A stretch of DNA of 64,000 bases from Phreatobacter cathodiphilus (lineage in GTDB: Bacteria > Pseudomonadota > Alphaproteobacteria > Rhizobiales > Phreatobacteraceae): NCBI RefSeq assembly GCF_003008515.1, contig NZ_CP027668.1, positions 372,001-436,000 of the forward strand, written 5' to 3'. Every line of letters begins with the position of its first letter. Position 1 is the first letter of the stretch. Both the position numbers and the translations under genes were made by a program. Positions 1 to 64,000 of this stretch are shown piece after piece. Below the pieces are notes generated by a model that had not been told where the DNA came from, did not search any database, and was given only the letters and a program-made list of their open reading frames with translations.

Positions 1-402
1 GGTGATGACGCGGGCATAGTTCCGGATGGGCGAGAACTCGCGAAGCAGCTTGATCAGCTCGTTCCCGAAAGCCTCCGGGGCGAGAAAGCCGCCTGCGGCA
101 TCGGAGGCGACGCGAAGAGATTTCACCTCGTCCGGCTGCATCCGCTCGACGCCAGCGCGAACGAAGCGGTTGAACGCCTTCGTCTCGACGTCCGTCTCGT
201 CCTGGCCCTTGGTATGGACAGCCGGGCGATTGAGCTTGGCTTCGACCTTGTCGAGCCGATCAGCGGTCTTCGTCTCGACGGCCTTGAGGCGGTCATCGAC
301 GGTTTGGTTGAAGTTGGCGAGAGCCTTGGCGATAGCGTCGGGCGTGTCGCCGTCGTCCTTCAGCTCGATTGCGCCTTCGAAGGCGCGGACATGCGCAGTC
401 AT
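1..402 (-). CDS. HK97-type major capsid protein, N-terminal part (cut by window start)
   Basis: The reading frame starts at ATG 402 and stays open for 134 codons to base 1, so only the N-terminus is present. It shows a coiled-coil-like, charged delta-domain region (about residues 20-70) followed by the conserved beginning of the mature HK97-fold shell protein, with SLRVASDAAGGFLAPEAFG and then ELIKLLREFSPIRNYARV. In HK97-like phages the N-terminal scaffold segment is removed by the prohead protease, which here is encoded directly upstream (11 bp gap). The gene continues beyond the left edge. A purine-rich AAAGGAT lies just before the start. Confidence 0.88.
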   Translation of the reverse strand, partial: MTAHVRAFEGAIELKDDGDTPDAIAKALANFNQTVDDRLKAVETKTADRLDKVEAKLNRPAVHTKGQDETDVETKAFNRFVRAGVERMQPDEVKSLRVASDAAGGFLAPEAFGNELIKLLREFSPIRNYARVIT

Positions 403-413
403 TGGGGATCCTT

Positions 414-905
414 TCAGGATTTGCGAAGCGCCACGGCGGCGCGGTTGATGGCCTCGGCGATGGCTGCCGTGGCGTCTTTGGCGTGAGCGATCCGGGCCTT
501 CGGATGGGCCGGATTGCGGACGACAGAGATTTCGAGAAGGTCGAGGGACGAGATGATCCGGTTGCGTCCGCTCTGGGTCGCAGCCTTGGTCCGGAAGCCG
601 ATACTGAGGCCGGTGAGAAGGCCGCTCTGGATTGAGCTGCGCACGGCGCGGGCGCGCTGACTTTCACCGATGAACAGCGAGCCCTTCACCTGAAGACCGT
701 CGTCTGTCTCGGTGATCTCATTCCAGAGGCCGACAGGCTGTTCGGGATCATGGGCGAGAAGCATGGGCAGCTCGCCGCTGAAGCCGAACGCGCCCTTGGT
801 GATGATGTCGCCAACGCGATCCGCAGAGCCGAACGGCCAAGCGGTGCCGGTGATGGTGCCTTCGGCGTCGATGCCGAGCGCGGCCTTGATCTCAAGGTGT
901 TCCAT
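414..905 (-). CDS. HK97 family prohead protease
   Basis: 163 residues, the usual size for the family. It starts MEHLEIKAALGI and contains the typical features: GDIITKGAFG, LLAHDPEQPVGLWNEI with the presumed catalytic His near residue 50, a Ser-containing GLLTGLSIGFR stretch, and LLEISVVRNPAHPKARI near the C-terminus. These match the S78-type protease that matures the capsid shell. I chose the ATG at 905 because it follows the upstream stop codon after a single base (TGACATG), a classic coupled start; the open frame runs further upstream but that part is the shadow of the preceding gene. Confidence 0.88.
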   Translation of the reverse strand: MEHLEIKAALGIDAEGTITGTAWPFGSADRVGDIITKGAFGFSGELPMLLAHDPEQPVGLWNEITETDDGLQVKGSLFIGESQRARAVRSSIQSGLLTGLSIGFRTKAATQSGRNRIISSLDLLEISVVRNPAHPKARIAHAKDATAAIAEAINRAAVALRKS

Positions 906-906
906 G

Positions 907-1350
907 TCAGGCCCCGTAGCCATTGCGGAGGCTACGGGCGTGGTCGTCGTCTGCCGGGGGATCGAAGACTTCGACCTGGGCTTCCGGCTGGGGTTCCGCG
1001 ACTTCCTGCGTCTCGTCCTTCGGCTCATCCGTCTCGACGGCAGGGGGGCCGCCCCAAAGCCGGTCGAGAATGTCCACCGCGAGGGGATAGGCGTGCATGA
1101 TGGGATGGTCCGCAGCGTAGGTGCGGACGAGACGATCAGCGTCGCCATGCGCCATGCCGCCACCGATGAGGGCAAGCCTGATCGTCGCGAGCATGTCGGC
1201 GTGACGGAAATCCATGGCGAACAAGCGCTGACAGAAACCGCCGATGCCCATGCCTGTCAGGCGCTCAAGCTCGATGATCAGCGGGGGCGTCAGGCGGAAC
1301 GCATATTCCGCGTCGCCAAAGAAGGCGCGGTGAGTGGTGGCGTCAGACAT
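907..1350 (-). CDS. Gene-transfer-agent gp10-like tail assembly chaperone
   Basis: 147 residues. The first 105 residues resemble the GTA gp10 / Phage_TAC_11 family: an opening FFGDAEYAFRLTPPLIIELE, then LTGMGIGG, then a helical stretch with TIRLALIGGGMAHGDADRLV. The last 40 residues are acidic, Pro/Glu-rich and probably disordered. Family members are thought to act as tail assembly chaperones. The start overlaps the portal stop by 8 bp and the stop is one base from the protease start, so it is translated with the head genes. The position between portal and protease is unusual for a tail chaperone. Recognition is from memory of the family pattern. Confidence 0.6.
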   Translation of the reverse strand: MSDATTHRAFFGDAEYAFRLTPPLIIELERLTGMGIGGFCQRLFAMDFRHADMLATIRLALIGGGMAHGDADRLVRTYAADHPIMHAYPLAVDILDRLWGGPPAVETDEPKDETQEVAEPQPEAQVEVFDPPADDDHARSLRNGYGA

Positions 1351-2545
1351 TGGGCACGCTGGGGGCTGAGGTCGTGTGGGGGTTCAGGAACTCGTCGCCG
1401 CCTGCGTAGGGCGCGCGGTTTTCCATTGCGCGGGCCTCATTGGGGTTGAGGACGCGAGCGGCGATCAGCTTCGAATAGGCTTCGGCGCGGGCTGCGAGGT
1501 CGGACCTTAGAAGGTTGTCGATCAGAAACTCAGCGAGGAACGTGTCGCGCTCATCGACGCCGATCAGCTTGAGACGAATTTCGCCTTCCCAAGCCTTGAT
1601 CCATCGGGCGAGGGCATAGGTCAGGAACTGCTGCCCGCCGAACTCTGCATTGGTCCAAGTCTGCCGGGAGTAGTCCATCAGGAGCGCAGGCGGCACGCGG
1701 AACACGCGCGCCACGTCGAGGACGGCACGGTTCCACACTTCAATGAGCTGGGCTTCGACACTCGTCAGCGAGACGGGCTTGTATTCCGCGCCATCGTCCA
1801 GAAGGGCCGTGCCGCCGCTGTTTTCGCCACCATGGGCGAGACGCCATGCGGCAGCGAGGTTCTTACGGGTTTCCGGAGCGGCCCTCTTGGGCAGGACGAT
1901 CTGTCCGGAAGGGCGAGCACCGTTTTTGAACAGCCGGGCCGCGTGAGCCTCGATTGCCAGCAACAGGCCGATGGTCTCGCGAGCCTGCCGGATCGGGCTA
2001 TCGCCAGAGATGCCGTTGAGAGACGGGGCCTTGATGTGCAGGACATCGGCGCGGGCGATCTCTCGCCGCTGAGTCTCTTGCCGGAGGAAGTAGCGCGGCG
2101 AACCAAGGTCATCGGGCTCGATATCGACAGAGACAGGGTCTAGCCGGATCAGCTCAATCGGCCTGCCATCGATGCGATTGATGAGTGCGAGGCCGTTGCC
2201 ATGAAGCAGGGCGTCGCGAGTGAGCTGTTCGCGGAAATCTGCCGCCGACATGTGGTCGTTCGCTTCGTCGTGAAGCAGCCGATAGGCGGAATGATCTTGA
2301 GAGCGCTCTTTGCCACCATTGGTGCGGCGATAGACGTGAACGGGAAGCTGCCCAATGGCTTCAGCGATGGCCTGAACAGCGCATCGGACGGGCGGGCAAG
2401 TCATCGCCTTCGCGGGCGTGACGCTGATTCCAGAAGAGGACGGCGCTGCCCCAAAAAGCTCCATCAAGAAATCGTCGGGAGAAGCGAGGACCGACTTCGC
2501 TTCGACCTTATCGACTTTAGATCGCTTGGATGATTTCCGAGACAA
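1343..2545 (-). CDS. HK97-type phage portal protein
   Basis: 400 residues, normal for the family. Portal hallmarks are visible: PVRCAVQAIAEAIGQLPVHV near residue 55, VLHIKAPSLNGISGDSPI, EAHAARLFKNGARPSG, a LDDGAEYKP motif, and VFRVPPALLMDYSRQTWTNAE followed by FLTYALARWIKAWE. The portal forms the dodecameric DNA entry ring of the head. The start used is TTG at 2545, which keeps a conserved-looking LASPDDFLMELFGAAPS segment; an internal ATG would remove it. The first 15 residues are Lys/Ser-rich. First gene of the head operon, 88 bp from the integrase. Confidence 0.93.
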   Translation of the reverse strand: MSRKSSKRSKVDKVEAKSVLASPDDFLMELFGAAPSSSGISVTPAKAMTCPPVRCAVQAIAEAIGQLPVHVYRRTNGGKERSQDHSAYRLLHDEANDHMSAADFREQLTRDALLHGNGLALINRIDGRPIELIRLDPVSVDIEPDDLGSPRYFLRQETQRREIARADVLHIKAPSLNGISGDSPIRQARETIGLLLAIEAHAARLFKNGARPSGQIVLPKRAAPETRKNLAAAWRLAHGGENSGGTALLDDGAEYKPVSLTSVEAQLIEVWNRAVLDVARVFRVPPALLMDYSRQTWTNAEFGGQQFLTYALARWIKAWEGEIRLKLIGVDERDTFLAEFLIDNLLRSDLAARAEAYSKLIAARVLNPNEARAMENRAPYAGGDEFLNPHTTSAPSVPNV

Positions 2546-2633
2546 CGCCGTTACTCACAACAGGAACAGCGCATATACTGAAGGATAATTACGTCAAAAT
2601 CAAGATTAACTCAGGCTGTGACAAGTATAACGC

Positions 2634-4418
2634 TCACAGGCAGCCCCGCAATGCTTTCTTTTTGGGTGCGATATCGGTGTATTGGACCGCCTCGATTAGC
2701 TTGACGCGCATGTCGAGAGTGCCTTGGGTGAGGGTTCCATATCGCCCGGTTGTCATTCCAAACCGGTCGCCGTGTCCGAGAATGAAGCCAAACTCTTGGT
2801 CCAGATAACCGGCAGCCCGAAGGCGGTCAGCGAAGTTGTGGCGAAGGCTATGGAAGGCCGTGCTGCCCGTTTTGATGCCCACCGCGCGCATGTAGCCGTT
2901 CAGGAACTTTGACGGCACGCCAGAGAAGAATCCTCGCGCGTCGGGCTTAATCTCAGGGAATAGGCGGGCGTCTCCGCTCTGGTGCCGATTTCCGAGATAG
3001 TCGAGAAATCCGAGTGCAATCAGCCGGGAATGGATCGGGACAATGCGCTCCGATCCAGCCGTCTTGACGGTCTTCGCATCGTCGCCCTCGCCCGTGACGT
3101 GAAACGTCCATTGGCCGTGCATGTCGCGAACATCGCTGACCAGAAGCTGCGCTATCTCGCCTAGCCGCATCCCGGAGAACAGAGCAACCAAGGGAATCCA
3201 GTAGCGCCAATCTCGGATCGCGACATTGCCCGGGATATGCTCCTTCCTGTCGCCTTGGCACATGTGGAACAGCGGACTGGCGAACAGGCGCTTCAACTGA
3301 TCATCGCTGAAGGGATCGCGCCCCCGCTTCTCCCTATCGACGGTAAGATACATTTCGTCGGTGAGGATCAGCGTCGGGACATAGCCGTTGGACGAGAGCC
3401 ACCGCGCAAACGGGGCGAGGGCGCTGAGATACTTATTGACCGTCTTGGGGTCGAGAGTGGCCCGGCCAAGCGCCTCGTTCTTCTTCACGACCTGCGGAAA
3501 CTTCAGGCTGCGCAGTTCCCGCACCTGCTGAGCCTTAGTTGGGAATTTGAGCAACTGATCCCGCCAGCGGGCAACGTCCAGCTTGGTCAGTTGCTCGACA
3601 GGCTTGGCCTCTCCCACGCTCTCGGAAAAGAGCCGGACAATCTGTCGGTTTTGGTTCAGCGTGTCGGGCCGGTGCTGACTGCCTTGCTGCTGCTGAAACT
3701 TCGCGAAGTGATCCATCAGCCTGTCGCCATCCGGAGCCGTCCTGGGGGCAGACGTCGAGGGAGGGCGGACAAGGGGGTCTGTCGGTGTCCCACCCCATTC
3801 GCCTTGATCGCGCTCATCAGCTCGCTTGAACGCCTCAAGCTCTGCACGCTGGATTGCGGAAGCGATCCGCCGAAAATCCGCCGTCCCCTTAGGAGCCTTG
3901 AGGCCCCGCTTCGCGACGGCATCCTCGACCTGAGGCGCAACCATCCGGACCGTCCGATTGGGGTCCGGGCTCTTCAGCTCCTTTGTGCGTGCGAGGCGAG
4001 CTGCATCGTATTTCTTCCGGCGCTCAACGAGACGTTCGAATTCCTTGTAGGCGACGTAATCCTCGTCTCCGTATTTGGCGACGATGGCCTGCCACATCTC
4101 ATCCAGCTCGTCCTCGGTGTAGGTCTTCTCCCGAAGCAGCTCATCCCGCTCGACCAGATAGGCGTAGCGAGCCCAAGCGATGTCCTGAACATCGCCATCC
4201 GTGGGAGGCCGCAACTGCCGTTTCGCATCGAACTCCGCGTAGATCGCCTCAAGGGCTGCCGGTGCCCGTCGCTTGGCTTCAGCGGGGGAGGGAGTGCCAA
4301 GGCTGCGCCACACCTGCCCGGAGGCCGGATACATCTTCTTGAGGTCCGGCGGCACCTGAATGCGGAGATAGAAGTTCGCTGATCCGGGACGCTTGAAGGG
4401 CTGCGGAAGGCGGCTCAT
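2634..4418 (-). CDS. Tyrosine site-specific integrase with N-terminal DUF6538-like region
   Basis: 594 residues, much longer than a standard 400-residue phage integrase because of a long helical N-terminal arm. The start (MSRLPQPFKRPGSANFYLRI) resembles DUF6538. A core-binding segment lies around residues 235-345. The catalytic domain carries R418 (FSGMRLGEIA), K452, H523 and R526 (HSLRHNFAD), H549 (LGHGD) and the nucleophile Y560 (TGRYGTL), so the active site is complete. It should catalyse attP/attB recombination. It sits at the element boundary, 97 bp from the candidate att core at 4516, which supports a role in integration at that site. Confidence 0.95.
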   Translation of the reverse strand: MSRLPQPFKRPGSANFYLRIQVPPDLKKMYPASGQVWRSLGTPSPAEAKRRAPAALEAIYAEFDAKRQLRPPTDGDVQDIAWARYAYLVERDELLREKTYTEDELDEMWQAIVAKYGDEDYVAYKEFERLVERRKKYDAARLARTKELKSPDPNRTVRMVAPQVEDAVAKRGLKAPKGTADFRRIASAIQRAELEAFKRADERDQGEWGGTPTDPLVRPPSTSAPRTAPDGDRLMDHFAKFQQQQGSQHRPDTLNQNRQIVRLFSESVGEAKPVEQLTKLDVARWRDQLLKFPTKAQQVRELRSLKFPQVVKKNEALGRATLDPKTVNKYLSALAPFARWLSSNGYVPTLILTDEMYLTVDREKRGRDPFSDDQLKRLFASPLFHMCQGDRKEHIPGNVAIRDWRYWIPLVALFSGMRLGEIAQLLVSDVRDMHGQWTFHVTGEGDDAKTVKTAGSERIVPIHSRLIALGFLDYLGNRHQSGDARLFPEIKPDARGFFSGVPSKFLNGYMRAVGIKTGSTAFHSLRHNFADRLRAAGYLDQEFGFILGHGDRFGMTTGRYGTLTQGTLDMRVKLIEAVQYTDIAPKKKALRGCL

Positions 4419-4515
4419 CGGGGCTCAACTGTAGCAGTCAAATGTAGCAGTCAGTCGTAGCAACCCATTGAAAATACGTCAAGATATTGAGCGGGCTGCC
4501 AAAACTGGAGTCACC

Positions 4516-4538
4516 TTCGAATCCTAGCGACCCAGCCA
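4516..4538 (+). other. Candidate attR core: displaced 3' end of a tRNA-Gln gene
   Basis: The 23 bases start with the T-loop consensus TTCGAATCC and end AGCGACCCAGCCA. Counted from tRNA position 54 they reach CCA exactly at position 76: 3' T-stem CCTAG, acceptor CGACCCA, discriminator G73, CCA. A72 (pairing with U1) and G73 are tRNA-Gln features. The five bases before it (tcacc) do not pair with CCTAG, so the tRNA is not intact here. This is what an integrase leaves when it inserts into the 3' end of a tRNA gene. The intact gene should lie at the other end of the element. Confidence 0.65.
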
Positions 4539-4685
4539 ACAGCCGGCGATGACGCCGTGACGTCGCCGAGATGTGCCGCAAGAATGGCGAAGGCGGAACC
4601 TTCCGCCCGTTCTCGACGTTCTTCAGCCATCTTCCGGGCTCCCGCAGCGTTCGTACGCGGAGCCGTCAGGCTGGGAACGACACCG

Positions 4686-5012
4686 ATGAACAGACACCTT
4701 TGTCTGGGCGCGGCTGCGGGGCTCCTCTCCCTCGTCGCGCTCACTCCCGACGCGCGCGCCGATCGCCAGGCTGCGGTCCGCGTCTGCACCGTGGAAACGC
4801 ACCAGCAGGTGATGGTCGCCCGCGCCGGCGATCCGGCCTCCGACCGCGTCCTCGCCCTGATCGAGGGCAACCTGCCGCTCTATGCCGTCGACATCGACCT
4901 CGATGCCAAGCTCCAGGGCGAGGTGACGGCCCAGCAGATGGAGATCATGCGGGCGGTGGCCGGCGAACTCGGCATGGTGGTCGAGGACAGCGCCCCGACC
5001 TCCGGCGATTGA
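4686..5012 (+). CDS. Small secreted protein of unknown function
   Basis: 108 residues from ATG 4686. A clear Sec signal peptide (MNRHLCLGAAAGLLSLVALT, then PDARA before the likely cleavage) gives a mature periplasmic protein of about 85 residues. The mature part has one cysteine (VCTVETHQQ), a short acidic helix-rich tail and no motif I recognise. The longer open frame starting at 4557 would bury the signal peptide, so I rejected it. It is the first chromosomal gene after the phage element and is convergent with the next gene. Confidence 0.6.
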   Translation: MNRHLCLGAAAGLLSLVALTPDARADRQAAVRVCTVETHQQVMVARAGDPASDRVLALIEGNLPLYAVDIDLDAKLQGEVTAQQMEIMRAVAGELGMVVEDSAPTSGD

Positions 5013-5019
5013 GTCGCCG

Positions 5020-5370
5020 TCAGCGCGCGCAGATCCGGAAGTCGTCGCCCTGCCAGCAGGCGCCGTCGCGCTGCGAGCGGCGGGCGGTGCCCCAGCGCGA
5101 ATTGATGCCGTCGCGGGTCAGGCCGCGCACCTCTGCGAGGCCGGGCTCGATGACCGAGACCGACACCACCGACACCGATCCGAACAGCATGCCCTGACCG
5201 CCGCCGCGCGGCGACAGCGTGAAGGAGCCGTCGCGGCCGTCCGGCGCGAAGTCGCAGGTGCGGTCGAGCACCACGCGCCCGGCCTGCTCGATGCGGCATC
5301 CGGCGTCGCGTGCCTGCCCGGTGCCGGCCAGCAGGACGAGGGGAAGGGTCAGGAGGGTGGCGCGAATCAT
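5020..5370 (-). CDS. Small secreted cysteine-containing protein of unknown function
   Basis: 116 residues from ATG 5370, beginning with a signal peptide (MIRATLLTLPLVLLAGTGQA, cleavage after TGQA). The mature protein has four cysteines (GCRIEQAG, RTCDFAPDG, GACWQGDD, FRICAR), suggesting two disulfides in the periplasm. The layout, an N-terminal CRI..G followed by a Gly-rich middle and a C-terminal W..GDDFRIC, looks like a small beta-sandwich of the lysozyme-inhibitor kind, but I cannot assign a family. The upstream 20 codons of the open frame lack secretion features. Confidence 0.6.
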   Translation of the reverse strand: MIRATLLTLPLVLLAGTGQARDAGCRIEQAGRVVLDRTCDFAPDGRDGSFTLSPRGGGQGMLFGSVSVVSVSVIEPGLAEVRGLTRDGINSRWGTARRSQRDGACWQGDDFRICAR

Positions 5371-5463
5371 GGTGCACTCCGCAGGTCGTGTCGCGTCGCG
5401 GGCATTGCCCGAGGGCATCCGACCTGACAAGCGTCACCGGCCCCGCCGCTTTCCTCCCGCCCT

Positions 5464-5907
5464 TCAGGCGGCGGCGTGGCCCGCCGTGCGCTGCCAGTAG
5501 TCGACGATCGAGCCGATCATGGCGCGGTAGCCTTCGAGCGAGACGGGCTTGCGGAACATGGCGTTGGCCCCGCATTCGTAGGCACGGTCGACCGCCTTGG
5601 GGGAATCCGTCCCGGAAATGACGATCACGGGAATGTGCCGCGTATGTTCGTCCCCGCGCAGCGTGCGGAGGAACTCGAAACCGTCCATCGCACCCAGCTT
5701 CAGGTCCAGGATGATGATGTCGGGATCGTCGGGCAGCGGCGGGTTGTCGCCGCGCGCCTCGGTGAAGTGCAGCCGGGCGAGGGCTTCCTCAGCGGAATTG
5801 AACGTTTCGAAGGCGCAATCGGGAATGCGTTCCTCGAAAAACTGCAGCATGAAGCCGATATCGTGAAGCTCGTCATCGATGATCATGAGGCGAGTCAACT
5901 GCCGCAT
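5464..5907 (-). CDS. Single-domain response regulator (CheY/Rcp1-like)
   Basis: 147 residues consisting of one receiver domain and no output domain. The acidic pocket DDE is at residues 11-13, the phosphoacceptor D68 lies in IIILDLKLGAMDG, and the conserved Lys is in FRKPVSLEGY. It has the insertion before beta-3 (GDNPPLPDDPD) seen in Rcp1-type regulators that partner with membrane or phytochrome-like kinases. No kinase is adjacent; the closest is at 12055. Start at ATG 5907 chosen because MRQLTRLMIIDDE gives a normal receiver N-terminus; the open frame allows 17 more residues. Confidence 0.85.
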   Translation of the reverse strand: MRQLTRLMIIDDELHDIGFMLQFFEERIPDCAFETFNSAEEALARLHFTEARGDNPPLPDDPDIIILDLKLGAMDGFEFLRTLRGDEHTRHIPVIVISGTDSPKAVDRAYECGANAMFRKPVSLEGYRAMIGSIVDYWQRTAGHAAA

Positions 5908-6047
5908 GTCAGTCTCCGGCTCGGATCGGGGTGGTGACGAGATCAGATGAATCGCCACGACGACGGATGATCACGTTACGTGGGAACGCGGCAAAGGCAA
6001 CCATTCCCCGATACTGATCTGCGGATAGCGGAGGCCAGAACGGCAAA

Positions 6048-6080
6048 GGCCGGCCGCCGTCCCTGCGGACGCGGCCGGCC
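6048..6080 (-). terminator. Rho-independent terminator for the gene ending at 6099
   Basis: A perfect 10-bp GC stem (GGCCGGCCGC at 6048-6057 and GCGGCCGGCC at 6071-6080) lies 18 bp past the stop codon. On the minus strand it is followed by a short T run (AAA at 6045-6047 on the plus strand). Confidence 0.6.
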
Positions 6081-6098
6081 GTGCCGTGCGTCGGACCT

Positions 6099-6527
6099 TT
6101 ACTCGCAGACGCGGATGCGACGGCGCTCCGGGCCGTAGGGCCCGTCCACCCAGCGGCGCTCGATCCAGCAGTCGCGCGGTCCGCGCTGCTGCGATGCCGC
6201 CGCCGCCGCCGCGCCGCCGATGATGAGGGCCGCCGCACCGAGGCCGATGGCCGCGCCGACATTGCCGCCGCCGCCGCGCCCGCCGCGGAAGCCCGGGCGA
6301 CCTCCGCCACGCACGGGACCACGGAAGCCGGGACCGGGACCGCCGCGGAAGCCGCCGCCGCGACGCTGCATCTCGACCGGCGAGACGGCGCTGTCGGTGG
6401 TGGCGGGAGCGACGTCGATCAGCGAGGCCGCGCGCGCCGACGAGGAGGGAAGGCTGAGGAAGGCGCCGGACACGAGCACGGTCGCGACGAAGGTGGCGGC
6501 CAGGCGGCCGCCTCGGATCTGGGGCAT
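6099..6527 (-). CDS. Secreted Gly/Arg-rich small protein
   Basis: 142 residues from ATG 6527. Signal peptide over residues 1-34 (FVATVLVSGAFLSLPSSSA then RAA). Residues 55-88 are an RGG-like repeat tract (RGGGFRGGPGPGFRG and similar), followed by a Gly/Ala hydrophobic segment (AAIGLGAAALIIGGAAAAA, residues 92-111) that may be a membrane anchor. The C-terminus has a paired-cysteine module, DCWIERRWVDGPYGPERRR ending RVCE. Similar small secreted proteins are common in Hyphomicrobiales, with unknown role. A strong hairpin follows the stop. Confidence 0.65.
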   Translation of the reverse strand: MPQIRGGRLAATFVATVLVSGAFLSLPSSSARAASLIDVAPATTDSAVSPVEMQRRGGGFRGGPGPGFRGPVRGGGRPGFRGGRGGGGNVGAAIGLGAAALIIGGAAAAAASQQRGPRDCWIERRWVDGPYGPERRRIRVCE

Positions 6528-6890
6528 GTTGAACTCCACTACCTGGACGGACGGACCTCCGTCAGGGCCGGCACGACGGTCGCGCCTGAGGTGCGACAGC
6601 ACCTGCCCGCATGGGCAGCGAAACGATGTCAGATTACGCAGAGAGATGCGAGCGAAAACGTGTGGGGCCGGCCCCCGTCGCGTGGAGCGGCCTGACGTTG
6701 CGGGGAAGGCGGCGAGCATCGCCAAGTCTTGTTCCGCCGCGGATCTTGAGCGCCGCAGGCTGTTCGCTGCCTCCGCGGCGATGAGGCGGGATCGGCCCGG
6801 GATTTTTTCCGAGCCGAGCCTTGGCCCCCATTGCCAACGGTAAAATAAGATTCTTGACTGCGTGCCACGGGCCGTCGCCGGAGTGCAATC
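6528..6890. other. Intergenic region, 363 bp, no gene seen
   Basis: Separates two divergent secreted-protein genes, so it should carry both promoters. No repeat family of the window is present. A TTGACT at 6854-6859 lies 32 bp before the GTG start at 6891 but no convincing -10 box follows. Confidence 0.5.
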
Positions 6891-7406
6891 GTGGTGCTGT
6901 TTTTCGCTCGCCTTCCGCCCCCCGCCGGTCCGGTGGTGGCCGCCGGCCTCGCCCTTCTCCTCGCCGGCTGCGCCTCCGCTCCGAGCGGCCCGGTCACCCA
7001 GGCCCCGGTCCAGCCCGCGCGCGTCGCCGCCGCCTATCCCGTCACCGCCCTGGTCGGCTCCTGGGGCGTCGCCAGCTTCCGCGAGGATCGCGACAGGCCG
7101 CGCACCGAGACCATGGCGCGGCAGCACTGCCGGCTTCCCTACGTCATCACCAAGGGCCCCACCGACGGGGTCATGATGCATGTCGCCGACGACGCCAAGC
7201 TCTACGAACTGACGTTGAAGGGCAGTGCCGACGGCAAGATCTATCTCGGCTTCGACGCCCCGCCGGGCCACCCGCAGGACCGGCAGATCCTGTCGCTGAC
7301 CGAGAACCTCATCGTCATGCGCTTCGTCGCCCCCGACGTGCACGCCCGCTACGGCACCTTCGTCTATGTGCGCTGCCCCGGCGGCGGCGCCACCGCCGCC
7401 CGCTGA
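6891..7406 (+). CDS. Putative lipoprotein of unknown function
   Basis: 171 residues with a GTG start. The N-terminal hydrophobic stretch ends in a lipobox, LALLLAGCASAPSG (Cys near residue 27), so the protein is predicted to be lipid-anchored. The mature part contains LVGSWGVASFREDRDR and two cysteines (QHCRLPYV, YVRCPGG); overall it looks like a compact beta-rich domain. I do not recognise a family. The L,D-transpeptidase gene begins 4 bp after its stop, so the two are probably co-transcribed and this protein may serve the cell envelope. A second GTG one codon downstream is an alternative start. Confidence 0.65.
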   Translation: MVLFFARLPPPAGPVVAAGLALLLAGCASAPSGPVTQAPVQPARVAAAYPVTALVGSWGVASFREDRDRPRTETMARQHCRLPYVITKGPTDGVMMHVADDAKLYELTLKGSADGKIYLGFDAPPGHPQDRQILSLTENLIVMRFVAPDVHARYGTFVYVRCPGGGATAAR

Positions 7407-7410
7407 TCCC

Positions 7411-8061
7411 ATGCGTCTCCCAGTCCGGACCCGCACCGCCATGACCGCGCGCCCCGCCCGAACGGCCGTCGTCCTCGCCGCCCTGCTCGCGCTCGCGCCC
7501 GCCGCGGCCCGCGCCCAGGCCGCCTCTCCCGCCGCCATGCGCGAGACCCTGTCGATCGGCGACGAGCCGGGCAGGGTTTCCACCGAGGAGGTCGTCATCC
7601 GCGAGGGCCCCTTCGCGCGCCAGCTCGTCTTCTTCCGCACCCACGAGCCCGCGGGCACCGTGGTCGTCCATACCTCCGAGCGCTTTCTCTATGTCGTCCT
7701 CGGCAACAACCGCGCCCTGCGCTACGGCATCGGTGTCGGCCGCGAGGGCTTCACCTGGTCCGGGCTCGTGCGCATCTCGCGCAAGGCCGAGTGGCCGGAC
7801 TGGACGCCGCCGCCGGAGATGATCCAGCGCCAGCCCTACCTGCCGCGCTTCATGGCCGGCGGGCCGGGAAACCCCATGGGCGCCCGCGCGCTCTATCTCG
7901 GCTCCACCGTCTACCGCATCCACGGCACCAACCAGCCCGAGACGATCGGCCACGCCGTCTCCTCCGGCTGCTTCCGCCTCGCCAACGGCGACGTCATCGA
8001 CCTTTATTCCCGCGTGCCGGTGGGCGCGAAGGTGGTGATCCGCCATGCCGCCGCGCTCTGA
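7411..8061 (+). CDS. L,D-transpeptidase (YkuD / ErfK family)
   Basis: 216 residues from ATG 7411, with an N-terminal signal sequence (TAVVLAALLALAPAAARAQA). The YkuD catalytic signature is intact: YRIHGTNQPETIGHAVSSGC followed by FRLANGDVIDLY, with catalytic His in the HGTN part and nucleophilic Cys in SSGCFR. The enzyme makes 3-3 peptidoglycan cross-links or attaches proteins to peptidoglycan in the periplasm. Family proteins of this size are common in multiple copies in Hyphomicrobiales. ATG 7441 is an alternative start that would shorten the region before the signal peptide. Upstream is the lipoprotein gene, 4 bp away. Confidence 0.9.
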   Translation: MRLPVRTRTAMTARPARTAVVLAALLALAPAAARAQAASPAAMRETLSIGDEPGRVSTEEVVIREGPFARQLVFFRTHEPAGTVVVHTSERFLYVVLGNNRALRYGIGVGREGFTWSGLVRISRKAEWPDWTPPPEMIQRQPYLPRFMAGGPGNPMGARALYLGSTVYRIHGTNQPETIGHAVSSGCFRLANGDVIDLYSRVPVGAKVVIRHAAAL

Positions 8062-8100
8062 CCGCCGCGTTCCGCCGGCGCCGATCCCCGGAGGGTCCGC

Positions 8101-9141
8101 ATGACGACGACCATCGCGATGCCGCTCGGCCGCCTGTTCCGCCGCTGGGCGGCGGGCCTCGCCCTCGCCGCCGCCGCCGCGCTGCCCGCGTCCGCCGCCA
8201 CGCTCGACACCGTGAAGCAGCGCGGCAGCCTCGTCTGCGGCGTCAGCCAGGGCCTCGCCGGCTTCTCCGACCGCTCCGGCGGCGCCTGGACCGGGTTCGA
8301 CGTCGACTTCTGCAAGGCGGTGGCGGCCGCGGTCCTGGGCGACCCCGCAAAGGTCACCTATGTCCCGCTCTCCGCCACCGAGCGCTTCGAGGCGCTGGCG
8401 GCGGGCCGCATCGACCTTCTCTCCCGCAATTCCACCTGGACGCTGGAGCGGGAGGCCGGCCTCAAGCTGCTCTTCGCCGGCATCACCTTCCATGACGGCC
8501 AGGGCTTCATGGTGTTGCGGCGCCCGGCCGTCGTCTCGGCGCTGGAGCTCGACGGCGTGCCGGTCTGCGTCCAGGAGGGCACCACCAGCGCCCTCAACGT
8601 CGCCGACTTCTTCCGCGCCAATTCTATGCGCCTGACGCTCCACACGCTGCCGACCTCGGCCGAGGCCCTGGCGGCGCTGGAAGCCGGCCGCTGCGACGTG
8701 CTGACCACCGACCAGTCGGCCCTCTTCGCCGAGCGGCTGAAGCTTTCGAAGCCCGCCGAGGCGGTCATCCTGCCCGACGTCGTCTCGAAGGAGCCGCTGG
8801 GACCCGTGGTGCGTGCCGACGACGTCGCCTGGTTCAACATCGTCAAATGGGTCGCCCACGGCCTCGTCAATGCCGAGGAGCTCGGCATCTCCACCGCCAC
8901 CGCCGACGAGGCGATGCGCTCGGCCAAGCCCAACGTGCGCCGCTTCGTCGGAGCGGAGGGCGATCTCGGCGTCAAGCTCGGGCTCGACAACGCCTTCGCC
9001 ATCCGCGCCGTCCGGGCGGTCGGCAACTACGCGGAAATCTACGAGCGCAATGTCGGCGCCGGGTCGCTGCTGGCCATTCCCCGCGGCATGAACCAGCTCT
9101 GGTCGATGGGCGGCATTCTCTACGCGCCGCCGCTGCGCTGA
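8101..9141 (+). CDS. Amino-acid ABC transporter substrate-binding protein (AapJ-like)
   Basis: 346 residues with signal peptide (residues about 15-35, LALAAAAALPASAA). The mature sequence follows the general L-amino-acid binding protein pattern: TLDTVKQRGSLVCGVSQGLAGF near the start, GFDVDFCKAVAAAVLG, then VTYVPLSATERFEALAAGRIDLL and RNSTWTLERE. The two cysteines after the signal peptide are typical of AapJ relatives. It should bind polar amino acids in the periplasm. No permease or ATPase gene is next to it, so it is an orphan that must borrow a membrane complex. RBS-like GGAGG precedes the start. Convergent with the MCP gene, 2 bp apart. Confidence 0.9.
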   Translation: MTTTIAMPLGRLFRRWAAGLALAAAAALPASAATLDTVKQRGSLVCGVSQGLAGFSDRSGGAWTGFDVDFCKAVAAAVLGDPAKVTYVPLSATERFEALAAGRIDLLSRNSTWTLEREAGLKLLFAGITFHDGQGFMVLRRPAVVSALELDGVPVCVQEGTTSALNVADFFRANSMRLTLHTLPTSAEALAALEAGRCDVLTTDQSALFAERLKLSKPAEAVILPDVVSKEPLGPVVRADDVAWFNIVKWVAHGLVNAEELGISTATADEAMRSAKPNVRRFVGAEGDLGVKLGLDNAFAIRAVRAVGNYAEIYERNVGAGSLLAIPRGMNQLWSMGGILYAPPLR

Positions 9142-9143
9142 GC

Positions 9144-10625
9144 TCAGCGCGCCAGCACCACGGCCGCCTCGCGGGTCGACGTCACCGCCTGGGAGACCTG
9201 GGTCACGGCGGCCGCGATGCCGGCCATGTTCTCGGTGATGAGGGCACTGGCGCGTGCCGCCTGCTGCATGCTCGACGACATGTCCCGCGTCACCACGCTC
9301 TGTTCCTCCACCGAGGCGGCGGTGGCCACGACGCTGTCGCGCATGACGGCAATGGAGTTGCGGATGCCGGTGAGCGCGCCGACGACCTCGTCCGAGATCG
9401 CCTGGACACCGTTGATCTCGGTGCCGATCTGGTCGGTGGCCCGCGCCGCCTGATTGGCGAGGTTCTTCACCTCCTGCGCCACGACGGCGAAACCGCGGCC
9501 GGCCTCGCCCGCCCGCGCCGATTCGATGGTGGCGTTCAGCGCCAGGAGGTTGATCTGGCCGGCGATGGTGTTGATCAGGCCGATGATCCCGCCCATGGCG
9601 ACGGTGGCCTCCGACAGTCGGGTGGCGAAGGAGCCGGCCGCCCGGGTGTGCTCCAGCGCCGTATCTGTCGCGGCCTGGGAGTTCGTCATCATCTGCGAGA
9701 TTTCGGCGATGGAGGACGCGAGTTCCTCCGTCGCCGCGGCCATGCCCTGGACGTTGTCGCGGGTCCGCGTCGCCGCGTCCACCGCGCGCGCCGATTCCTC
9801 GCTCGTGCGCCCCACCGCCTGGTCGATCTCGAGAAAATTGGTGTCGATCATCCGCCGCAGGGTCTCCAGCAGACGGATCTGGGCGGTAATGTCGGTGGCG
9901 AATTTCACCACCTTGTAGGGCCGGCCGGAGGCATCGAGGATCGGATTGTAGGAGGCCTGGATCCAGATCTCCCGGCCGTCCTTGCCGAAGCGGCGATATT
10001 GGGCGGCCTGGAACTCGCCACGCTTCAACGCGGCCCAGAAGGCGGCATAATCGGCGCTGCGACGGGTTGCCGGATCGACGAAAATCTCGTGATGCCGGCC
10101 TTTGATCTCGTCGAGCTCGTAGCCGACCGCGCGCAGGAAGTTGTCGTTGGCGTCCAGGATGACGCCGTCGAGGGTGAAGGATATGACCGCCTGTGACTTC
10201 CGCATGGCGGCCACCTGTCCGGCGCTCTCCGCGTCCTCGGCCTTCTGGCGGGTGATGTCGGTGGCGAACTTGATGATGCCGAAAGGTTTGCCGTCGCTGC
10301 CGATCAGTGGGTTGTAGGACGCTTCGATCCAGATCTCCCGCCCGCCCTTGGCGATGCGCCGGAACTGCGCGGCGTGAAAGGTGCCGGCGCGCAGGCTGTT
10401 CCAGAAGGCACGGTACTCGGCGCTGTCGCGGGTGGCGGCGTCGACGAACATCGCATGGTGCCGTCCCTGGATCTCATCGAGAGTGTAGCCGACGGCGGCA
10501 AGAAAATTGGCGTTGGCGTCGAGGATCGTGCCGTCGAGGTCGAACTCGATCATTGCCTGCACACGGTCGAGCGCCGCCAGTTTTGCCGCCGCCTTGTTCC
10601 GTCTTCTCCCCAGCAAGCCCAGCAT
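9144..10625 (-). CDS. Soluble methyl-accepting chemotaxis protein with tandem PAS domains
   Basis: 493 residues from ATG 10625, no membrane segment. Two PAS/PAC units, about residues 22-133 and 145-255, are near copies of each other ([15 protein letters not shown] and [27 protein letters not shown] and [12 protein letters not shown]), so they arose by internal duplication. The C-terminal half is an MCP signalling domain with the hairpin-tip sequence [20 protein letters not shown] followed by [13 protein letters not shown]. It should signal to CheA/CheW in the cytoplasm, probably sensing redox state or a small ligand through PAS. No other che genes are near. Confidence 0.93.
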
Positions 10626-10952
10626 CCCGTGTCCCCAGCGTGGCGATCCCTGGTCCGGCCTCCGCGACCCATGCCGCTGCCCGCCGTCCTTGTCCCGCCA
10701 CAAATGCTGCTGGAGATTGCTTAATCAATACGAAAGACGACTTGGTCAAATGCAGACCAAACTATTCTATCGTGACCGGGCTTCATGGAAAGAACAGTGT
10801 TTTGATCGCTGAAATCGAAGGTGGCCTGAGAATGACGGTATTCGGGTCGTACAAATACTTGAATACCTTCGGCGTAAGTGTCGGCGCAGGCCGAATCGCC
10901 CGGCCACCGGTGGCCGAGCGCATCCGGCAGCGTGCAGCGCGGCGTCGGCCCG
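10626..10952. other. Intergenic region upstream of the MCP gene
   Basis: 327 bp between the MCP start and the stop of the cytochrome c gene. Bases 10715-10870 are distinctly AT-rich compared with the surroundings. On the minus strand a TTGACC is followed after 17 bp by a weak GATTAA, the best promoter candidate for the MCP gene. No open frame with coding character was seen. Confidence 0.4.
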
Positions 10953-11357
10953 TCAGGGCGCTTTCTTTCCGTCGGTCCCGAACTGTTGCAGATAGGCGGT
11001 CAGATTGGCGATCTGGGTATCGTCGCGCAGCCCGACGAAGATCATCCGTGTGCCGGGCGTCACGGCCCGGGGGTCGCGGATATAGGTCGCGAAGTTCTCG
11101 GGCGACCAGGTCTTTTCGGCAACCTCCGGCGTCTTGTAGGCCGGCGAGTAGTTGTAGCCCGCCACGGAGCCGGCGCGCCGGCCGAACAGGCCGTTGAGCT
11201 GCGGACCGACGAGGTTGCGGGCGGTCTCGCCGACCTGATGGCAGGCGCGACATTGTGCGAACACGCGCTCGCCGGCGGCTGCATCGCCCGCCTGCTGAGC
11301 GAAGGTGGGGGCGGTCGCGAGACTTGCGAGTGCGGCGGCGATCAGTGGGATGCGCAT
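10953..11357 (-). CDS. Class I c-type cytochrome
   Basis: 134 residues from ATG 11357 with a Sec signal peptide (MRIPLIAAALASLATAPTFA). One haem-binding CRACH motif near residue 40, followed by VGPQLNGLFGRRAG and the distal-ligand region GTRMIFVGLRD with the Met axial ligand. This is the layout of small periplasmic cytochrome c2/c550-type electron carriers. It is divergent from an ArsR regulator (256 bp between starts), an arrangement often seen for sulfur or redox genes, but no partner oxidase or dehydrogenase is adjacent, so its electron donor is unknown. Confidence 0.92.
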   Translation of the reverse strand: MRIPLIAAALASLATAPTFAQQAGDAAAGERVFAQCRACHQVGETARNLVGPQLNGLFGRRAGSVAGYNYSPAYKTPEVAEKTWSPENFATYIRDPRAVTPGTRMIFVGLRDDTQIANLTAYLQQFGTDGKKAP

Positions 11358-11613
11358 GGGACGGCGCCTTTGCCTGGATGGTGGCAGGGAACGGCGGGCC
11401 CGGGTGAGCCTCGTCGATGGGGGCATATGGCCTCCCCCGGCCGCATGCGGCCTTGATCTGGGTCAGGCTGCCCCCACGTTAGGGACGCCGCTGCGGGGTG
11501 TCCCATGAGCCCGGTATGCCGGTAGGTGGTAAATTGGTATAGAACACGCAACCGCCGTGGGATCGGCCACGTGCGGGTGCCGGCGTGGACGGCGGCAAGG
11601 CGGGAGGACGGGA

Positions 11614-11988
11614 ATGGCTGCGGGACCGGCGAAAGCGCAAGCGATGGACTGGCAGGGATCGGACGACCTGTCCGCCGCGACCGTCGGTCTGGCCGAAAAG
11701 GCGCGCGAAGCCAGCCGTTTCCTCAAGGCGCTCGCCCATGAGAGCCGGCTGCTGCTGCTCTGCCTGCTGTCGGAGAAGGAGCGGTCCGTCGGCGAGCTCG
11801 AGGCGATCCTCGCCCTCAGGCAGCCGACCGTCTCCCAGCAGCTCGCGCGCCTGCGCCTCGAGGGCTTCGTCACCACGCGCCGCGACGGCAAGACCGTCTA
11901 TTACAGCCTCGCCAACGACGACGTCCGCCGCCTCATCGGCGTCGTCTACGACATCTTCTGCGGCAGCGGCGAGGCCGGCCCCGCCTGA
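11614..11988 (+). CDS. ArsR-family winged-helix transcriptional regulator
   Basis: 124 residues from ATG 11614, placed after a good Shine-Dalgarno (GGGAGGACGGGA). The ArsR fold is evident: SRFLKALAHESRLLLLCLL, then the HTH SVGELEAILALRQPTVSQQL followed by ARLRLEGFVTTRRDGKTVYY. The usual metal-binding ELCVC motif of ArsR/CadC in the alpha-3 helix is absent, so it is more likely a redox or persulfide-type sensor like BigR or SqrR, or has another ligand. A cysteine occurs in LLLLCLLSEK and one in IFCGSG. It probably controls itself or the divergent cytochrome c gene. Confidence 0.88.
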   Translation: MAAGPAKAQAMDWQGSDDLSAATVGLAEKAREASRFLKALAHESRLLLLCLLSEKERSVGELEAILALRQPTVSQQLARLRLEGFVTTRRDGKTVYYSLANDDVRRLIGVVYDIFCGSGEAGPA

Positions 11989-12054
11989 CCATGCGGCAAC
12001 CGCCTGCCGGCGGTGATATGCTGCGGCCTGTCGAATCGGGCGGGCGGGGGCGAC

Positions 12055-14283
12055 GTGGACGGCGTGGTGAAGGAACGCTCGCTCGCAATCTACCTCGCCG
12101 CCTTCGCGGCCGCCCTGACCGTGCCGCTCCTCCTTCTCGCGGCCTTCCTCACCTGGCGTTTCGCCGAGGCCGAGAACCGGCAGCTCCGGGCCGGTGCCCT
12201 GCAGCTGACCGAGACGGTCGCCGCCGAGATCGACCGGCTTCTCACCTCCCGCCTCGCCATCCTGCGTGCCCTCGCCACCTCACCCGCCATCGACGCCGGC
12301 GACTTCGCCCGGTTCGACGCCCAGGCGCGCGAATTCTCCAGCCTCGGCATCGACATCCGCCTCCGGCGGATGGACGGTCAACTGCTGGTCGATACCGCGA
12401 CACCGCAGGGCAGTCCGCTGCCGCAATGGCCGGTGATCGAGCCGATGGAAAGTGCGGTCGCCCAGCGCGAGCCGGTCTTCTCCGACCTCTTCGTCAGCCG
12501 CGGCACCGGGACCTATGCGGTCGCCATCTTCCTGCCGGTGATCCGCGGCGACGAGGTGGCCTTCGTCGTCTCCACCACATTCAGCCCCGACGTCTTCGCC
12601 CGCATCATGGCGGATTTTCGCGTGGCGGCGCCCTACTACGCCTCCCTGGCCGACCGCACGGGGCTCATCATCGCCCGCTCCTCGCGCCATAGCGAAACGG
12701 TCGGCCGGTCCTTGCCCGCCTTCGCCTCCCTCACCGGCAGCAGTGGAGGCTGGCGTGGCGTCAACCCGGAAGGGGTCGAGGTCTCGGCCTTCTACAGCCG
12801 CTCACCCGCGTCGGGCTGGTTCCTGGCGCTGGGCGTGGAGGTGGCGGCGCTCAACCGGTCCCTGTGGAACTCGCTGGCGTGGATGCTCGCCGTGGCCGCC
12901 GGGCTCATCGGCATCGCGACCGCGGTGGCGAGCCTCATCGTCCGCCGTCTCGCCCGTGCCAGCACCGCCATGACGGATGCCGCAGCCGCCATGGAGCGCG
13001 GCCAGCTCACCGTGGTGCCGCGCACCGGCGTGGCCGAGGTCAACCGGGTCGGCGAGGCCTTCGGCCGGGCTTCCGTCAAGCTGCACCTGCAGGCCTCGGC
13101 CCTCGCCCGCGCCAACCGCGACCTCGAACAGCGCGTCGAGGAGCGCAGCCGGGAGCTGCGTGCCAGCGAGGATCGCTACAGGCTCCTCGCCGAGAACGTC
13201 CGCGACATGATCCTGCTGCGCAACGTCGAGGGCCGCATCTTCTACGCATCGCCCTCCTCGCACCGCCTGCTCGGCTACACGGCGGAGGAGATGACCGGGC
13301 TTCGGCCGGCCGACGTCGTCCACCACGACGACTGGAAGCGGGTCGATGCGGTGAACAGGGCGATAGGGGAGGGGCGCGAGCTCGGCTTCAGCGTCCACCG
13401 GCTGCGCCACAAGGAAGGCCACTGGGTCTGGATCCAGGCGGCCTACAGCCGTATCGACGGCGTCGGGCCCGACGAGCCCAACATCATCGTGGTGGTGCGC
13501 GACGACACCGAGCGCCAGGAGCAGGAGACCAAGCTGCGGCAGACCAACGAGGCGCTGCGGCAGTTCTCCGCCATCGTCTCACACGACCTGCAGGCCCCGC
13601 TGCGCCACATCAACATGTTCTCCGACATGCTGAAGCTCAAGGTCGGAGACGGCGATCCGGAGGCCGCCGGCTATGCGGCCAACATCATGGCGAGCGTCGA
13701 GCGCATGCAGCGCCTCATTCGCAGCCTGATCGCCTATACCCAGGTCGCCTATGCCCTGGTGAAACGCGAGGACGTCGATCTCGCCGCCGTCGTCGGCGAG
13801 GCCATGGCGGTTCTGGACGCCGACATCACCGAGGCCGGTGCCGCGATCAAGGTGTTCAACCTGCCGCGGGTCGATGGCGACGGTGAACTGCTGACCCGGC
13901 TGTTCCAGAACCTCATCGGCAATGCACTGAAATACCGGAGCGAGGAGCCGCTCGTGGTGAAGATCCGCGCCCGGCCTGCGGGCCGGATGTGGGAGATCAG
14001 CGTCGAGGACAACGGCATCGGCATCGACCCACTCTACGGCGAGCGGATCTTCGAGATATTCCGCCGCCTGCACCGGGACGAGAGGCGCTATCCCGGCCTC
14101 GGGCTCGGCCTCGCCCTGTGTCGCCGCATCGTCGAGAGCCACGGCGGCGAAATCTGGCTCGACAAGGACTGGCCGAAAGGCGCACGTTTCCAGTTCACGC
14201 TGCCCCGACAGCGCGGCAGGAAAGACCTCTCGGCAGGAGGAGACGATGGGCCATTCCGGACGGAAGCTTCTGATCGTGGATGA
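12055..14283 (+). CDS. Membrane-bound PAS sensor histidine kinase
   Basis: 742 residues from GTG 12055. Topology: membrane helix at about 11-34, a periplasmic dCache-like sensor domain to about 270, a second helix at 272-298, HAMP-like linker, coiled coil, one PAS/PAC domain (about 375-490), then HisKA with H510 in SAIVSHDLQAPLRHINMFS and an HATPase_c domain (FQNLIGNALKY, VEDNGIGIDP, GLGLGLALCRR). The HisKA resembles kinases of cyanobacterial-phytochrome type that partner with Rcp1-like regulators, and such a regulator overlaps its 3' end by 38 bp. Start is uncertain: GTG 12013 or GTG 12067 are possible; GTG 12055 has a GGCGGGGG sequence before it. Confidence 0.92.
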   Translation: MDGVVKERSLAIYLAAFAAALTVPLLLLAAFLTWRFAEAENRQLRAGALQLTETVAAEIDRLLTSRLAILRALATSPAIDAGDFARFDAQAREFSSLGIDIRLRRMDGQLLVDTATPQGSPLPQWPVIEPMESAVAQREPVFSDLFVSRGTGTYAVAIFLPVIRGDEVAFVVSTTFSPDVFARIMADFRVAAPYYASLADRTGLIIARSSRHSETVGRSLPAFASLTGSSGGWRGVNPEGVEVSAFYSRSPASGWFLALGVEVAALNRSLWNSLAWMLAVAAGLIGIATAVASLIVRRLARASTAMTDAAAAMERGQLTVVPRTGVAEVNRVGEAFGRASVKLHLQASALARANRDLEQRVEERSRELRASEDRYRLLAENVRDMILLRNVEGRIFYASPSSHRLLGYTAEEMTGLRPADVVHHDDWKRVDAVNRAIGEGRELGFSVHRLRHKEGHWVWIQAAYSRIDGVGPDEPNIIVVVRDDTERQEQETKLRQTNEALRQFSAIVSHDLQAPLRHINMFSDMLKLKVGDGDPEAAGYAANIMASVERMQRLIRSLIAYTQVAYALVKREDVDLAAVVGEAMAVLDADITEAGAAIKVFNLPRVDGDGELLTRLFQNLIGNALKYRSEEPLVVKIRARPAGRMWEISVEDNGIGIDPLYGERIFEIFRRLHRDERRYPGLGLGLALCRRIVESHGGEIWLDKDWPKGARFQFTLPRQRGRKDLSAGGDDGPFRTEASDRG

Positions 14284-14650
14284 CGATCCGAACGAGGTGT
14301 TCTTTCTCCGCCATGCCTTCGCCGGCACGGCCGAGGACCTGGAGATCCGGCACGCCGACAGCGGCGAGGCGGCCCTCGCCGAAATTCCGCGGTTCAACCC
14401 CGACCTCGTCCTCCTGGACCTCAACATGCCGGGCATGGACGGCCACGACGTCCTCGGCCGCATCCGCCGCGACGAGGTCATGCGGGGTGTTCCCACCCTG
14501 ATCTTCTCCTCCTCCGAGAGCGAGGAGGACGTCCGGCGCAGCTATCGCGCCTATGCCAACGCCTATGTGGTGAAACCCCGCTCCTCCGAGGGCTATCGCG
14601 ACCTCGCCGACAGCATCAACCGCTTCTGGTACGAGACCGCCAGGCTTTGA
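14246..14650 (+). CDS. Single-domain response regulator (Rcp1-like), partner of upstream kinase
   Basis: 134 residues, one receiver domain with no output. Acidic residues DDD at 12-14, phosphoacceptor D58 in LVLLDLNMPGMDG, switch Thr/Ser region IFSSSESEEDV and K110 in VVKPRSSEGY. The C-terminal NRFWYETARL is typical for Rcp1 relatives. The start lies inside the kinase gene, preceded by GGAGGAGA, so the pair is translationally coupled. It should carry phosphate from the kinase to another protein or act by protein contact, since it cannot bind DNA. Confidence 0.92.
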   Translation: MGHSGRKLLIVDDDPNEVFFLRHAFAGTAEDLEIRHADSGEAALAEIPRFNPDLVLLDLNMPGMDGHDVLGRIRRDEVMRGVPTLIFSSSESEEDVRRSYRAYANAYVVKPRSSEGYRDLADSINRFWYETARL

Positions 14651-14658
14651 CAGGCACC

Positions 14659-15072
14659 GTGCGAATTAGCGGAGCCGTGGCTGCCGCCTGTGCCGCGCTG
14701 GCGCTCTCGGCCTGCGTCACCGCCGCGCCGCCCTCCTGTCCGCCCGGTGGCCGAGAGCGGCTGGTCGCCGAGCTCCTGTTCGGCCGCAAGATCGGCGACG
14801 TGGTCGGCGTCGGCGAGCACGCCTTCGCCCGTTTCGTCGACCGTGAGATCACGCCGCGCTTTCCGGCCGGCCTCACCATCACCGATAGCCGCGGCCAGTA
14901 CCGCCATGCCGACGGGCGGATCGTCCGGGAGCCAGGCAAGGTGGTCACCATCGTCCTCGACGACGAGGCGCGGGACCTGCCGCGCCTGGCCGACATCGCC
15001 GCTGCCTATCGCCGGCAGTTCCGGCAGGAATCGGTGGGCGTCATGACGCGCCGGGCCTGCGTGGCCTTCTGA
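14659..15072 (+). CDS. DUF3574 family lipoprotein
   Basis: 137 residues from GTG 14659. A short signal ends in the lipobox ALALSACVTA. The mature part matches DUF3574: AELLFGRKIGDVVGV, FARFVDREITPRFPAGLTIT, DSRGQYRHADGRIVREPGKV, and VTIVLDDEARD. Function of the family is unknown; members are small periplasmic or lipid-anchored proteins with a ferredoxin-like look. It follows the response regulator closely, so it may be in the kinase operon. A TTG at 14647 that overlaps the previous stop is an alternative start. Confidence 0.82.
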   Translation: MRISGAVAAACAALALSACVTAAPPSCPPGGRERLVAELLFGRKIGDVVGVGEHAFARFVDREITPRFPAGLTITDSRGQYRHADGRIVREPGKVVTIVLDDEARDLPRLADIAAAYRRQFRQESVGVMTRRACVAF

Positions 15073-15114
15073 CCGGTTGCCGGGCGGCACCCGAGGGGGC
15101 TAGATCGCGTCGAC

Positions 15115-16026
15115 ATGACACACAACGCGCCACGCCCCGATCCCTCGCCCCTGCCGCCCGACCTCTCCGACCGCAAGGTGAAGGCCCGCGGCTGGTTCGA
15201 GGCGTTGCGCGACGACATCTGCGCCCGCTTCGAGGCGCTGGAAGACGAGCTGCCCGGCTCGGCGGCGCCCGCCGGCCGGTTCCGTCGCAAGCCCTGGGTG
15301 CGCACCGACCACACCGGGGCGGACGGCGGCGGCGGCGTGATGAGCATGATGGCGGGCCGCGTCTTCGAGAAGGTCGGCGTCCATTGCTCGACCGTCTATG
15401 GCGAGTTCGCCCCCGAGTTCCGCGGCCAGATTCCCGGCGCGAGCGAGGATCCCCGGTTCTTCGCCACCGGCATCTCGCTCATCGCCCATCCGGTGAACCC
15501 CAACGTGCCGGCGGTGCACATGAACACCCGCCTCGTCGCCACCAGCCGCATGTGGTTCGGCGGCGGCGCCGACCTCACCCCGGTCCTCGACCGACGCCGC
15601 AGCCAGAGCGATCCGGACACGCTGGCCTTCCACGCCGCGATGCAGGGCGCCTGCGACGCCCACGAGGTCGCCGACTACGCCCGCTACAAGGCCTGGTGCG
15701 ACGACTATTTCTACCTGCCGCACCGCAAGGAGCCGCGCGGCATCGGCGGCATCTTCTTCGACTATCTCGACAGCGGCGACCGCGACGCCGACTTCGCCTT
15801 CACCCAGGACGTCGGCCGCGCCTTCGCCGAGATCTATCCCGCCCTCGTCCGCCGCAACCTGACGACGCCCTGGACCGAGGCCGACCGCGAGGAGCAGCTC
15901 GTCCGCCGCGGCCGCTATGTCGAGTTCAACCTCCTGCACGACCGCGGCACCGTCTTCGGCCTGAAGACGGGCGGCAATGTCGAGAGCATCCTCTCCTCCC
16001 TGCCGCCGGTGGTGAAATGGCCGTGA
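15115..16026 (+). CDS. hemF: Oxygen-dependent coproporphyrinogen-III oxidase
   Basis: 303 residues, normal length. Converts coproporphyrinogen III to protoporphyrinogen IX with O2 in haem synthesis. Highly conserved segments are present: [20 protein letters not shown] with TPVL, a [20 protein letters not shown] region, and the C-terminal [20 protein letters not shown] followed by [11 protein letters not shown]. The active-site Arg/Asp and substrate-binding Asp region look intact. The protein is cytosolic. The next gene starts 10 bp before its stop, so it is coupled to a ThDP enzyme that has no obvious role in haem synthesis. Confidence 0.97.
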
Positions 16027-17669
16027 CCAGCCCCATGACGGGCGGCGAGGCCATCGTTGCGGGCCTCCTCGCCAACGGCGTCGACACGGTCTTCGGCCTG
16101 CCCGGCGCGCAGATGTATCCGCTGTTCGACGCGCTGGCCCGGAGCGCCGACCGCATCCGCACCGTCGGCGCCCGCCACGAACAGGCTTGTGGCTACATGG
16201 CCTTCGGCTACGGCCGCTCCACCGGCCGGCCCGGCGTCTATTCCGTCGTGCCAGGTCCCGGCCTCCTCAACACCACCGCCGCGCTCGCCACCGGCTGGGG
16301 CTGCAATACCCCGATGGTCTGCCTCACCGGGCAGATCCCCTCCGCCTTCATCGGCCGGCGCCGCGGCCATCTCCACGAGATCGCCGACCAGCTCGGCACG
16401 TTGCGCTCGCTGGTGAAATGGGCGGAACGCATCGAGCGGCCCGCAGACGCGCCGGCCCTGGTCGCGGAAGCTTTTCGCCAGGCGCAATCGGGCCGGCCCG
16501 GGCCTGTCGCGCTGGAAATGGCCTGGGACGTCATGGCGGCGAGCGAGGCGGTGCCCGAGGCCGCGGCCGCGGTCCTCGACGCGCCGCCGAAGTCCGATGC
16601 CATGGCGGTGTCCCACGCCGCCAACCTGATCCGCGCCGCCCGCTGCCCGATGATCATGACCGGGTCCGGCGCGCAGGACGCGGCAGCCGCGGTAGCCCTC
16701 CTCGCCGAGCGCATCGGCGCGCCGGTGGCGGCCTTCCGCGGCGGCCGCGGCGTGGTCGACGAGGCGGGCCCCTGGGGGCTCTCCTCCTACGCCGCCTTCC
16801 GCCTCTGGGAGCGGTGCGACCTCGTCGTCGCCATCGGCACGCGGCTGGAAATGCCCACCATGCGCTGGGCGAACATGATGGAGGTCGCGACCCGTCTCGA
16901 CGGCGGCCGCAAGCTCGTCCGCATCGACATCGATCCCGAAGAGACGGGGCGACTGGAGGCGGACGCGCCCCTCGTCGCCGACAGCCGCGAGGCGGTCCTG
17001 GCGCTGCTCGAGGCCCTCGCCGGCCATCGCCCCGTCGACAACCGCGCGGCGATCGAGGCCGCCCGCGCCGCGGCCGCCGAGGCGATCCGGGTCGTGCAGC
17101 CGGAGATCGACTATCTCGACGTCGTCCGCGACGTGCTGCCGGCCGAGGGCCTCCTCGTCGAGGAGCTCTGCCAGGCCGGCTTCGCCAGTTATTTCGGCTA
17201 TCCCGTGCATCGGCCCCGCACCTATGTCTCCACAGGCTTCCAGGGCACGCTCGGCTACGGCTTCCAGACCGCGCTCGGCGTCAAGGTCGCCCACCCGGAC
17301 AAGCCTGTCGTCTCCATCACCGGCGACGGCGGCTTCATGTTCGGCGTGCAGGAACTGGCGACGGCGCGCCAATACGGCATCGGCCTCGTGACGGTGGTCT
17401 TCAACAACGCGGCCTACGGCAATGTCCGCCGCGACCAGGAGACCCGCTACGGCAACCGGCTGATCGGCGCGGATCTGATCAATCCGGACTTTCCGGCGCT
17501 GGCGAAAGCCTTCGGGGTCGACGGCGCGAGCGTCGGTTCGCCGGAGGAATTGCGCCCGGTTCTCGCCGCGGCGCTGTCCAAGGGCACCCCGGCGCTGATC
17601 GAGGTCAGGCTGCAGCGCGGATCGGAGGCGTCTCCGTGGCCCTTCATCCATCCGGTGAAGGCTTACTGA
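16017..17669 (+). CDS. Thiamine-diphosphate-dependent enzyme of the acetolactate synthase family
   Basis: 550 residues from ATG 16017. Three-domain ThDP decarboxylase/carboligase layout: N-terminal Pyr domain with the activating Glu at E55 ([20 protein letters not shown]), a central domain with [20 protein letters not shown], and a C-terminal PP domain with the ThDP motif [18 protein letters not shown] ending FNNAAYGNV. Family members include acetolactate synthase, glyoxylate carboligase, oxalyl-CoA decarboxylase and benzoylformate decarboxylase; no small regulatory subunit is nearby, so it is unlikely to be the biosynthetic AHAS. Substrate unknown. Its start lies inside hemF. Confidence 0.88.
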
Positions 17670-17728
17670 GCCGAGCCTTGCACGGCGCCGAGGCGGCCAG
17701 CCCCGCGGCCTCATCGGGCTCAGCAGTC

Positions 17729-17777
17729 CTATAATAGGAAATCTATCCTTGACATCATAGGGGCACCGTTGATACCG
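17729..17777 (+). promoter_or_regulatory. Candidate promoter and operator of the Bug protein gene
   Basis: A consensus -35 TTGACA at 17749-17754 is followed after 16-17 bp by a weak -10 (GATACC, 17771-17776). Just upstream is a perfect short palindrome CCTAT-A-ATAGG (17729-17739) and a further CTATCC, with ATAGG again at 17757, which look like operator half-sites around the -35 box. The start codon is at 17830. Confidence 0.4.
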
Positions 17778-17829
17778 TGTCGCCTTCGTGCAGTGATGGT
17801 CGCAACGACAGAAGACGGGAGGGTCGACC

Positions 17830-18786
17830 ATGGATCGCAGGCATTTCATCGCGGGCGCCGCTCTGGCACCCCTCGCGGCCCGCGTGGCGCATGCCCAGTC
17901 CGGCCCGCTGCGCTTCGTCTTCCCCTTCGCCGCCGGCGGGGCAGGGGACGCCCTGACCCGCATCGTCGCCGACGAGGTGGGCCGCGCCCTGAACGAGACG
18001 GCCATCGTCGAGGCGCGCCCCGGCGCCGGCGGGCAGATCGGCACCCAGGCCGTCACCAACGCCCCGGCTGACGGCCGCACCCTGCTCCTCACCCCGATCG
18101 CCCCGGTGGTGATCCACCCGATCGTCTTCCCGCAACTGCCCTACGACCCCTTCAAGGATCTCGCGCCGGTCAGCCTCGTCACCACCTTCGACTTCGCCCT
18201 CGCCATCCATCCGGACACGCCGGCGAAGACCCTCGCCGAACTCGTCGCCTGGCTGAAGCAGGACCCGCGCCGCGGCACCTACGGCTCGCCCGGCGTCGGC
18301 AACCTGCCGCATTTCTTCGGCGCGCTCCTCGCCGAGAAGATCGGCGTGCCGCTGCAGCACGCGCCCTATCGCGGCTCGGCTCCCGCGCTGACCGACCTCG
18401 TCGCCGGCCAGGTGCCGATGGTCATCACCACCACCTCCGACGTCACGGAACTGGCGAAGGGCGGCCGCATCCGCATTCTCGCCGTCTCGGGCCGGGAGCG
18501 CTCGCCCTTCCTGCCCGACGTGCCGACCTTCACCGAGGCCGGCGTCCCCATCACAGGCGGCGCCTGGTACGGGCTCTTCACCCGTGCCGGTTCGCCGCCC
18601 GAGATGGTGGCGCGCGTCAGCCGCGCGGTCATGGCGGCGATGCGCGATCCCGGCGTCAAGGAGAAGGTGCTGCGGCTCTCCATGGTGCCGACGGGGTCGA
18701 CGCCGGAGGAGCTCGGCCGCATCCAGAAAGAGGACAACGAGGCCTGGGCCCCGGCGGTGAAGGCCTCAGGCTTCAAGCCATCCTAG
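17830..18786 (+). CDS. Bug/TctC-type periplasmic solute-binding protein
   Basis: 318 residues. Signal peptide of twin-arginine look (MDRRHFIAGAALAPLAARVA HAQ). The mature protein shows the Bug family pattern: LRFVFPFAAGGAGDALTRIV, VEARPGAGGQIGTQAV, PYDPFKDLAPVSLV, and GVPLQHAPYRGSAPALTDLV followed by GQVPMV. These proteins bind carboxylates and similar small solutes for tripartite tricarboxylate transporters. No TctA/TctB gene is adjacent, the usual state for this hugely expanded family. A promoter-like TTGACA lies 76 bp upstream, and the gene is preceded by GGGAGGG. Confidence 0.92.
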   Translation: MDRRHFIAGAALAPLAARVAHAQSGPLRFVFPFAAGGAGDALTRIVADEVGRALNETAIVEARPGAGGQIGTQAVTNAPADGRTLLLTPIAPVVIHPIVFPQLPYDPFKDLAPVSLVTTFDFALAIHPDTPAKTLAELVAWLKQDPRRGTYGSPGVGNLPHFFGALLAEKIGVPLQHAPYRGSAPALTDLVAGQVPMVITTTSDVTELAKGGRIRILAVSGRERSPFLPDVPTFTEAGVPITGGAWYGLFTRAGSPPEMVARVSRAVMAAMRDPGVKEKVLRLSMVPTGSTPEELGRIQKEDNEAWAPAVKASGFKPS

Positions 18787-18794
18787 GAGAATAG

Positions 18795-18942
18795 GCCCCA
18801 CCCTTACCCTCCCCTCTGGCGAGGGGAGGGAACTACCGCCTGGCCTCCGGCCGAAGGTCGCGCCTGGCACGGCGGTTCAGGATACCCGGAACGCTTAGTC
18901 CCGCTCTCCTCGCGCCAGCGAGGGGAGGGTGAGGGTGGGGCC
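18795..18942. repeat. Paired inverted repeat, family 2 (CCTCCCCTC / GAGGGGAGGG)
   Basis: Arms at 18795-18830 and 18906-18942 are reverse complements over most of their length (GGCCCCACCCTTACCCTCCC against GGGAGGGTGAGGGTGGGGCC), and each arm also folds on itself around CTGGCGAG or GCCAGCGAGG. It fills the gap between the Bug gene and the sulfatase gene. Same family as the pairs at 32131, 42335 and 48001. Confidence 0.8.
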
Positions 18943-18980
18943 TTCGGAGATCGCACGAAGCCCACACGGAACGACTTCAC

Positions 18981-20612
18981 ATGCCGCACGCCGACAAGAA
19001 CATCCTCTTCATCATGTGCGACCAGCTCCGGTTCGATTACCTCGGCTGCTACGGCCATCCGCGGCTGAAGACCCCGAACATCGACGCCCTTGCCGCCCGC
19101 GGCGTCCGGTTCACGCGGGCCTATGTGCAGTCGCCGGTCTGCGGCCCCTCGCGCATGAGCTATTACACCGGCCGCTACATGCGCTCCCACGGCTCCAACT
19201 GGAACAACTTCCCCCTGCGCATCGGCGAGCCGACCCTCGGCCAGCATCTGAAGGCGCTCGGCGTGCGCAACGTCCTCGTCGGCAAGACCCACATGACCGC
19301 CGACGACGAGGGCATGGAGCGGCTGGGCATCCCCAAGGGCTCGGTGATCGGCGTCGAGGCGGCGCAATGCGGCTTCGAGCCCTATGAGCGGGACGACGGC
19401 CTGCACCCCTCGCGCCCCGGCGCAACCCGGCCGGCCTATGACACCTATCTCGAGGAACACGGCTTTCCCGCCCGCAACCCCTGGGAGGACCGGGCCAATT
19501 CCGGCCTCTCGGCCGACGGGCAGAAGCAGAACGGCTGGCTTCTCGCCCATGCCGACAAGGAGGCGAACGTCCCGGAGGAGCACTCCGAGACGCCTTACAT
19601 GACCCGCCGCGCCATGGACTTCATCCGCGAGGCGAAGGAGGACGGCCGGCCCTGGTGCCTGCATCTCTCCTACATCAAGCCGCACTGGCCTTACATCGCC
19701 CCCGCGCCCTACCACGACATGTTCACGGAAGCGGACGTCCAGCCGGCCATCCGCTCCGACGGCGAGAGGCAGAACCCGCATCCGGTCTACGGCGCCTTCA
19801 TGGACATGCGGGTGTCGCGCAACTTCTCCCGCGAGGAGGTCCGCCGCCGCGTCATCCCCGCCTATATGGGCCTCATCAAGCAGATCGACGACCAGCTCGG
19901 CGTGCTGTTCCAGTTCCTCGACGACGAGGGACTGACGGACAAGACCATGATCGTCTTCACCTCCGACCACGGCGACTATCTCGGCGACCACTGGCTCGGC
20001 GAGAAGGACCTCTTCCACGAGGTCTCGGTGAAGGTGCCGCTGATCGTCGTCGACCCGTCGAAAGAGGCCGATGCCGCCCGCGGCACCACCTGCGACGCCC
20101 TCGTCGAGGCCATCGACCTCGCGCCGACCTTCATCGAGCATTTCGGCGGCGAGGTGCCGCGCCATATCGTCGAGGGGCGGTCGCTGAAAACCCTGCTGCG
20201 TGGCGAGAGGCCGCCCGCATGGCGGCAGGTGGCCATCTCCGAATACGACTATTCCATGCTGGATTCCCGCCGCACCCTCGGCCGCAAGCCCGACGAGTGC
20301 CGGCTGTTCATGGTCTTCGACGGGCGGTTCAAATATGTCCATGCGCCGGGCTTCCGGCCGATGCTCTGGGACCTTCAGGCCGACCCGCACGAATACCGCG
20401 ATCTCGGCGACGACCCGGACTTCGCCGCCGAGCGCGGGCGGCTGAAGGAGCACCTGCTCGCCTGGGCACTCACCGACCACAACCGCATCACGATGTCCGA
20501 CGCCACCATCGAGACCTACGGCCCGGCGCGGCAGATGCGCGGCGGCATCCTCATCGGTTATTGGGACGAACAGGAGGTCGCGGAGGCGAGGAAGGCCTAC
20601 GGCATCGAGTGA
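18981..20612 (+). CDS. Sulfatase / phosphonate monoester hydrolase family enzyme
   Basis: 543 residues, no signal peptide, so probably cytosolic. Alkaline-phosphatase superfamily: metal ligand Asp in IMCDQLRFDYLGCYG, the formylglycine precursor C54 in the sulfatase signature VCGPSRMSYYTGR, metal-binding HWPY and TSDHGDYLGDHWLGEKDLFH with the conserved Lys. The GEKDLFHEVSVKVPLI segment and general size are close to rhizobial phosphonate monoester hydrolases and arylsulfatases. Activity needs conversion of C54 to formylglycine by an FGE encoded elsewhere. Substrate (sulfate, phosphonate or phosphate ester) cannot be told from sequence alone. Confidence 0.9.
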   Translation: MPHADKNILFIMCDQLRFDYLGCYGHPRLKTPNIDALAARGVRFTRAYVQSPVCGPSRMSYYTGRYMRSHGSNWNNFPLRIGEPTLGQHLKALGVRNVLVGKTHMTADDEGMERLGIPKGSVIGVEAAQCGFEPYERDDGLHPSRPGATRPAYDTYLEEHGFPARNPWEDRANSGLSADGQKQNGWLLAHADKEANVPEEHSETPYMTRRAMDFIREAKEDGRPWCLHLSYIKPHWPYIAPAPYHDMFTEADVQPAIRSDGERQNPHPVYGAFMDMRVSRNFSREEVRRRVIPAYMGLIKQIDDQLGVLFQFLDDEGLTDKTMIVFTSDHGDYLGDHWLGEKDLFHEVSVKVPLIVVDPSKEADAARGTTCDALVEAIDLAPTFIEHFGGEVPRHIVEGRSLKTLLRGERPPAWRQVAISEYDYSMLDSRRTLGRKPDECRLFMVFDGRFKYVHAPGFRPMLWDLQADPHEYRDLGDDPDFAAERGRLKEHLLAWALTDHNRITMSDATIETYGPARQMRGGILIGYWDEQEVAEARKAYGIE

Positions 20613-20688
20613 CGCAGCCGCTCCCATCCGCTTGCCAAGCGGTCGCGGCGGGGCTCCAATACCGGCCCCGCCCCAGGACGCGCCGCCC

Positions 20689-21966
20689 GTGAGTCTCGAT
20701 TTCGCGCCCCACCCGCTGCGACGGCAGGTTCTCGACGAACTGCACGCCCGGCCGTTCCAGCTGGTGGAAACGCCGCGACGGGTGCTGCTCCACGCCTTCT
20801 CCACCGCCGATCTGCCCGTGGTGCAGGAACGCGCGGCTCTCGCCGCCTGGTGCAACGCCACCGGCGCGGCGCGCCCCGACGAGGGCGCCAATTTTCACCG
20901 CGCCGTCTTCCCCACCGCGCGCCTGCGCTGGGAGCGCCACAGCGAGTTCTCCACCTACGGCTGGGATGTGCCGGCGCCCGGCGAGGATCCCTTCCACTGG
21001 CCGCTGCCGCAGCCGACGCCGGTCGGCGCGGCCGTGGCGGCGCCCGGTCCTCTCCTCGTCGCCATCGACCTCGCTCTCGTCCGCGAGGAGGCGCTGGGGG
21101 CGGACTGGCAAGGCCTCTTCGACCCGGCCTCGCTCTGCGTCTCCGGCGCCATGGACGGCGCCGCCACCATCGCCACCGACTTCCGCCAGGACGCCCGCGG
21201 CTATACCCGCATCCTCGTCATCGACCATACGCTGACCCCGGCGGTGGCGGGCGCGCTGGTGCAGCGGCTCCTCGAGGTCGAGACCTACCGCTGCTTCGCC
21301 CTGCTCGGCCTGCCCGAGGCACAGCGCATGGGGCCGATCATCGGCCGGATCGAGCGCGAACTCGTGGCGGTGGCCGGCCGGATGAAGACCGCGACCGGCC
21401 TCGAGAGCAATGCCGCGCTCCTCGACACGCTGGTGGCCCAGGCCGCCGAACTGGAGGCGGAAGCGGCTTTGTCGAGCTTCCGCTTTGGTGCCACCCGCGC
21501 CTACGAGGCGCTGGTGCGCTCGCGCCTCGCCGTCATCGGCGAGGTGCCGGTCGAGGGCCATTCCACCTGGGCGGCCTTCCTCGACCGCCGCTTCGCGCCC
21601 GCCATGCGCACCTGCCAGACGGCGGCCGACCGCCAGGCCGAGCTGTCGCAGAAGCTCACCCGTGCCGCCAATCTCCTGCGCACCCGTGTCGACATCGCCC
21701 TCGAACAGCAGAATCGGGCGCTGCTGGAGACCATGTCCGAACGCGGCCGGCTGCAATTGCGCCTGCAACAGACGGTGGAGGGGCTCTCCATCGCCGCCGT
21801 CTCCTATTACGTGCTCGGCCTGCTCGGCTACCTGTTCAAGGGCGGCAAGGATGCCGGCATCCTGCCCTTCGAGCCGACGGTGGCGACTGCGGCGGTGCTG
21901 CCCTTCGTGGTCATCGTCATGGCCCTCGTCGTCCGGCGGATCAGGCGCAGCCACGGCGGCGACTGA
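20689..21966 (+). CDS. DUF3422 family membrane-anchored protein
   Basis: 425 residues from GTG 20689. The start LDFAPHPLRRQVLDELHARP FQLVETPRR and the SEFSTYGW motif are characteristic of DUF3422. The middle is helical. The C-terminal end has two membrane helices (residues about 365-385, SIAAVSYYVLGLLGYLF; and about 398-418, VLPFVVIVMALVV) separated by GGKDAG, so the bulk of the protein is a cytosolic domain tethered to the inner membrane, somewhat like CorA in layout. Function unknown. A TTG at 20632 would add 19 residues that are Pro/Ala-rich and less likely. Confidence 0.85.
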   Translation: MSLDFAPHPLRRQVLDELHARPFQLVETPRRVLLHAFSTADLPVVQERAALAAWCNATGAARPDEGANFHRAVFPTARLRWERHSEFSTYGWDVPAPGEDPFHWPLPQPTPVGAAVAAPGPLLVAIDLALVREEALGADWQGLFDPASLCVSGAMDGAATIATDFRQDARGYTRILVIDHTLTPAVAGALVQRLLEVETYRCFALLGLPEAQRMGPIIGRIERELVAVAGRMKTATGLESNAALLDTLVAQAAELEAEAALSSFRFGATRAYEALVRSRLAVIGEVPVEGHSTWAAFLDRRFAPAMRTCQTAADRQAELSQKLTRAANLLRTRVDIALEQQNRALLETMSERGRLQLRLQQTVEGLSIAAVSYYVLGLLGYLFKGGKDAGILPFEPTVATAAVLPFVVIVMALVVRRIRRSHGGD

Positions 21967-22052
21967 CGGCATGGCAGGGGCGCGGGAGCGGGCCGTTCCC
22001 GCGGGGCCCCCGTCGCCCTAGAACTGCGGCACGCCCGCCCCGGAGGACCATC

Positions 22053-23033
22053 ATGGACACTGTGAAGCTCGGCCGCACCGGCCTCGACGTCTCCCGCCTC
22101 TGCCTTGGCTGCATGACCTATGGCGCGCCCGATCAGGGCGCCCATCCCTGGTCCATGGGCGAGACGGAGAGCCGCCCCTTCATCAGGAAGGCGCTCGACC
22201 TCGGCATCAACTTCTTCGACACGGCCAACGTCTATTCCCTCGGCTCCTCGGAGGAGATCGTCGGCAAGGCGCTGAAGGACATGGCGAAGCGCGACGACGT
22301 CGTCATCGCGACCAAAGTCTTCAACCGCATGCGCCCGGGGCCGAACGGCGCCGGCCTGTCGCGCAAGGCGATCATGACCGAGATCGACCATTCGCTGCGC
22401 CGCCTCGGCACCGACTATGTCGACCTCTACCAGATCCACCGCTTCGACTACGACACGCCGATCGAGGAAACGCTGGAGGCTCTCCACGACGTGGTGAAGG
22501 CCGGCAAGGCCCGCTACATCGGCGCCTCCTCGATGAGCGCCTGGCGTTTCATGAAGATGCTGAAGACCTCCGAGGCCAACGGCTGGACGCGCTTCGCCAC
22601 CATGCAGAATTACGTCAACCTGCTCTACCGGGAGGAGGAGCGCGAGATGCTGCCGCTCTGCCGCGAGGAGGGCATCGGTGTCATCCCCTGGAGCCCGCTC
22701 GCCCGCGGCCGCCTCACCCGCGACTGGGAGGAGGGCAGTGCCCGCGCCGAGACCGACGACTTCGGCAAGACGCTCTATGCCGCCACCGCCGATGCCGACC
22801 GCAAGGTGGTGGAGGCGGTGGCGAAGGTCGCCAAGGCCCGCGGCATCCCGCGCGCGCAGGTGGCGCTCGCCTGGGTGTTGCAGAAGCCCGGCATCACCGC
22901 GCCCATCATCGGCGCCAGCAAGATGAGCCATCTCGACGATGCCGTGGCGGCGCTGTCGGTCAAGCTGACGGCGGAGGAGATCGCCACGATGGAGGCGGCC
23001 TACGTGCCGCACGCGGTGGTGGGGTTCAAGTAG
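22053..23033 (+). CDS. Aldo/keto reductase
   Basis: 326 residues from ATG 22053, with CGGAGGACC as Shine-Dalgarno. AKR barrel with the catalytic tetrad visible: D in NFFDTANVYS, Tyr in the same stretch, Lys in VVIATKVFN, His in YQIHRFDYDTPIEE. The C-terminal NADPH site PIIGASKMSHLDDAV is present. It resembles the YajO/YghZ-type AKR11/12 group that reduces small aldehydes with NADPH. No pathway is indicated by neighbours. The gene is followed by a long repeat-filled gap. Confidence 0.93.
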   Translation: MDTVKLGRTGLDVSRLCLGCMTYGAPDQGAHPWSMGETESRPFIRKALDLGINFFDTANVYSLGSSEEIVGKALKDMAKRDDVVIATKVFNRMRPGPNGAGLSRKAIMTEIDHSLRRLGTDYVDLYQIHRFDYDTPIEETLEALHDVVKAGKARYIGASSMSAWRFMKMLKTSEANGWTRFATMQNYVNLLYREEEREMLPLCREEGIGVIPWSPLARGRLTRDWEEGSARAETDDFGKTLYAATADADRKVVEAVAKVAKARGIPRAQVALAWVLQKPGITAPIIGASKMSHLDDAVAALSVKLTAEEIATMEAAYVPHAVVGFK

Positions 23034-23073
23034 GGGCGGTGCGCCGATGGCATCGGTCCGATTGCACTGCCGA

Positions 23074-23302
23074 AGTGCGTCCTTCGAGGCTCGCTTCGGT
23101 CGATGCTGAGGCATTGCCGAGCGCTCGCACCTCAGGATGAGGAGGGTGGTGTCCTGTAAGGAGCGAAAGAGCGGGCGCTGAGCCATCCGGCAGCTCCCCT
23201 CGTGCCACGCACATCCTCCCCAATCCTGAGGAGCGAGGCCATAGCGAGATGCGAACGCATCTCGCGTTCGCTCGATGCTATGGCGAGCCTCGAAGGACGC
23301 AC
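23074..23302. repeat. Paired inverted repeat, family 1 (CGTCCTTCGAGG / CTCAGGATGAGG)
   Basis: Left unit 23074-23146 reads AGTGCGTCCTTCGAGGCTCG and then GCTCGCACCTCAGGATGAGG; the right unit 23214-23302 is the same element inverted, ending CGAGCCTCGAAGGACGCACT, with an inserted palindromic GATGCGAACGCATCTCGCG. The 322-bp gap between the AKR gene and the next gene holds nothing else I can support. Confidence 0.85.
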
Positions 23303-23355
23303 TTGCCTCATGCAGGGGGGTGGTCGATCGGGCGCCAGGGCACCGCCGCCTCTCC

Positions 23356-23670
23356 CTACCGGATCGGCGAGAACCGCGTCGGCCGCAAGAACCTGACGTG
23401 CTGGGTCTCGACGAGGCCCTTCACCCGCGCGAGATAGTTCTGCCAGCGCGGGTCGGCCATCATCCGGTCGCGGCGAACGAGGCGGTCGTCCAGGCTCTCG
23501 TAGGACCACCACGCCACCACGTGGTTGAGCTCCGCCGTCTCCGAGGTGAAATAGCCGTGGAAGGTGCCCAGCAGCTCCTTCTGGATCGGCAGGCCGTGCT
23601 CCTCGTAGAGCCCGATGAACTCGGCCACGTGGCCGGTCTTGATGCGGTAGTCGCGCTCCTCGACGATCAT
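23356..23670 (-). CDS. NIPSNAP family protein
   Basis: 104 residues from ATG 23670. A small ferredoxin-like (alpha/beta dimeric barrel) protein: IVEERDYRIKTGHVAEFIGL, then LGTFHGYFTSETAELNHVV, AWWSYESLDDRL, and RDRMMADPRWQNYLARV. This is the NIPSNAP pattern. Function unknown; members often accompany oxidoreductases in catabolic operons. Its start lies 4 bp after the cupin stop, and it is the last gene of a three-gene minus-strand operon. Confidence 0.88.
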   Translation of the reverse strand: MIVEERDYRIKTGHVAEFIGLYEEHGLPIQKELLGTFHGYFTSETAELNHVVAWWSYESLDDRLVRRDRMMADPRWQNYLARVKGLVETQHVRFLRPTRFSPIR

Positions 23671-23674
23671 CGGC

Positions 23675-24187
23675 TCAGCCTTTCGGGTTGTGGCTGGCAT
23701 CGGCCCAGCCGAACACGGTGCGCTTCTCGATCTCGGCGACGTCGGCGGGCCGCGGGAAGGGCTCGGGCGCCGGCTGTCCCGGCACCCGTTCGCGGCCGAT
23801 GGCGGCGAAGAAGTTCTCCAGCCCGCCGGGCATCAGGAACCAGACGAAGCTCATCGGCTCCGGCCCCGGATTGACGAAGCCGTGCTTGCGGTCGCGGCCG
23901 ATGAAGACGGTGGAGCCCACCTCCATCGGGATGTCCTCGCCGTCGATCCGCGCGAAGCCTTTGCCCGCCGTGAGGTGGATCACCTCCTCGTGGCGGTCGT
24001 GGGTGTGCTCGCGGATGTGGCAGCCCGGCGCCACCGTCTGCGTGCCCATGGCGAAGCGGCTCTCGGACTGAACCGTCTTCGGGTTGAGGATGCAGCGCAC
24101 GAAGCCGTTGGCCGGCACGGGCTGCCAGTAGGACGGGCTCTCCTCCGGTCCGAAGACCTTCACCTCGCCGGGCACGGGCGCGCTCAT
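23675..24187 (-). CDS. Cupin domain protein
   Basis: 170 residues. One cupin barrel with the metal-binding motif 1 GCHIREHTHDRHEEVIHLTA followed by GKGFARIDGEDI, and a weaker motif 2 (DRKHGFVNPGPEPMSFVW). His-x-His, Glu and the later His form a plausible metal site. Single-cupin proteins of this type act as dioxygenases, isomerases or ligand-binding factors. The start is 3 bp after the FAD oxidoreductase stop. It probably acts on the product of that enzyme. Confidence 0.87.
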   Translation of the reverse strand: MSAPVPGEVKVFGPEESPSYWQPVPANGFVRCILNPKTVQSESRFAMGTQTVAPGCHIREHTHDRHEEVIHLTAGKGFARIDGEDIPMEVGSTVFIGRDRKHGFVNPGPEPMSFVWFLMPGGLENFFAAIGRERVPGQPAPEPFPRPADVAEIEKRTVFGWADASHNPKG

Positions 24188-24190
24188 GGC

Positions 24191-25519
24191 TCAGATCTCC
24201 TGCGCGTCGAGGCGGCGGTAGAGCGGCAGGGCGAAGGGCGCGATGCGCCGCAGGATCGGCTGGAAGGGCTGCGGCGTCGGCTCGGAGAAGGGGAGCCCCA
24301 GCTCGTTCTCCGGCACCCCTTGCGTGATCTTCGCCAGCTCCCGCCCGAGCGACACCGAGAGCGCCACGGCGCGGCCGTTGCACCCCGCCCAGGCATAGCC
24401 GTTGGGTCCGAGCCGGTGGAAGCGCGGGAAGCCGGCGACCTGCGGCTTGAGGAGGTTGTCCGGCGTCATGCCGACATAGCCGGACCAGACGAAGTCGAAC
24501 TCGACCTCGCCGATCTGCGGCCACAGCTTTTTCAGCCGCTGCGCGAGCTGGGCGCGCAGATTGTCGCCGCCGGCGCCGGGGAACATGGCGGCGCCGCCGG
24601 TGACGAGGCGGTTGCGGGCGTCCCAGCGGGCGAAATAGAGCTCGCGATGGGTGTCCGACATGGCCTGCCGGTCGGGGATGATCGACTTCGCCACATTGTC
24701 GCTGATCGGCCGCGTCGCCATCTGCCAGGACAGGACCGGGATGACCTCGCGCGCGATGTCCGGGTTGAGCCTGTCGCTGAACTCCCCCGTATAGGCGTTG
24801 GTGGCGAGCACCAGGGCCTTCGCGGTCACCGACCCCTTCTCGGTCTTGACCACCCAGGCGTCACCCACCCGCTCGTAGGACTGCACCGGCGAGCGCGAGC
24901 GGATCACCGCGCCGAGGCGCAGCGCCACCTCGGCGAGGCCGCGGGCCAGCGCTAGCGGGTTGATGTGCCCGCCGGTGCGGTTCCAGAACCCGCCGTACCA
25001 GGCCTCCGAGCCGAGCATCCGCGCCATGGCCCCGCGGTCGAGAAGTTCCACCGGCGCGCCCAGTGCCGACCATTCCTTCACCCGCTTCTCGGCGATCTTG
25101 AAGCGGCCGGGCGAATGCACCGGCTGCACCCAGCCGGCCTGCTCGGCCTCGGCGGGAATGTCGTATTTGCGCACGGTGTCGAAGAGATATTGCGCGGCGT
25201 CGCGCAGCACCGCGTTGAAGCGCTCGCCGGCCTCGCCGTGGCGGGCCGTCATGCCCGAGGGGTCGTGGCCCGCGAGCGTCGGGATCACCTGGCCGTTGTT
25301 GCGCCCCGAGGCGCCCCAGCCCGGCTCCACCGCCTCCACCACCGTGACGGCGACGCCCATCTCGCGCAGGTGGATGGCCGTCGACAGGCCGGTGAAGCCG
25401 GCGCCGATCACGACGACATCGGTCGTCTCGGCACCGGTCAGCGGGGAGAGGACCGGGCCGGGAGGGGCGGTCGCCGCCCAGAGCGACGGCGGCCAGGGAG
25501 CCGATGATGTGGACGGCAT
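24191..25519 (-). CDS. FAD-dependent amine/amino-acid oxidoreductase (DAO family, PuuB-like)
   Basis: 442 residues from ATG 25519 (GCGGAGATTG upstream). The N-terminal FAD-binding motif is DVVVIGAGFTGLSTAIHLRE followed by VVEAVEPGWGASGRNNGQVI, typical of gamma-glutamylputrescine oxidase and related DAO enzymes. FAD contacts recur at the C-terminus (YAWAGCNGRAVALSVSLGRE). It should oxidise a secondary or primary amine in the cytosol, passing electrons to O2 or a quinone. First gene of the operon with a cupin and NIPSNAP. Divergent from a VOC gene, 338 bp between starts. The long upstream open frame is not coding. Confidence 0.9.
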   Translation of the reverse strand: MPSTSSAPWPPSLWAATAPPGPVLSPLTGAETTDVVVIGAGFTGLSTAIHLREMGVAVTVVEAVEPGWGASGRNNGQVIPTLAGHDPSGMTARHGEAGERFNAVLRDAAQYLFDTVRKYDIPAEAEQAGWVQPVHSPGRFKIAEKRVKEWSALGAPVELLDRGAMARMLGSEAWYGGFWNRTGGHINPLALARGLAEVALRLGAVIRSRSPVQSYERVGDAWVVKTEKGSVTAKALVLATNAYTGEFSDRLNPDIAREVIPVLSWQMATRPISDNVAKSIIPDRQAMSDTHRELYFARWDARNRLVTGGAAMFPGAGGDNLRAQLAQRLKKLWPQIGEVEFDFVWSGYVGMTPDNLLKPQVAGFPRFHRLGPNGYAWAGCNGRAVALSVSLGRELAKITQGVPENELGLPFSEPTPQPFQPILRRIAPFALPLYRRLDAQEI

Positions 25520-25658
25520 GGAAGCAATCTCCGCGGAATGTGGCATGATCCATGAAAGCGGCCCCGGAGGGCAGCGGCAAGAGTGCCGTCTGCAGCCCGG
25601 GACGACGAGGGCGGCGAAATGGCGCGTCGCTATCGGAGGTGGCCAGGTAGGCAGCATT

Positions 25659-25720
25659 TAAATTCTGTTTGTATTGCGGTACGGAGAAAAATAATACTGT
25701 TTGTCTGGAAATTCTCCTGC
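25659..25720. promoter_or_regulatory. AT-rich divergent control region with direct repeats
   Basis: The 338 bp between the divergent oxidoreductase and VOC genes contains an AT-rich island. Within it CTGTTTGT occurs twice in direct orientation (25665-25672 and 25697-25704, 32 bp apart, about three helical turns), and AAATTCT also occurs twice. A TTGTAT at 25669 with TAATAC 17 bp later is a possible plus-strand promoter. Likely binding region for a regulator encoded elsewhere. Confidence 0.35.
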
Positions 25721-25857
25721 GAAGATGGAAAATCTTGCTACGTCAGCTATGTGTGCACGGCAGCATAGCCCCGCAAATCTGCCACCCTCGGTGCGTTGCC
25801 TCCGGCGGCATGTTGGGTTGAACTGCCCGCGCAATCATCAGGGGGAGGGCTGCTGCC

Positions 25858-26706
25858 ATGCCGCTCAAGCACATTCTCGGCGCCGACCATGTCGTGGTCA
25901 CGGTTCGCGACCTCGACGCGGCCGCCAAAGCCTGGGCGGCGATCGGCTTCACCATGTCTCCCCGCGGCACCCACTCGCCGCATCTGGGCACCGGCAACTA
26001 CACGACCATGTTCGGCGAGGATTACCTCGAACTGCTGGGCGTGCTGACCGAGACCGACCAGAACAAGCCGACCCGCGACTTCCTGGCCAAGCGCGAGGGC
26101 ATCGAGCGCACCGCCTTCACCACCGACGATGCCGCGGGCGGCGCGGCCGAGCTGAAGGCGCGCGGCCTCGAGCCGCTGGGACCGGTGCATTTCGGCCGCC
26201 CGGTAGACCTGCCCGGCGGCGGCACGGGCGAGGCCAAGTTCAACGTCTTCCGCTGGCCGCTCGACCAGAATCCCGGCGGCATGCGCATCTTCGCCTGCCA
26301 GCACCTGACCCGCGACACGGTCTGGATTCCCGAGATCATGACCCACGCCAACGGCGCCAAACGCATCGCCCGCATCGAGATCCTCACCGCCGATCCGAAG
26401 GCTGCCGCCGAGAAGATGGCGGGCCTGATCGACGAGCCGGCGACGGAGACGCCCGATGGCTGGCGCGTGCCCTCCGGCGGCAAGCGCGCCGACTTCCGCT
26501 TCTACGACGCCGAGACCTTCTCGGCCCTCTATCCCGCCGCCGTGCGAGAGGGCGCCGCGTCCGAGGGGGCCGTCGCCCTGGTCATCGCCACCGACGACCT
26601 CGCCAAGGCGGCGAAGGCCTCGGGCGGCATCGCCCACGGCGAGGAGACGGTCAGCGTGCCGGCCGCCCGCGTGAATGGCGTCATCGTCAGCTTCGTGCCC
26701 CATTGA
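25858..26706 (+). CDS. VOC-fold (glyoxalase-like) protein
   Basis: 282 residues from ATG 25858 with GGGGGAGGG before it. N-terminal VOC module: LGADHVVVTVRDLDAAAKAW followed by AIGFTMSPRGTHSPHLGTGN and MFGEDYLELLG; a second half-module follows from about residue 160 (RIARIEILTADPKAAAEKMA). This is the Glyoxalase_3-like arrangement of two tandem VOC units. Metal ligands are partly present (His in ADHVV, Glu in YLELLG). Substrate unknown; the divergent oxidoreductase/cupin operon suggests a shared catabolic role. Confidence 0.85.
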   Translation: MPLKHILGADHVVVTVRDLDAAAKAWAAIGFTMSPRGTHSPHLGTGNYTTMFGEDYLELLGVLTETDQNKPTRDFLAKREGIERTAFTTDDAAGGAAELKARGLEPLGPVHFGRPVDLPGGGTGEAKFNVFRWPLDQNPGGMRIFACQHLTRDTVWIPEIMTHANGAKRIARIEILTADPKAAAEKMAGLIDEPATETPDGWRVPSGGKRADFRFYDAETFSALYPAAVREGAASEGAVALVIATDDLAKAAKASGGIAHGEETVSVPAARVNGVIVSFVPH

Positions 26707-26800
26707 GAGGCACGAGGCGCTTCTGAGCAGATCCGCGATTGACGCCCATTCCGCAGTCGCCCATCGTCAAATCCGTCTTGCCTGCCGTTAGGAGAGCTCC

Positions 26801-28402
26801 ATGAACTTCACCCGTCGCGCAGCCCTGATGACCTCGGCGGCCATCGCCGCCAACGTGGTCGATCCCTTCAAGGCCTTCGCGCAGCAGACGCCGCGCAAGG
26901 GTGGCGTCTTCGTCGTCCATTACGGCGCCGAGCAGCGCCAGCTGAACCCGAGCCTCCAGGCCTCGACGGGCGTCTACATCATCTCCGGCAAGATCCTGGA
27001 GCCGCTGGTCGACCTTGATGCCGCCGGCAATCCGGTCGGCGTGCTGGCGACGAGCTGGGAGTCCACACCCGACGGCAAGACCATCACCTTCAAGCTGCGC
27101 CAGGGCGTCACCTGGCACGACGGCAAGCCCTTCACCTCGGCGGACGTGCAGTTCACCGCCATGGAGATGTGGAAGAAGATCCTGAACTACGGGTCGACGC
27201 TGCAGCTCTTCCTCACCGCCGTCGACACGCCGGACCCGCACACGGCGATCTTCCGCTACGAGCGGCCCATGCCGCTCAACCTCCTGCTGCGCGCGCTGCC
27301 CGACCTCGGCTATATCTCGCCGCGCCATCTCTACGAGGGCAAGGGCGACATCCGCCAGAACCCGGTGAACCTCGCTCCGGTCGGCACCGGCCCGTTCAAG
27401 TTCGTCCAGTACGAGCGCGGCCAGCACATCATCGCCGACCGGCACGACGGCTACTGGAAGGGCCCGGCCAATCTCGACCGCATCGTCTGGCGCGTCATCA
27501 CCGACCGCGCCGCCGCCGCTGCCCAGATGGAGGCGGGACAGCTCCACTATTCGCCTTTCTCGGGACTCACGATCTCGGACATGGCGCGCCTCGGCAAGGA
27601 CCCGCGCTTCGTCGTCTCCACCAAGGGCAACGAGGGCAATGCCCGCACCAACACGCTGGAATTCAACTTCCGGCGCAAGGAACTGGCGGACATCAAGGTG
27701 CGTCAGGCCATTGCCCACGCCATCAACGTGCCCTTCTTCATCGAGAACTTCCTCGGCGACTTCGCCAAGCTCGGCACCGGCCCCATCCCCTCGGTCTCGA
27801 CCGACTTCTATCCGGGCGCCAACACGCCCCAGTACCCCTACGACAAGGCCAAGGCGATCAAGCTGCTCGACGAGGCGGGCCTGCGCCCCGGCGCCGGCGG
27901 CACGCGTCTGTCGCTTCGCCTCCTGCCTGCGCCATGGGGCGAGGACGTGTCGCTCTGGGCGACCTTCATTCAGCAGTCGCTGGGAGAGGTCGGCATCCGC
28001 GTCGAGGTGGTGCGCAACGACGGCGGCGGCTTCCTGAAGTCGGTCTACGCCGACCACGCCTTCGACCTCGCCACCGGCTGGCACCAGTACCGCAACGACC
28101 CCGCCGTCTCGACCACGGTCTGGTACCGCTCGGGGCAGCCGGCCGGTGCGCCCTGGACCAACCAGTGGGGCGTCGCCGACGCCACCCTCGACAAGATCAT
28201 CGACGATGCCGCCACCGAGGTGGATCCGGCCAAGCGCAAGGCGCTCTACGCCGACTTCGTCAAGCGCGCCAACGGCGAGCTGATGATCTGGATGCCGATC
28301 GAACAGATCTTCGTCACGGTGATCACCGCGAAGGCACGCAACCATTCCAACACGCCGCGCTGGGGCTCGTCCTCCTGGCACGATCTTTGGTTGGCGGAGT
28401 GA
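26801..28402 (+). CDS. Oligopeptide-type ABC transporter substrate-binding protein (SBP_bac_5)
   Basis: 533 residues. Tat-like signal peptide (FTRRAALMTSAAIAANVVDP, cleavage near AFAQQ). The mature protein has the family-5 layout: LAGATSWE-like region LATSWESTPDGKTITFKLRQ GVTWHDGKPFTSADVQFT, and VRQAIAHAINVPFFIENFLG. Members bind di- and oligopeptides, nickel, opines or other solutes in the periplasm. It heads a complete importer operon (two permeases, fused ATPase). Upstream, TTGACG at 26739 and CGTCAA at 26765 form an inverted pair that may be an operator. Solute unknown. Confidence 0.93.
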   Translation: MNFTRRAALMTSAAIAANVVDPFKAFAQQTPRKGGVFVVHYGAEQRQLNPSLQASTGVYIISGKILEPLVDLDAAGNPVGVLATSWESTPDGKTITFKLRQGVTWHDGKPFTSADVQFTAMEMWKKILNYGSTLQLFLTAVDTPDPHTAIFRYERPMPLNLLLRALPDLGYISPRHLYEGKGDIRQNPVNLAPVGTGPFKFVQYERGQHIIADRHDGYWKGPANLDRIVWRVITDRAAAAAQMEAGQLHYSPFSGLTISDMARLGKDPRFVVSTKGNEGNARTNTLEFNFRRKELADIKVRQAIAHAINVPFFIENFLGDFAKLGTGPIPSVSTDFYPGANTPQYPYDKAKAIKLLDEAGLRPGAGGTRLSLRLLPAPWGEDVSLWATFIQQSLGEVGIRVEVVRNDGGGFLKSVYADHAFDLATGWHQYRNDPAVSTTVWYRSGQPAGAPWTNQWGVADATLDKIIDDAATEVDPAKRKALYADFVKRANGELMIWMPIEQIFVTVITAKARNHSNTPRWGSSSWHDLWLAE

Positions 28403-28664
28403 CACGTCGGCGTGCGGGGAACCCCGCACGGACTCCACGCCCGGCTGATTGCGGAGACGAGACAGGTGAAACCGACGTCACCCCCGGCGAGCCCGAAGGG
28501 CGAGGGAAGGGGGGCCAGGTGGCGAAAGGCTCATGCGTTCCGGGGCAGCTTCGGCCGCCCCTGGATCCCCTTCCCCTCGCTTCGCTCGGCCGGGGATGAC
28601 GTGCCTGCCCTTGTCTGCCGGTCTGCGCCCCACCGTTCACGACCGCCTCGAATGGCCTGATCCC

Positions 28665-29642
28665 ATGCGAATCTTCAGCCTGGCGGGGCGGCGTCTCGCC
28701 GCCTCGATCCCGACCCTCTTCCTGATTCTGATCGGCGTCTTCCTGCTGCTGCAGTTCGCGCCGGGCGACACGGTCGACGCCATGATGGCGCAGATGGGCG
28801 GCGGCGACGCCAAGACGGCCGAGGACCTGCGCCGCTTCTACGGCCTGGACCTGTCGGTCTCAGCCCAGCTCGGCAGCTACCTTTGGCGGCTGGTGCGCTT
28901 CGATCTCGGCTTCTCCGCCATCTACGGCAAGCCGGTGGCGACCGTCATCGCCGAGCGCCTGCCGGCGACCATCCTGCTGATGACCGCCTCACTCTCCTTC
29001 GCCTTCTTCTTCGGCCTCATCCTCGGCGTCGTCGCGGCCCGCGGCGTCAACAAGTGGCCCGATACGCTGATCTCGACCGTCGGCCTCATCTTCTACGCCA
29101 CGCCCTCCTTCTGGTTCGGCCTCATGGCCATTGTCGTCTTCTCCATCTACCTGCAATGGCTGCCGGCCGGCGGCCTCTCCGACATCACCTCCACCGCCAC
29201 CGGCATCTGGGCGGTGCTCGACACGGCGCGCCACCTCGTGCTGCCGACGCTGACTCTGGGGCTCATCTTCCTCGCCATCTACCTGCGCATCATGCGCGCC
29301 TCGATGCTGGAGGTGCTGAACCTCGACTTCGTCCGCACCGCCCGCTCCAAGGGCCTCGACGAGACGCGCATCATCACCCGCCACGTGCTGCGCAACGCGC
29401 TGCTGCCCATGGTGACCCTGATCGGCCTGCAGGCCGGCACCATGCTGGGCGGCTCGGTGGTGGTGGAGAGCGTCTTCTCGCTCCCCGGTCTCGGGCGCCT
29501 CGCCTATGAGAGCGTCGTCCAGCGTGACCTCAACACGCTCCTCGGCATCATCTTCGTCTCGGCCCTGCTGGTCATCACCGTGAACTTCATCGTCGACCTC
29601 ATCTATGCGCGCCTCGACCCGCGCATCACCTCGGGGGCCTGA
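28665..29642 (+). CDS. ABC transporter permease, DppB/OppB type
   Basis: 325 residues from ATG 28665 (the longer open frame starting at 28533 overlaps a repeat-like GGATCCCC...GGGGATGACG segment and is not coding). Six membrane helices; first is ASIPTLFLILIGVFLLLQFA, followed by the DppB hallmark PGD. The EAA loop that contacts the ATPase reads FVRTARSKGLDETRIITRHV. Pairs with the next permease to form the channel of a peptide/nickel-type importer. 262 bp separate it from the binding-protein gene, more than elsewhere in the operon. Confidence 0.94.
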   Translation: MRIFSLAGRRLAASIPTLFLILIGVFLLLQFAPGDTVDAMMAQMGGGDAKTAEDLRRFYGLDLSVSAQLGSYLWRLVRFDLGFSAIYGKPVATVIAERLPATILLMTASLSFAFFFGLILGVVAARGVNKWPDTLISTVGLIFYATPSFWFGLMAIVVFSIYLQWLPAGGLSDITSTATGIWAVLDTARHLVLPTLTLGLIFLAIYLRIMRASMLEVLNLDFVRTARSKGLDETRIITRHVLRNALLPMVTLIGLQAGTMLGGSVVVESVFSLPGLGRLAYESVVQRDLNTLLGIIFVSALLVITVNFIVDLIYARLDPRITSGA

Positions 29643-29645
29643 GCC

Positions 29646-30476
29646 GTGGAGATCGTCCGCGCCTATTTCCGCTCGCCGCCCGCCGTCATCGGCCTCATCC
29701 TGCTTCTGGTCGTCATCGCCATGGCGGTGAGCGCCGGCTGGCTCTTCCCGCGCGATCCGCTGGCCCTCGCCGGCCGTCCCCTCGTCTGGCCTTTTTCGAA
29801 TCCGCGCTTCCCGCTCGGCACCGACAATTCCGGGCGCGACATCGCCGCCCAGATCTTCTACGGCGCCCGCATCTCGCTGCTGATCGGCGGCGTCGCCACC
29901 ATCATCGCCGTCGTCATCGGCATCGTCATCGGGGCTGTCGCGGGTTACTACGGCGGCTGGGTCGACAATGTGCTGATGCGCATCACCGAGGCCTTCCAGA
30001 CCCTGCCGAACTTCCTCTTGCTGCTCGTCCTCGTCGCCGTCTTCGGCTCCACCATCACCACGGTGATCGTCGCCGTCGGCATCGTCTCCTGGCCCGCACC
30101 GGCCAGGCTCACCCGCGCCGAATTCCTGTCGCTGCGCAACCGCGAATTCGTCCAGGCCGGCCGCACCCTCGGCCTTAAGGACCTCAAGCTGATCTTCGGC
30201 GAGATCCTGCCCAACGCCCTGCCGCCGGTCATCGTCTATGCCAGCGTCGTCATGGCGGTCTCCATCCTGCTGGAGAGCGCGCTCGCCTTCCTCCGCCTCT
30301 CCGACCCGAACGTTGCCTCCTGGGGCAACCTCATCGGCCTCGGCCGCGACGTGCTGCGCGTCCAGTGGTACGTCTCGGCCATTCCCGGCATCGCCATCCT
30401 CGTCACCGTGCTCGCCGTCTCGCTCGTCGGTCAGGGCCTCAACGACGCCCTCAACCCGCGCCTGAAGGGCCGATGA
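29646..30476 (+). CDS. ABC transporter permease, DppC/OppC type
   Basis: 276 residues with a GTG start 3 bp after the previous stop. Typical DppC N-terminus with one helix (VIGLILLLVVIAMAVSAGWL), then GTDNSGRDIAAQIFYGARIS, and the EAA loop FVQAGRTLGLKDLKLIFGEI followed by PNALPPVIVYAS. Forms the second half of the membrane channel. Its stop overlaps the start of the ATPase gene in an ATGA. Confidence 0.94.
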   Translation: MEIVRAYFRSPPAVIGLILLLVVIAMAVSAGWLFPRDPLALAGRPLVWPFSNPRFPLGTDNSGRDIAAQIFYGARISLLIGGVATIIAVVIGIVIGAVAGYYGGWVDNVLMRITEAFQTLPNFLLLLVLVAVFGSTITTVIVAVGIVSWPAPARLTRAEFLSLRNREFVQAGRTLGLKDLKLIFGEILPNALPPVIVYASVVMAVSILLESALAFLRLSDPNVASWGNLIGLGRDVLRVQWYVSAIPGIAILVTVLAVSLVGQGLNDALNPRLKGR

Positions 30477-32107
30477 CCGTGAGCCCGTCCCCCGTCCTCG
30501 TCCTCGACCAGCTCAGCGTCCGCCTGCCCGCCGGCGCCGACCGTCCGCACGCCATGAAGGACGTCTCTCTCGCCATCGCCGGCAACGAGATCCTCTGCGT
30601 CGTCGGCGAGAGCGGCTCCGGCAAGTCGATGACCGCCAACGCCATCATGCGCCTCCTGCCCGGCGGCGTGACCATCGACGGCGGCAAGGTGCTGTTCGAC
30701 GGCCGCGACCTGACGCAGCTCACGGAAGCCGAGATGCGCGCCGTGCGCGGCTCCGGCATCGCCATGATCTTCCAGGAGCCGATGACCGCGCTCAATCCGC
30801 TGCGCACCATCGGCGACCAGATCGGCGAGATGTTCGACATCCACACCGGCCTGTCGAAGCAGGAGATCGCGGCAAAGGTGCTCGACCTCCTGGCCGAGGT
30901 GCGCATCCCCGATCCCAAGCTCGCCGCGCGGGCCTATCCGCACGAGCTCTCCGGTGGCCAGCGCCAGCGCGCCATGATCGCCATGGCGCTCGCCCTCGAT
31001 CCGAAGGTCTTGATCGCCGACGAGCCGACCACCGCCCTCGACGTGACGACCCAGGCGCAGATCCTGAGCCTCATCAAGGATCTGCAGAAGCGCAAGGGCA
31101 CCGCCGTGCTCTTCATCACCCACGATTTCGGGGTCGTCGCCGAGATCGCCGACCGCGTGGCGGTCATGCAGTACGGCCTCGTGGTCGAGCAGGGCCCGGC
31201 GGAGGAGGTGCTGAACCGGCCGCAGCACGCCTATACCAAGCAGCTCATCGCCGCCGTGCCGCCGCTGAAGGCGCCGCCGCCGCGGCCGATCTCGGATGAA
31301 CCCATCCTCACGATCGCCAAGGTCACCAAGACCTTCCGCACCGGCGGTTTCCTCGGCCGCGGCGTGCGCGTCACCCATGCGGTCAAGGACGTCTCGCTGG
31401 TGCTGCCGAAGGGCGGCACGCTCGGCATCGTCGGGGAATCGGGCTCGGGCAAGTCGACGCTGGCGCGCTGCATCGTCCGCCTCATCGACCCCGACACCGG
31501 CTCGCTGGTGCTGAACGGCAAGGATCTCGCGAAGCTCAGCCGCGAGGAGATGCGGCGGGAGACGCGCCACATCCAGATGGTCTTCCAGGACCCCTTCGGC
31601 TCGCTCAACCCGCGCCGCAAGGCCGGCGAGCTGGTGGCCCAGGGCCCGATCGTCCACGGCATGGACAGGGCGCAGGCGCTGGCGAAGGCCAGGGAGCTCT
31701 TCGGCCTCGTCGGGCTCGATCCGGCGGCCACCGACCGTTTCCCGCACGAGTTCTCCGGCGGCCAGCGCCAGCGCATCGGCCTCGCCCGCGCCCTCGCGCT
31801 GGAACCCGAGGTGTTGGTGGCCGACGAGGCGGTCTCGGCCCTCGACGTCTCGGTGCAGGCGCAGGTGCTGCGGCTCCTCGCCGACCTGCGCGAACGGCTC
31901 GGCCTCTCCATCGTCTTCATCACCCATGACCTGCGCGTCGCCGCCCAGGTCTGCGACCTCGTCGCGGTGATGAAGAGCGGCGAGGTGGTGGAGGCCGGCC
32001 CCATCGGTGAGGTCTTCGGCAATCCGCGGCATCCCTATACGCAGTCGCTGCTGGCCTCGATTCCCGGGCGGGAATTCGGCCTGAACCGGGATGCGGTGGT
32101 CGCCTGA
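30473..32107 (+). CDS. Fused dual ATPase of a peptide-type ABC importer (DppD-DppF)
   Basis: 544 residues from ATG 30473. Two complete ABC cassettes in one chain: first Walker A GESGSGKSMT near residue 46, signature LSGGQRQRAMIA, Walker B VLIADEPTTALD; second Walker A GESGSGKSTLAR near 325, signature FSGGQRQRIGLA, Walker B VLVADEAVSALD. Note that the second Walker B has DEA instead of DEP. Each cassette ends with the oligopeptide-transporter C-terminal motif (NRPQHAYTKQLIAAVP and GNPRHPYTQSLLASIP). The fusion replaces separate DppD and DppF subunits. Confidence 0.95.
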   Translation: MTVSPSPVLVLDQLSVRLPAGADRPHAMKDVSLAIAGNEILCVVGESGSGKSMTANAIMRLLPGGVTIDGGKVLFDGRDLTQLTEAEMRAVRGSGIAMIFQEPMTALNPLRTIGDQIGEMFDIHTGLSKQEIAAKVLDLLAEVRIPDPKLAARAYPHELSGGQRQRAMIAMALALDPKVLIADEPTTALDVTTQAQILSLIKDLQKRKGTAVLFITHDFGVVAEIADRVAVMQYGLVVEQGPAEEVLNRPQHAYTKQLIAAVPPLKAPPPRPISDEPILTIAKVTKTFRTGGFLGRGVRVTHAVKDVSLVLPKGGTLGIVGESGSGKSTLARCIVRLIDPDTGSLVLNGKDLAKLSREEMRRETRHIQMVFQDPFGSLNPRRKAGELVAQGPIVHGMDRAQALAKARELFGLVGLDPAATDRFPHEFSGGQRQRIGLARALALEPEVLVADEAVSALDVSVQAQVLRLLADLRERLGLSIVFITHDLRVAAQVCDLVAVMKSGEVVEAGPIGEVFGNPRHPYTQSLLASIPGREFGLNRDAVVA

Positions 32108-32130
32108 GTTCTCTTCTTCATTGCATCACG

Positions 32131-32274
32131 CCCCCCACCCCTGACCCCTCCCCGCCGCAAGCGGGGGGAGGGGACGCGCCTATCCCTGCGACGATCGACA
32201 CAGGCGATCGCTGACGGACGTCCCGCCATTCCCCTCCCCCCGCTTGCGGCGGGGAGGGGTCAGGGGTGGGGGGC
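32131..32274. repeat. Paired inverted repeat, family 2
   Basis: Arms 32131-32173 and 32231-32274 are inverted copies (CACCCCTGACCCCTCCCC against GGGGAGGGGTCAGGGGTG), each folding around CGCCGCAAGCGG or CGCTTGCGGCG. It occupies most of the 309-bp gap between the ATPase gene and pncB; the rest (32275-32416) shows no gene. Confidence 0.82.
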
Positions 32275-32416
32275 AAGAGGGAAGCCGAGCCAGGACAAGC
32301 CGGCGCAGCCCCGTACCGCGCGGCAGCCTTGCACGCCGCTGCCGGACGGGCGACTTTCCAACGGCCGCCCGGGCTCCTAAGGTCCGCAGCCCTGAAGCGC
32401 CACGAGCGGGCCGTCC

Positions 32417-33733
32417 ATGGTCGATATCGCCACCCGGGTCTACAATCACACGTGGAAACTGGACCCGATCATCCGGTCGCTGCTGGATTCGGACTATTAC
32501 AAGTTCTCGATGCAGCAGCTCATCCGGCGCTTCCACCCGGACGTGACGGCGACCTTCGCGCTCACCAACCGCACCCGCACCATCCGCCTCGCCGAGGTGA
32601 TCGACGAGCGCGAACTGCGCGAGCAGCTCGATCACGCCCGCGACCTCCGCTTCAAGCCGAAGGAGCTGATCTGGCTCGCCGGCAACACCTTCTACGGCCG
32701 CGAGCGCATCTTCGGCCCCGATTACCTCGCCTTCCTCAAGGACTTCCGCCTGCCCGAGTACCAGCTGGAAAAGCGCGACGGGCAGTATGAGCTGACCTTC
32801 GCCGGCAAGTGGGCCGAGACGACGATGTGGGAGGTGCAGGCCCTCGCCATCATCAACGAGCTGCGCGCCCGCGCCACCATGCGCTCGCTGTCGAAGCTCG
32901 AACTCGACATCCTCTATGCCAATGCCAAGGCCAAGGCCTGGGAGAAGATCAAGCGCCTGCGCCGCCTGAAGGAAGAGGTCGGCACGCTGAAGATCTCCGA
33001 TTTCGGCACCCGCCGCCGCCACGGCTATCTCTGGCAGCAGTGGATGATGGAGGCCATGGCCGACGCCCTCGGCCCCGAGGTCTTCACCGGCACCTCCAAC
33101 ATGAAGCTCGCCATGGATCTCGGCCTCGAGGCCATCGGCACCAATGCCCACGAGCTGCCCATGGTCTACGGCGCGCTGGCGAAGACCGACGAGGAGCTTC
33201 TGAAGGCGCCCTACCGGGTGCTGGAGGACTGGGCGCGCATCTACGACCAGAACATGCGCATCATCCTTCCCGATTGTTTCGGCACGGCGCATTTCCTCGC
33301 CCATGCGCCGGACTGGGTGGCCGACTGGACCGGCGCCCGCCCCGATTCCAAGGACCCGACGGAGGGCACCGAGGAGCTCATCGCCTGGTGGCGCGCCAAG
33401 GGCCGCGACCCCGCCAAGAAGCTCGTCATCCTCTCCGACGGCATGGACATCGATTCCATCGAGGAGACGGCCCGGCGGTTCACGGGCAAGGTCCGCATCG
33501 GCTACGGCTGGGGGACGAACCTCACCAACGACTTCAAGGGCTGCGTTCCCAACGGCGACCCCGACGCCCTCGCGCCCATCTCCGTCGTCTGCAAGGTCGT
33601 GGAGGCGAACGGCCGCCCGGCGGTGAAGCTCTCCGACAATCCGCTGAAGGCCACCGGCCCGGCGGAGGAGATCGCCCGCTACCGCCGGGTCTTCGGCACC
33701 GTCGGCATGACTGCCCACCCCGTCCTCGTCTGA
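32417..33733 (+). CDS. pncB: Nicotinate phosphoribosyltransferase
   Basis: 438 residues, the size of the PncB group. It makes nicotinate mononucleotide from nicotinate and PRPP in the NAD salvage pathway, using ATP. Conserved blocks: [20 protein letters not shown] near residue 20, [48 protein letters not shown] containing the active-site His, and [10 protein letters not shown]-like [14 protein letters not shown] for the phosphate site. Cytosolic. Single gene between a repeat and an SDR gene; no nad genes adjacent. Confidence 0.95.
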
Positions 33734-33754
33734 CCCCTGAGCGGAGCCACCGTC

Positions 33755-34555
33755 ATGCATGACCTCACCGGCAAGGTGGCCTTCATCTCCGGCGCGGGCT
33801 CGGTGGGGGAGGGCTGGGGCAACGGCAAGGCGACCGCCGTCCTGCTCGCCCGCCAGGGGGCCACCGTCTACGGCACCGACATCACCCTCGCCGCGGCGGA
33901 AGAGACCCGGCGGCTGATCGCGGCCGAGGGCGGCACCGCCCATGCGGCGGCCGTCGACATGACCAAGGCGGCGGAGGTCGAGGCGGCGGTGGCCGATTGC
34001 CTCGCCCGCTTCGGCCGCATCGACATCCTCGTCAACAATGTCGGGGGATCGGCGCCGGGCGATCCGGTCTCGATGAGCGAGGAGGTCTGGGACGCCCAGC
34101 TCGACCTCAACCTCAAGACCGCCTTCCTCTGCTGCAAGCACGTCATCCCGGTGATGGAGCGACAGGGCGGCGGCGCCATCGTCAACCTGTCGTCGATTGC
34201 CGGCGTGCGCATCCTGCCCGACCGGCCCCATGTCGCCTACACGACGACCAAGCTCGGCATTCTCGGCTTCTCGCGCTCCATCGCCGTGACCTATGCGAAG
34301 AAGGCGATCCGCTGCAACACGGTCATCCCCGGCCTGATGCACACGCCGCTCGTCGAGACGCGGCTGGCGAAGCAGGTCGCCGGCGGCGATGCCGCGGCCC
34401 TCATCGCCTCCCGCAATGCGCAGGTGCCGACGGGAAAGATGGGCGATGCCTGGGACGTGGCGCAGGCCGTGCTGTTCCTCGTCTCCGACGAGGCGCGCTA
34501 CGTGACGGCGGCCGAGATCGCGGTGGATGGCGGGCTGTCGGCGGCGGGGCGGTAG
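33755..34555 (+). CDS. Short-chain dehydrogenase/reductase
   Basis: 266 residues. Rossmann NAD(P) motif is a variant, ISGAGSVGEGWGNGKATAVL, with an insertion compared with TGxxxGxG. NNVGG, the Ser in NLSSIAG, and the catalytic Tyr-Lys in VAYTTTKLG (YxxxK: Y-T-T-T-K) are present, as is the C-terminal DGG. It should oxidise or reduce a hydroxy/keto group. It is 21 bp after pncB and convergent with the aryl-CoA monooxygenase gene, so it may belong to that pathway or be independent. Confidence 0.9.
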   Translation: MHDLTGKVAFISGAGSVGEGWGNGKATAVLLARQGATVYGTDITLAAAEETRRLIAAEGGTAHAAAVDMTKAAEVEAAVADCLARFGRIDILVNNVGGSAPGDPVSMSEEVWDAQLDLNLKTAFLCCKHVIPVMERQGGGAIVNLSSIAGVRILPDRPHVAYTTTKLGILGFSRSIAVTYAKKAIRCNTVIPGLMHTPLVETRLAKQVAGGDAAALIASRNAQVPTGKMGDAWDVAQAVLFLVSDEARYVTAAEIAVDGGLSAAGR

Positions 34556-34582
34556 AGCCGAGCCTCGCCGACCTCGGCTGAC

Positions 34583-36916
34583 CTACTCCGCCGCGGCCTT
34601 CGGCGCGAAGCTCCCCCGCGCATGGCGCTTGGGCTTGGCCGCCACCTTCAATGCCTCGAAGTCGGCCCTGTCCTTCACCGCATTGCGCAGAGCCTGGTCC
34701 TTGCCCGGCAGGTATTGCGGCGGCTGGTGGATGTCGACCCCGTACCAGGCCGCCGCCTTCAGCATGAAGGAGGGATCGGCGAGATGCGGCCGTCCCAGCG
34801 CCACCAGGTCGGCGCGGCCGGCGGCGAGGATCGTGTTCATCTGGTCGGCCGAGGTAATGTTGCCGACGCACATCGTTTTCACCTCGGCCTCGTTGCGGAT
34901 GGCGTCGGAGAATGGCGTCTGGAACATGCGGCCGTAGACCGGCCGGCTCTTCGGCGTGGTTTGGCCGGTGGAGACGTCGACGAGGTCGACGCCGGCCTCG
35001 GCGAAGGCGCGGGCGATGGCGATGCTGTCCGCTTCCGTGATGCCGCCCTCGGCCCAGTCGGTGGCGGAGATGCGAACCGACATGGGCTTCTCCGCCGGCC
35101 AGGCGTCGCGCATGGCGGCGAAGACGCGGAGGGGGAAGCGCAGACGGTTCTCGATGCTGCCGCCATAGCCGTCAGTTCGCCGGTTGGTCAGCGGCGACAG
35201 GAAGGAGGCGAGGAGATAGCCGTGGGCGCAGTGCAGCTCCAGCATGTCGAAGCCGCAGCGCGCCGCCCGCTCCGTCGCCGCCACGAACTCTCCGGTGATG
35301 CGGGCCATGCCGGCCTCATCCAGTTCCGCCGGCACCTGGCTGTCCGGATAGTAGGGCATGGGGGAGGCGGAGACGATCGGCCAGGCGCCCTCGGTCAGCG
35401 GCCGGTCCATTCCCTCCCACATCAGCTTCGAGGCGCCCTTGCGACCGGCATGGCCGAGCTGCAGGCAGAGCTTCGCCTGCGAGTTGGCGTGGGCGAAATC
35501 GACGATGCGCGTCCAGGCCGCCTCCTGTTCGTCGGACCAGAGACCGGCGCAGCCCGGCGTGATGCGCGCGTCCGGCGCGACGCAGACCATCTCGGTGTAG
35601 ACGAGGCCAGCGCCGCCGATGGCGCGGGCGCCGTAATGCACCACGTGCCAGTCGGTCGGCATGCCCTCGACGGCCGAGTACATGCACATGGGCGAGACGA
35701 CGGCGCGATTCGCGACCGTCATGTCGCGCAGGCTGAGCGGCTGGAACAGCGGCGGGCGGGGCCTGGCGACATCCGCGCCCGGAACACCTTCAGCGAACAT
35801 CCGGTCGGTCTCGGCGACGAAGTCCGGCGCGCGCAGCTTCAGGTTCTCGTAGGTGATCGCCTTGGAGCGCGTCATCAGGCCGAAGGCGAACTGGCGCGGG
35901 TCCATGTCCCAGAAGCGGTCGACATGTTCGAACCAGACGAGCGAGACGTCGGCGGCATGCTGGGTGCGCTCCACCTCCTCGCGGCGGTCGGTCTCGTAGG
36001 ACGCCAGCGCCTCGGCCACCGTGCCCTTCGCGCGGAAGGCGTCGAACAGCGCGATGGAATCCTCCATGGCGAGCTTGGTGCCGGCGCCGATGGAGAAATG
36101 CGCCGTGCCCTTGGCATCGCCCATCAGCACCACGTTGTCCTTCACCCAGCGCTTCGAGCGGATCATCGGGAATTGCCGCCAGAGCGAGCGGTTGGTGATC
36201 AGCGGATGGCCGGCGAGCTCCTCGGCGAAGACGCCCTCGAGGAAGCGGGCCGAGGCCTCTTCGTCCATGCGGTCGAGCCCGGCGCGGGCGAAGGTCTCGG
36301 GATCGGTCTCGATGACCCAGGTCGAGCGGCCCGCCTCGTACTGGTAGGTGTGGGCGATGAAGATGCCGAATTCCGTCTCGCGGAAGAAGAAGGTGAAGGC
36401 GTCGAGTTCGCGGGTGGAGCCGAGCCAGGTGAACTTGTTGGGTCTGAGGTCCACCTCGGGGTGGAAGTGGTCGCGATTGGCCTCGCGGATGCGCGAATTG
36501 ATGCCGTCCGCCGCGACGACGAGGTCGTAACCCGCGAAGGTCGCGGGGTCCGGCTCCACCTCGGTCTGGAACTGCATCTCGACGCCGAGCTGGCGGGCGC
36601 GATTCTGCAGGAGGATCAGCAGCGTCTGGCGCGAGCAGCCGCAGAAGCCGTTGCCGCCGATACGGTGCACCGTGTCCTTGAACCGGACCTCGATGTCGTC
36701 CCAGTAGGCGAAGTTCTCGGTGATGGCGCGGTAGCTCTCCGCGTCGTAGCGCTCGAATATGTCGAGGGTCGCGTCGGAGAAGACGACGCCGAAGCCGAAC
36801 GTGTCGTCCGGGCGGTTGCGCTCGAAGACGGTGATGTCGGCCGCCGGCTGCCATTTCTTCATCAGGATGGCGAAATAGAGCCCGCCCGGTCCGCCGCCGA
36901 TCACCGCGATGCGCAT
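34583..36916 (-). CDS. Fused FAD monooxygenase / old-yellow-enzyme, 2-aminobenzoyl-CoA (salicylyl-CoA) type
   Basis: 777 residues from ATG 36916 (GGGAG six bases upstream). Residues 1-385: flavoprotein hydroxylase with [33 protein letters not shown] and the second FAD site [20 protein letters not shown]. Residues 390-765: NADH:flavin oxidoreductase barrel ([55 protein letters not shown]). This fusion is the 2-aminobenzoyl-CoA monooxygenase/reductase also annotated as salicylyl-CoA 5-hydroxylase: it hydroxylates and then reduces the aryl-CoA ring. The divergent ligase and beta-oxidation-like genes support this. Which aryl acid is used cannot be told. Confidence 0.9.
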
Positions 36917-36946
36917 GGCCATCTCCCTTGTCGCTGCATTGACCGG

Positions 36947-37130
36947 AGTGCGTCCTTCGAGGCTCGCTGACGCTCGCACCTCAGGATGAGGAGGGGCGAG
37001 CATGACACAGGCTCAGGAGGAGCACAGGCGGCGCATCCTGGCCCATGCAGGGCACCACCATCCTCATCCTGAGGTGCGAGCCACGGCGATGCGGCAGCAT
37101 CGTCCGATGGCGAGCCTCGAAGGACGCACT
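36947..37130. repeat. Paired inverted repeat, family 1
   Basis: Unit 36947-36993 (AGTGCGTCCTTCGAGGCTCG, then CTCGCACCTCAGGATGAGG) and inverted unit 37061-37130. It lies between the monooxygenase start and the two AT-rich operators, so it separates the operators from the minus-strand gene. Confidence 0.85.
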
Positions 37131-37153
37131 GCCTCTCATGCAGGCGTCACCCG

Positions 37154-37177
37154 AAATAGTTTAGGCTTAAAATAATT
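37154..37177. promoter_or_regulatory. AT-rich palindrome, candidate MarR operator (site A)
   Basis: Left half AAATAGTTTAGG, right half CTTAAAATAATT, axis between 37165 and 37166. It matches sites B (37209) and C (49469) in 12-base half-sites; consensus AAATATTTTAAG / CTTAAAATAATT. Such AT-rich palindromes stand out in this GC-rich sequence. Likely bound by the MarR protein encoded at 44819. Confidence 0.6.
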
Positions 37178-37208
37178 GGCGGCAAGGCGCGGAAAGGCTC
37201 TTGCTCCA

Positions 37209-37232
37209 AAATATTTGAAGCTTAAAACATTC
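37209..37232. promoter_or_regulatory. AT-rich palindrome, candidate MarR operator (site B)
   Basis: Left half AAATATTTGAAG, right half CTTAAAACATTC; contains a perfect AAGCTT core. Its axis is 55 bp from that of site A. It ends 16 bp before the SDR start codon, just ahead of the GGCGAGGAGG Shine-Dalgarno, so binding here should block the plus-strand operon. Confidence 0.65.
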
Positions 37233-37248
37233 AGGCGAGGAGGCCACG

Positions 37249-38031
37249 ATGCCGACGGACCCCGCCGCCCCATCCTCTGCGCTGACGCCCCTTCGCGGCA
37301 AGCGCGCCCTCGTCACCGGGGGTGGACGCGGAATCGGCCGGGCCATCGCGGCAGCGCTGACGGGGCAGGGCGCCGAGGTCATCGTGCTCGGCCGCAGCCG
37401 GGCTCCCCTCGACGAGGCCGTGGCCGCCGGCCATGCCACCCGCGCCATCGCCTGCGACGTCACCGACCGTCCCGCCTTCCTCGCCGCTTTGCACGATGCA
37501 GGGGACCTCGACATCTTCGTCAGCAATGCCGGTCACGCCGAGACCGCGCCGCTGAAGCGCATGGACGCCGCGCTCTTCGACCGCATGATCGCGCTGAACC
37601 TCACCGCCGTCTTCGACGGCATCCACGCCGTGCTGCCGGGCATGGTGGCGCGCGGTACCGGCCGCATCGTCTCGGTCGCTTCCACCGCGGGCCTCACCGG
37701 CTACCCTTACGTTTCCGCCTATTGCGCGGCGAAGCACGGCGTCGTCGGCCTGACGCGCGCGCTGGCCAAGGAGGTCGCGACCTCCGGCGTCACCGTCAAT
37801 TGCGTCTGCCCCGGTTTCACCGAGACCGACCTCGTCGCCGGCTCCATCGACACCATCGTCGCCCAGACCGGCCGCAGCCCCGAGGCCGCGCTCGCCGACC
37901 TCACAAAAACCATGCCCATCGGCCGCCTGATCAAGCCGGAGGAGGTGGCTGCCGCCGTCCTCTGGCTCGTCTCGGACGCGGCCGCCGCCGTCACCGGCCT
38001 CGCTTTGCCGGTGGCGGGCGGAGAGATTTGA
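37249..38031 (+). CDS. Short-chain dehydrogenase, probable 3-hydroxyacyl-CoA dehydrogenase of the aryl-CoA pathway
   Basis: 260 residues. Canonical [21 protein letters not shown] (NAD-binding, about residues 18-35), SNAGHAE, catalytic Ser in [11 protein letters not shown] and YCAAK (Tyr, Lys), then [10 protein letters not shown]. It starts the plus-strand operon downstream of operators A and B; the hydratase gene follows after 11 bp. In the aerobic 2-aminobenzoate pathway a dehydrogenase of this class acts after ring hydroxylation, which is the role I infer. Confidence 0.9.
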
Positions 38032-38042
38032 GGACACGCCCC

Positions 38043-38885
38043 ATGCAAGCCCCCGCCCACCGCATCCCGCACCGACAGGCCCTGGCCGACTGGCAGGCGA
38101 CGCATTTCCTCTGGGAGGTGAAGGGCAAGGTCGCGACCATCACCCTGAACCGGCCGGAGAAGAAGAACCCGCTGACCTTCGAGAGCTATGCCGAGCTCGG
38201 CGACCTCTTCCGCGCGCTCGCCTTCGACACCTCCATCAAGGCCGTCGTGGTGACCGGCGCCGGCGGCAACTTCTGCGCCGGCGGCGATGTCTTCGAGATC
38301 ATCGAGCCGCTGACCGGCCGCGACATGCCCGGCCTCCTGCAGTTCACCCGCATGACCGGCGAGCTGGTGAAGGCCATGCGCGCCTGCCCGCAGCCGATCA
38401 TCTCCGCCATCGACGGCATCTGCGTCGGCGCCGGCGCCATCATCGCCATGGCCTCGGACCTGCGCGTCGGCACCGCCAAGACCAAGGTCGCCTTCCTCTT
38501 CAACAAGGTGGGCCTCGCCGGCTGCGACATGGGCGCCTGCGCCATCCTGCCCCGCATCATCGGACAGGGGCGGGCCTCGGAGCTGCTCTACACCGGCCGC
38601 ATGATGGGCGGTGAGGAAGGTCACGCCTGGGGCTTCTTCAACCGCCTCGCCGCTCCCGAGGCGGTGCTCGCCGAGGCGACCGCGCTCGCGGGGGAGATCG
38701 CCGATGGTCCGACCTTTGCGAACTCCATCACCAAGCGCATGCTGCACATGGAATGGACCATGTCGGTGGACGAGGCGATCGAGGCCGAGGCCATGGCGCA
38801 GGCGATCTGCATGGACACCAAGGACTTCCGCCGCGCCTTCGAGGCCTTCGCGGCGAAGACCAAGCCTGTCTTCGAGGGGGATTGA
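38043..38885 (+). CDS. Enoyl-CoA hydratase/isomerase family protein
   Basis: 280 residues from ATG 38043. Crotonase fold: [20 protein letters not shown], the first oxyanion-hole segment [18 protein letters not shown], and the second [20 protein letters not shown] followed by [20 protein letters not shown]. The acidic residue at the first catalytic position is not obvious, while the GCDMGA stretch could supply one. It should hydrate, isomerise or open a ring-derived CoA thioester. Second gene of the aryl-CoA operon; one base separates it from the dehydrogenase start. Confidence 0.9.
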
Positions 38886-38886
38886 G

Positions 38887-40077
38887 ATGCTCCCCGCCGA
38901 CCTCCTGTCGCTGCCCTTCTTCGAGGACCGCCACCGCGACTACGCCGCGCGCCTGTCGGATTGGGCGGCGCGCACCGTCCCCGGCCTCGTCGACCACCAC
39001 GACGTCGACGGCTCCTGCCGCCGCCTCGTCGCTGCCATGGGCGAGGCGGGCTGGCTGAAGGCCTGCGTGCCGGCTGACCAGGGCGGGCTTTACCCCGCCC
39101 TCGACGTGCGCACCCTCTGCATCACCCGGGCGACGCTGGCCTATGTCGAGGGCCTCGCCGATTTCGCCTTCGCCATGCAGGGCCTCGGCACCGGCGTCGT
39201 CTCGCTCTTCGGCACGGAGGCGCAGAAGGCGCTGTGCTGCCCGCCGGTGCGCGACGGCAAGGCCATCGCCGCCTTCGCCCTGTCGGAGCCCGATGCCGGC
39301 TCGGACGTCGCCGCCATGTCCACCACCGCGACGCGCCTCGCCGACGGCTGGCGGCTCGACGGCGTCAAGACCTGGATCTCCAATGGCGGCATCGCCGACC
39401 GCTACGTCGTCTTCGCCCGCACCGGCGAGGCGCCCGGAGCCCGCGGCATCTCGGCCTTCATCGTTCCCGCCGACGCGCCCGGCCTCTCCATCGCCGAGCG
39501 CATCGACGTCATCGCGCCGCATCCCCTCGCCACCCTGCTCTTCGAGGAGTGCCGCCTGCCCGCCGACGCACTGATCGGCAAGCCCGGCGGCGGCTTCGCC
39601 ATGGCCATGGCCAATCTCGACATCTTTCGCCCCACCGTCGCCGCCGCCGCTCTCGGCATGGGTCTTCGCGCCCTCGACGAGGCGACGCGCCGGGCGCGCT
39701 CGCGCATCATGTTCGGCGCGCCGCTCGCCGACCTGCAGCTCACCCAGGCCGCCCTCGCCGACAGCGTCGCCGAGCTCGAGGCCGCGGCCCTGCTCGTCTT
39801 CCGCGCCGCCTGGGCCAAGGACCAGGGCAAGCCGCGCATCACCAAGGAAGCGGCCATCGCCAAGATGGTCGCCACCGAAAACGCCCAGAAGGTCATCGAC
39901 CGGGCGATCCAGATCTTCGGCGGTCTGGGCGTCAAGAAGGGTGAGAAGGTGGAGGAACTGTACCGGGAGATCCGCGCCCTGCGCATCTACGAGGGGGCGA
40001 CCGAGGTTCAGAAGGTCGTCATCGCAAGGGCCCATCTCGCCGAGGCCGAGGCCGCGGCTTCCAAGGCAGCCGGATAG
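38887..40077 (+). CDS. Acyl-CoA dehydrogenase
   Basis: 396 residues from ATG 38887, one base after the hydratase stop. FAD-dependent [41 protein letters not shown], the mid-domain [15 protein letters not shown], and C-terminal [20 protein letters not shown] with [17 protein letters not shown], where the Glu of EGATEV is the expected catalytic base. Electrons would go to ETF. In the aminobenzoyl-CoA scheme it acts on the alicyclic CoA intermediate. Cytosolic. Confidence 0.93.
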
Positions 40078-40086
40078 GAGCGCCCG

Positions 40087-41769
40087 ATGACGGGATCGGT
40101 GGTGAAGCTCGGGACGGGCACCGCTTCAGCCCATGTGGACACATTCGCCGCGCGCGGGCTGCCGCCGGCGGAGCTGCAGCCGGCCTTCCTCTTCGACCGG
40201 CCGGAGCTCGCCTATCCGGAGCGGCTGAATTGCGTCACCGAGTTCGTCGACCGCCACGTCGCCGAGGGCCGCGGCGGCCGCACCGCCATTCTCGCCCCGG
40301 ACGGCACGAACTGGACCTATGCGGGCCTCGCCGCCGAGATCAACCGCATCGCCAACGTCCTCACCGGCGCCCTCGGCCTGGTGCCGGGCAACCGGGTGCT
40401 GCTGCGGGCGCCGAACAACCCGACCATGGTCGCGGCCTATCTGGCGGTCATCAAGGCCGGCGGCATCGTCGTCGCCACCATGCCGCTCTTGCGCGCCCGC
40501 GAGCTCGGCCAGATCGTCGACAAGGCGGAGATCGCACTCGCCCTCTGCGACGACCGCCTGACCGACGAACTCACCAAGACCGCAGCCGGTTCGCGTTTCC
40601 TGAAGCGGGTGGTGACCTTCTCAGAGTTGAAGACGCTCGCCGCGGACGCCTCTGCGGATTTCGCCCCCGTCGACACCGCCCGCGACGACGTCTGCCTCTT
40701 CGGCTTCACCTCGGGGACGACGGGCGAGCCGAAATGCACCATGCATTTCCACCGCGACCTGCTCGCCATCTGCGACGCCTATGCCTTGAACGTCCTGAAG
40801 CCCGGGCCGGACGACCGCTTCATCGGCTCGCCGCCGCTCGCCTTCACCTTCGGCCTCGGCGGCCTCGTGCTCTTCCCCTTCCGCGTCGGCGCCTCCACCG
40901 TGCTGGTGGAGAAGGCTTCGCCCGGCGACCTCTTGCCGGCCATCGCCACCTTCAAGCCGACCATCTGCTTCACCGCGCCCACCGCCTACCGAGCGATGAT
41001 CCCCCTGCTCGGCGACCACGACTGGCGGTCCCTCCGGAAATGCGTCTCGGCCGGCGAGGCCCTGCCGAAAGCGACCTTCGACGCCTGGCAGGCGGCGACG
41101 GGGCTGAAGCTCATGGACGGCATCGGCGCCACCGAAATGCTGCACATCTTCATCTCGGCCCCCGAGGAGGCGATCCGCCCCGGCGCCACCGGCAGGCCCG
41201 TGCCAGGCTATGAGGCCAAGGTGATCGGCGCCGACGGCGAGGACCTGCCCCCCGGCACGCCGGGCCGGCTCGCCGTGCGTGGCCCCACCGGCTGCCGCTA
41301 CCTCGCCGACGAGCGCCAGCGCAAATATGTGGTGGGCGGCTGGAACGTCACCGGCGACACCTATGTGCAGGATGAGGACGGCTATTTCTGGTACCAGGCG
41401 CGCAACGACGACATGATCGTCTCCGCCGGCTACAACATCGCCGGCCCGGAGGTGGAGGCGGCCCTCCTCGCCCATCCCGCCGTCGCCGAGGCCGGCGTCG
41501 TCGGCCAGCCCGATCCCGAGCGCGGCATGATCGTCAAGGCCTATGTGGTGCCGAAGCCCGAGGTGACGGTGACGCCGGCCCTCGTCGTCGAGCTCCAGGC
41601 CTTCGTGAAGGACGAGATCGCGCCCTACAAATATCCCCGCGACATCGCCTTCGTGCCGCAACTGCCGCGCACCGAGACCGGCAAGCTGCAGCGCTTCGCG
41701 CTGCGCGAACGCGCCGCCCGCGAGGCCGGCGCCGGCCATTCCCCGGACACTGCCAAGGCCGCCGAATAG
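40087..41769 (+). CDS. Benzoate-type aryl-CoA ligase (2-aminobenzoate-CoA ligase-like)
   Basis: 560 residues, ANL superfamily. P-loop-like motif FGFTSGTTGEPKCTMHFHRD near residue 205, GIGATEMLHIF (A5), GDTYVQDEDGYFWYQARNDD (A7/A8) followed by MIVSAGYNIAGPEVEAALL, and the C-terminal catalytic Lys in LPRTETGKLQRFALRE. MHFHRDLLA and the ATEMLHIFIS motif are typical of the benzoate and 2-aminobenzoate CoA ligase group. It activates the aryl acid with ATP and CoA, the entry step for the fused monooxygenase encoded divergently. Ten bp after the dehydrogenase gene. Confidence 0.9.
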   Translation: MTGSVVKLGTGTASAHVDTFAARGLPPAELQPAFLFDRPELAYPERLNCVTEFVDRHVAEGRGGRTAILAPDGTNWTYAGLAAEINRIANVLTGALGLVPGNRVLLRAPNNPTMVAAYLAVIKAGGIVVATMPLLRARELGQIVDKAEIALALCDDRLTDELTKTAAGSRFLKRVVTFSELKTLAADASADFAPVDTARDDVCLFGFTSGTTGEPKCTMHFHRDLLAICDAYALNVLKPGPDDRFIGSPPLAFTFGLGGLVLFPFRVGASTVLVEKASPGDLLPAIATFKPTICFTAPTAYRAMIPLLGDHDWRSLRKCVSAGEALPKATFDAWQAATGLKLMDGIGATEMLHIFISAPEEAIRPGATGRPVPGYEAKVIGADGEDLPPGTPGRLAVRGPTGCRYLADERQRKYVVGGWNVTGDTYVQDEDGYFWYQARNDDMIVSAGYNIAGPEVEAALLAHPAVAEAGVVGQPDPERGMIVKAYVVPKPEVTVTPALVVELQAFVKDEIAPYKYPRDIAFVPQLPRTETGKLQRFALRERAAREAGAGHSPDTAKAAE

Positions 41770-41789
41770 AGGCCGCCGGAGACCCGATC

Positions 41790-42236
41790 ATGTCCCATCC
41801 CGTGAAGCCCGTGATCCCGCTCGACCTGCCGGACGAGGATTCCGTGCCGGTGACGCTCAACCCCAAGGGCTGGCCAGTGCCGCGCGGCTATGCCAACGGA
41901 ATGGCCGCCAAGGGGCGGCTCATCGTCACCGGCGGCGTCGTCGGCTGGGACGTCATGGGCAATTTCCCCGAGGGCTTCATCGCCCAGGCCCGCCAGTGCT
42001 TCGAGAACATCCGGGCGATCCTGGCCGAGGGCGGCGCCCTGCCGCACCACATCGTCCGGCTCACCTGGTATGTGACCGACGTGGGGGAATATCAGGCGAA
42101 CCTGCGCCCGCTCGGCCGGGCCTATCGCGAGGTCTTCGGCCAGCACTATCCGGCCATGGCCGTGGTGCAGGTCGTGCGGCTGGTGGAGACGGCGGCGAAG
42201 ATCGAGATCGAGGCGACGGCGGTCGTGGCGGAGTAG
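41790..42236 (+). CDS. RidA family enamine/imine deaminase
   Basis: 148 residues, YjgF/RidA fold: LNPKGWPVPRGYANGMAAKG, LIVTGGVVGWDVMG, ARQCFENIRAILAEGGALPH, HIVRLTWYVTDVGEYQANL, and a C-terminal VVQVVRLVETAAKIEIEATA. The conserved Arg before the ligand site is replaced in context by VQVVRLVE, and the Glu at IEIEA is kept. As last gene of the aryl-CoA operon it fits a role in hydrolysing the enamine formed when an aminobenzoyl-CoA ring is reduced, releasing ammonia. Confidence 0.9.
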   Translation: MSHPVKPVIPLDLPDEDSVPVTLNPKGWPVPRGYANGMAAKGRLIVTGGVVGWDVMGNFPEGFIAQARQCFENIRAILAEGGALPHHIVRLTWYVTDVGEYQANLRPLGRAYREVFGQHYPAMAVVQVVRLVETAAKIEIEATAVVAE

Positions 42237-42334
42237 GGTCAGGGTGGGGGATTCCTATCAACGCCTGCCGTCTGCCCGGCCATGACGCGGAGAGGGGTGC
42301 CGATCGACACGCCCGGCCTCGGTGATCCCAGAAG

Positions 42335-42487
42335 CCCCTCACCCTTCCCTCTCCCCGCAAGCGGGGAGAGGGGGCAACGACGCAGCGTTTCGATGGACTA
42401 CGGTAGCGCCTTGCACGGCGATCGAGGATGGTCGCGACGCCGAAGTCCCCTCTCCCCGCTTGCGGGGAGAGGGAAGGGTGAGGGGCT
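42335..42487. repeat. Paired inverted repeat, family 2
   Basis: Arms 42335-42373 and 42446-42487 (CCCTCACCCTTCCCTCTCCC against GGGAGAGGGAAGGGTGAGGG), each with its own CCCCGCAAGCGGGG stem. It sits between the convergent ends of two catabolic operons (gap 42237-42527) and may terminate transcription from both sides. Confidence 0.85.
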
Positions 42488-42527
42488 TGGATCTTGGAAG
42501 AGCAGGCAGGGCAATCGCCCCCACCCC

Positions 42528-42989
42528 TCAATCGTGAATGCGGATCACCGCCTCGATCTCCACCGTGATCCCCATCGGCAGCGAGCCCATGCCCACCGCC
42601 GAGCGGGCATGGCGGCCGCGATCGCCGAGCACCGCCACCATCAGGTCGGAGAAGCCGTTGATGACGCGGGGATGGTCGCCGAAATCCGGCGTGCCGTTGA
42701 CCATGCCGAGAACCTTCAGGAACTCGACCTTGGACAGGTCGCCGCCGGCCGCCGCCTTGGCGGAGGCGAGGATCTGCAGGCCGACGAGTTTGGCATGCTC
42801 GTAGGCGGTCTCGACGGTGACGTCGGCGCCGACCTTGCCGGTATGCAGCGAGCCGTCCGCCTTCCGCGGACCCTGTCCGGCGAGATAAGCGATGTTCCCG
42901 TCGCGCTTGAACGGCACGTAATTGCCGGCCGGCGTCGGCGTCGGAGGCAGGGTCAGGCCCAGTTGGGCGAGCTTCTCTTCGGGGCTCAT
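42528..42989 (-). CDS. RidA-like protein of the YjgF/UK114 subgroup
   Basis: 153 residues from ATG 42989 (GAGGAG upstream). Distinct from the RidA gene 300 bp away: it starts MSPEEKLAQLGLTLPPTPTP and continues NYVPFKRDGNIAYLAGQGPR, HAKLVGLQILASAKAAAGGD, VNGTPDFGDHPRVINGFSDL, and SAVGMGSLPMGITVEIEAVI. The canonical Arg of RidA catalysis is in RSAVGM. This subgroup (YER057c/UK114-like) is common beside amino-acid catabolic genes. Last gene of the liv operon, 10 bp after the PLP enzyme. Confidence 0.9.
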   Translation of the reverse strand: MSPEEKLAQLGLTLPPTPTPAGNYVPFKRDGNIAYLAGQGPRKADGSLHTGKVGADVTVETAYEHAKLVGLQILASAKAAAGGDLSKVEFLKVLGMVNGTPDFGDHPRVINGFSDLMVAVLGDRGRHARSAVGMGSLPMGITVEIEAVIRIHD

Positions 42990-42999
42990 GTCCGTCTCC

Positions 43000-44088
43000 T
43001 CACCTGAGCTTGCCGCGGGCGGCGACGGGCAGGATACCGACGATCTCGTCGCCGCGCACCATCACCACCTCGTCGACCATGTTGACCACCACGCAGACGT
43101 GGTTCGGTACGACGCGCACGATGTCGCCGACCTTCGGCCGCTCGTTGCATTTCGACAGGTCGAGGAAGCCGTGCTCCTCGGCGAAGCGGGCGATACGCGC
43201 TTCGGGGTGTTCGAGGATGAGCCCGTAGCCGTCGAGCCCGCCGCCGGGATCGGCGGTCAGCGTCTTCGATCCCGCGTCGAGGATGCCGCGGTCGGCGCCG
43301 GCGCGGCTCACCACGGTGGAATAGACGGTGAGCGCGCAGTCGTCGAGGGTGGCGACGCCGGCCTCCACCTGCATGCGGTCGTTGTAGATGTAGGTGCCGG
43401 GCCGGTGCTCGGTCGCGCCCTTCAGCTTGCCGATGTTCTTCATGTTGGGCGAGCCGCCGGTGGAGATGATCTCCGCCTCGAGGCCCTCGAGCCCGATGCC
43501 GGCGAGCGCCGTGTCGAGGAACTTCTGCGCCTCCGGCCAGCCGTCCTCGGTCGGGTACATCATGAAGCCCTTGAAGGCGAGGCCCGGCGAGGCGGCGATC
43601 AGCTTGGCGAGCTCGATGGCCTCGCCCGGCGTCTCGACGCCGGCGCGCTTGCGTCCCGTATCGCATTCGATGACGACGCCGAGAGGCCGTCCCGCGAGGG
43701 CTGCGGCCTTCGGCAGGTCGCCGATGACGGTGGCGTTGTCGGCGGCGACCGTGACGGTGGTCGATTCGAGGAGCCGGCCCAGCCGGTTCATCTTCTCCTC
43801 GCCGAGGAGATTGTAGCTGATGAGGATGTCGTCGAGCCCGGCGGCGGCCATCACCTCGGCTTCGCCGATCTTCTGGCAGGTGATGCCCTTGGCGCCGGCG
43901 GCGACCTGCAGCTTCGCCAGCTCCGGGCTCTTGTGGGTCTTGATATGGGGCCGGTTGGCGAGGCCTGCGGCATCGCACTGGGCCTGGACGCGGGCGATGT
44001 TGGCCTCCACCCGGTCCATGTCGATGACGACGGCGGGGGTGCCGTATTCGCGGGCGATGGTTTCGGCGAGCGGGGTGGCCATGGGCAT
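43000..44088 (-). CDS. D-threonine aldolase-like PLP enzyme (DSD1 family)
   Basis: 362 residues. Fold type III (alanine-racemase-like) PLP enzyme: N-terminal GTPAVVIDMDRVEANIARVQ, the PLP Lys in RPHIKTHKSPELA (K50), KGFMMYPTEDG, and a C-terminal metal site VVPNHVCVVVNMVDEV with the His-x-Cys pair of D-threonine aldolase and D-serine dehydratase. It should cleave or dehydrate a 3-hydroxy-D-amino acid. Its place inside the liv operon suggests the importer may bring in an amino acid as well as an aryl acid, or that the enzyme works on a side product. ATG 44082 is an alternative start. Confidence 0.9.
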   Translation of the reverse strand: MPMATPLAETIAREYGTPAVVIDMDRVEANIARVQAQCDAAGLANRPHIKTHKSPELAKLQVAAGAKGITCQKIGEAEVMAAAGLDDILISYNLLGEEKMNRLGRLLESTTVTVAADNATVIGDLPKAAALAGRPLGVVIECDTGRKRAGVETPGEAIELAKLIAASPGLAFKGFMMYPTEDGWPEAQKFLDTALAGIGLEGLEAEIISTGGSPNMKNIGKLKGATEHRPGTYIYNDRMQVEAGVATLDDCALTVYSTVVSRAGADRGILDAGSKTLTADPGGGLDGYGLILEHPEARIARFAEEHGFLDLSKCNERPKVGDIVRVVPNHVCVVVNMVDEVVMVRGDEIVGILPVAARGKLR

Positions 44089-44094
44089 GTCCGA

Positions 44095-44796
44095 TCAAAC
44101 GTGCAGGTAGCGGTCCTTCAGGTCGGGACTGGCGAGGAAATCGCCGCTGGTCCCTTCCCAGACGATCCGGCCCTTCTCGAGGATCAGGTGCCGGTCCGCC
44201 AGTTTGACCAGAGCATCGACGTTCTTGTCGATGACCAGGATCGATTGGCCGTCCTGCTTGAGGCGGGACAGGCAGCCCCAGATCTCCGCCCGGATGACCG
44301 GCGCGAGCCCTTCCGTCGCCTCGTCGAGCACGAGCAGCTTCGGATTGGTCATCAGTGCCCGACCGATGGCGAGCATCTGCTGCTCGCCGCCCGAGAGCTG
44401 GTTGCCCATGTTGCGGCGGCGTTCCTTCAGCCGCGGGAAGAATTCATAGACCCGCTCCAGGGTCCAGGCCTGCTCGCGCTTCGCCCTGTTGGCCGCGGTG
44501 GCGACGAGATTTTCCTCGACGTCGAGATTGGGGAAGATCTGCCGGCCCTCCGGCACGAGGCCGAGCCCGGACTGGGCGATCTTGAAGGGCGGCGAGCCGG
44601 CGAGCGCCACCCCGTCCACCGCGATGGCGCCGGCGGCGGGTTTCAACAGGCCGAAGATCGACTTGATCGTGGTGGTCTTGCCCATGCCGTTGCGGCCGAG
44701 CAGGGTCACCACCTCGCCGTTCGCCACCTGGAGAGAGACGCCGAACAGCACCTGCACGTCGCCGTAGCCGGCCTCGAGGTTGGAGACGCTCAGCAT
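44095..44796 (-). CDS. livF: Branched-chain/aryl acid ABC transporter ATPase LivF
   Basis: 233 residues, one ABC cassette: Walker A LLGRNGMGKTTTIKSIFGLL, signature QLSGGEQQMLAIGRALM, Walker B LLVLDEATEGLAP. The GRNGMGKTT form and EGLAP are diagnostic of LivF. Note DEA where DEP is the common form, then TEGLAP as usual. Works with LivG at the cytosolic face of the LivHM channel. Separated from livG by the marR gene, which is unusual. Confidence 0.94.
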   Translation of the reverse strand: MLSVSNLEAGYGDVQVLFGVSLQVANGEVVTLLGRNGMGKTTTIKSIFGLLKPAAGAIAVDGVALAGSPPFKIAQSGLGLVPEGRQIFPNLDVEENLVATAANRAKREQAWTLERVYEFFPRLKERRRNMGNQLSGGEQQMLAIGRALMTNPKLLVLDEATEGLAPVIRAEIWGCLSRLKQDGQSILVIDKNVDALVKLADRHLILEKGRIVWEGTSGDFLASPDLKDRYLHV

Positions 44797-44818
44797 GGGT
44801 GGTTCCGGTTCTGTGTCC

Positions 44819-45337
44819 TCACGCCCCGCCCTCCATCCGCGCCGCCGTGGCGCGGGCGACGGAGGCCTTGGTCTTGGCCAGCAGCCCCATCAAGAGTTCG
44901 CGCTCCGTCGGGTCGACGTCGGCGAGGAGCTCGCGCACCCAGGCACCGTGCTCGCGCGCCATGCGGGCGAAGTCCTGATGGCCTTTCTCGGTCATGACGA
45001 TGCGCTGGGCGCGCCCGTCCAGCGCGTCGCGCCGCTTCTCCACATAGCCCTGCTCGGCGATGCGCGCGACGAGACCGGTGACGTTGCCGTTGGTCACCAT
45101 CATCCGGCGGGAGATGTCGCCGAGCGTCATGCCCTCCGGCGACTTGTCGAGCTGGGCCAGCAGGTCGAAGCGCGGCAGGGTGATCTGGAAGCGCTCGGCG
45201 AGGCGGCGGCGGATCTCCCGCTCGATCATGGTCGTGCAGGTCAGGAGCCGCAGCCAGAGGCGCAGCTCCGGCCGGGTGTCGCCCGACTGGTGGGCGAGGC
45301 GCGTCTCGGCGTCGATGGCGAGGTCGGGCCTGCTCAT
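44819..45337 (-). CDS. MarR-family regulator inside the liv operon
   Basis: 172 residues. Winged helix: LRLLTCTTMIEREIRRRLAE, LPRFDLLAQLDKSPEGMTLG, recognition region ISRRMMVTNGNVTGLVARIA, and wing RRDALDGRAQRIVMTEKGHQ. MarR proteins of aryl-CoA pathways are usually repressors released by a CoA thioester or acid. The start overlaps the livG stop in an ATGA, so it is translated with the transporter. It is the best candidate to bind the three AT-rich palindromes at 37154, 37209 and 49469, which would make it autoregulated. Confidence 0.9.
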   Translation of the reverse strand: MSRPDLAIDAETRLAHQSGDTRPELRLWLRLLTCTTMIEREIRRRLAERFQITLPRFDLLAQLDKSPEGMTLGDISRRMMVTNGNVTGLVARIAEQGYVEKRRDALDGRAQRIVMTEKGHQDFARMAREHGAWVRELLADVDPTERELLMGLLAKTKASVARATAARMEGGA

Positions 45338-46089
45338 GCGAACTCCTCCTCGCCGAGATAGGCCTCGCGCACGGCGGGTTCGGCGCGCACCTGTTCGGGG
45401 CTGCCGGAGGCGATGACGCGGCCGTAGACGAGGACGGAGATGCGGTCGGCGAGGCGGAACACCGCGTGCATGTCGTGCTCGACCAGCACCATGGGATAGC
45501 GCCCTTTGAGCGCCATCAGCAGGTCGACCATGCGCTCGGTCTCCTCCCGGCCCATGCCGGCCATGGGCTCGTCGAGCAGGAGGAGCTTCGGCTCGGACAC
45601 CAGCGCCATCGCGATTTCGAGCTGGCGCTTCTCGCCGTGACTGAGGCTGGCGGCGAGCGTCCCGGCACGCGGCGCGAGGCCCACCTGCGCCAGCGCCGCC
45701 ATGGCGGTGTCGTTGAGCCGCCGTTCGGCGCCCGCGGAGCGGAAGAAGCGGAACGAGGAGCCGTCATGGGCCTGCGCCGCCGTCGCGACGTTCTCCAGCA
45801 CGGAAAAGCCCGGCAGCACCTGGGTGATCTGGAACGAGCGGGTGAGGCCGCGCAGCGCGCGGGCGTGGACGGGCAGGGCGGTGACGTCCTCGCCGGCGAA
45901 GGTGACGGTTCCGGCATCCAGCGCCACCTCGCCGGTGATCTCGGAGATCAGCGTCGTCTTGCCGGCACCGTTCGGGCCGATGATGGCATGCAGTTCGCCC
46001 GGCGCGATCTCCAGCGTCACGCCGTCCGTCACCTTCAGCGCGCCGTAGCTCTTGTGCAGGTTCGAGAGTGCGAGAATGGGCGCGGTCAT
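45334..46089 (-). CDS. livG: Branched-chain/aryl acid ABC transporter ATPase LivG
   Basis: 251 residues from ATG 46089, one ABC cassette: Walker A AIIGPNGAGKTTLISEITGE, the LivG-specific RGLTRSFQITQVLPGFSVLE, signature SLSHGEKRQLEIAMALVSEP, Walker B LLLLDEPMAGMG, and the C-terminal EHDMHAVFRLADRISVL. The start overlaps the livM stop (ATGA). The 907-codon open frame continuing upstream in the same frame is a shadow of livM and livH. Confidence 0.95.
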   Translation of the reverse strand: MTAPILALSNLHKSYGALKVTDGVTLEIAPGELHAIIGPNGAGKTTLISEITGEVALDAGTVTFAGEDVTALPVHARALRGLTRSFQITQVLPGFSVLENVATAAQAHDGSSFRFFRSAGAERRLNDTAMAALAQVGLAPRAGTLAASLSHGEKRQLEIAMALVSEPKLLLLDEPMAGMGREETERMVDLLMALKGRYPMVLVEHDMHAVFRLADRISVLVYGRVIASGSPEQVRAEPAVREAYLGEEEFA

Positions 46090-47057
46090 TTGCCACCTCC
46101 CCGCTCCAGCAGCTTGACGACGCCGCCGCGCGCGAAGATGGCGACGAGGATGACCATCGGCCCGAAGATCACCTTCCAGTGCTGGGTCAGCGCCGCCAGC
46201 CATTCCTCCACCAGCGTCACGCCGATGCCGCCGATGATCGGGCCGATCAGCGTGCCCATGCCGCCGAGCACCACCATGGCGATGAACTCGCCCGAGCGTT
46301 GCCAGGTCATGTAGGCCGGGGCGACGAACATCCCGAGATTGGCGAAGAGCGCGCCCGACAGCGCGCAGACCGCGCCGGCGATGACATAGGCGGCGAGCCG
46401 GTAGCGGAACGGGTCGAAGCCGAGCGCCCGCATGCGCCGCTCGTTCTCCTTCGCGCCCCGCAGCACCCGGCCGAAGCGCGAGCCGACGATGGCCTTCAGC
46501 AGGAGGAAGCAGAGCACCAGCGTTCCCAGCACCACGAAGTAGAAGGCGGTGTCGTTGGCGAGGATGCGGGTGCCGAAGACCTCGGAGCGGTGGAACATGC
46601 GAAGGCCGTCGTCGCCGCCATAGGCCGAGAGGCTCGTCGCGGTGAAATAGGCCATCTGCCCGAAGGCGAGCGTGATCATGATGAAATAGACGCCGCGGGT
46701 CTTCAGCGAGATGGCGCCGGTGACGAGGGCGAAGAGCGCGCCCGCCAGGATCGCCACCGGGAAGGCGATGGAGGCGTCGACGATGTCGTGGGAGAACAGG
46801 ATCGCCACCGCATAGGCGCCGATGCCGAGGAAGGCGGCGTGGCCGAAGGAGACGAGCGCGCCGTAGCCGAGGATGAGGTCGAGCGACAGCGCGCCGATGG
46901 CCATGATCATGGCGCGGCTGACGAGCCCCAGGATGAAGCGCTCGGACCAGACGAAGGGCACCAGCGCCAGCAGCGCGAAGACCACGACCGGCAGCCAGAT
47001 GCGGCGCCAGAGCGGCGGTGTCGCGGGCAGGGCGGCGGGGGCGGGGGTTTCGGCCAT
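46086..47057 (-). CDS. livM: Branched-chain/aryl acid ABC transporter permease LivM
   Basis: 323 residues, eight or more membrane helices. LivM features: ALSLDLILGYGALVSFGHAA FLGIGAYAVA (the LxGYxGxxSxGHAAFxGxGAY motif), VYFIMITLAFGQMAYF, and the loop GAKENERRMRALGFDPFRYR that contacts the ATPase, then IAMVVLGGMGTLIGPIIGG. N-terminus is Pro/Ala-rich. Three bp after livH. Confidence 0.95.
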   Translation of the reverse strand: MAETPAPAALPATPPLWRRIWLPVVVFALLALVPFVWSERFILGLVSRAMIMAIGALSLDLILGYGALVSFGHAAFLGIGAYAVAILFSHDIVDASIAFPVAILAGALFALVTGAISLKTRGVYFIMITLAFGQMAYFTATSLSAYGGDDGLRMFHRSEVFGTRILANDTAFYFVVLGTLVLCFLLLKAIVGSRFGRVLRGAKENERRMRALGFDPFRYRLAAYVIAGAVCALSGALFANLGMFVAPAYMTWQRSGEFIAMVVLGGMGTLIGPIIGGIGVTLVEEWLAALTQHWKVIFGPMVILVAIFARGGVVKLLERGGGK

Positions 47058-47060
47058 GGC

Positions 47061-47984
47061 TCAGCCTTTGGCCGGGAAGAGGCCGGTCGGCCGGAAGAAC
47101 AGCACGGCGGCCATGAGGATGTAGATGGACATGGAGGCAATCGCCGGGCCGATGGTGCGCGCGTCCGAGGGCGAGAGGCCCGACAGGCGCAGCAGGTCGA
47201 CCGAGAAGGAGCGCAGCAGCGTGTCGACGAGGCCGACCAGCAGCGCGCCGACGAAGGCGCCGCGGATGGAGCCGATGCCGCCGATGACGATGACGACGAA
47301 GGCGAGGATGAGCAGGTTGTCGCCCATGCCCGGCTCCACCGAGAAGACCGGGGCGGCCATGCAGCCGGCGAAGCCCGCCAGCATGGCGCCGAAGCCGAAG
47401 ACGATCATGAACAGGCGGCGGATGTCGACGCCGAGCGCCGAGACCATCGGCGCGTTGGTGGCGCCGGCGCGGATCAGCATGCCGACCCGCGTCTTGGCGA
47501 CGACGAGGTAGAGCCCCAGCGCCACGGCGAGGCCCGAGCCGATGATGGCGAGGCGCCAGACCGGATAGAGCACGCCGTCGGCGATGCGGATCGTGCCCGA
47601 CAGCGAGGGCGGGATCGGCACCTGCAGCGGCGCGGCGCCCCAGACGATCTTCACGCCCTCGTTGAGGAACAGGATGAGGCCGAAGGTCGCCAGCACCTGT
47701 TCGAGGTGGTCGCGGTCGTAGAGGTGGCGCATCACCGCCACCTCGAGAACCAGGCCGCAGGCGAGCGCCGTGATCAGCGCGAGGGCGATGCCGATGAAGA
47801 AGCTGCCGGTCCAGGCGACGAACATGGCGGCGAGATAGGCTCCCAGCATGTACTGGACGCCATGGGCGAGGTTGATGAAGTCCATCACGCCGAAGACCAG
47901 GGTGAGGCCGGCGGCGATGAGGAACAGCAGCACGCCGAGCTGCAGCCCGTTCAGCGTCTGGATGATGAGGAGCGTGGAGGACAT
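47061..47984 (-). CDS. livH: Branched-chain/aryl acid ABC transporter permease LivH
   Basis: 307 residues, about eight membrane helices. LivH features: QTLNGLQLGVLLFLIAAGLT LVFGVMDFINLAHG, MLGAYLA, VGMLIRAGATNAPMVSALGV, and VIVIGGIGSIRGAFVGALLV. Forms the membrane channel with LivM. The gene follows livK after a 191-bp gap that contains a repeat pair, so expression of livHMGF relative to livK may be tuned there. Confidence 0.95.
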   Translation of the reverse strand: MSSTLLIIQTLNGLQLGVLLFLIAAGLTLVFGVMDFINLAHGVQYMLGAYLAAMFVAWTGSFFIGIALALITALACGLVLEVAVMRHLYDRDHLEQVLATFGLILFLNEGVKIVWGAAPLQVPIPPSLSGTIRIADGVLYPVWRLAIIGSGLAVALGLYLVVAKTRVGMLIRAGATNAPMVSALGVDIRRLFMIVFGFGAMLAGFAGCMAAPVFSVEPGMGDNLLILAFVVIVIGGIGSIRGAFVGALLVGLVDTLLRSFSVDLLRLSGLSPSDARTIGPAIASMSIYILMAAVLFFRPTGLFPAKG

Positions 47985-48000
47985 CGCAGGCCGATCGGAA

Positions 48001-48161
48001 ACCCTCTCCCCTCGTGGGAGAGGGTGGCGCCGAAGGCGCCGGGTGAGGGGCGGGCAACAGGATCCCGGCCGCGGACGCGGGGGCGATGGGTGTCGGTGAG
48101 GACCAGTCGGCCCCTCACCCGGCAGCTGACGCTGCCACCCTCTCCCACGAGGGGAGAGGGT
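48001..48161. repeat. Paired inverted repeat, family 2, inside the liv operon
   Basis: Arms 48001-48051 (CCCTCTCCCCTCGTGGGAGAGGG stem, then GGCGCCGAAGGCGCC) and 48111-48161 (inverted). It lies between livK and livH; comparable intergenic hairpins often stabilise the upstream binding-protein mRNA while reducing downstream expression. Confidence 0.82.
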
Positions 48162-48175
48162 GATCGCGTGTCACC

Positions 48176-49348
48176 TCACCAGCGCATCTGGCACTGGGCG
48201 GCGTAGACGTCCGTGTAGTTCTCGAAGATGCGGTCCACGATCTCCGTCTGGAACTTGCCGTCCGGGCGCTTGGCGGCGCGCACCGTGTAGAAGTCCTGGA
48301 TGGGATAGTGGTTGTTGGCGAAGCGGAAGCGGCCGCGCAGCGAGGTGAAGTCGGCCTTGCGCAGGGCGGTGCGGACTGCGGCGCGGTCCGACAGGTTGCC
48401 GCCGGTGGCGACCACCGCGCTGTTGATCAGCATGGCGGCGTCATAGGCCTGCATGGCGTAGGAGCCGGGCACCGAGCCGAAGGCCGCTTCGTAATCCGCG
48501 ACGAACTTCTTGTTCTGCGGATTGTCCATGTTGGGCGCCCAGGTCATGCCGGCGAGCATGCCGATGGCGGCGTCCTGCTGGGCCGGCAGCGTCGACTCGT
48601 CGACGGTGAAGGCGGAGAGGAAGGGCACCCGCTGGGTGAGGCCGGCCTGCCCGTACTGGCGGACGAGGTTCACGCCCATGCCGCCGGGCATGAAGGTGAA
48701 GAGGCCGTCGGCGCCCGAGGAGCCGATGCGGGCGAGCTCGGAGGAGAAGTCGAGCGTGTTCAGCGGGACATAGACCTCGTCGACGATCTCGCCGCGGAAA
48801 TGGCGCTTGAACCCGGCCATGGCGTCGCGGCCGGCCTGATAGTTGGGGGTCAGCAGGAACACCTTCTTCATGTTCTGCCGCTGGGCATAGGCGCCGAGCA
48901 CCTCGTGCACCTGGTCGTTCTGGTAGGAGGTGACGAAGAAGTTCTCGTGGCAGCCGCGGCCGGCATAGCTCGACGGGCCGGCATTGGCGCTGATCAGGAA
49001 GGTGCGCTGCGAATTGACCACCGGCGCGTGGATCGCCTGCAGGATGTTGGAGAAGATCGGGCCGACGACGAAGTCGACGCGGTCACGGTCGATGAGGGCC
49101 TGGACGCGCTGCACGGCGACGTCCGGCTTCAGCTCGTCGTCGACGACGATGACCTGGACCTCGCGTCCGCCCATGCGGCCGCCGAGCTGGCGGACGGCGA
49201 GCTGGAGGCCGTCGCGCGCCTGCTGACCGAGGACGGCAGCAGGGCCGGATAGCGTCTGGATCACGCCGATGCGGATCGGCTCCTGGGCCTGGGCGGGACC
49301 GGCGAGCATCGCTGCCCCCAGCGCCAGAGAGAGAAGGATGCGCTTCAT
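48176..49348 (-). CDS. Periplasmic binding protein of the Liv-type importer
   Basis: 390 residues from ATG 49348 with signal peptide MKRILLSLALGAAMLAGPAQ AQ. Type I periplasmic binding fold: IRIGVIQTLSGPAAVLGQQA RDGLQLAVRQLGG, VIVVDDELKPDVAVQRVQAL, and NYQAGRDAMAGFKRHFRGEI. Such LivK-like proteins also bind aromatic acids and amides. It has a mature-protein Cys (GRGCHENFFV). First gene of the minus-strand operon livK-H-M-G-marR-F-PLP enzyme-RidA. Operator C lies about 120 bp upstream. Confidence 0.92.
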   Translation of the reverse strand: MKRILLSLALGAAMLAGPAQAQEPIRIGVIQTLSGPAAVLGQQARDGLQLAVRQLGGRMGGREVQVIVVDDELKPDVAVQRVQALIDRDRVDFVVGPIFSNILQAIHAPVVNSQRTFLISANAGPSSYAGRGCHENFFVTSYQNDQVHEVLGAYAQRQNMKKVFLLTPNYQAGRDAMAGFKRHFRGEIVDEVYVPLNTLDFSSELARIGSSGADGLFTFMPGGMGVNLVRQYGQAGLTQRVPFLSAFTVDESTLPAQQDAAIGMLAGMTWAPNMDNPQNKKFVADYEAAFGSVPGSYAMQAYDAAMLINSAVVATGGNLSDRAAVRTALRKADFTSLRGRFRFANNHYPIQDFYTVRAAKRPDGKFQTEIVDRIFENYTDVYAAQCQMRW

Positions 49349-49468
49349 CGAAAACCTCCCACCCCGAGCCTTGCTCGGGTCGAAGACCGCTCCCGGGCTT
49401 GTCCGTGGTCGCGGCCAATGCGAAGGCATTATCGCCGTGGAATTTTCGCGAACAACCCCACCCGCCAA

Positions 49469-49492
49469 AAATATTTTAAGTGTAAAATAATT
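49469..49492. promoter_or_regulatory. AT-rich palindrome, candidate MarR operator (site C)
   Basis: Left half AAATATTTTAAG, right half TGTAAAATAATT; the left half is the exact consensus of sites A and B. It lies in the 159-bp divergent gap between the liv operon and tag, 15 bp before the tag start codon and 120 bp before livK. Confidence 0.65.
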
Positions 49493-49507
49493 CGGCAGGA
49501 GACCCGA

Positions 49508-50104
49508 ATGTTGCTCACCGATCATGCAGACGGCAAGCCGCGGTGCTGGTGGCCCGGCTATGATCCGCTCTACGTCGCCTATCACGACACCGACTGGGGC
49601 GTGCCGGAGCGCGACGACCGCGCCCTGTTCGAGAAGCTCATCCTCGACGGCTTCCAGGCGGGGCTCTCCTGGATCACCATCCTGCGCAAGCGCGAGCATT
49701 TCCGGAAGGTCTTCGACGGCTTCCGGCCGGACGTCGTCTCAGGCTACGGGCCGGAGAAGGTGGCGGCGCTGCTGGAGGACCCCGGCATCATCCGCAACCG
49801 CGCCAAGATCGTCGGCACGGTGAAGGCCGCCGGCATCTACTGCGACATGATGGGCCGTGGCGAGGGCTTTTCCGACTATCTCTGGAAGTTCGTCGACGGG
49901 CGGCCGCTGCAGCCGGATTTCCGCGACCGCAGCCAGGTGCCGACCGAGACCGAGGTGGCACAGAAACTGTCGAAGGACCTGAAGGCGAGAGGCTTCTCCT
50001 TCGTCGGCCCCACCATCGTCTACGCCTTCATGCAGGCGGTCGGCATGACCAACGACCACATGGTCGGCTGCTTCCGCCACGAGGAGATGAAGGCGCTGGG
50101 GTGA
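49508..50104 (+). CDS. tag: DNA-3-methyladenine glycosylase I
   Basis: 198 residues from ATG 49508 (GCAGGAGACC upstream). Removes 3-methyladenine from DNA in base-excision repair. Tag hallmarks: RCWWPGYDPLYVAYHDTDWG VPERDDRALFEKL, LDGFQAGLSWITILRKREHF, and GFSFVGPTIVYAFMQAVGMT NDHMVGCFRH. The Cys/His zinc-site residues (C near 13, H near 27, late H and C) are present. Operator C sits directly upstream, although this repair enzyme has no evident link to aryl-acid catabolism. Confidence 0.94.
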   Translation: MLLTDHADGKPRCWWPGYDPLYVAYHDTDWGVPERDDRALFEKLILDGFQAGLSWITILRKREHFRKVFDGFRPDVVSGYGPEKVAALLEDPGIIRNRAKIVGTVKAAGIYCDMMGRGEGFSDYLWKFVDGRPLQPDFRDRSQVPTETEVAQKLSKDLKARGFSFVGPTIVYAFMQAVGMTNDHMVGCFRHEEMKALG

Positions 50105-50127
50105 GGTGGGGCGACCTGCAGGGACGA

Positions 50128-50320
50128 AGTGCGTCCTTCGAGGCTCGCCGCCGGACGATGCCGACGCATCGCCGGCAGCTCACACCTCAGGATGAGGAAG
50201 GGGGAGAACTGCACCGCGGATGAGGTGGAGTGCGCCCGTCACACCGCCTTCGGTCCGGATGTCGGTCACAAACGCCCTCATCCTGAGGTGCGAGCGGCAG
50301 CGAGCCTCGAAGGACGCACT
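50128..50320. repeat. Paired inverted repeat, family 1
   Basis: Unit 50128-50197 and inverted unit 50276-50320 follow the tag gene. Together with the family 3 pair at 50369 it fills the 403-bp gap up to the DUF1624 gene; nothing else is seen in this gap. Confidence 0.85.
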
Positions 50321-50368
50321 GGGGTCGTGCAGGGCGTCCTGTGACAAAAGTCGCTCACGAACCACCAC

Positions 50369-50460
50369 CGTCATGCCCGGGCTTGTCCCGGGATCCACGA
50401 ATTCCCTTCCCGCTCCGGTGTTCAAGTCGTGGATGCCCGGGCCGAGCCCGGGCATGACGG
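50369..50460. repeat. Paired inverted repeat, family 3 (CGTCATGCCCGGGC)
   Basis: Arms 50369-50400 (CGTCATGCCCGGGCTTGTCC then CGGGATCCACGA) and 50427-50460 (TCGTGGATGCCCGGGCCGAG then CCCGGGCATGACG). A GGATCCCC / GGGGATGACG relative of this family is also visible at 28551-28600. Confidence 0.85.
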
Positions 50461-50507
50461 AAGGGGCGGTGTCCTTCCATCCTGATGACGCGCAGCTCCC
50501 GCCCGCC

Positions 50508-51518
50508 TCATTCTCCCCGCGTGCAGATCCGCGCGATGTCGCCGACGCGGGCGCGCTCGGTCGTGCTCATCTGCCCCGACAGCGCCTGGCCCCAGAGGTT
50601 GTCGCGCTTCAGCCGGTCCGCCGTGCATTCGCAGGCCTCGCGGCAGAGATCGGCCTCCTGGCCGTTGCTGACGCAGGTGCGCATGCAGGCTTCCACGAAG
50701 GGCCGCGTCTGCGCGTCGCCGGCGGCCGGCCCACGATGCACTGACGCCGGGAAGAGCCAGATCCAGGCGGAGATGAGGGCGATGAACAGTGGTTGGTGGA
50801 CGAGATAGATCGGCAGCGAATGCCGCCCCATGGTCGTGAGGAGCCGCCCCGCGCCGCCCTCGGCGCGAACCGCGGCGAGCCGCTCCTCACCGACGAACGA
50901 CAGCAGCGCCCGTGCCGCGACGATCCCCGCCAGCACGCAGCCGAACCAGGGGAACAGCGGCACGAAATCGCCGGAGCGGATGGGGCGGTCGGAGAGGCCG
51001 AGCCAGAGAAGGAGATCGGCGTCGAGGACGGGATGGGCGACGAGGGCCGGCAGGGCGAAGGCGGTGATGGCGCCGCCCGCCACCGCCAGGCTCGGCAGCA
51101 TCAGGAAGGGCAGGGCGAGCACGCTCGCTACCGCGATGTGGTGGAGAATGCCGAAGAACACATAGGCGTCGGGCATGAAGAGATAGGTGCCGACCGTCAC
51201 CAGCGCCGCCGCGCCGGCCACCAGGGCGAGCCGCCGCAGGTAGGCGGCCCGGTCGAAGCCGTCGCGCGTCGCCAGCACCAGGCTCGCTCCCACCAGTGCC
51301 AGGAACGAGCCGGCGATGAGATGGGCGAACCAGCGCCAGCCCGCATGGGCGACGATGTCGGTGGCGATCAGACGGAAGAAGGAGAGGTCCCAGGCGAAAT
51401 GATAGACGAACATCGCGACCAGCGCCGCGCCGCGGGCGATGTCGGCGAGCGCGATGCGCGGGCGGCGCGGGGTGTCGGCGGGGCGCGGCGGCAGGCTTGC
51501 CGTGTCGGCGGGGGTCAT
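50508..51518 (-). CDS. DUF1624 / heparan-alpha-glucosaminide acetyltransferase-like membrane protein
   Basis: 336 residues. The first 250 are a polytopic membrane domain with the DUF1624 opening RIALADIARGAALVAMFVYH FAWDLSFF, then GASLVLATRDGFDRAAYLRR, GILHHIAVASVLALPF, and GRHSLPIYLVHQPLFIALIS. The His pair in YHFAWDL and ILHHIAV fits an acyl-transfer mechanism across the membrane. The C-terminal 75 residues are a soluble, cysteine-rich tail (ACMRTCVSNGQ, LCREACECTADRL, RICTRGE) with seven cysteines, an extra domain not typical for the family. Confidence 0.87.
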   Translation of the reverse strand: MTPADTASLPPRPADTPRRPRIALADIARGAALVAMFVYHFAWDLSFFRLIATDIVAHAGWRWFAHLIAGSFLALVGASLVLATRDGFDRAAYLRRLALVAGAAALVTVGTYLFMPDAYVFFGILHHIAVASVLALPFLMLPSLAVAGGAITAFALPALVAHPVLDADLLLWLGLSDRPIRSGDFVPLFPWFGCVLAGIVAARALLSFVGEERLAAVRAEGGAGRLLTTMGRHSLPIYLVHQPLFIALISAWIWLFPASVHRGPAAGDAQTRPFVEACMRTCVSNGQEADLCREACECTADRLKRDNLWGQALSGQMSTTERARVGDIARICTRGE

Positions 51519-51676
51519 GCGGCATCCTCACGCGAGCTCCGCGCCGGCGCGCGAGCGGGGTGAACCCGGTTATCCGCTCCGCGTTCCCCCGTCCACCGGC
51601 ACGTCGTTCCCGCTCGCGCCACGCTGCTGCCAAAACCCGGCTTGCCCGCGCCGGGCGAAGCGGGCAGGAAGGGCCC

Positions 51677-52300
51677 ATGGCCACCCGCTCCCCGTCCCCC
51701 CGCCAGCGCCCGGCGCGCGCCTGGCAACGCATGCTCTCCGGCAGACGGCTCGACCTGCTCGACCCTTCGCCCCTCGACGTCGAGATCGAGGACATCGCCC
51801 ACGGCCTCGCCCGCGTCGCCCGCTGGAACGGCCAGACCACGGGCCCTCACGTCTTCTCCGTGGCGCAGCACTGCCTGCTGGTGGAGGAGATCGCGGCGCG
51901 GATGCAGCCTGGCCTCGAGGCGCGCTGGCGGCTTGCCGTGCTGCTGCACGACGCGCCCGAATATGTCATCGGCGACATGATCTCGCCCTTCAAGGCGGTG
52001 ATCGGCGGCGACTACAAGACGGTCGAGGCCCGGCTGATGGGCGCCATCCACATCCGCTTCGGCCTGCCGGCGGCGGCCCCGGCCGAGATCGCCACCCTCA
52101 CCAAGAAGGCCGACCACGTCGCCGCCTTTCTCGAGGCGACCCAGCTCGCCGGCTTCGGCCACGACGAGGCCACCGGCATCTTCGGCGCCCCTACCGGCGT
52201 CTTCGGCGGCGAGCGGGGCGTGCCGCCCGTGCTGGTGCCGATGGATTCCGACAGCGCCAAGGCGGCCTATCTCGCCCGCTTCGCCGCACTCGCGGCCTGA
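51677..52300 (+). CDS. HD-domain nucleotidase/phosphohydrolase (YfbR-like)
   Basis: 207 residues from ATG 51677. HD superfamily metal site: His in PHVFSVAQHCLLVEE, H91-D92 in VLLHDAPEYVIGDMISPFKA, and a later Asp in KKADHVAAFLEATQ. The sequence GDMISPFK after the HD is typical of the phosphohydrolase group related to 5'-deoxynucleotidase YfbR. It probably hydrolyses a nucleoside phosphate. The N-terminus (first 20 residues) is basic. About 60 extra codons upstream in the open frame are non-coding in character. Confidence 0.88.
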   Translation: MATRSPSPRQRPARAWQRMLSGRRLDLLDPSPLDVEIEDIAHGLARVARWNGQTTGPHVFSVAQHCLLVEEIAARMQPGLEARWRLAVLLHDAPEYVIGDMISPFKAVIGGDYKTVEARLMGAIHIRFGLPAAAPAEIATLTKKADHVAAFLEATQLAGFGHDEATGIFGAPTGVFGGERGVPPVLVPMDSDSAKAAYLARFAALAA

Positions 52301-52402
52301 GCGCCGGCCGGCATTGCCGGCCCGTGCGATCTGCCGCATCGTTCCGTCATCGATCCCGCGCTATCAGGCGGAAAGCCATGCGGGCACCAGGAGGACAGGG
52401 TC

Positions 52403-52927
52403 ATGGAGGTTCACGTCTGTTCGCTGTCCAGGCTCGCCGCGACGGTCGAATCGACCGGCGCGCGCCATGTCGTCACGCTGATCAACCAGGGCACGGCCGT
52501 CGAGCGGCCGGCGACGGTCGCGGTGGACGACCACCTCTTCCTCGGCATGAACGACATCGTCGCGCCGATGGACGGCTACATCGTGCCCGCCGACGCCCAT
52601 GTGGAGCGCCTGCTCGGCTTCGTCGACGGCTGGTGGAGCAGCCACAGCGCGCGGAGCCCGCTCGTCGTCCATTGCTGGGCCGGGATCAGCCGCTCCACCG
52701 CCGCCGCCTACATCACCGCCTGCGCGATCAATCCGGCCGAGGACGAAGAGGCGCTTGCCGGCGAACTCCGGCGGCTCAGCCCCAGCGCCACGCCCAACCT
52801 GCGCCTCGTCACCATCGCCGATCGCATGCTCGGCCGCGACGGCCGCATGGTCTCGGCCATCGAGCGCATCGGCCGCGGCCGCGACGCTTTCGAGGGCGAA
52901 CCCTTCGCGCTCCGGCTCGGCCGCTGA
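52403..52927 (+). CDS. Tyrosine phosphatase-like protein
   Basis: 174 residues from ATG 52403 with AGGAGGACAGG before it. Contains an intact PTP loop, VVHCWAGISRSTAAAYITAC, with nucleophile C91 and R97 (Cys-x5-Arg). A possible general acid is in DDHLFLGMNDI. This compact form is widespread in alphaproteobacteria; substrates are unknown. It is in the same direction as the HD hydrolase gene, 102 bp away. Confidence 0.88.
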   Translation: MEVHVCSLSRLAATVESTGARHVVTLINQGTAVERPATVAVDDHLFLGMNDIVAPMDGYIVPADAHVERLLGFVDGWWSSHSARSPLVVHCWAGISRSTAAAYITACAINPAEDEEALAGELRRLSPSATPNLRLVTIADRMLGRDGRMVSAIERIGRGRDAFEGEPFALRLGR

Positions 52928-53091
52928 CCGCATTGCCGCGATTGCGACAACGCGATCGCAACATCCCGCGGTGACAATCGCCCCGTCGCGCGCCATCGCG
53001 CCGAAATGTTGAAGCCGCATCTGGCGGAATATCGGCGGCGCAATTCGCTGCCGCCACCACGTGATTCCGGCCATCAGGGGGGCCGCACAGC

Positions 53092-55872
53092 ATGGGTTTC
53101 GCCTTCGGCATCCTCCTCGCGGTCGCGGTCGTTCTCGGCGTGCCCATCATGGCCATCGCCGCCTTCGTCCGCTCCGGCGACGCCAAGCGGCGGCTCGACG
53201 GCGTCGAGATGCGGCTGTCACAGGCGGAGACGGAGCTCGGGCTGCTGCGCGCGGCGCTCGCCGCCGGCGCGTCGGCGACACCGGCCTCTCCGCCGGCCGA
53301 AGTCGCTCCGTTCGTGGCCCCGCCGGAGCCCGCCATCCCGGCGGAGCCCGAGGTTACCGACACCGCACCGGCTCCTGAGCCTGCCTTCGTCCGCCGCTCG
53401 GTGCCGGCGGTCGCCAGCAAGGGACCGCTGGAAGCCATCGACCCGATGGAGGCCCCGCCCGCGCCGCCTCCGCCGCCCGCGCCCGCCGCGGCCGGCCTCG
53501 GCGGCTTCGAGGAGAGCATCGGCTCGCGCTGGGCGGTCTGGGTCGGCGCCATTGCGCTCGGCCTCGGCGGCATCTTCCTCGTCCGCTATTCCATCGAGCA
53601 GGGCCTCGTCGGCCCCGGCATGCGCATCGCCCTCGGCTTCCTCTTCTCGCTCGCCCTGCTGGCCGGCGGCGAGTGGCTGCGCCGCAACGACAAGGGCCTG
53701 CCGACCCTCCCCGTCGCCGACATCCCCTCGGCGCTGACGGGTGCCGGCGCGGTGGCCGCCTTCGCCACCATCTACGCCTCCCATGCGCTCTACGATTTCA
53801 TCGGCCCGGCAACGACCTTCGTCGCCCTCGGCGCGGTCGGCCTCGGCACGCTCGTGCTCGCCGGTGTGCACGGCCCCCTGCTCGGCGCCATCGGCCTCGT
53901 CGCCGCCTTCGCCGCGCCGTTCCTCGTCGCCGCCGACGATCCCAACCCCTACGTCTTCCCTGTCTATGCGGCGGTCATCACCGCCGCCTGCTTCACCCTC
54001 GCCTGGATCCGGGACTGGCTGTGGCTGCGCCTCGCGGCGACCGGCGTCGCCGTCGGGCTCGGCGCCCTGACCCTCGTCGCGACCTCGGGCGGCGCCTATC
54101 CGAGCCTCGTCCAGGCGCTGGCCGGCATCGCCACCGCGGCGCTCTTCGTGGTGCCCGGCATCCGCTTCGCTGCCTATCGCGAGCGCGGCGCCGATGCCGG
54201 CGCCACCGCCATCCTCTGCGCCTTCGCCTTCCTCGCCATGCTCGCCGTTCTGGAGAGCCGGCAGGGCATGGCCGCCATCGCTCTGTTCCTGCTCCTCGCG
54301 CTCGCCGTTCTCGCCCTTGTCTGGCGCGCGCCGTCGGTTGCCCCGGCGGCGCCGGTCACCGGGCTCTTCGCCCTGCTCATCCTCCTCGGCTGGTCGGTCG
54401 GCGTCAGGCCCTCGACGCTGGTGGATCCGCTCGGCGTTCCGCCTGAATTCCCGGACGTGCTCACCCGCATCGTCTGGTCCGGCCTCGCCATGGCACTGCT
54501 CTTCGGCATCGTCCCGGCCGTCCTCGCCGTGGCGCGGCGCCAGCGCGAGGCCTGGGTGGTGCTGACGCTCGTCGCCACCTCCGTCCTCATGCCCCTCGCC
54601 GTGCTCGCCGTCGTCTACGGCAAGGTCGACGGCTTCGTGATCTCGCCCCGCTTCGCGGCGCTGGCCATGGTGCTGGCGGCAAGCTTCGGCGCGGCCACCG
54701 AGGCGGCCCACCGCCTCAGGTCCGGCCGCCGGCCGGGCCTCGCCTCCGCCTCGGCGCTCTATGCCATCGGCGCGCTGGCGGCGCTCGCCTTCGCCCTGAC
54801 GCTGCTCCTGGACCGCGCCTGGCTCACCCTCGCCCTGGCGGCGATGATCGCCGGCATCGCCTGGGTCTACACCTTCCGGCCGCTGCCCCACCTGCGCTGG
54901 GTGGCGGCCCTGGCCGGCTGCGGCGTCCTGCTGCGCGTGATCTGGGACCCCGCCATCAACGGGGCGGACGTGGGCTCCACCGTGGTGTTCAACTGGCTGC
55001 TGCCCGGCTACGGACTGCCCGCCCTCAGCGCCGCCGCGGCCGCCTGGATGCTGCGCCGGCGGCGCGGCGAGGATGCGCCCGTCGGCATCCTCGAGGCGCT
55101 GGCGCTGGTCTTCACGGCGCTGCTGCTGATCGTCGAGGTGCGCCACGCCTTCGGCGCCCACGGGCTCCGCCTTTTCGCCGTCCCCATGCGCTTCCCCGAG
55201 GCGGCGACCCATACCGTCACCATGCTCGCCTTCGGGCTCGGCCTGTCGCGTCTCGCCGGCATGCGCAGCGGCGTCTTCTGGGACAATGCGGTCCTCGTCG
55301 TCCGCTACGCCTCCTGGGCCTGGATCGCCGTGGTCATGGGCTTCGCCTGCAACCCCTGGGTCACCGGCGCCGACGTCGGTGCCCATCCGGTGGTGAACTG
55401 GGCCCTGCTCGGCTACGGTTTCGGCGCCGTGCTGGCGCTCGGCGCGGCCATGCTGGAGCGGCGCGCCGGCCGGGCGATGGAGAGCCGCGTCATGGGTCTC
55501 GTTGGCCTCGCCATGCTGGTCAACTATCTCAACATCACCGTGGCCATGCTGGCGCGCGGCGAGGTGTCCTTCTGGGGCATCGGCGACGGCGAGCTCTACG
55601 CCTATTCCGCCGTCTGGCTGGCGGTGGGCATCGCGCTGCTCGGCGCCGGCGCCGCCTTCGGCAGCCGCACGTTGCGCCTGGCCTCGGCGGCCATGGTGGC
55701 GCTCGCCGTGCTCAAGGTCTTCCTCGTCGACATGGCCGGTCTCACCGGTCTGTGGCGCGCCCTGTCCTTCATCGGCCTCGGTCTCGTCCTGCTTGTCGTA
55801 GGCCGGGTCTACCAGCGCGTCCTCGGCATCGCACAGGCGCGCACGCCGGCTGCGCCACCGCCGGCAGTATGA
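53092..55872 (+). CDS. DUF2339 giant polytopic membrane protein
   Basis: 926 residues. Residue 1-25 is a membrane helix, 26-55 a coiled coil (KRRLDGVEMRLSQAETELGL), 60-135 Pro/Ala-rich linker, then the DUF2339 core from about 138 (ESIGSRWAVWVGAIALGLGG IFLVRYSIEQGLVGP) with about 25 membrane helices to the end. The DUF2339 opening (IG.RW..W.G...L.LG..FL.+Y) is unmistakable. Function unknown. The N-terminal coiled coil suggests oligomerisation. It ends 4 bp from the convergent WD40 gene. Confidence 0.93.
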   Translation: MGFAFGILLAVAVVLGVPIMAIAAFVRSGDAKRRLDGVEMRLSQAETELGLLRAALAAGASATPASPPAEVAPFVAPPEPAIPAEPEVTDTAPAPEPAFVRRSVPAVASKGPLEAIDPMEAPPAPPPPPAPAAAGLGGFEESIGSRWAVWVGAIALGLGGIFLVRYSIEQGLVGPGMRIALGFLFSLALLAGGEWLRRNDKGLPTLPVADIPSALTGAGAVAAFATIYASHALYDFIGPATTFVALGAVGLGTLVLAGVHGPLLGAIGLVAAFAAPFLVAADDPNPYVFPVYAAVITAACFTLAWIRDWLWLRLAATGVAVGLGALTLVATSGGAYPSLVQALAGIATAALFVVPGIRFAAYRERGADAGATAILCAFAFLAMLAVLESRQGMAAIALFLLLALAVLALVWRAPSVAPAAPVTGLFALLILLGWSVGVRPSTLVDPLGVPPEFPDVLTRIVWSGLAMALLFGIVPAVLAVARRQREAWVVLTLVATSVLMPLAVLAVVYGKVDGFVISPRFAALAMVLAASFGAATEAAHRLRSGRRPGLASASALYAIGALAALAFALTLLLDRAWLTLALAAMIAGIAWVYTFRPLPHLRWVAALAGCGVLLRVIWDPAINGADVGSTVVFNWLLPGYGLPALSAAAAAWMLRRRRGEDAPVGILEALALVFTALLLIVEVRHAFGAHGLRLFAVPMRFPEAATHTVTMLAFGLGLSRLAGMRSGVFWDNAVLVVRYASWAWIAVVMGFACNPWVTGADVGAHPVVNWALLGYGFGAVLALGAAMLERRAGRAMESRVMGLVGLAMLVNYLNITVAMLARGEVSFWGIGDGELYAYSAVWLAVGIALLGAGAAFGSRTLRLASAAMVALAVLKVFLVDMAGLTGLWRALSFIGLGLVLLVVGRVYQRVLGIAQARTPAAPPPAV

Positions 55873-55876
55873 ACCG

Positions 55877-56878
55877 TCAGAGGGTGGCGAGGCCGGCCTT
55901 GCCGCCCTCGGTGCCGAAGGCGACGGCCTTGCCGTCGGCGCGCCAGGCGAGCGCCGTCACCGCGTCGCCGTCCGGCTCGCGCATCAGGATCTCGGCGCCG
56001 TCCTCGATGCGGCAGAGCAGGATCAGGCCGTCGGCGAAGCCGGCCGCGATGACCGGCGCCTGCGGATGGCCCGCCACCTGCGTCACCTTGATCCCCGCCT
56101 TGGCGGCGGGAGCGATCATGGTGGGGGTGGCGCCCATGGGGCCGTTCTTGCCCGAGAAGGGCCAGAGGATGGCCTCGCTCGCGCCCGACGTCGCCAGGAA
56201 CTTGCCGCCCTGGGTCCAGGAGAAGGAGCGCACCTTGCCGGGATAGCCGGACATGCGCATGTGCTGGCCGTCCTCGAGCCGCCAGCCGTGGAGCTGCGCG
56301 TCCTGCATGGTGGTGACGACGAATCGCTGGTCGGCGCTGACGGTGACGCCGAGATGCGAGCCCTTCCACTCCAGCTTCACCGGGTCGCCCTTGACGTTGG
56401 GATACCAGAGCGTCGCGCCGTTGTAGTGGGCGATGGCCAGCCGCAGCCCCTTGGGGAAGAAGGCGAGGCCGCCCGCCGCCGAGGGCAGGGCGAGGCTCAT
56501 GGGATCGCCCTTCGGCTGGGCGACGAAGGCCTTGCGCCCCGCGCTCCAGGCGATCGCCCCGTTCGGGCCGAGCGCCACCCGGTCGATCCAGGTTCCGCCG
56601 CTGTCGTGGATGCGGCGCAGGTCTCCCTTGCGGTCGAGCGCCAGCACCAGGCCGTCATCGCCGCCGGTCAGCAGCAGCGACCCGTCGCAGGCCGCGTCGA
56701 GAATCCCGCCCTCGTGCAGGGGTATCCTGCGGTCGCCGTCACCGGCCAGGATGATCTCGCCGGAGGCGAGGACGAGAACGGCCTCGGCGCCGAGAAAATG
56801 CGCGGAGAGCACGGTTTCCCGGGCCTCTATCGGGCGGATGCGGTCACGGATGGAGGGGCGCTGCGCGGCGGTCGTCAT
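55877..56878 (-). CDS. WD40-repeat beta-propeller protein
   Basis: 333 residues, no signal peptide. Seven blade-like repeats with short sequences such as TVLSAHFLGAEAVLVLASG, DAACDGSLLLTGGDDGLVLA, GVTVSADQRFVVTTMQDAQL HGW, RSFSWTQGGKFLATSGASEA ILW, and TALAWRADGKAVAFGTEGGK. This conserved WD40 protein is found in many alphaproteobacteria as a single gene and is a likely protein-interaction scaffold. Convergent with the DUF2339 gene and divergent from the histidine phosphatase. Confidence 0.88.
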   Translation of the reverse strand: MTTAAQRPSIRDRIRPIEARETVLSAHFLGAEAVLVLASGEIILAGDGDRRIPLHEGGILDAACDGSLLLTGGDDGLVLALDRKGDLRRIHDSGGTWIDRVALGPNGAIAWSAGRKAFVAQPKGDPMSLALPSAAGGLAFFPKGLRLAIAHYNGATLWYPNVKGDPVKLEWKGSHLGVTVSADQRFVVTTMQDAQLHGWRLEDGQHMRMSGYPGKVRSFSWTQGGKFLATSGASEAILWPFSGKNGPMGATPTMIAPAAKAGIKVTQVAGHPQAPVIAAGFADGLILLCRIEDGAEILMREPDGDAVTALAWRADGKAVAFGTEGGKAGLATL

Positions 56879-57004
56879 GTCCCCTGACTAGCCGAAGGTC
56901 CGTCGGAAGGCGAGGGGGAGAACAGGGGATGAGGGCCTCCGGCCCCTTTGACATCGCCGCCGGGCTGGTCCATGCCAGCGCCCGATTTTGCGAGGAGAAG
57001 CCCC

Positions 57005-57631
57005 TTGGCCAGCGGAACACCGACCCAGGTCGCCCCGACGCTCGGTTACGACGCCATCCAGGACCACGTGCGGGCCGTGCCGTTCCGCCCGCGCCTGTCG
57101 CGGCTGATCTTCCTCCGCCACGGCGAGACCGAGGGCAACCGCAAGGGCATCTACCAGTTTCCCGACACGCCGCTGAACCCGGCCGGCGAGGCCCAGGCCG
57201 CCGAAGCCGCCTCGATCCTGGCGCTCGCCTCGATCTGCCGCGTGGCGGCGAGCCCGATGATGCGCGCGTGGCGGACCGCCGCCGTCGTCACCGACGGCCG
57301 CGACATCGTGCCGGAGCCCGACGCCGCCTTGCAGGAGCGCATGTATATGGGCCTCTTCGGCACGCCGGTCGGCACGCTCGACTGGCGCGTCGATCCGCCG
57401 GCCTGCGAGAGCCTGGCGACCTTCGTCCACCGCACCGGCCACGCCCTGTCGCGCTGGATGTCGCTGGAGGACGATCCGGAGGGCGACCTGCTGATCGTCT
57501 CGCACGGCGGCGTGCTGCTGGTGCTCGCCGCTCTCACCGGGGTCGACCTGCACACCGAACTGCGCCGCAACGCGACGCCGATCCTGTTCTCGCGCACCAC
57601 CGGCGGCTGGGAAGCGACCGCGGCGGGTTGA
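57005..57631 (+). CDS. Histidine phosphatase family protein
   Basis: 208 residues. Phosphoglycerate-mutase fold with IFLRHGETEGNRKGIYQFPD near residue 33, SPMMRAWRTAAVVTD, and the second His in LLIVSHGGVLLVLAAL. The catalytic His (RHG), Arg, Glu and second His are present. Substrate unknown. I chose the TTG at 57005 because a strong GAGGAGA lies seven bases upstream; ATG 56972 or GTG 56948 would place this purine run inside the gene. The stop is followed directly by the stop of the convergent CoA transferase. Confidence 0.87.
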   Translation: MASGTPTQVAPTLGYDAIQDHVRAVPFRPRLSRLIFLRHGETEGNRKGIYQFPDTPLNPAGEAQAAEAASILALASICRVAASPMMRAWRTAAVVTDGRDIVPEPDAALQERMYMGLFGTPVGTLDWRVDPPACESLATFVHRTGHALSRWMSLEDDPEGDLLIVSHGGVLLVLAALTGVDLHTELRRNATPILFSRTTGGWEATAAG

Positions 57632-58762
57632 TCAGCCGCCGAATTCGGCCTTCACCTTGGCGGTGTGCTCGCCGAGCGCCGGCACCGGGCCGAACTGCGG
57701 GATGGCCCCGTCGTGGAGGGCGCCCGGGGCGAGCATGCGCTTGCGGCCGGCGGGGGTCTCCACCTCCATATAGCGGTTCTGCGGGTGGACCTTGAGGTCG
57801 TCGAGCGAGGACACCCGGCCATAGGCGACCTTCGCCTTTTCCAGCATCTCCACCACCGCCTCGCGCGGATGGCGGGCGAAGGCGGCGAGGATGATGGCGT
57901 CGAGGTCGGCCCGGTTGGCGACCCGTTTCACATTGGCGTCGAAACGCGGATCGGTTGCCACGGAGGCGTCGGCGAGCACGTTCTCGCAGAGCGAGACCCA
58001 TTCCCGCTCGTTCTGGATGGAAAAGAGGATGGCCTTGCCGTCGGCGCAAGGGTAGGCGCCATAGGGCGCGATGGTCGGGTGGTTGAGGCCCGAACGCGGC
58101 GGATAGATGCCGCCATAGGCGTACTGGAGATAGGGCACGTTCATCCAGTCGGCGAGCGCGTGGTAGAGCGACACGGCGATGTGCCGGCCCTCGCCGGTGA
58201 TGGAGCGGCCGATCAACGCCTGAAGGATGGCCTGGTAGGCGGTCATGCCGGCAGCGATGTCGCAGACCGAGACGCCGACGCGCGCGCGCGAATCGCCTTC
58301 GCCGGTGATCTCCGAGAGGCCCGATTCCGCCTGGACCAGCAGGTCGTAGGCCTTCAGGTGCTGCCAGGGGCCCTCCTCGCCATAGCCGGAGATGGAGCAG
58401 GTGATGAGCCGGGGGTGGCGCCGGCGCAGCGTCTCCATGTCGAAACCGATGCGCTTCAGCGCGCCCGGCGCGAGGTTCTGGATGAAGACGTCGGCCTTCG
58501 CCACCATCGCCGCCAGCACCGCCTGGTCGCCGGCATCCTTCAGGTCGAGCACGACCGATTCCTTGCCCCGGTTGAGCCAGACGAAATAGGCGCTCTCGCC
58601 GTCCACCGCCCGGTCGTAACGGCGGGCGAAGTCGCCCTCGTCGCGCTCGATCTTGATGACGCGGGCGCCGGCATCGGCGAGCCGCGAGGCGGCGTAGGGC
58701 GCGGCCACCGCCTGTTCGACGGAGACGACGAGGAGGCCGGCGAGATCGGTCTGCGAGGACAT
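57632..58762 (-). CDS. CaiB/BaiF family (class III) CoA transferase
   Basis: 376 residues from ATG 58762. Family III CoA transferase: LLVVSVEQAVAAPYAASRLA DAGARVIKIE, FVWLNRGKESVVLDLKD, ISGYGEEGPW, and the catalytic Asp region VSVCDIAAGMTAYQAILQAL. It moves CoA between two acids, such as formate/oxalate, succinate or an aryl/alkyl acid. The substrate is not indicated. GTG 58774 is an alternative start. Located between unrelated genes, but it could serve the 6-hydroxynicotinate-reductase-like cluster encoded upstream on the same strand. Confidence 0.9.
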   Translation of the reverse strand: MSSQTDLAGLLVVSVEQAVAAPYAASRLADAGARVIKIERDEGDFARRYDRAVDGESAYFVWLNRGKESVVLDLKDAGDQAVLAAMVAKADVFIQNLAPGALKRIGFDMETLRRRHPRLITCSISGYGEEGPWQHLKAYDLLVQAESGLSEITGEGDSRARVGVSVCDIAAGMTAYQAILQALIGRSITGEGRHIAVSLYHALADWMNVPYLQYAYGGIYPPRSGLNHPTIAPYGAYPCADGKAILFSIQNEREWVSLCENVLADASVATDPRFDANVKRVANRADLDAIILAAFARHPREAVVEMLEKAKVAYGRVSSLDDLKVHPQNRYMEVETPAGRKRMLAPGALHDGAIPQFGPVPALGEHTAKVKAEFGG

Positions 58763-58850
58763 GGGCAGGCTCACGCGAGAGACGGAAGCCCCTCCATAGA
58801 GACAGCCGGCCCGTCCGGTCCAGAGGCCCTGCCGGGGAGCAGGCTTGAGG

Positions 58851-59201
58851 TCAGGAGGCCAGCGCCCGGTCCACCGCCTCGCGCTCGGTCTCGATCACGG
58901 TGATGTAGGCGAGGAAGGCGCTGTCCGGCATGGTGCGGCCCTGCTCGATGTCCCGCAGGCGCGCGACATTGATCCGGTAGCGCTCGGCGAAGGCCGGCTG
59001 GCTGAGGTTCAGCGACTGCCGCAGCAGCCGGACGCGCCGGCCGGCGACGCCGCGGTCCAGTTCCTCCTCGGTGGAGGGTGGGTTGTCCGGATCGTCGAGC
59101 GCGTTCTGCTCGATCTCCTCCGGCGTCATGGCGTCGAGGCGGGCTGCCTCTTCCGGCGACAGCCGCGGCGGGTTTCGTGGATCAAGTGTGAACCTGGCCA
59201 T
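58851..59201 (-). CDS. HTH antitoxin, partner of BrnT-like toxin
   Basis: 116 residues. The N-terminal 55 residues are acidic and Pro-rich (LSPEEAARLDAMTPEEIEQN), the part expected to wrap the toxin. The C-terminal half is an XRE-type helix-turn-helix (RVRLLRQSLNLSQPAFAERY and RINVARLRDIEQGRTMPDSA), the DNA-binding part. It follows the toxin gene with a 20-bp overlap, the usual toxin-first order of BrnTA modules. The HTH type differs from the ribbon-helix-helix of classical BrnA but is common in relatives. Confidence 0.85.
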   Translation of the reverse strand: MARFTLDPRNPPRLSPEEAARLDAMTPEEIEQNALDDPDNPPSTEEELDRGVAGRRVRLLRQSLNLSQPAFAERYRINVARLRDIEQGRTMPDSAFLAYITVIETEREAVDRALAS

Positions 59202-59469
59202 ATCGCCGCTCCTCTGCCTTGTTTGCTCGTCGCGCCGAAATCACCCAATGCACGTCGCCCCGGAGCGTGTAGACGACGGTCGTCAGCCGACCGTCCAATC
59301 GACCAACGGTTTTGCGACGAACCTCACCGTCTTCTGCCCGCGACACATCAAAGTCGACACGGTCGGGATCCGCAAAGACCGCTACGGCTCGATCGAATCG
59401 CAGCCGATGCTTGGCGACGTTTGCCGCCGCCTTGCCGTCATGCCAGTCGAACTCAAGCGACGACGCCAT
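59182..59469 (-). CDS. brnT: BrnT-family ribonuclease toxin
   Basis: 95 residues. BrnT pattern: LEFDWHDGKAAANVAKHRLR FDRAVAVFADPDRVDFD, then RRKTVGRLDGRLTTVVYTLR, and VHWVISARRANKAEERRY. These contain the expected KxxxNxxKH motif and the C-terminal ISARRAxxxE signature, so the toxin looks intact. It should cleave RNA when free of antitoxin. ATG 59469 is preceded directly by a GTG at 59472; the start falls about where transcription is predicted to begin (see the promoter at 59475), so the mRNA may be leaderless. Confidence 0.9.
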   Translation of the reverse strand: MASSLEFDWHDGKAAANVAKHRLRFDRAVAVFADPDRVDFDVSRAEDGEVRRKTVGRLDGRLTTVVYTLRGDVHWVISARRANKAEERRYGQVHT

Positions 59470-59471
59470 CA

Positions 59472-59503
59472 CATATCATACGGAAATCCCGCATGATATG
59501 CAA
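59472..59503 (-). promoter_or_regulatory. Promoter and palindromic operator of the toxin-antitoxin pair
   Basis: On the minus strand TTGCAT (59503-59498) and TATGAT (59480-59475) are separated by 17 bp. An inverted repeat, CATATCATACGG at 59472-59483 and CCGCATGATATG at 59489-59500 with one mismatch, overlaps the -10 box and part of the -35 box. This is the place where the antitoxin complex should bind to shut off its own operon. Confidence 0.65.
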
Positions 59504-59526
59504 TCATGGAGTGTGGTTCGTTCGCC

Positions 59527-60108
59527 TTACCTCTGGCCGTCGCGCTTCGAAATCTGGTCCTGCGTCAGCCCCCCCATGCGCGGATGCGGCCGGCCGCCGG
59601 TCGTCATGGCAAGGGCGAAGAGGATCTCGTCGGGGCGGGGGCTGTCCTGCACCATCAGGGTCACGCCGTCGAAATGCGAGCGCACATAGGCGGCGTTGCG
59701 GTGGTGGATCGGCACGTCGAGGATGGCGCCGAGCGGTCCCACCTTGGTCATGGAGGGCACGATGGCCAGCGCCTCGCCGAGAAGTTCGCGCATGGCATAG
59801 CCACCCGGCACGTGCCACAGCGCGCCGTGCTCCAGTTCACCGGCAGCGCCGACCAGCGAGCCCTTGCCGTAGGCCTCGATGGCGGCGGTGTCGCCGCCGA
59901 GGGCCTCGAGCAGTTTGGTCGCGCATTCGAGGCCGAGGGGCTTGAGCGCCTCCATCGTCGGCTGGATGTCCTCGACATAGCGGCCGGCATAGGGGTTCTT
60001 CAGCACGGCGGCGATCCAGCCCTTGAGGATCGGCCTGTCGAGCTTCGGTCCGCCGTCGTGGCGGACCTCCTCGACGCCGACGACGATCTTCCGGACGTCG
60101 ATGGTCAT
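59527..60108 (-). CDS. DUF1185 (amino acid synthesis family) protein
   Basis: 193 residues. Matches PF06684: VRKIVVGVEEVRHDGGPKLD RP, AAVLKNPYAGRYVEDIQPTM, LVGAAGELEHGALWHVPGGY AMRELLGEA, GPLGAILDVPIHHRNAAYVR SHFDGVTLMVQDSPRPDEIL FALAMTTGGRPHPR. The family name is historical; the activity is unknown. Its start overlaps the UPF0280 stop in an ATGA. Last gene of the hnr-like operon, so it probably acts on a ring or ring-opened intermediate there. Confidence 0.92.
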   Translation of the reverse strand: MTIDVRKIVVGVEEVRHDGGPKLDRPILKGWIAAVLKNPYAGRYVEDIQPTMEALKPLGLECATKLLEALGGDTAAIEAYGKGSLVGAAGELEHGALWHVPGGYAMRELLGEALAIVPSMTKVGPLGAILDVPIHHRNAAYVRSHFDGVTLMVQDSPRPDEILFALAMTTGGRPHPRMGGLTQDQISKRDGQR

Positions 60109-60971
60109 GGTTTCATCTCCCTGAGGCTGCGTGTGTGTCCGAGAATGCGCGCCTCGCCCTGGAGCATCAGCGCCGCATCGAAAATGAGCCCGCGCCGGCG
60201 GAACTGCTCGGCACGCGCGCGGCCGGCTTCGAGCGCCGCGATGATCTGCGGTGTGGCGAGCGGGCCGACGGCGGTGGTCGCCAGCAGGTCGCCGAGGTCG
60301 CTGTCCGGGTCGAGGTGGCGGGCCGGGCTGCGGCCGACCAGCGGGTCGTCGACATCCACCGCATTGGCGATCAGCGTCGCCGCCACGTCGGCCGAGGCGG
60401 CGTCGCGGGCGAGCACCGTCACCGAATCGGCGATGCCGAGCGAAAAGGACCGCCCCTGCGCGCCGGAGGTGGCGATGCCGCCGATCCCGTCCCGGTCCGT
60501 CAGGGTGATGCGTCCGTTGAGCGCGGGGATGGCGCCGCCGGAAAAGTCGGCGGCCACCGCCACCTCCATCGTCTCGCCCTCGGTCAGGTGGACGGCGATG
60601 TCGCCGCCGTCGTTGACGAAGGCGCGGTCGAGGGGTGCCGCCGTCACCATGATCTCCATCAGCTCGTCCGCCACGGCACCGGCCACCGCCGCCATCGGCG
60701 TGACGAAAAGCCCCGCATGGGGCCGGCAGGCCGCGACCATGCGCTTTGCCACCGGCGTCTCCACCTCCGGCCGCTCCGCCATGGGTTTGCGCAGCTCCAC
60801 GAGCTCGCCGGCGAGTTCCGGAAGGATGCCGCCGAATCGGGCGATCACCGCCTCATAGGCGTCGCGCACCGCGCTCGACGCGCCCCAGGCGCGCAGCACC
60901 ACGTCGATCGGTCCGTGCTGCAGATGCAACCTGTCGCCGTCGAGGCGCTGCACGGAGGGCGCGTCCCACAT
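60105..60971 (-). CDS. UPF0280 family protein, ApbE-like fold
   Basis: 288 residues. UPF0280 homologs are related to the FMN transferase ApbE, and three ApbE-like motifs are visible: FVNDGGDIAVHL (ApbE NxGGDI), GGIATSGAQGRSFSLG (ApbE ATSG) and SVTVLARDAASADVAATLIA (ApbE SVTV..AxxADAxAT). The Asp/Thr metal region at the C-terminus of ApbE is only partly recognisable (VDVDDPL). It is encoded between the regulator and the DUF1185 gene with 2-4 bp spacing. I infer it attaches flavin to the hnr-like reductase or another cluster protein. Confidence 0.88.
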   Translation of the reverse strand: MWDAPSVQRLDGDRLHLQHGPIDVVLRAWGASSAVRDAYEAVIARFGGILPELAGELVELRKPMAERPEVETPVAKRMVAACRPHAGLFVTPMAAVAGAVADELMEIMVTAAPLDRAFVNDGGDIAVHLTEGETMEVAVAADFSGGAIPALNGRITLTDRDGIGGIATSGAQGRSFSLGIADSVTVLARDAASADVAATLIANAVDVDDPLVGRSPARHLDPDSDLGDLLATTAVGPLATPQIIAALEAGRARAEQFRRRGLIFDAALMLQGEARILGHTRSLREMKP

Positions 60972-60973
60972 GG

Positions 60974-61429
60974 TCAGCCGATCCGCCCGAGCAGGGCGAG
61001 CAGCGTCTCCGCCTCCTCCGCCGACAGCGGTTCGAGCGTGCGAGCCGAAACCTCGGGACCGCGCGCCTTCATCGCCTCCACCGTCTCGCGGCCGGTGGCC
61101 GTGAGCTCGAGCAGCACGAGCCGGGCGTCGTTGGGGTCGACCGAGGGCGACACGAGGCCGCGCTTGGCGAGACGACCGGCGACGCCGAACATGGTGGCGG
61201 GATCGATGCCCACCATGCGCCCCAGCTGGTTCTGCGAGGTCGGCCCGAGGTCGTGCAGCTTGGCGAGCGCGGCATATTGCACCGGCGTGACGTCCAGCCC
61301 CTCCATCACCTGCTCGAAGATCGCGCTGGCGCGCTGGTGAGCGCGCCGGATCAGGAAGCCGATCTGCTCCTCGAGGACATAAGGCGTCCTCGCCGCCTCG
61401 CCGGCGCGCCGTGATCGCTTCGCCGTCAT
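60974..61429 (-). CDS. MarR-family regulator of the hnr-like cluster
   Basis: 151 residues from ATG 61429. MarR fold: EEQIGFLIRRAHQRASAIFE, VTPVQYAALAKLHDLGPTSQ, recognition helix region LGRMVGIDPATMFGVAGRLA, wing SPSVDPNDARLVLLELTATG. Its start overlaps the reductase stop by 4 bp. It most likely senses the cluster substrate or an intermediate. No copy of the AT-rich palindrome found in the aryl-CoA region occurs here, so this regulator recognises a different site. Confidence 0.9.
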   Translation of the reverse strand: MTAKRSRRAGEAARTPYVLEEQIGFLIRRAHQRASAIFEQVMEGLDVTPVQYAALAKLHDLGPTSQNQLGRMVGIDPATMFGVAGRLAKRGLVSPSVDPNDARLVLLELTATGRETVEAMKARGPEVSARTLEPLSAEEAETLLALLGRIG

Positions 61430-62934
61430 GGGCGCTTCTCCGGGAAGGGCCAGGGATTGCCCTCGACCCAGCCGTCGATGCGCGCCTGCGGGGCGACGTC
61501 GCGCAGGATGTCGTCGATGGAGACGACGTCCTCCATGTGGCCGCCCAGCCGCTCGTAGAGCGCCCGCGGCAGGGTGAACTCGATGGGCGCGACGATGGCC
61601 GGCGTCGGCACGTAGCCGAAGGCGTTCTTCGGCAGTTTGGTCACATCGGCCATGACGGTGATGCCGCCGCCGGGCCAGAGATAGACCGGCGCGCCGCCCA
61701 TGGTGACCTTCGTCTCGCCGGAGGCGACCGAGCGCGTCAGCAGCACCGGGTTCTCGGTGACGCCCGCCCTGAGGCTCCCGCCCGCACCCGCCATGAACAG
61801 CACGGTGCAGAGCGAGGGCTCGCAATTCTCGCCGATGCGGTCGACCACCTTCATCACCGCCTCGGGGATCGGGGCGGGTTGGGGCACGAGGTTCTCGTCC
61901 AGCACGCAATAGAGGAAATGCTCTCCGGTGGTGGAGGTGAGGAGGAGGCGCAGGCCCGGCCAGGCGGTCTCCGGATCGATCTTCTGGATGATCGACAGGG
62001 GGTCTTCGATGTCCGTACCGCCCCAGCCGATACCGGGATTGGCCACCTGGAAGTAGCGGCCCGGCGTCGACTTGCGTCCCCGCACGCGGATGCCGGCCTG
62101 CCGCATGTCCAGCACCTTGCCCGCCTGGTGCTCGGTCAGCACGCCGGTGATGTGGTCGTCGACGACGATGACCTCGTCGACATGGCCGAGCCACTGCTTG
62201 GCGAAGATGCCGACGGTCGCCGAGCCGCAGCCCACCCGCATCCGCTGCTCGGGCTTGCCGTCGACGATCGGTGCCTGGTTCGCCGCCACCACCACCTCGT
62301 GGCCGCCGTCGATCACCATGGTCACCGGTTCGCCGGCGCAGAGCTTGAGCATGGTGTCGCAGGTGACGTTGCCCTCCTTCTTGGAGCCGCCGGTGAGGTG
62401 GCGCACGCCGCCGATGGAGAGCATCTGGCTGCCGTACTCGGCCGTCGTCACGTGGCCGACCTGCTCGCCGCCGACGCGGATGGGCGCGGCCTCCGGGCCG
62501 AGGTGCCGGTCGGTGTCGATCTTCACCTTGACGCCGCAATAGCTGAAGATGCCCTCGGTCACGACGGTCACCGTGTCGACGCCCTCGTGAACCGCCGAGA
62601 CGATGAAGGGCGCCGGCTTGTAGTCGGGATAGGTGGTGCCGGCGCCGATGGCGGTGACGAAGGTGCGGGAGGGATCCAGCACCTGGCCGTCCCAGTCGTT
62701 CTTGCCGAACTCCACCAGCCTGCCGCCCTCCTCTACGGCCCTGGCCAGCAGCACGACCGGGTCGGTGCGTACGAGCTGGCCGTTCTCGTTGGCGTAGCGT
62801 GAGCAGGCGCCGGAGCGCCCCGGGCGGATGCGGCACAGGACCGGGCATGCGTCGCAGCGCAGGATGCCGTCGCCTTCCGCGGCGCCGAACTTCTTCGAGC
62901 GCGCCTCGAGCGAGAGATGGTCAGTGGCGGTCAT
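61426..62934 (-). CDS. 6-hydroxynicotinate reductase-like Fe-S (flavo)protein
   Basis: 502 residues from ATG 62934 with AAGGAGGTCGCC upstream. N-terminal cluster motif C27-x2-C30-x3-C34-x9-C44 (ILRCDACPVLCRIRPGRSGA C) for a 4Fe-4S centre. Then TAIGAGTTYPDYKPAPFIVS, FSYCGVKVKIDTDRHLGPEA, GGVRHLTGGSKKEGNVTCDT, and RGRKSTPGRYFQVANPGIGW. This matches proteins annotated as 6-hydroxynicotinate reductase, which in Eubacterium barkeri reduces 6-hydroxynicotinate with ferredoxin to 1,4,5,6-tetrahydro-6-oxonicotinate. Aerobic proteobacteria carry many uncharacterised relatives, so the substrate here is uncertain. Confidence 0.85.
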   Translation of the reverse strand: MTATDHLSLEARSKKFGAAEGDGILRCDACPVLCRIRPGRSGACSRYANENGQLVRTDPVVLLARAVEEGGRLVEFGKNDWDGQVLDPSRTFVTAIGAGTTYPDYKPAPFIVSAVHEGVDTVTVVTEGIFSYCGVKVKIDTDRHLGPEAAPIRVGGEQVGHVTTAEYGSQMLSIGGVRHLTGGSKKEGNVTCDTMLKLCAGEPVTMVIDGGHEVVVAANQAPIVDGKPEQRMRVGCGSATVGIFAKQWLGHVDEVIVVDDHITGVLTEHQAGKVLDMRQAGIRVRGRKSTPGRYFQVANPGIGWGGTDIEDPLSIIQKIDPETAWPGLRLLLTSTTGEHFLYCVLDENLVPQPAPIPEAVMKVVDRIGENCEPSLCTVLFMAGAGGSLRAGVTENPVLLTRSVASGETKVTMGGAPVYLWPGGGITVMADVTKLPKNAFGYVPTPAIVAPIEFTLPRALYERLGGHMEDVVSIDDILRDVAPQARIDGWVEGNPWPFPEKRP

Positions 62935-62971
62935 GGCGACCTCCTTGAAATTGTGCGCTCTGCAACAGCCA

Positions 62972-63140
62972 AGTGCGTCCTTCGAGGCTCGCTGCGCTCG
63001 CACCTCAGGATGAGGGAGGCTTGAGACCTGTAGCAGCCGTCGCCCCAGGTGCGCGGCGCTCCGACTGGCAGCCTCTGTTGCCATGCACCCGACCTCCTCA
63101 TCCTGAGGTGCGAGCGCAGCGAGCCTCGAAGGACGCACTC
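62972..63140. repeat. Paired inverted repeat, family 1
   Basis: Unit 62972-63015 (AAGTGCGTCCTTCGAGGCTC, GCTCGCACCTCAGGATGAGG) and inverted unit 63093-63140. It lies between the reductase gene and the molybdenum hydroxylase, which are on the same strand, so it may separate two transcription units. Confidence 0.85.
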
Positions 63141-63184
63141 GGGTCGTGCAGGGTGACCGGTCAAGCAATGAGGCAGCCGCACGC

Positions 63185-64000
63185 TCATTCCGCCGCCTCC
63201 CTCTGGCCCTGCATCGCAGCCCACAGCTTGTGCGGCAGGACCGGCACCTCGGTCATGCGCACGCCGACCGCGTGGCGGATGGCGCCGAGGATGGCCGGGG
63301 CGGTCGCGACGAGCGCGGGCTCGCCGACGCCCTTGGCCCCATACGGCCCCTCCGGCTCGGTGTCCTCGACGAGGTGGATGGTGATCTCCGGCATGTCGCC
63401 GGCCGTGGGAACGAGGTAGTCGTGCAGGTTCTCTGTGCGGCCCGGGAGATATTCCTCCATCAGCGCCAGGCCCAGCCCCTGCGCGATGCCGCCGTGGATC
63501 TGGCCCTCGGTCAGTGTCGGGTTGATGGCGCGGCCCACGTCGTGGGCGGCGACGATGCGCGTCACCTTCACCGTGCCGAGCAGGCGGTCCACCTCCACCT
63601 CGGCCACCTGCGCGGCGAAGCCATAGGTGGCGTAGGGGATGCCCTGGCCTTTGGCGTCGAGGGCGGTGGTCGGCGGGTCGTATTCGCCGTCGCCCATGAG
63701 CACGATGCCCGCCGCGTCGGCGGCGAGGCCCGAGAGGTCGATGGTGCGGCTCGCCTCGCCGTCCTCCACGGTCAGCCTGTCACCGACGAGCGCGAGCCGC
63801 GCGGCGGGGCCGGCATTGGCCAGCGCCAGGATCTTCGCGCGGAGATCGGCGCCCGCGAGTTTGGCGGCGTTCCCTGAGACGAAGGTCTGGCGCGAGGCGG
63901 AGGTCTTGCCGGCGTCGAAGGTGCGGTCGGTGTCGCCGATGACGAAGCCGAAGGCCTGGGGCGGCAGTCCCAGCGCATCCGCCGCGATCTGCAGCAGGAC
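63185..64000 (-). CDS. Xanthine dehydrogenase-family molybdopterin subunit, C-terminal part (cut by window end)
   Basis: The frame is open from base 64000 to the stop at 63185 (271 codons). It contains FGFVIGDTDRTFDAGKTSAS RQTFVSGNAAK, KGQGIPYATYGFAAQVAEVE VDRLLGTVKV, RAINPTLTEGQIHGGIAQGL GLALMEEY, and the active-site loop PYGAKGVGEPALVATAPAIL, where the Glu of GVGEP is the catalytic base of Mo hydroxylases. The large subunit hydroxylates an N-heterocycle or aldehyde. Next to an hnr-like gene, a heteroaromatic substrate such as nicotinate is likely. FAD and 2Fe-2S partners should lie beyond the right edge. Confidence 0.92.
   Translation of the reverse strand, partial: VLLQIAADALGLPPQAFGFVIGDTDRTFDAGKTSASRQTFVSGNAAKLAGADLRAKILALANAGPAARLALVGDRLTVEDGEASRTIDLSGLAADAAGIVLMGDGEYDPPTTALDAKGQGIPYATYGFAAQVAEVEVDRLLGTVKVTRIVAAHDVGRAINPTLTEGQIHGGIAQGLGLALMEEYLPGRTENLHDYLVPTAGDMPEITIHLVEDTEPEGPYGAKGVGEPALVATAPAILGAIRHAVGVRMTEVPVLPHKLWAAMQGQREAAE

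Follow-up and report, generated by a model that had tools for sequence, protein, structure and literature searches.

Nicotinate is probably degraded by the operon at the right-hand edge of the window (the whole 64,000-nucleotide stretch of Phreatobacter cathodiphilus DNA that was analysed) through the reductive 6-hydroxynicotinate route, with HyuAB opening the lactam ring of 1,4,5,6-tetrahydro-6-oxonicotinate (THON) in place of an enamidase, as judged from sequence comparison. The pathway itself is known; the apparent swap of enamidase for HyuAB is the new element.

Eubacterium barkeri reportedly ferments nicotinate by hydroxylation followed by reduction to THON by 6-hydroxynicotinate reductase (HNR), and the route proposed for the window is alike in both steps. 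In contrast to the window genome, this organism is said to be an anaerobe in which ring opening falls to enamidase and fermentation enzymes act afterwards. The occurrence of a clostridial-like route in an aerobe was the main surprise of the first-pass annotation, but the reductive route of aerobic alphaproteobacteria is already in print. According to PMC3511419, such a cluster is present in Azorhizobium, Bradyrhizobium, Rhodopseudomonas and strain SG-6C, all aerobic alphaproteobacteria; SG-6C grows on nicotinate and 6-hydroxynicotinate, and the Azorhizobium route dates from work of 1989-1992 cited there. We use the name HNR because, in the same paper, an SG-6C relative of the window protein has a 42% match to E. 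barkeri HNR (PMC3511419). The window operon shares with reductive nicotinate clusters an HNR homolog with its neighbours and an adjoining Mo hydroxylase, but has no enamidase. The published alphaproteobacterial cluster is described as spanning the first three steps, which we take to include enamidase, whereas the window genome has HyuAB and, again unlike that cluster, a fused Fe-S/Mo hydroxylase (PMC3511419).

Open reading frames together with Pfam and NCBIfam matches bear out the gene set and order first proposed (Mo hydroxylase, HNR, MarR, UPF0280, DUF1185), all on the minus strand and tightly packed. The Mo hydroxylase gene (63185-64000, minus strand; PF20256, 5.5e-54; PDB matches) encodes within the window the C-terminal part of a hydroxylase of 918 aa, in which [2Fe-2S] and molybdopterin parts are fused, and extends past the window edge to genome position C1:437941. 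HNR (61426-62934, minus strand; 502 aa) is identified by its reading frame, its homologs and an ATG preceded by AAGGAGGT as ribosome site, and its stop overlaps by 4 bases the gene of a MarR-family protein (60974-61429, minus strand; PF01047, 2.5e-12), which is probably the regulator of the operon and has a match in 63 of 126 HNR loci. The UPF0280 gene (60105-60971, minus strand; NCBIfam NF003322, 364.7 bits vs a cut-off of 290) overlaps by another 4 bases that of a DUF1185/AA_synth protein (59527-60108, minus strand). The first-pass annotation had advised extending the sequence rightwards for FAD and Fe-S subunits and an enamidase; the FAD subunit is indeed the next gene (C1:437941-438822) and the [2Fe-2S] part is fused to the Mo hydroxylase, but in place of an enamidase there are HyuB (C1:438804-440507), HyuA (C1:440689-442728) and, after HyuA, Liv ABC transporter genes. 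A family III CoA-transferase (57632-58774, minus strand; PF02515, 4e-104), whose membership of the operon is unsure, has succinate-glutarate CoA-transferase as its best NCBIfam family, but at 232.8 bits vs the 750 required; some match to family III is found in 22 of 126 HNR loci, and a later step from glutarate to glutaryl-CoA is possible for this enzyme. Acyl-CoA genes adjoin a Sulfitobacter cluster; as they are rare in other HNR loci (AcDH 3/126, ECH 4/126, HADH 2/126), they were not used as pathway evidence.

In the proposed route, the ABC transporter would import nicotinate, the FAD and Fe-S/Mo hydroxylase, by its family, would convert it to 6-hydroxynicotinate, and HNR, by homology, would reduce the latter to THON. 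HyuA and HyuB, an ATP-dependent pair of the hydantoinase/5-oxoprolinase type, would then open the lactam ring, as the comparative evidence suggests, while UPF0280 would mature HNR, perhaps by way of a covalent flavin, and DUF1185 might act on the product of opening. In Azorhizobium, nicotinate carbon passes via glutarate and glutaryl-CoA, and the same onward path may apply here.

The core of the first-pass reading, in which an N-heterocycle is hydroxylated and its ring then reduced, is well supported, since relatives of the operon carry either an amidohydrolase matching the E. barkeri enamidase 2VUN (1.3e-113) or genes annotated nicAB. The Mo protein taken by itself has aldehyde oxidoreductase as its best PDB match (388 bits), while the E. 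barkeri nicotinate dehydrogenase, the Mo part of which is split over two chains, scores 254 and 228 bits. A purine or CO hydroxylase, named beforehand as the outcome that would overturn the heterocycle reading, was rejected: Mo hydroxylases of several kinds match the protein, but the genes usually found near it are those of HNR, which it adjoins in the window, and UPF0280.

HNR homologs are present in 68 of 385 sampled alphaproteobacterial genomes, the window's own included, and those of the other 67 are 61-74% identical to the window protein in both enamidase-type and HyuAB-type clusters. Eight Cys are invariant in all 116 near-full-length homologs; four form an N-terminal CxxCxxxCx9C motif, a probable [4Fe-4S] site. 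The window's HNR has no Pfam or NCBIfam family match at E≤0.001, and its predicted structure (pLDDT 71) no PDB match at the same threshold. Two identities were set aside as weak: GCV_T_C, matched by 19 of 20 members (best 0.0002) with the window protein below the family cut-off, and YajL.

The absence of enamidase from the window, as first annotated, extends to the entire genome at E≤1e-30, where HyuAB is present instead. Among the 68 HNR genomes, 29 have an enamidase ortholog only, 37 a HyuA ortholog (at least 54% identity) only, none both, and two, which are incomplete, neither (Fisher p=3e-17, ignoring relatedness); these searches scored no more than the top few initial candidates in each genome, three for HyuA and four for enamidase. 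An HNR tree of 87 loci shows 13 changes of type, of which supported branches force at least 8. The sister loci L145 and L149 (support 100) share the order HNR-UPF0280-DUF1185, but the cluster of one ends with enamidase and that of its sister with HyuAB. A strict recount of 126 loci (HyuA at least 52% or HyuB at least 60%; enamidase at least 60%) gave 49 HyuAB, 23 enamidase, none with both and 54 with neither. The near-copies L096, L117 and L123 were left out, as was L154, which has no HNR, and L003 was used in ORF clustering only. An independent-pairs test (8/8 opposite) was discarded as evidence, since opposite signs are built into it by the omission of neither-enzyme loci and the assignment of one state per locus. 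Looser locus counts take every HyuA/B match at E≤1e-12 as HyuAB and so include L051, a locus from an enamidase genome with a distant HyuAB pair (37% and 35%) next to its cluster, which the genome counts and trees treat as enamidase. Distant enamidase paralogs (35-42%) likewise occur in the HyuAB genomes G064, G104 and G289, and the exclusion thus holds for orthologs only. Neither family is bound to the HNR route, because among HNR-free genomes five have HyuA (at least 54%) and one has enamidase. Those five genomes point to other uses of HyuAB, which might then serve another step or a side substrate while some unknown enzyme opens THON; we consider this very unlikely, given that no HNR genome has both orthologs, that only two incomplete ones have neither, and that enamidase and HyuAB occupy the same place in L145 and L149.

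HyuA and HyuB of the window genome contain hydantoinase A and B domains over their full length (PF01968, PF05378, PF19278, PF02538). HyuA aligns across nearly its full length with N-methylhydantoinase and 5-oxoprolinase (7HK5, 6YRA; 470 and 403 bits), ahead of carboxylases (305 bits and below). Both of these enzymes hydrolyse cyclic amides in an ATP-dependent manner; the window-type pair differs from them in its location in HNR operons and in its proposed substrate, THON. Database records name this HyuAB subfamily N-methylhydantoinase or acetophenone carboxylase. Since an N-methylhydantoinase and a 5-oxoprolinase are the nearest solved relatives of HyuA, and the window Mo hydroxylase has no clear match to nicotinate dehydrogenase, HyuAB-type clusters might act on some other N-heterocycle (a pyrimidine, a hydantoin or another pyridine) whose reduced cyclic amide needs ATP. 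We regard this as unlikely: HNR proteins of the two types are intermixed on the tree and in both cases 61-74% identical to that of the window, and genes annotated nicAB adjoin two HyuAB-type HNR clusters, of Neorhizobium and Paracoccaceae plasmids, with HyuA 61-62% identical to that of the window genome (of the four loci that have nicB, two are HyuAB-type). From the exclusion of orthologs, the repeated swaps on the HNR tree and these nicAB genes, we infer that HyuAB, as a predicted ATP-dependent cyclic-amide hydrolase, replaces enamidase.

UPF0280 is a dedicated partner of HNR: the two are present in the same 68 of 385 alphaproteobacterial genomes, with no discordant genome, and 113 of 118 non-redundant HNR loci contain UPF0280, so that the gene order is not due to chance. 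In three of the five exceptions (L071, L127, L128) a contig ends within about 300 bases of HNR; L125 (10 kb) and L139 (5 kb, with transporter genes) have downstream room, yet UPF0280 was not found there. Most likely, UPF0280 matures HNR. Its AF2 model (pLDDT 94.8) has the ApbE flavin-transferase fold: all 29 Foldseek matches at E≤0.001 are either the two chains of 2O34 (TM-score about 0.57-0.72) or ApbE/Ftp/FmnB chains (27; about 0.32-0.53), an H257G mutant structure being among the ApbE-fold matches. We take 2O34, which is Desulfovibrio DVU1097, to belong to COG2122, presumably the same family as UPF0280; it and COG2122 of methanogens share with UPF0280 the motifs GGD, GxSxSLG and AD..AT. The catalytic His of ApbE flavin transferases lies in an HxIDP motif, and the client protein carries the acceptor motif D..[ST]GA[ST]. 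The predicted fold and the covalently bound flavin that E. barkeri HNR is said to hold favour covalent attachment of flavin to HNR by UPF0280, to which we give slightly less than an even chance, because HxIDP is absent from all 109 UPF0280 proteins and the acceptor motif from all 118 HNR proteins (the shorter [ST]GA[ST] occurs in two).

These same absences, and the four invariant Cys of HNR beyond the N-terminal four, leave appreciable room for maturation of another kind, such as sulfur or Fe-S cluster handling. UPF0280 had been annotated as having no known activity; this stands for its chemistry, but Desulfovibrio vulgaris needs a COG2122 protein, together with DUF39, to make homocysteine (fitness correlation 0.98), and the same paper adds that COG2122 homology stops short of the ApbE flavin region and that others proposed a persulfide role (PMC5764234). 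The published partner is thus DUF39 (PF01837), whereas here it is HNR; searches of 72 Pseudomonadota genomes, with that of the window among them, gave no DUF39 match, and as regards kinship of the two partners, no HNR member listed PF01837 in Pfam at E≤10.

PF06684 covers the whole domain of the DUF1185 protein (1-175 of 175, 4.1e-69), which matches 3BYQ (1e-55) and 2QTP (6.6e-48). The family divides into two paralogs, of which B accompanies enamidase and A is that of the window. That type A handles the enamine or 2-formylglutarate after ring opening, for example by decarboxylation, is a doubtful suggestion; of the 58 loci that the E≤1e-12 criterion assigns to HyuAB, 19 have no DUF1185 nearby.

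The analysis proposes a function for a HyuAB subfamily recorded under other names, and describes an apparent repeated swap of one enzyme for an unrelated one. It also makes UPF0280, a family without assigned chemistry, a candidate HNR maturation factor that matches HNR perfectly in presence and absence across the sample. The route is common in the alphaproteobacteria sampled and, according to PMC3511419, touches neonicotinoid breakdown through 6-chloronicotinate. Tentatively, UPF0280/COG2122 proteins may form a second class of ApbE-derived enzymes, which covalently attach a cofactor to a new acceptor residue (flavin on HNR, something comparable in the DUF39 system), and HyuAB may have been recruited time and again as an ATP-driven replacement for enamidase, one that would make the opening of THON irreversible.

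All five genes named in the first-pass annotation, encoding a molybdenum (Mo) hydroxylase, a 6-hydroxynicotinate-reductase-like protein (HNR), MarR, UPF0280 and DUF1185, are present on the minus strand with operon-like packing: the HNR stop and MarR share 4 bases, 2 bases separate MarR from UPF0280, and DUF1185 overlaps UPF0280 by 4 bases. Only the Mo gene is set apart, about 250 bases from HNR, and this gap is mostly dispersed repeat. This stretch has 140 matches on both strands of the genome (4.49 Mb, single contig), marking a dispersed repeat family, and includes a palindromic repeat (window 62960-63151) with 56-nt arms that are 93% complementary and 80 nt apart. Between DUF1185 and a CoA-transferase, at 58851-59472, lie a BrnT-type toxin gene (PF04365, 6.2e-21) and then an HTH-domain protein, from which the usual BrnT antitoxin, BrnA, differs in fold. 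The HNR is 96% identical to those of two Phreatobacter records, which places the organism in or near that genus. Extension past the window, expected to add FAD and Fe-S subunits and an enamidase, the usual ring opener of 1,4,5,6-tetrahydro-6-oxonicotinate (THON, the presumed HNR product), yielded the FAD subunit and the remainder of a fused [2Fe-2S]/molybdopterin hydroxylase (918 aa). The enamidase is missing there, and the same strand carries HyuB (PF02538, 1.4e-162) and HyuA (PF01968, 2.7e-89), an ATP-dependent hydantoinase/5-oxoprolinase-type pair (HyuAB), together with branched-chain amino-acid type ABC transporter genes.

The amidohydrolase of many HNR loci matches the Eubacterium barkeri enamidase 2VUN (1.3e-113); the window genome has no enamidase match at E<=1e-30. 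Sampling 385 alphaproteobacterial genomes and scoring 3 or 4 candidates in each, we found enamidase orthologs (at least 68% identity to that of the reference locus L072) in 30, including 29 HNR genomes, and HyuA orthologs (at least 54% to the window's) in 42, of which 37 have HNR; the HyuA proteins listed from enamidase genomes reach at most 47%. Among the 68 HNR genomes, 29 have only enamidase, 37 only HyuA, none both and two neither (p=3e-17, kinship ignored), the last being G226 (70% complete) and G313 (86% complete). Counted over 118 loci, HyuAB without enamidase is found in 45 and the reverse in 27; none has both, and the 46 with neither partly reflect short flanks. Under strict identities the corresponding figures for 126 loci are 49, 23, 0 and 54. 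Distant enamidase-like paralogs (35-42%) coexist in the HyuAB genomes G064, G104 and G289, and a HyuA of 37% identity adjoins the cluster of locus L051.

On an HNR tree of 87 loci, typed by genome where known and otherwise by locus, FastTree gives 12 changes of type (at least 7 forced) and IQ-TREE 13 (at least 8 forced). Mixed-type sister pairs have support of 100 (L145/L149, L042/L051), 97 (L057/L065, L065 being a long branch), 84 (L047/L067) and 83 (L041/L046). L145 and L149, compared as loci only, share the order HNR, UPF0280, DUF1185, inverted Mo gene and second DUF1185, after which one continues with an enamidase (72% to that of L072) and the other with HyuAB (57% and 69% to the window's).

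A reductive route in an aerobe had at first seemed surprising, but it is not new, since PMC3511419 records a conserved nicotinate cluster including HNR (42% to E. barkeri) and growth of strain SG-6C on nicotinate and 6-hydroxynicotinate, and cites Azorhizobium work of 1989 and 1992 on a route via THON and glutarate. nicAB, annotated or found by match, occurs at 4 of 126 HNR loci, of both the enamidase type (L052, L157) and the HyuAB type (L156, L162; HyuA 61-62% identical to the window's); the Neorhizobium NicB has 1185 aa. Together with the intermixed HNR tree, these nicAB loci and HyuA identities favour nicotinate as the probable substrate of both cluster types. A ferredoxin-NADP reductase match close to HNR in 10 of 126 loci is plausible as an electron donor. 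Rieske oxygenases lie close to HNR in 10 of 126 loci (e.g. L155 16055-17122 and L159 17523-18593; one example has a VanA_C domain), and could be demethylases bringing N-methylnicotinate (trigonelline) into the pathway. Hydantoinase combined with 6-hydroxynicotinate or 6-hydroxynicotinic gave no paper in the open-licence literature; subscription papers, mostly outside this coverage, possibly hold an earlier description of the HyuAB-type variant.

HNR (E<=1e-20) and UPF0280 (E<=1e-10) each occur in 68 of the 385 genomes, and the two lists are identical (Fisher p=2e-77, kinship ignored). UPF0280 is present at 113 of 118 HNR loci, two of the five misses having room downstream, and on all 26 plasmid records with HNR plus one more, Hydrogenophaga pBPS33-1. 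There (L154 4050-5911, 14859-16720) a repeated unit combines UPF0280, in the absence of HNR, with MarR, a Rieske protein and a VanB-type reductase, accompanied by IS1071 transposases. At L070 (genome G028), 8782-10256, HNR is broken into two frames. The HNR of E. barkeri contains covalent flavin and Fe-S clusters. The predicted UPF0280 structure (pLDDT 94.8) matches the Desulfovibrio DUF375 protein 2O34 ahead of ApbE-type flavin transferases; the HxIDP motif is found in none of 109 UPF0280 proteins and D..[ST]GA[ST] in none of 118 HNR. We take COG2122 to be the same family as UPF0280. According to PMC5764234, homocysteine synthesis needs COG2122 together with DUF39, and COG2122 homology to ApbE seemingly stops short of the flavin region. 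Because of these data and the absent motifs, UPF0280 is called only a strict partner of HNR. No paper on UPF0280, or on HNR with covalent flavin, was found in the open-licence literature, subscription papers being mostly outside coverage.

The 120 DUF1185 copies form two fully supported clades, types A and B, the window copy being type A. With any HyuA/B match at E<=1e-12 counted as HyuAB, type B occurs at 33 of 37 enamidase loci and 6 of 58 HyuAB loci (among them L051, from an enamidase genome), and type A at 22 of 37 and 39 of 58. A 2-formyl acid is an intermediate of both the nicotinate and the trigonelline routes, so DUF1185 may, as a tentative guess, decarboxylate 2-formylglutarate; against an essential step counts the lack of a nearby copy at 19 of the 58 HyuAB loci. 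Family members solved by crystallography (3BYQ, 2QTP) contain a conserved His cluster (PMC2954203). PMC7913881 describes its own DUF1185 protein as homologous to TgnF, which in trigonelline degradation stimulates succinate semialdehyde oxidation, and reports that no such effect was demonstrable for its own protein. Distant enamidase paralogs (40-44%) adjoin a DUF1185 gene in G060, G202, G306, G300, G210, G378 and G381, as a second enamidase-DUF1185 pair. Overall, the cluster represents a known pathway in a new form, whose enzymatic steps we infer, with HyuAB apparently replacing the enamidase and UPF0280 as the constant partner of HNR.
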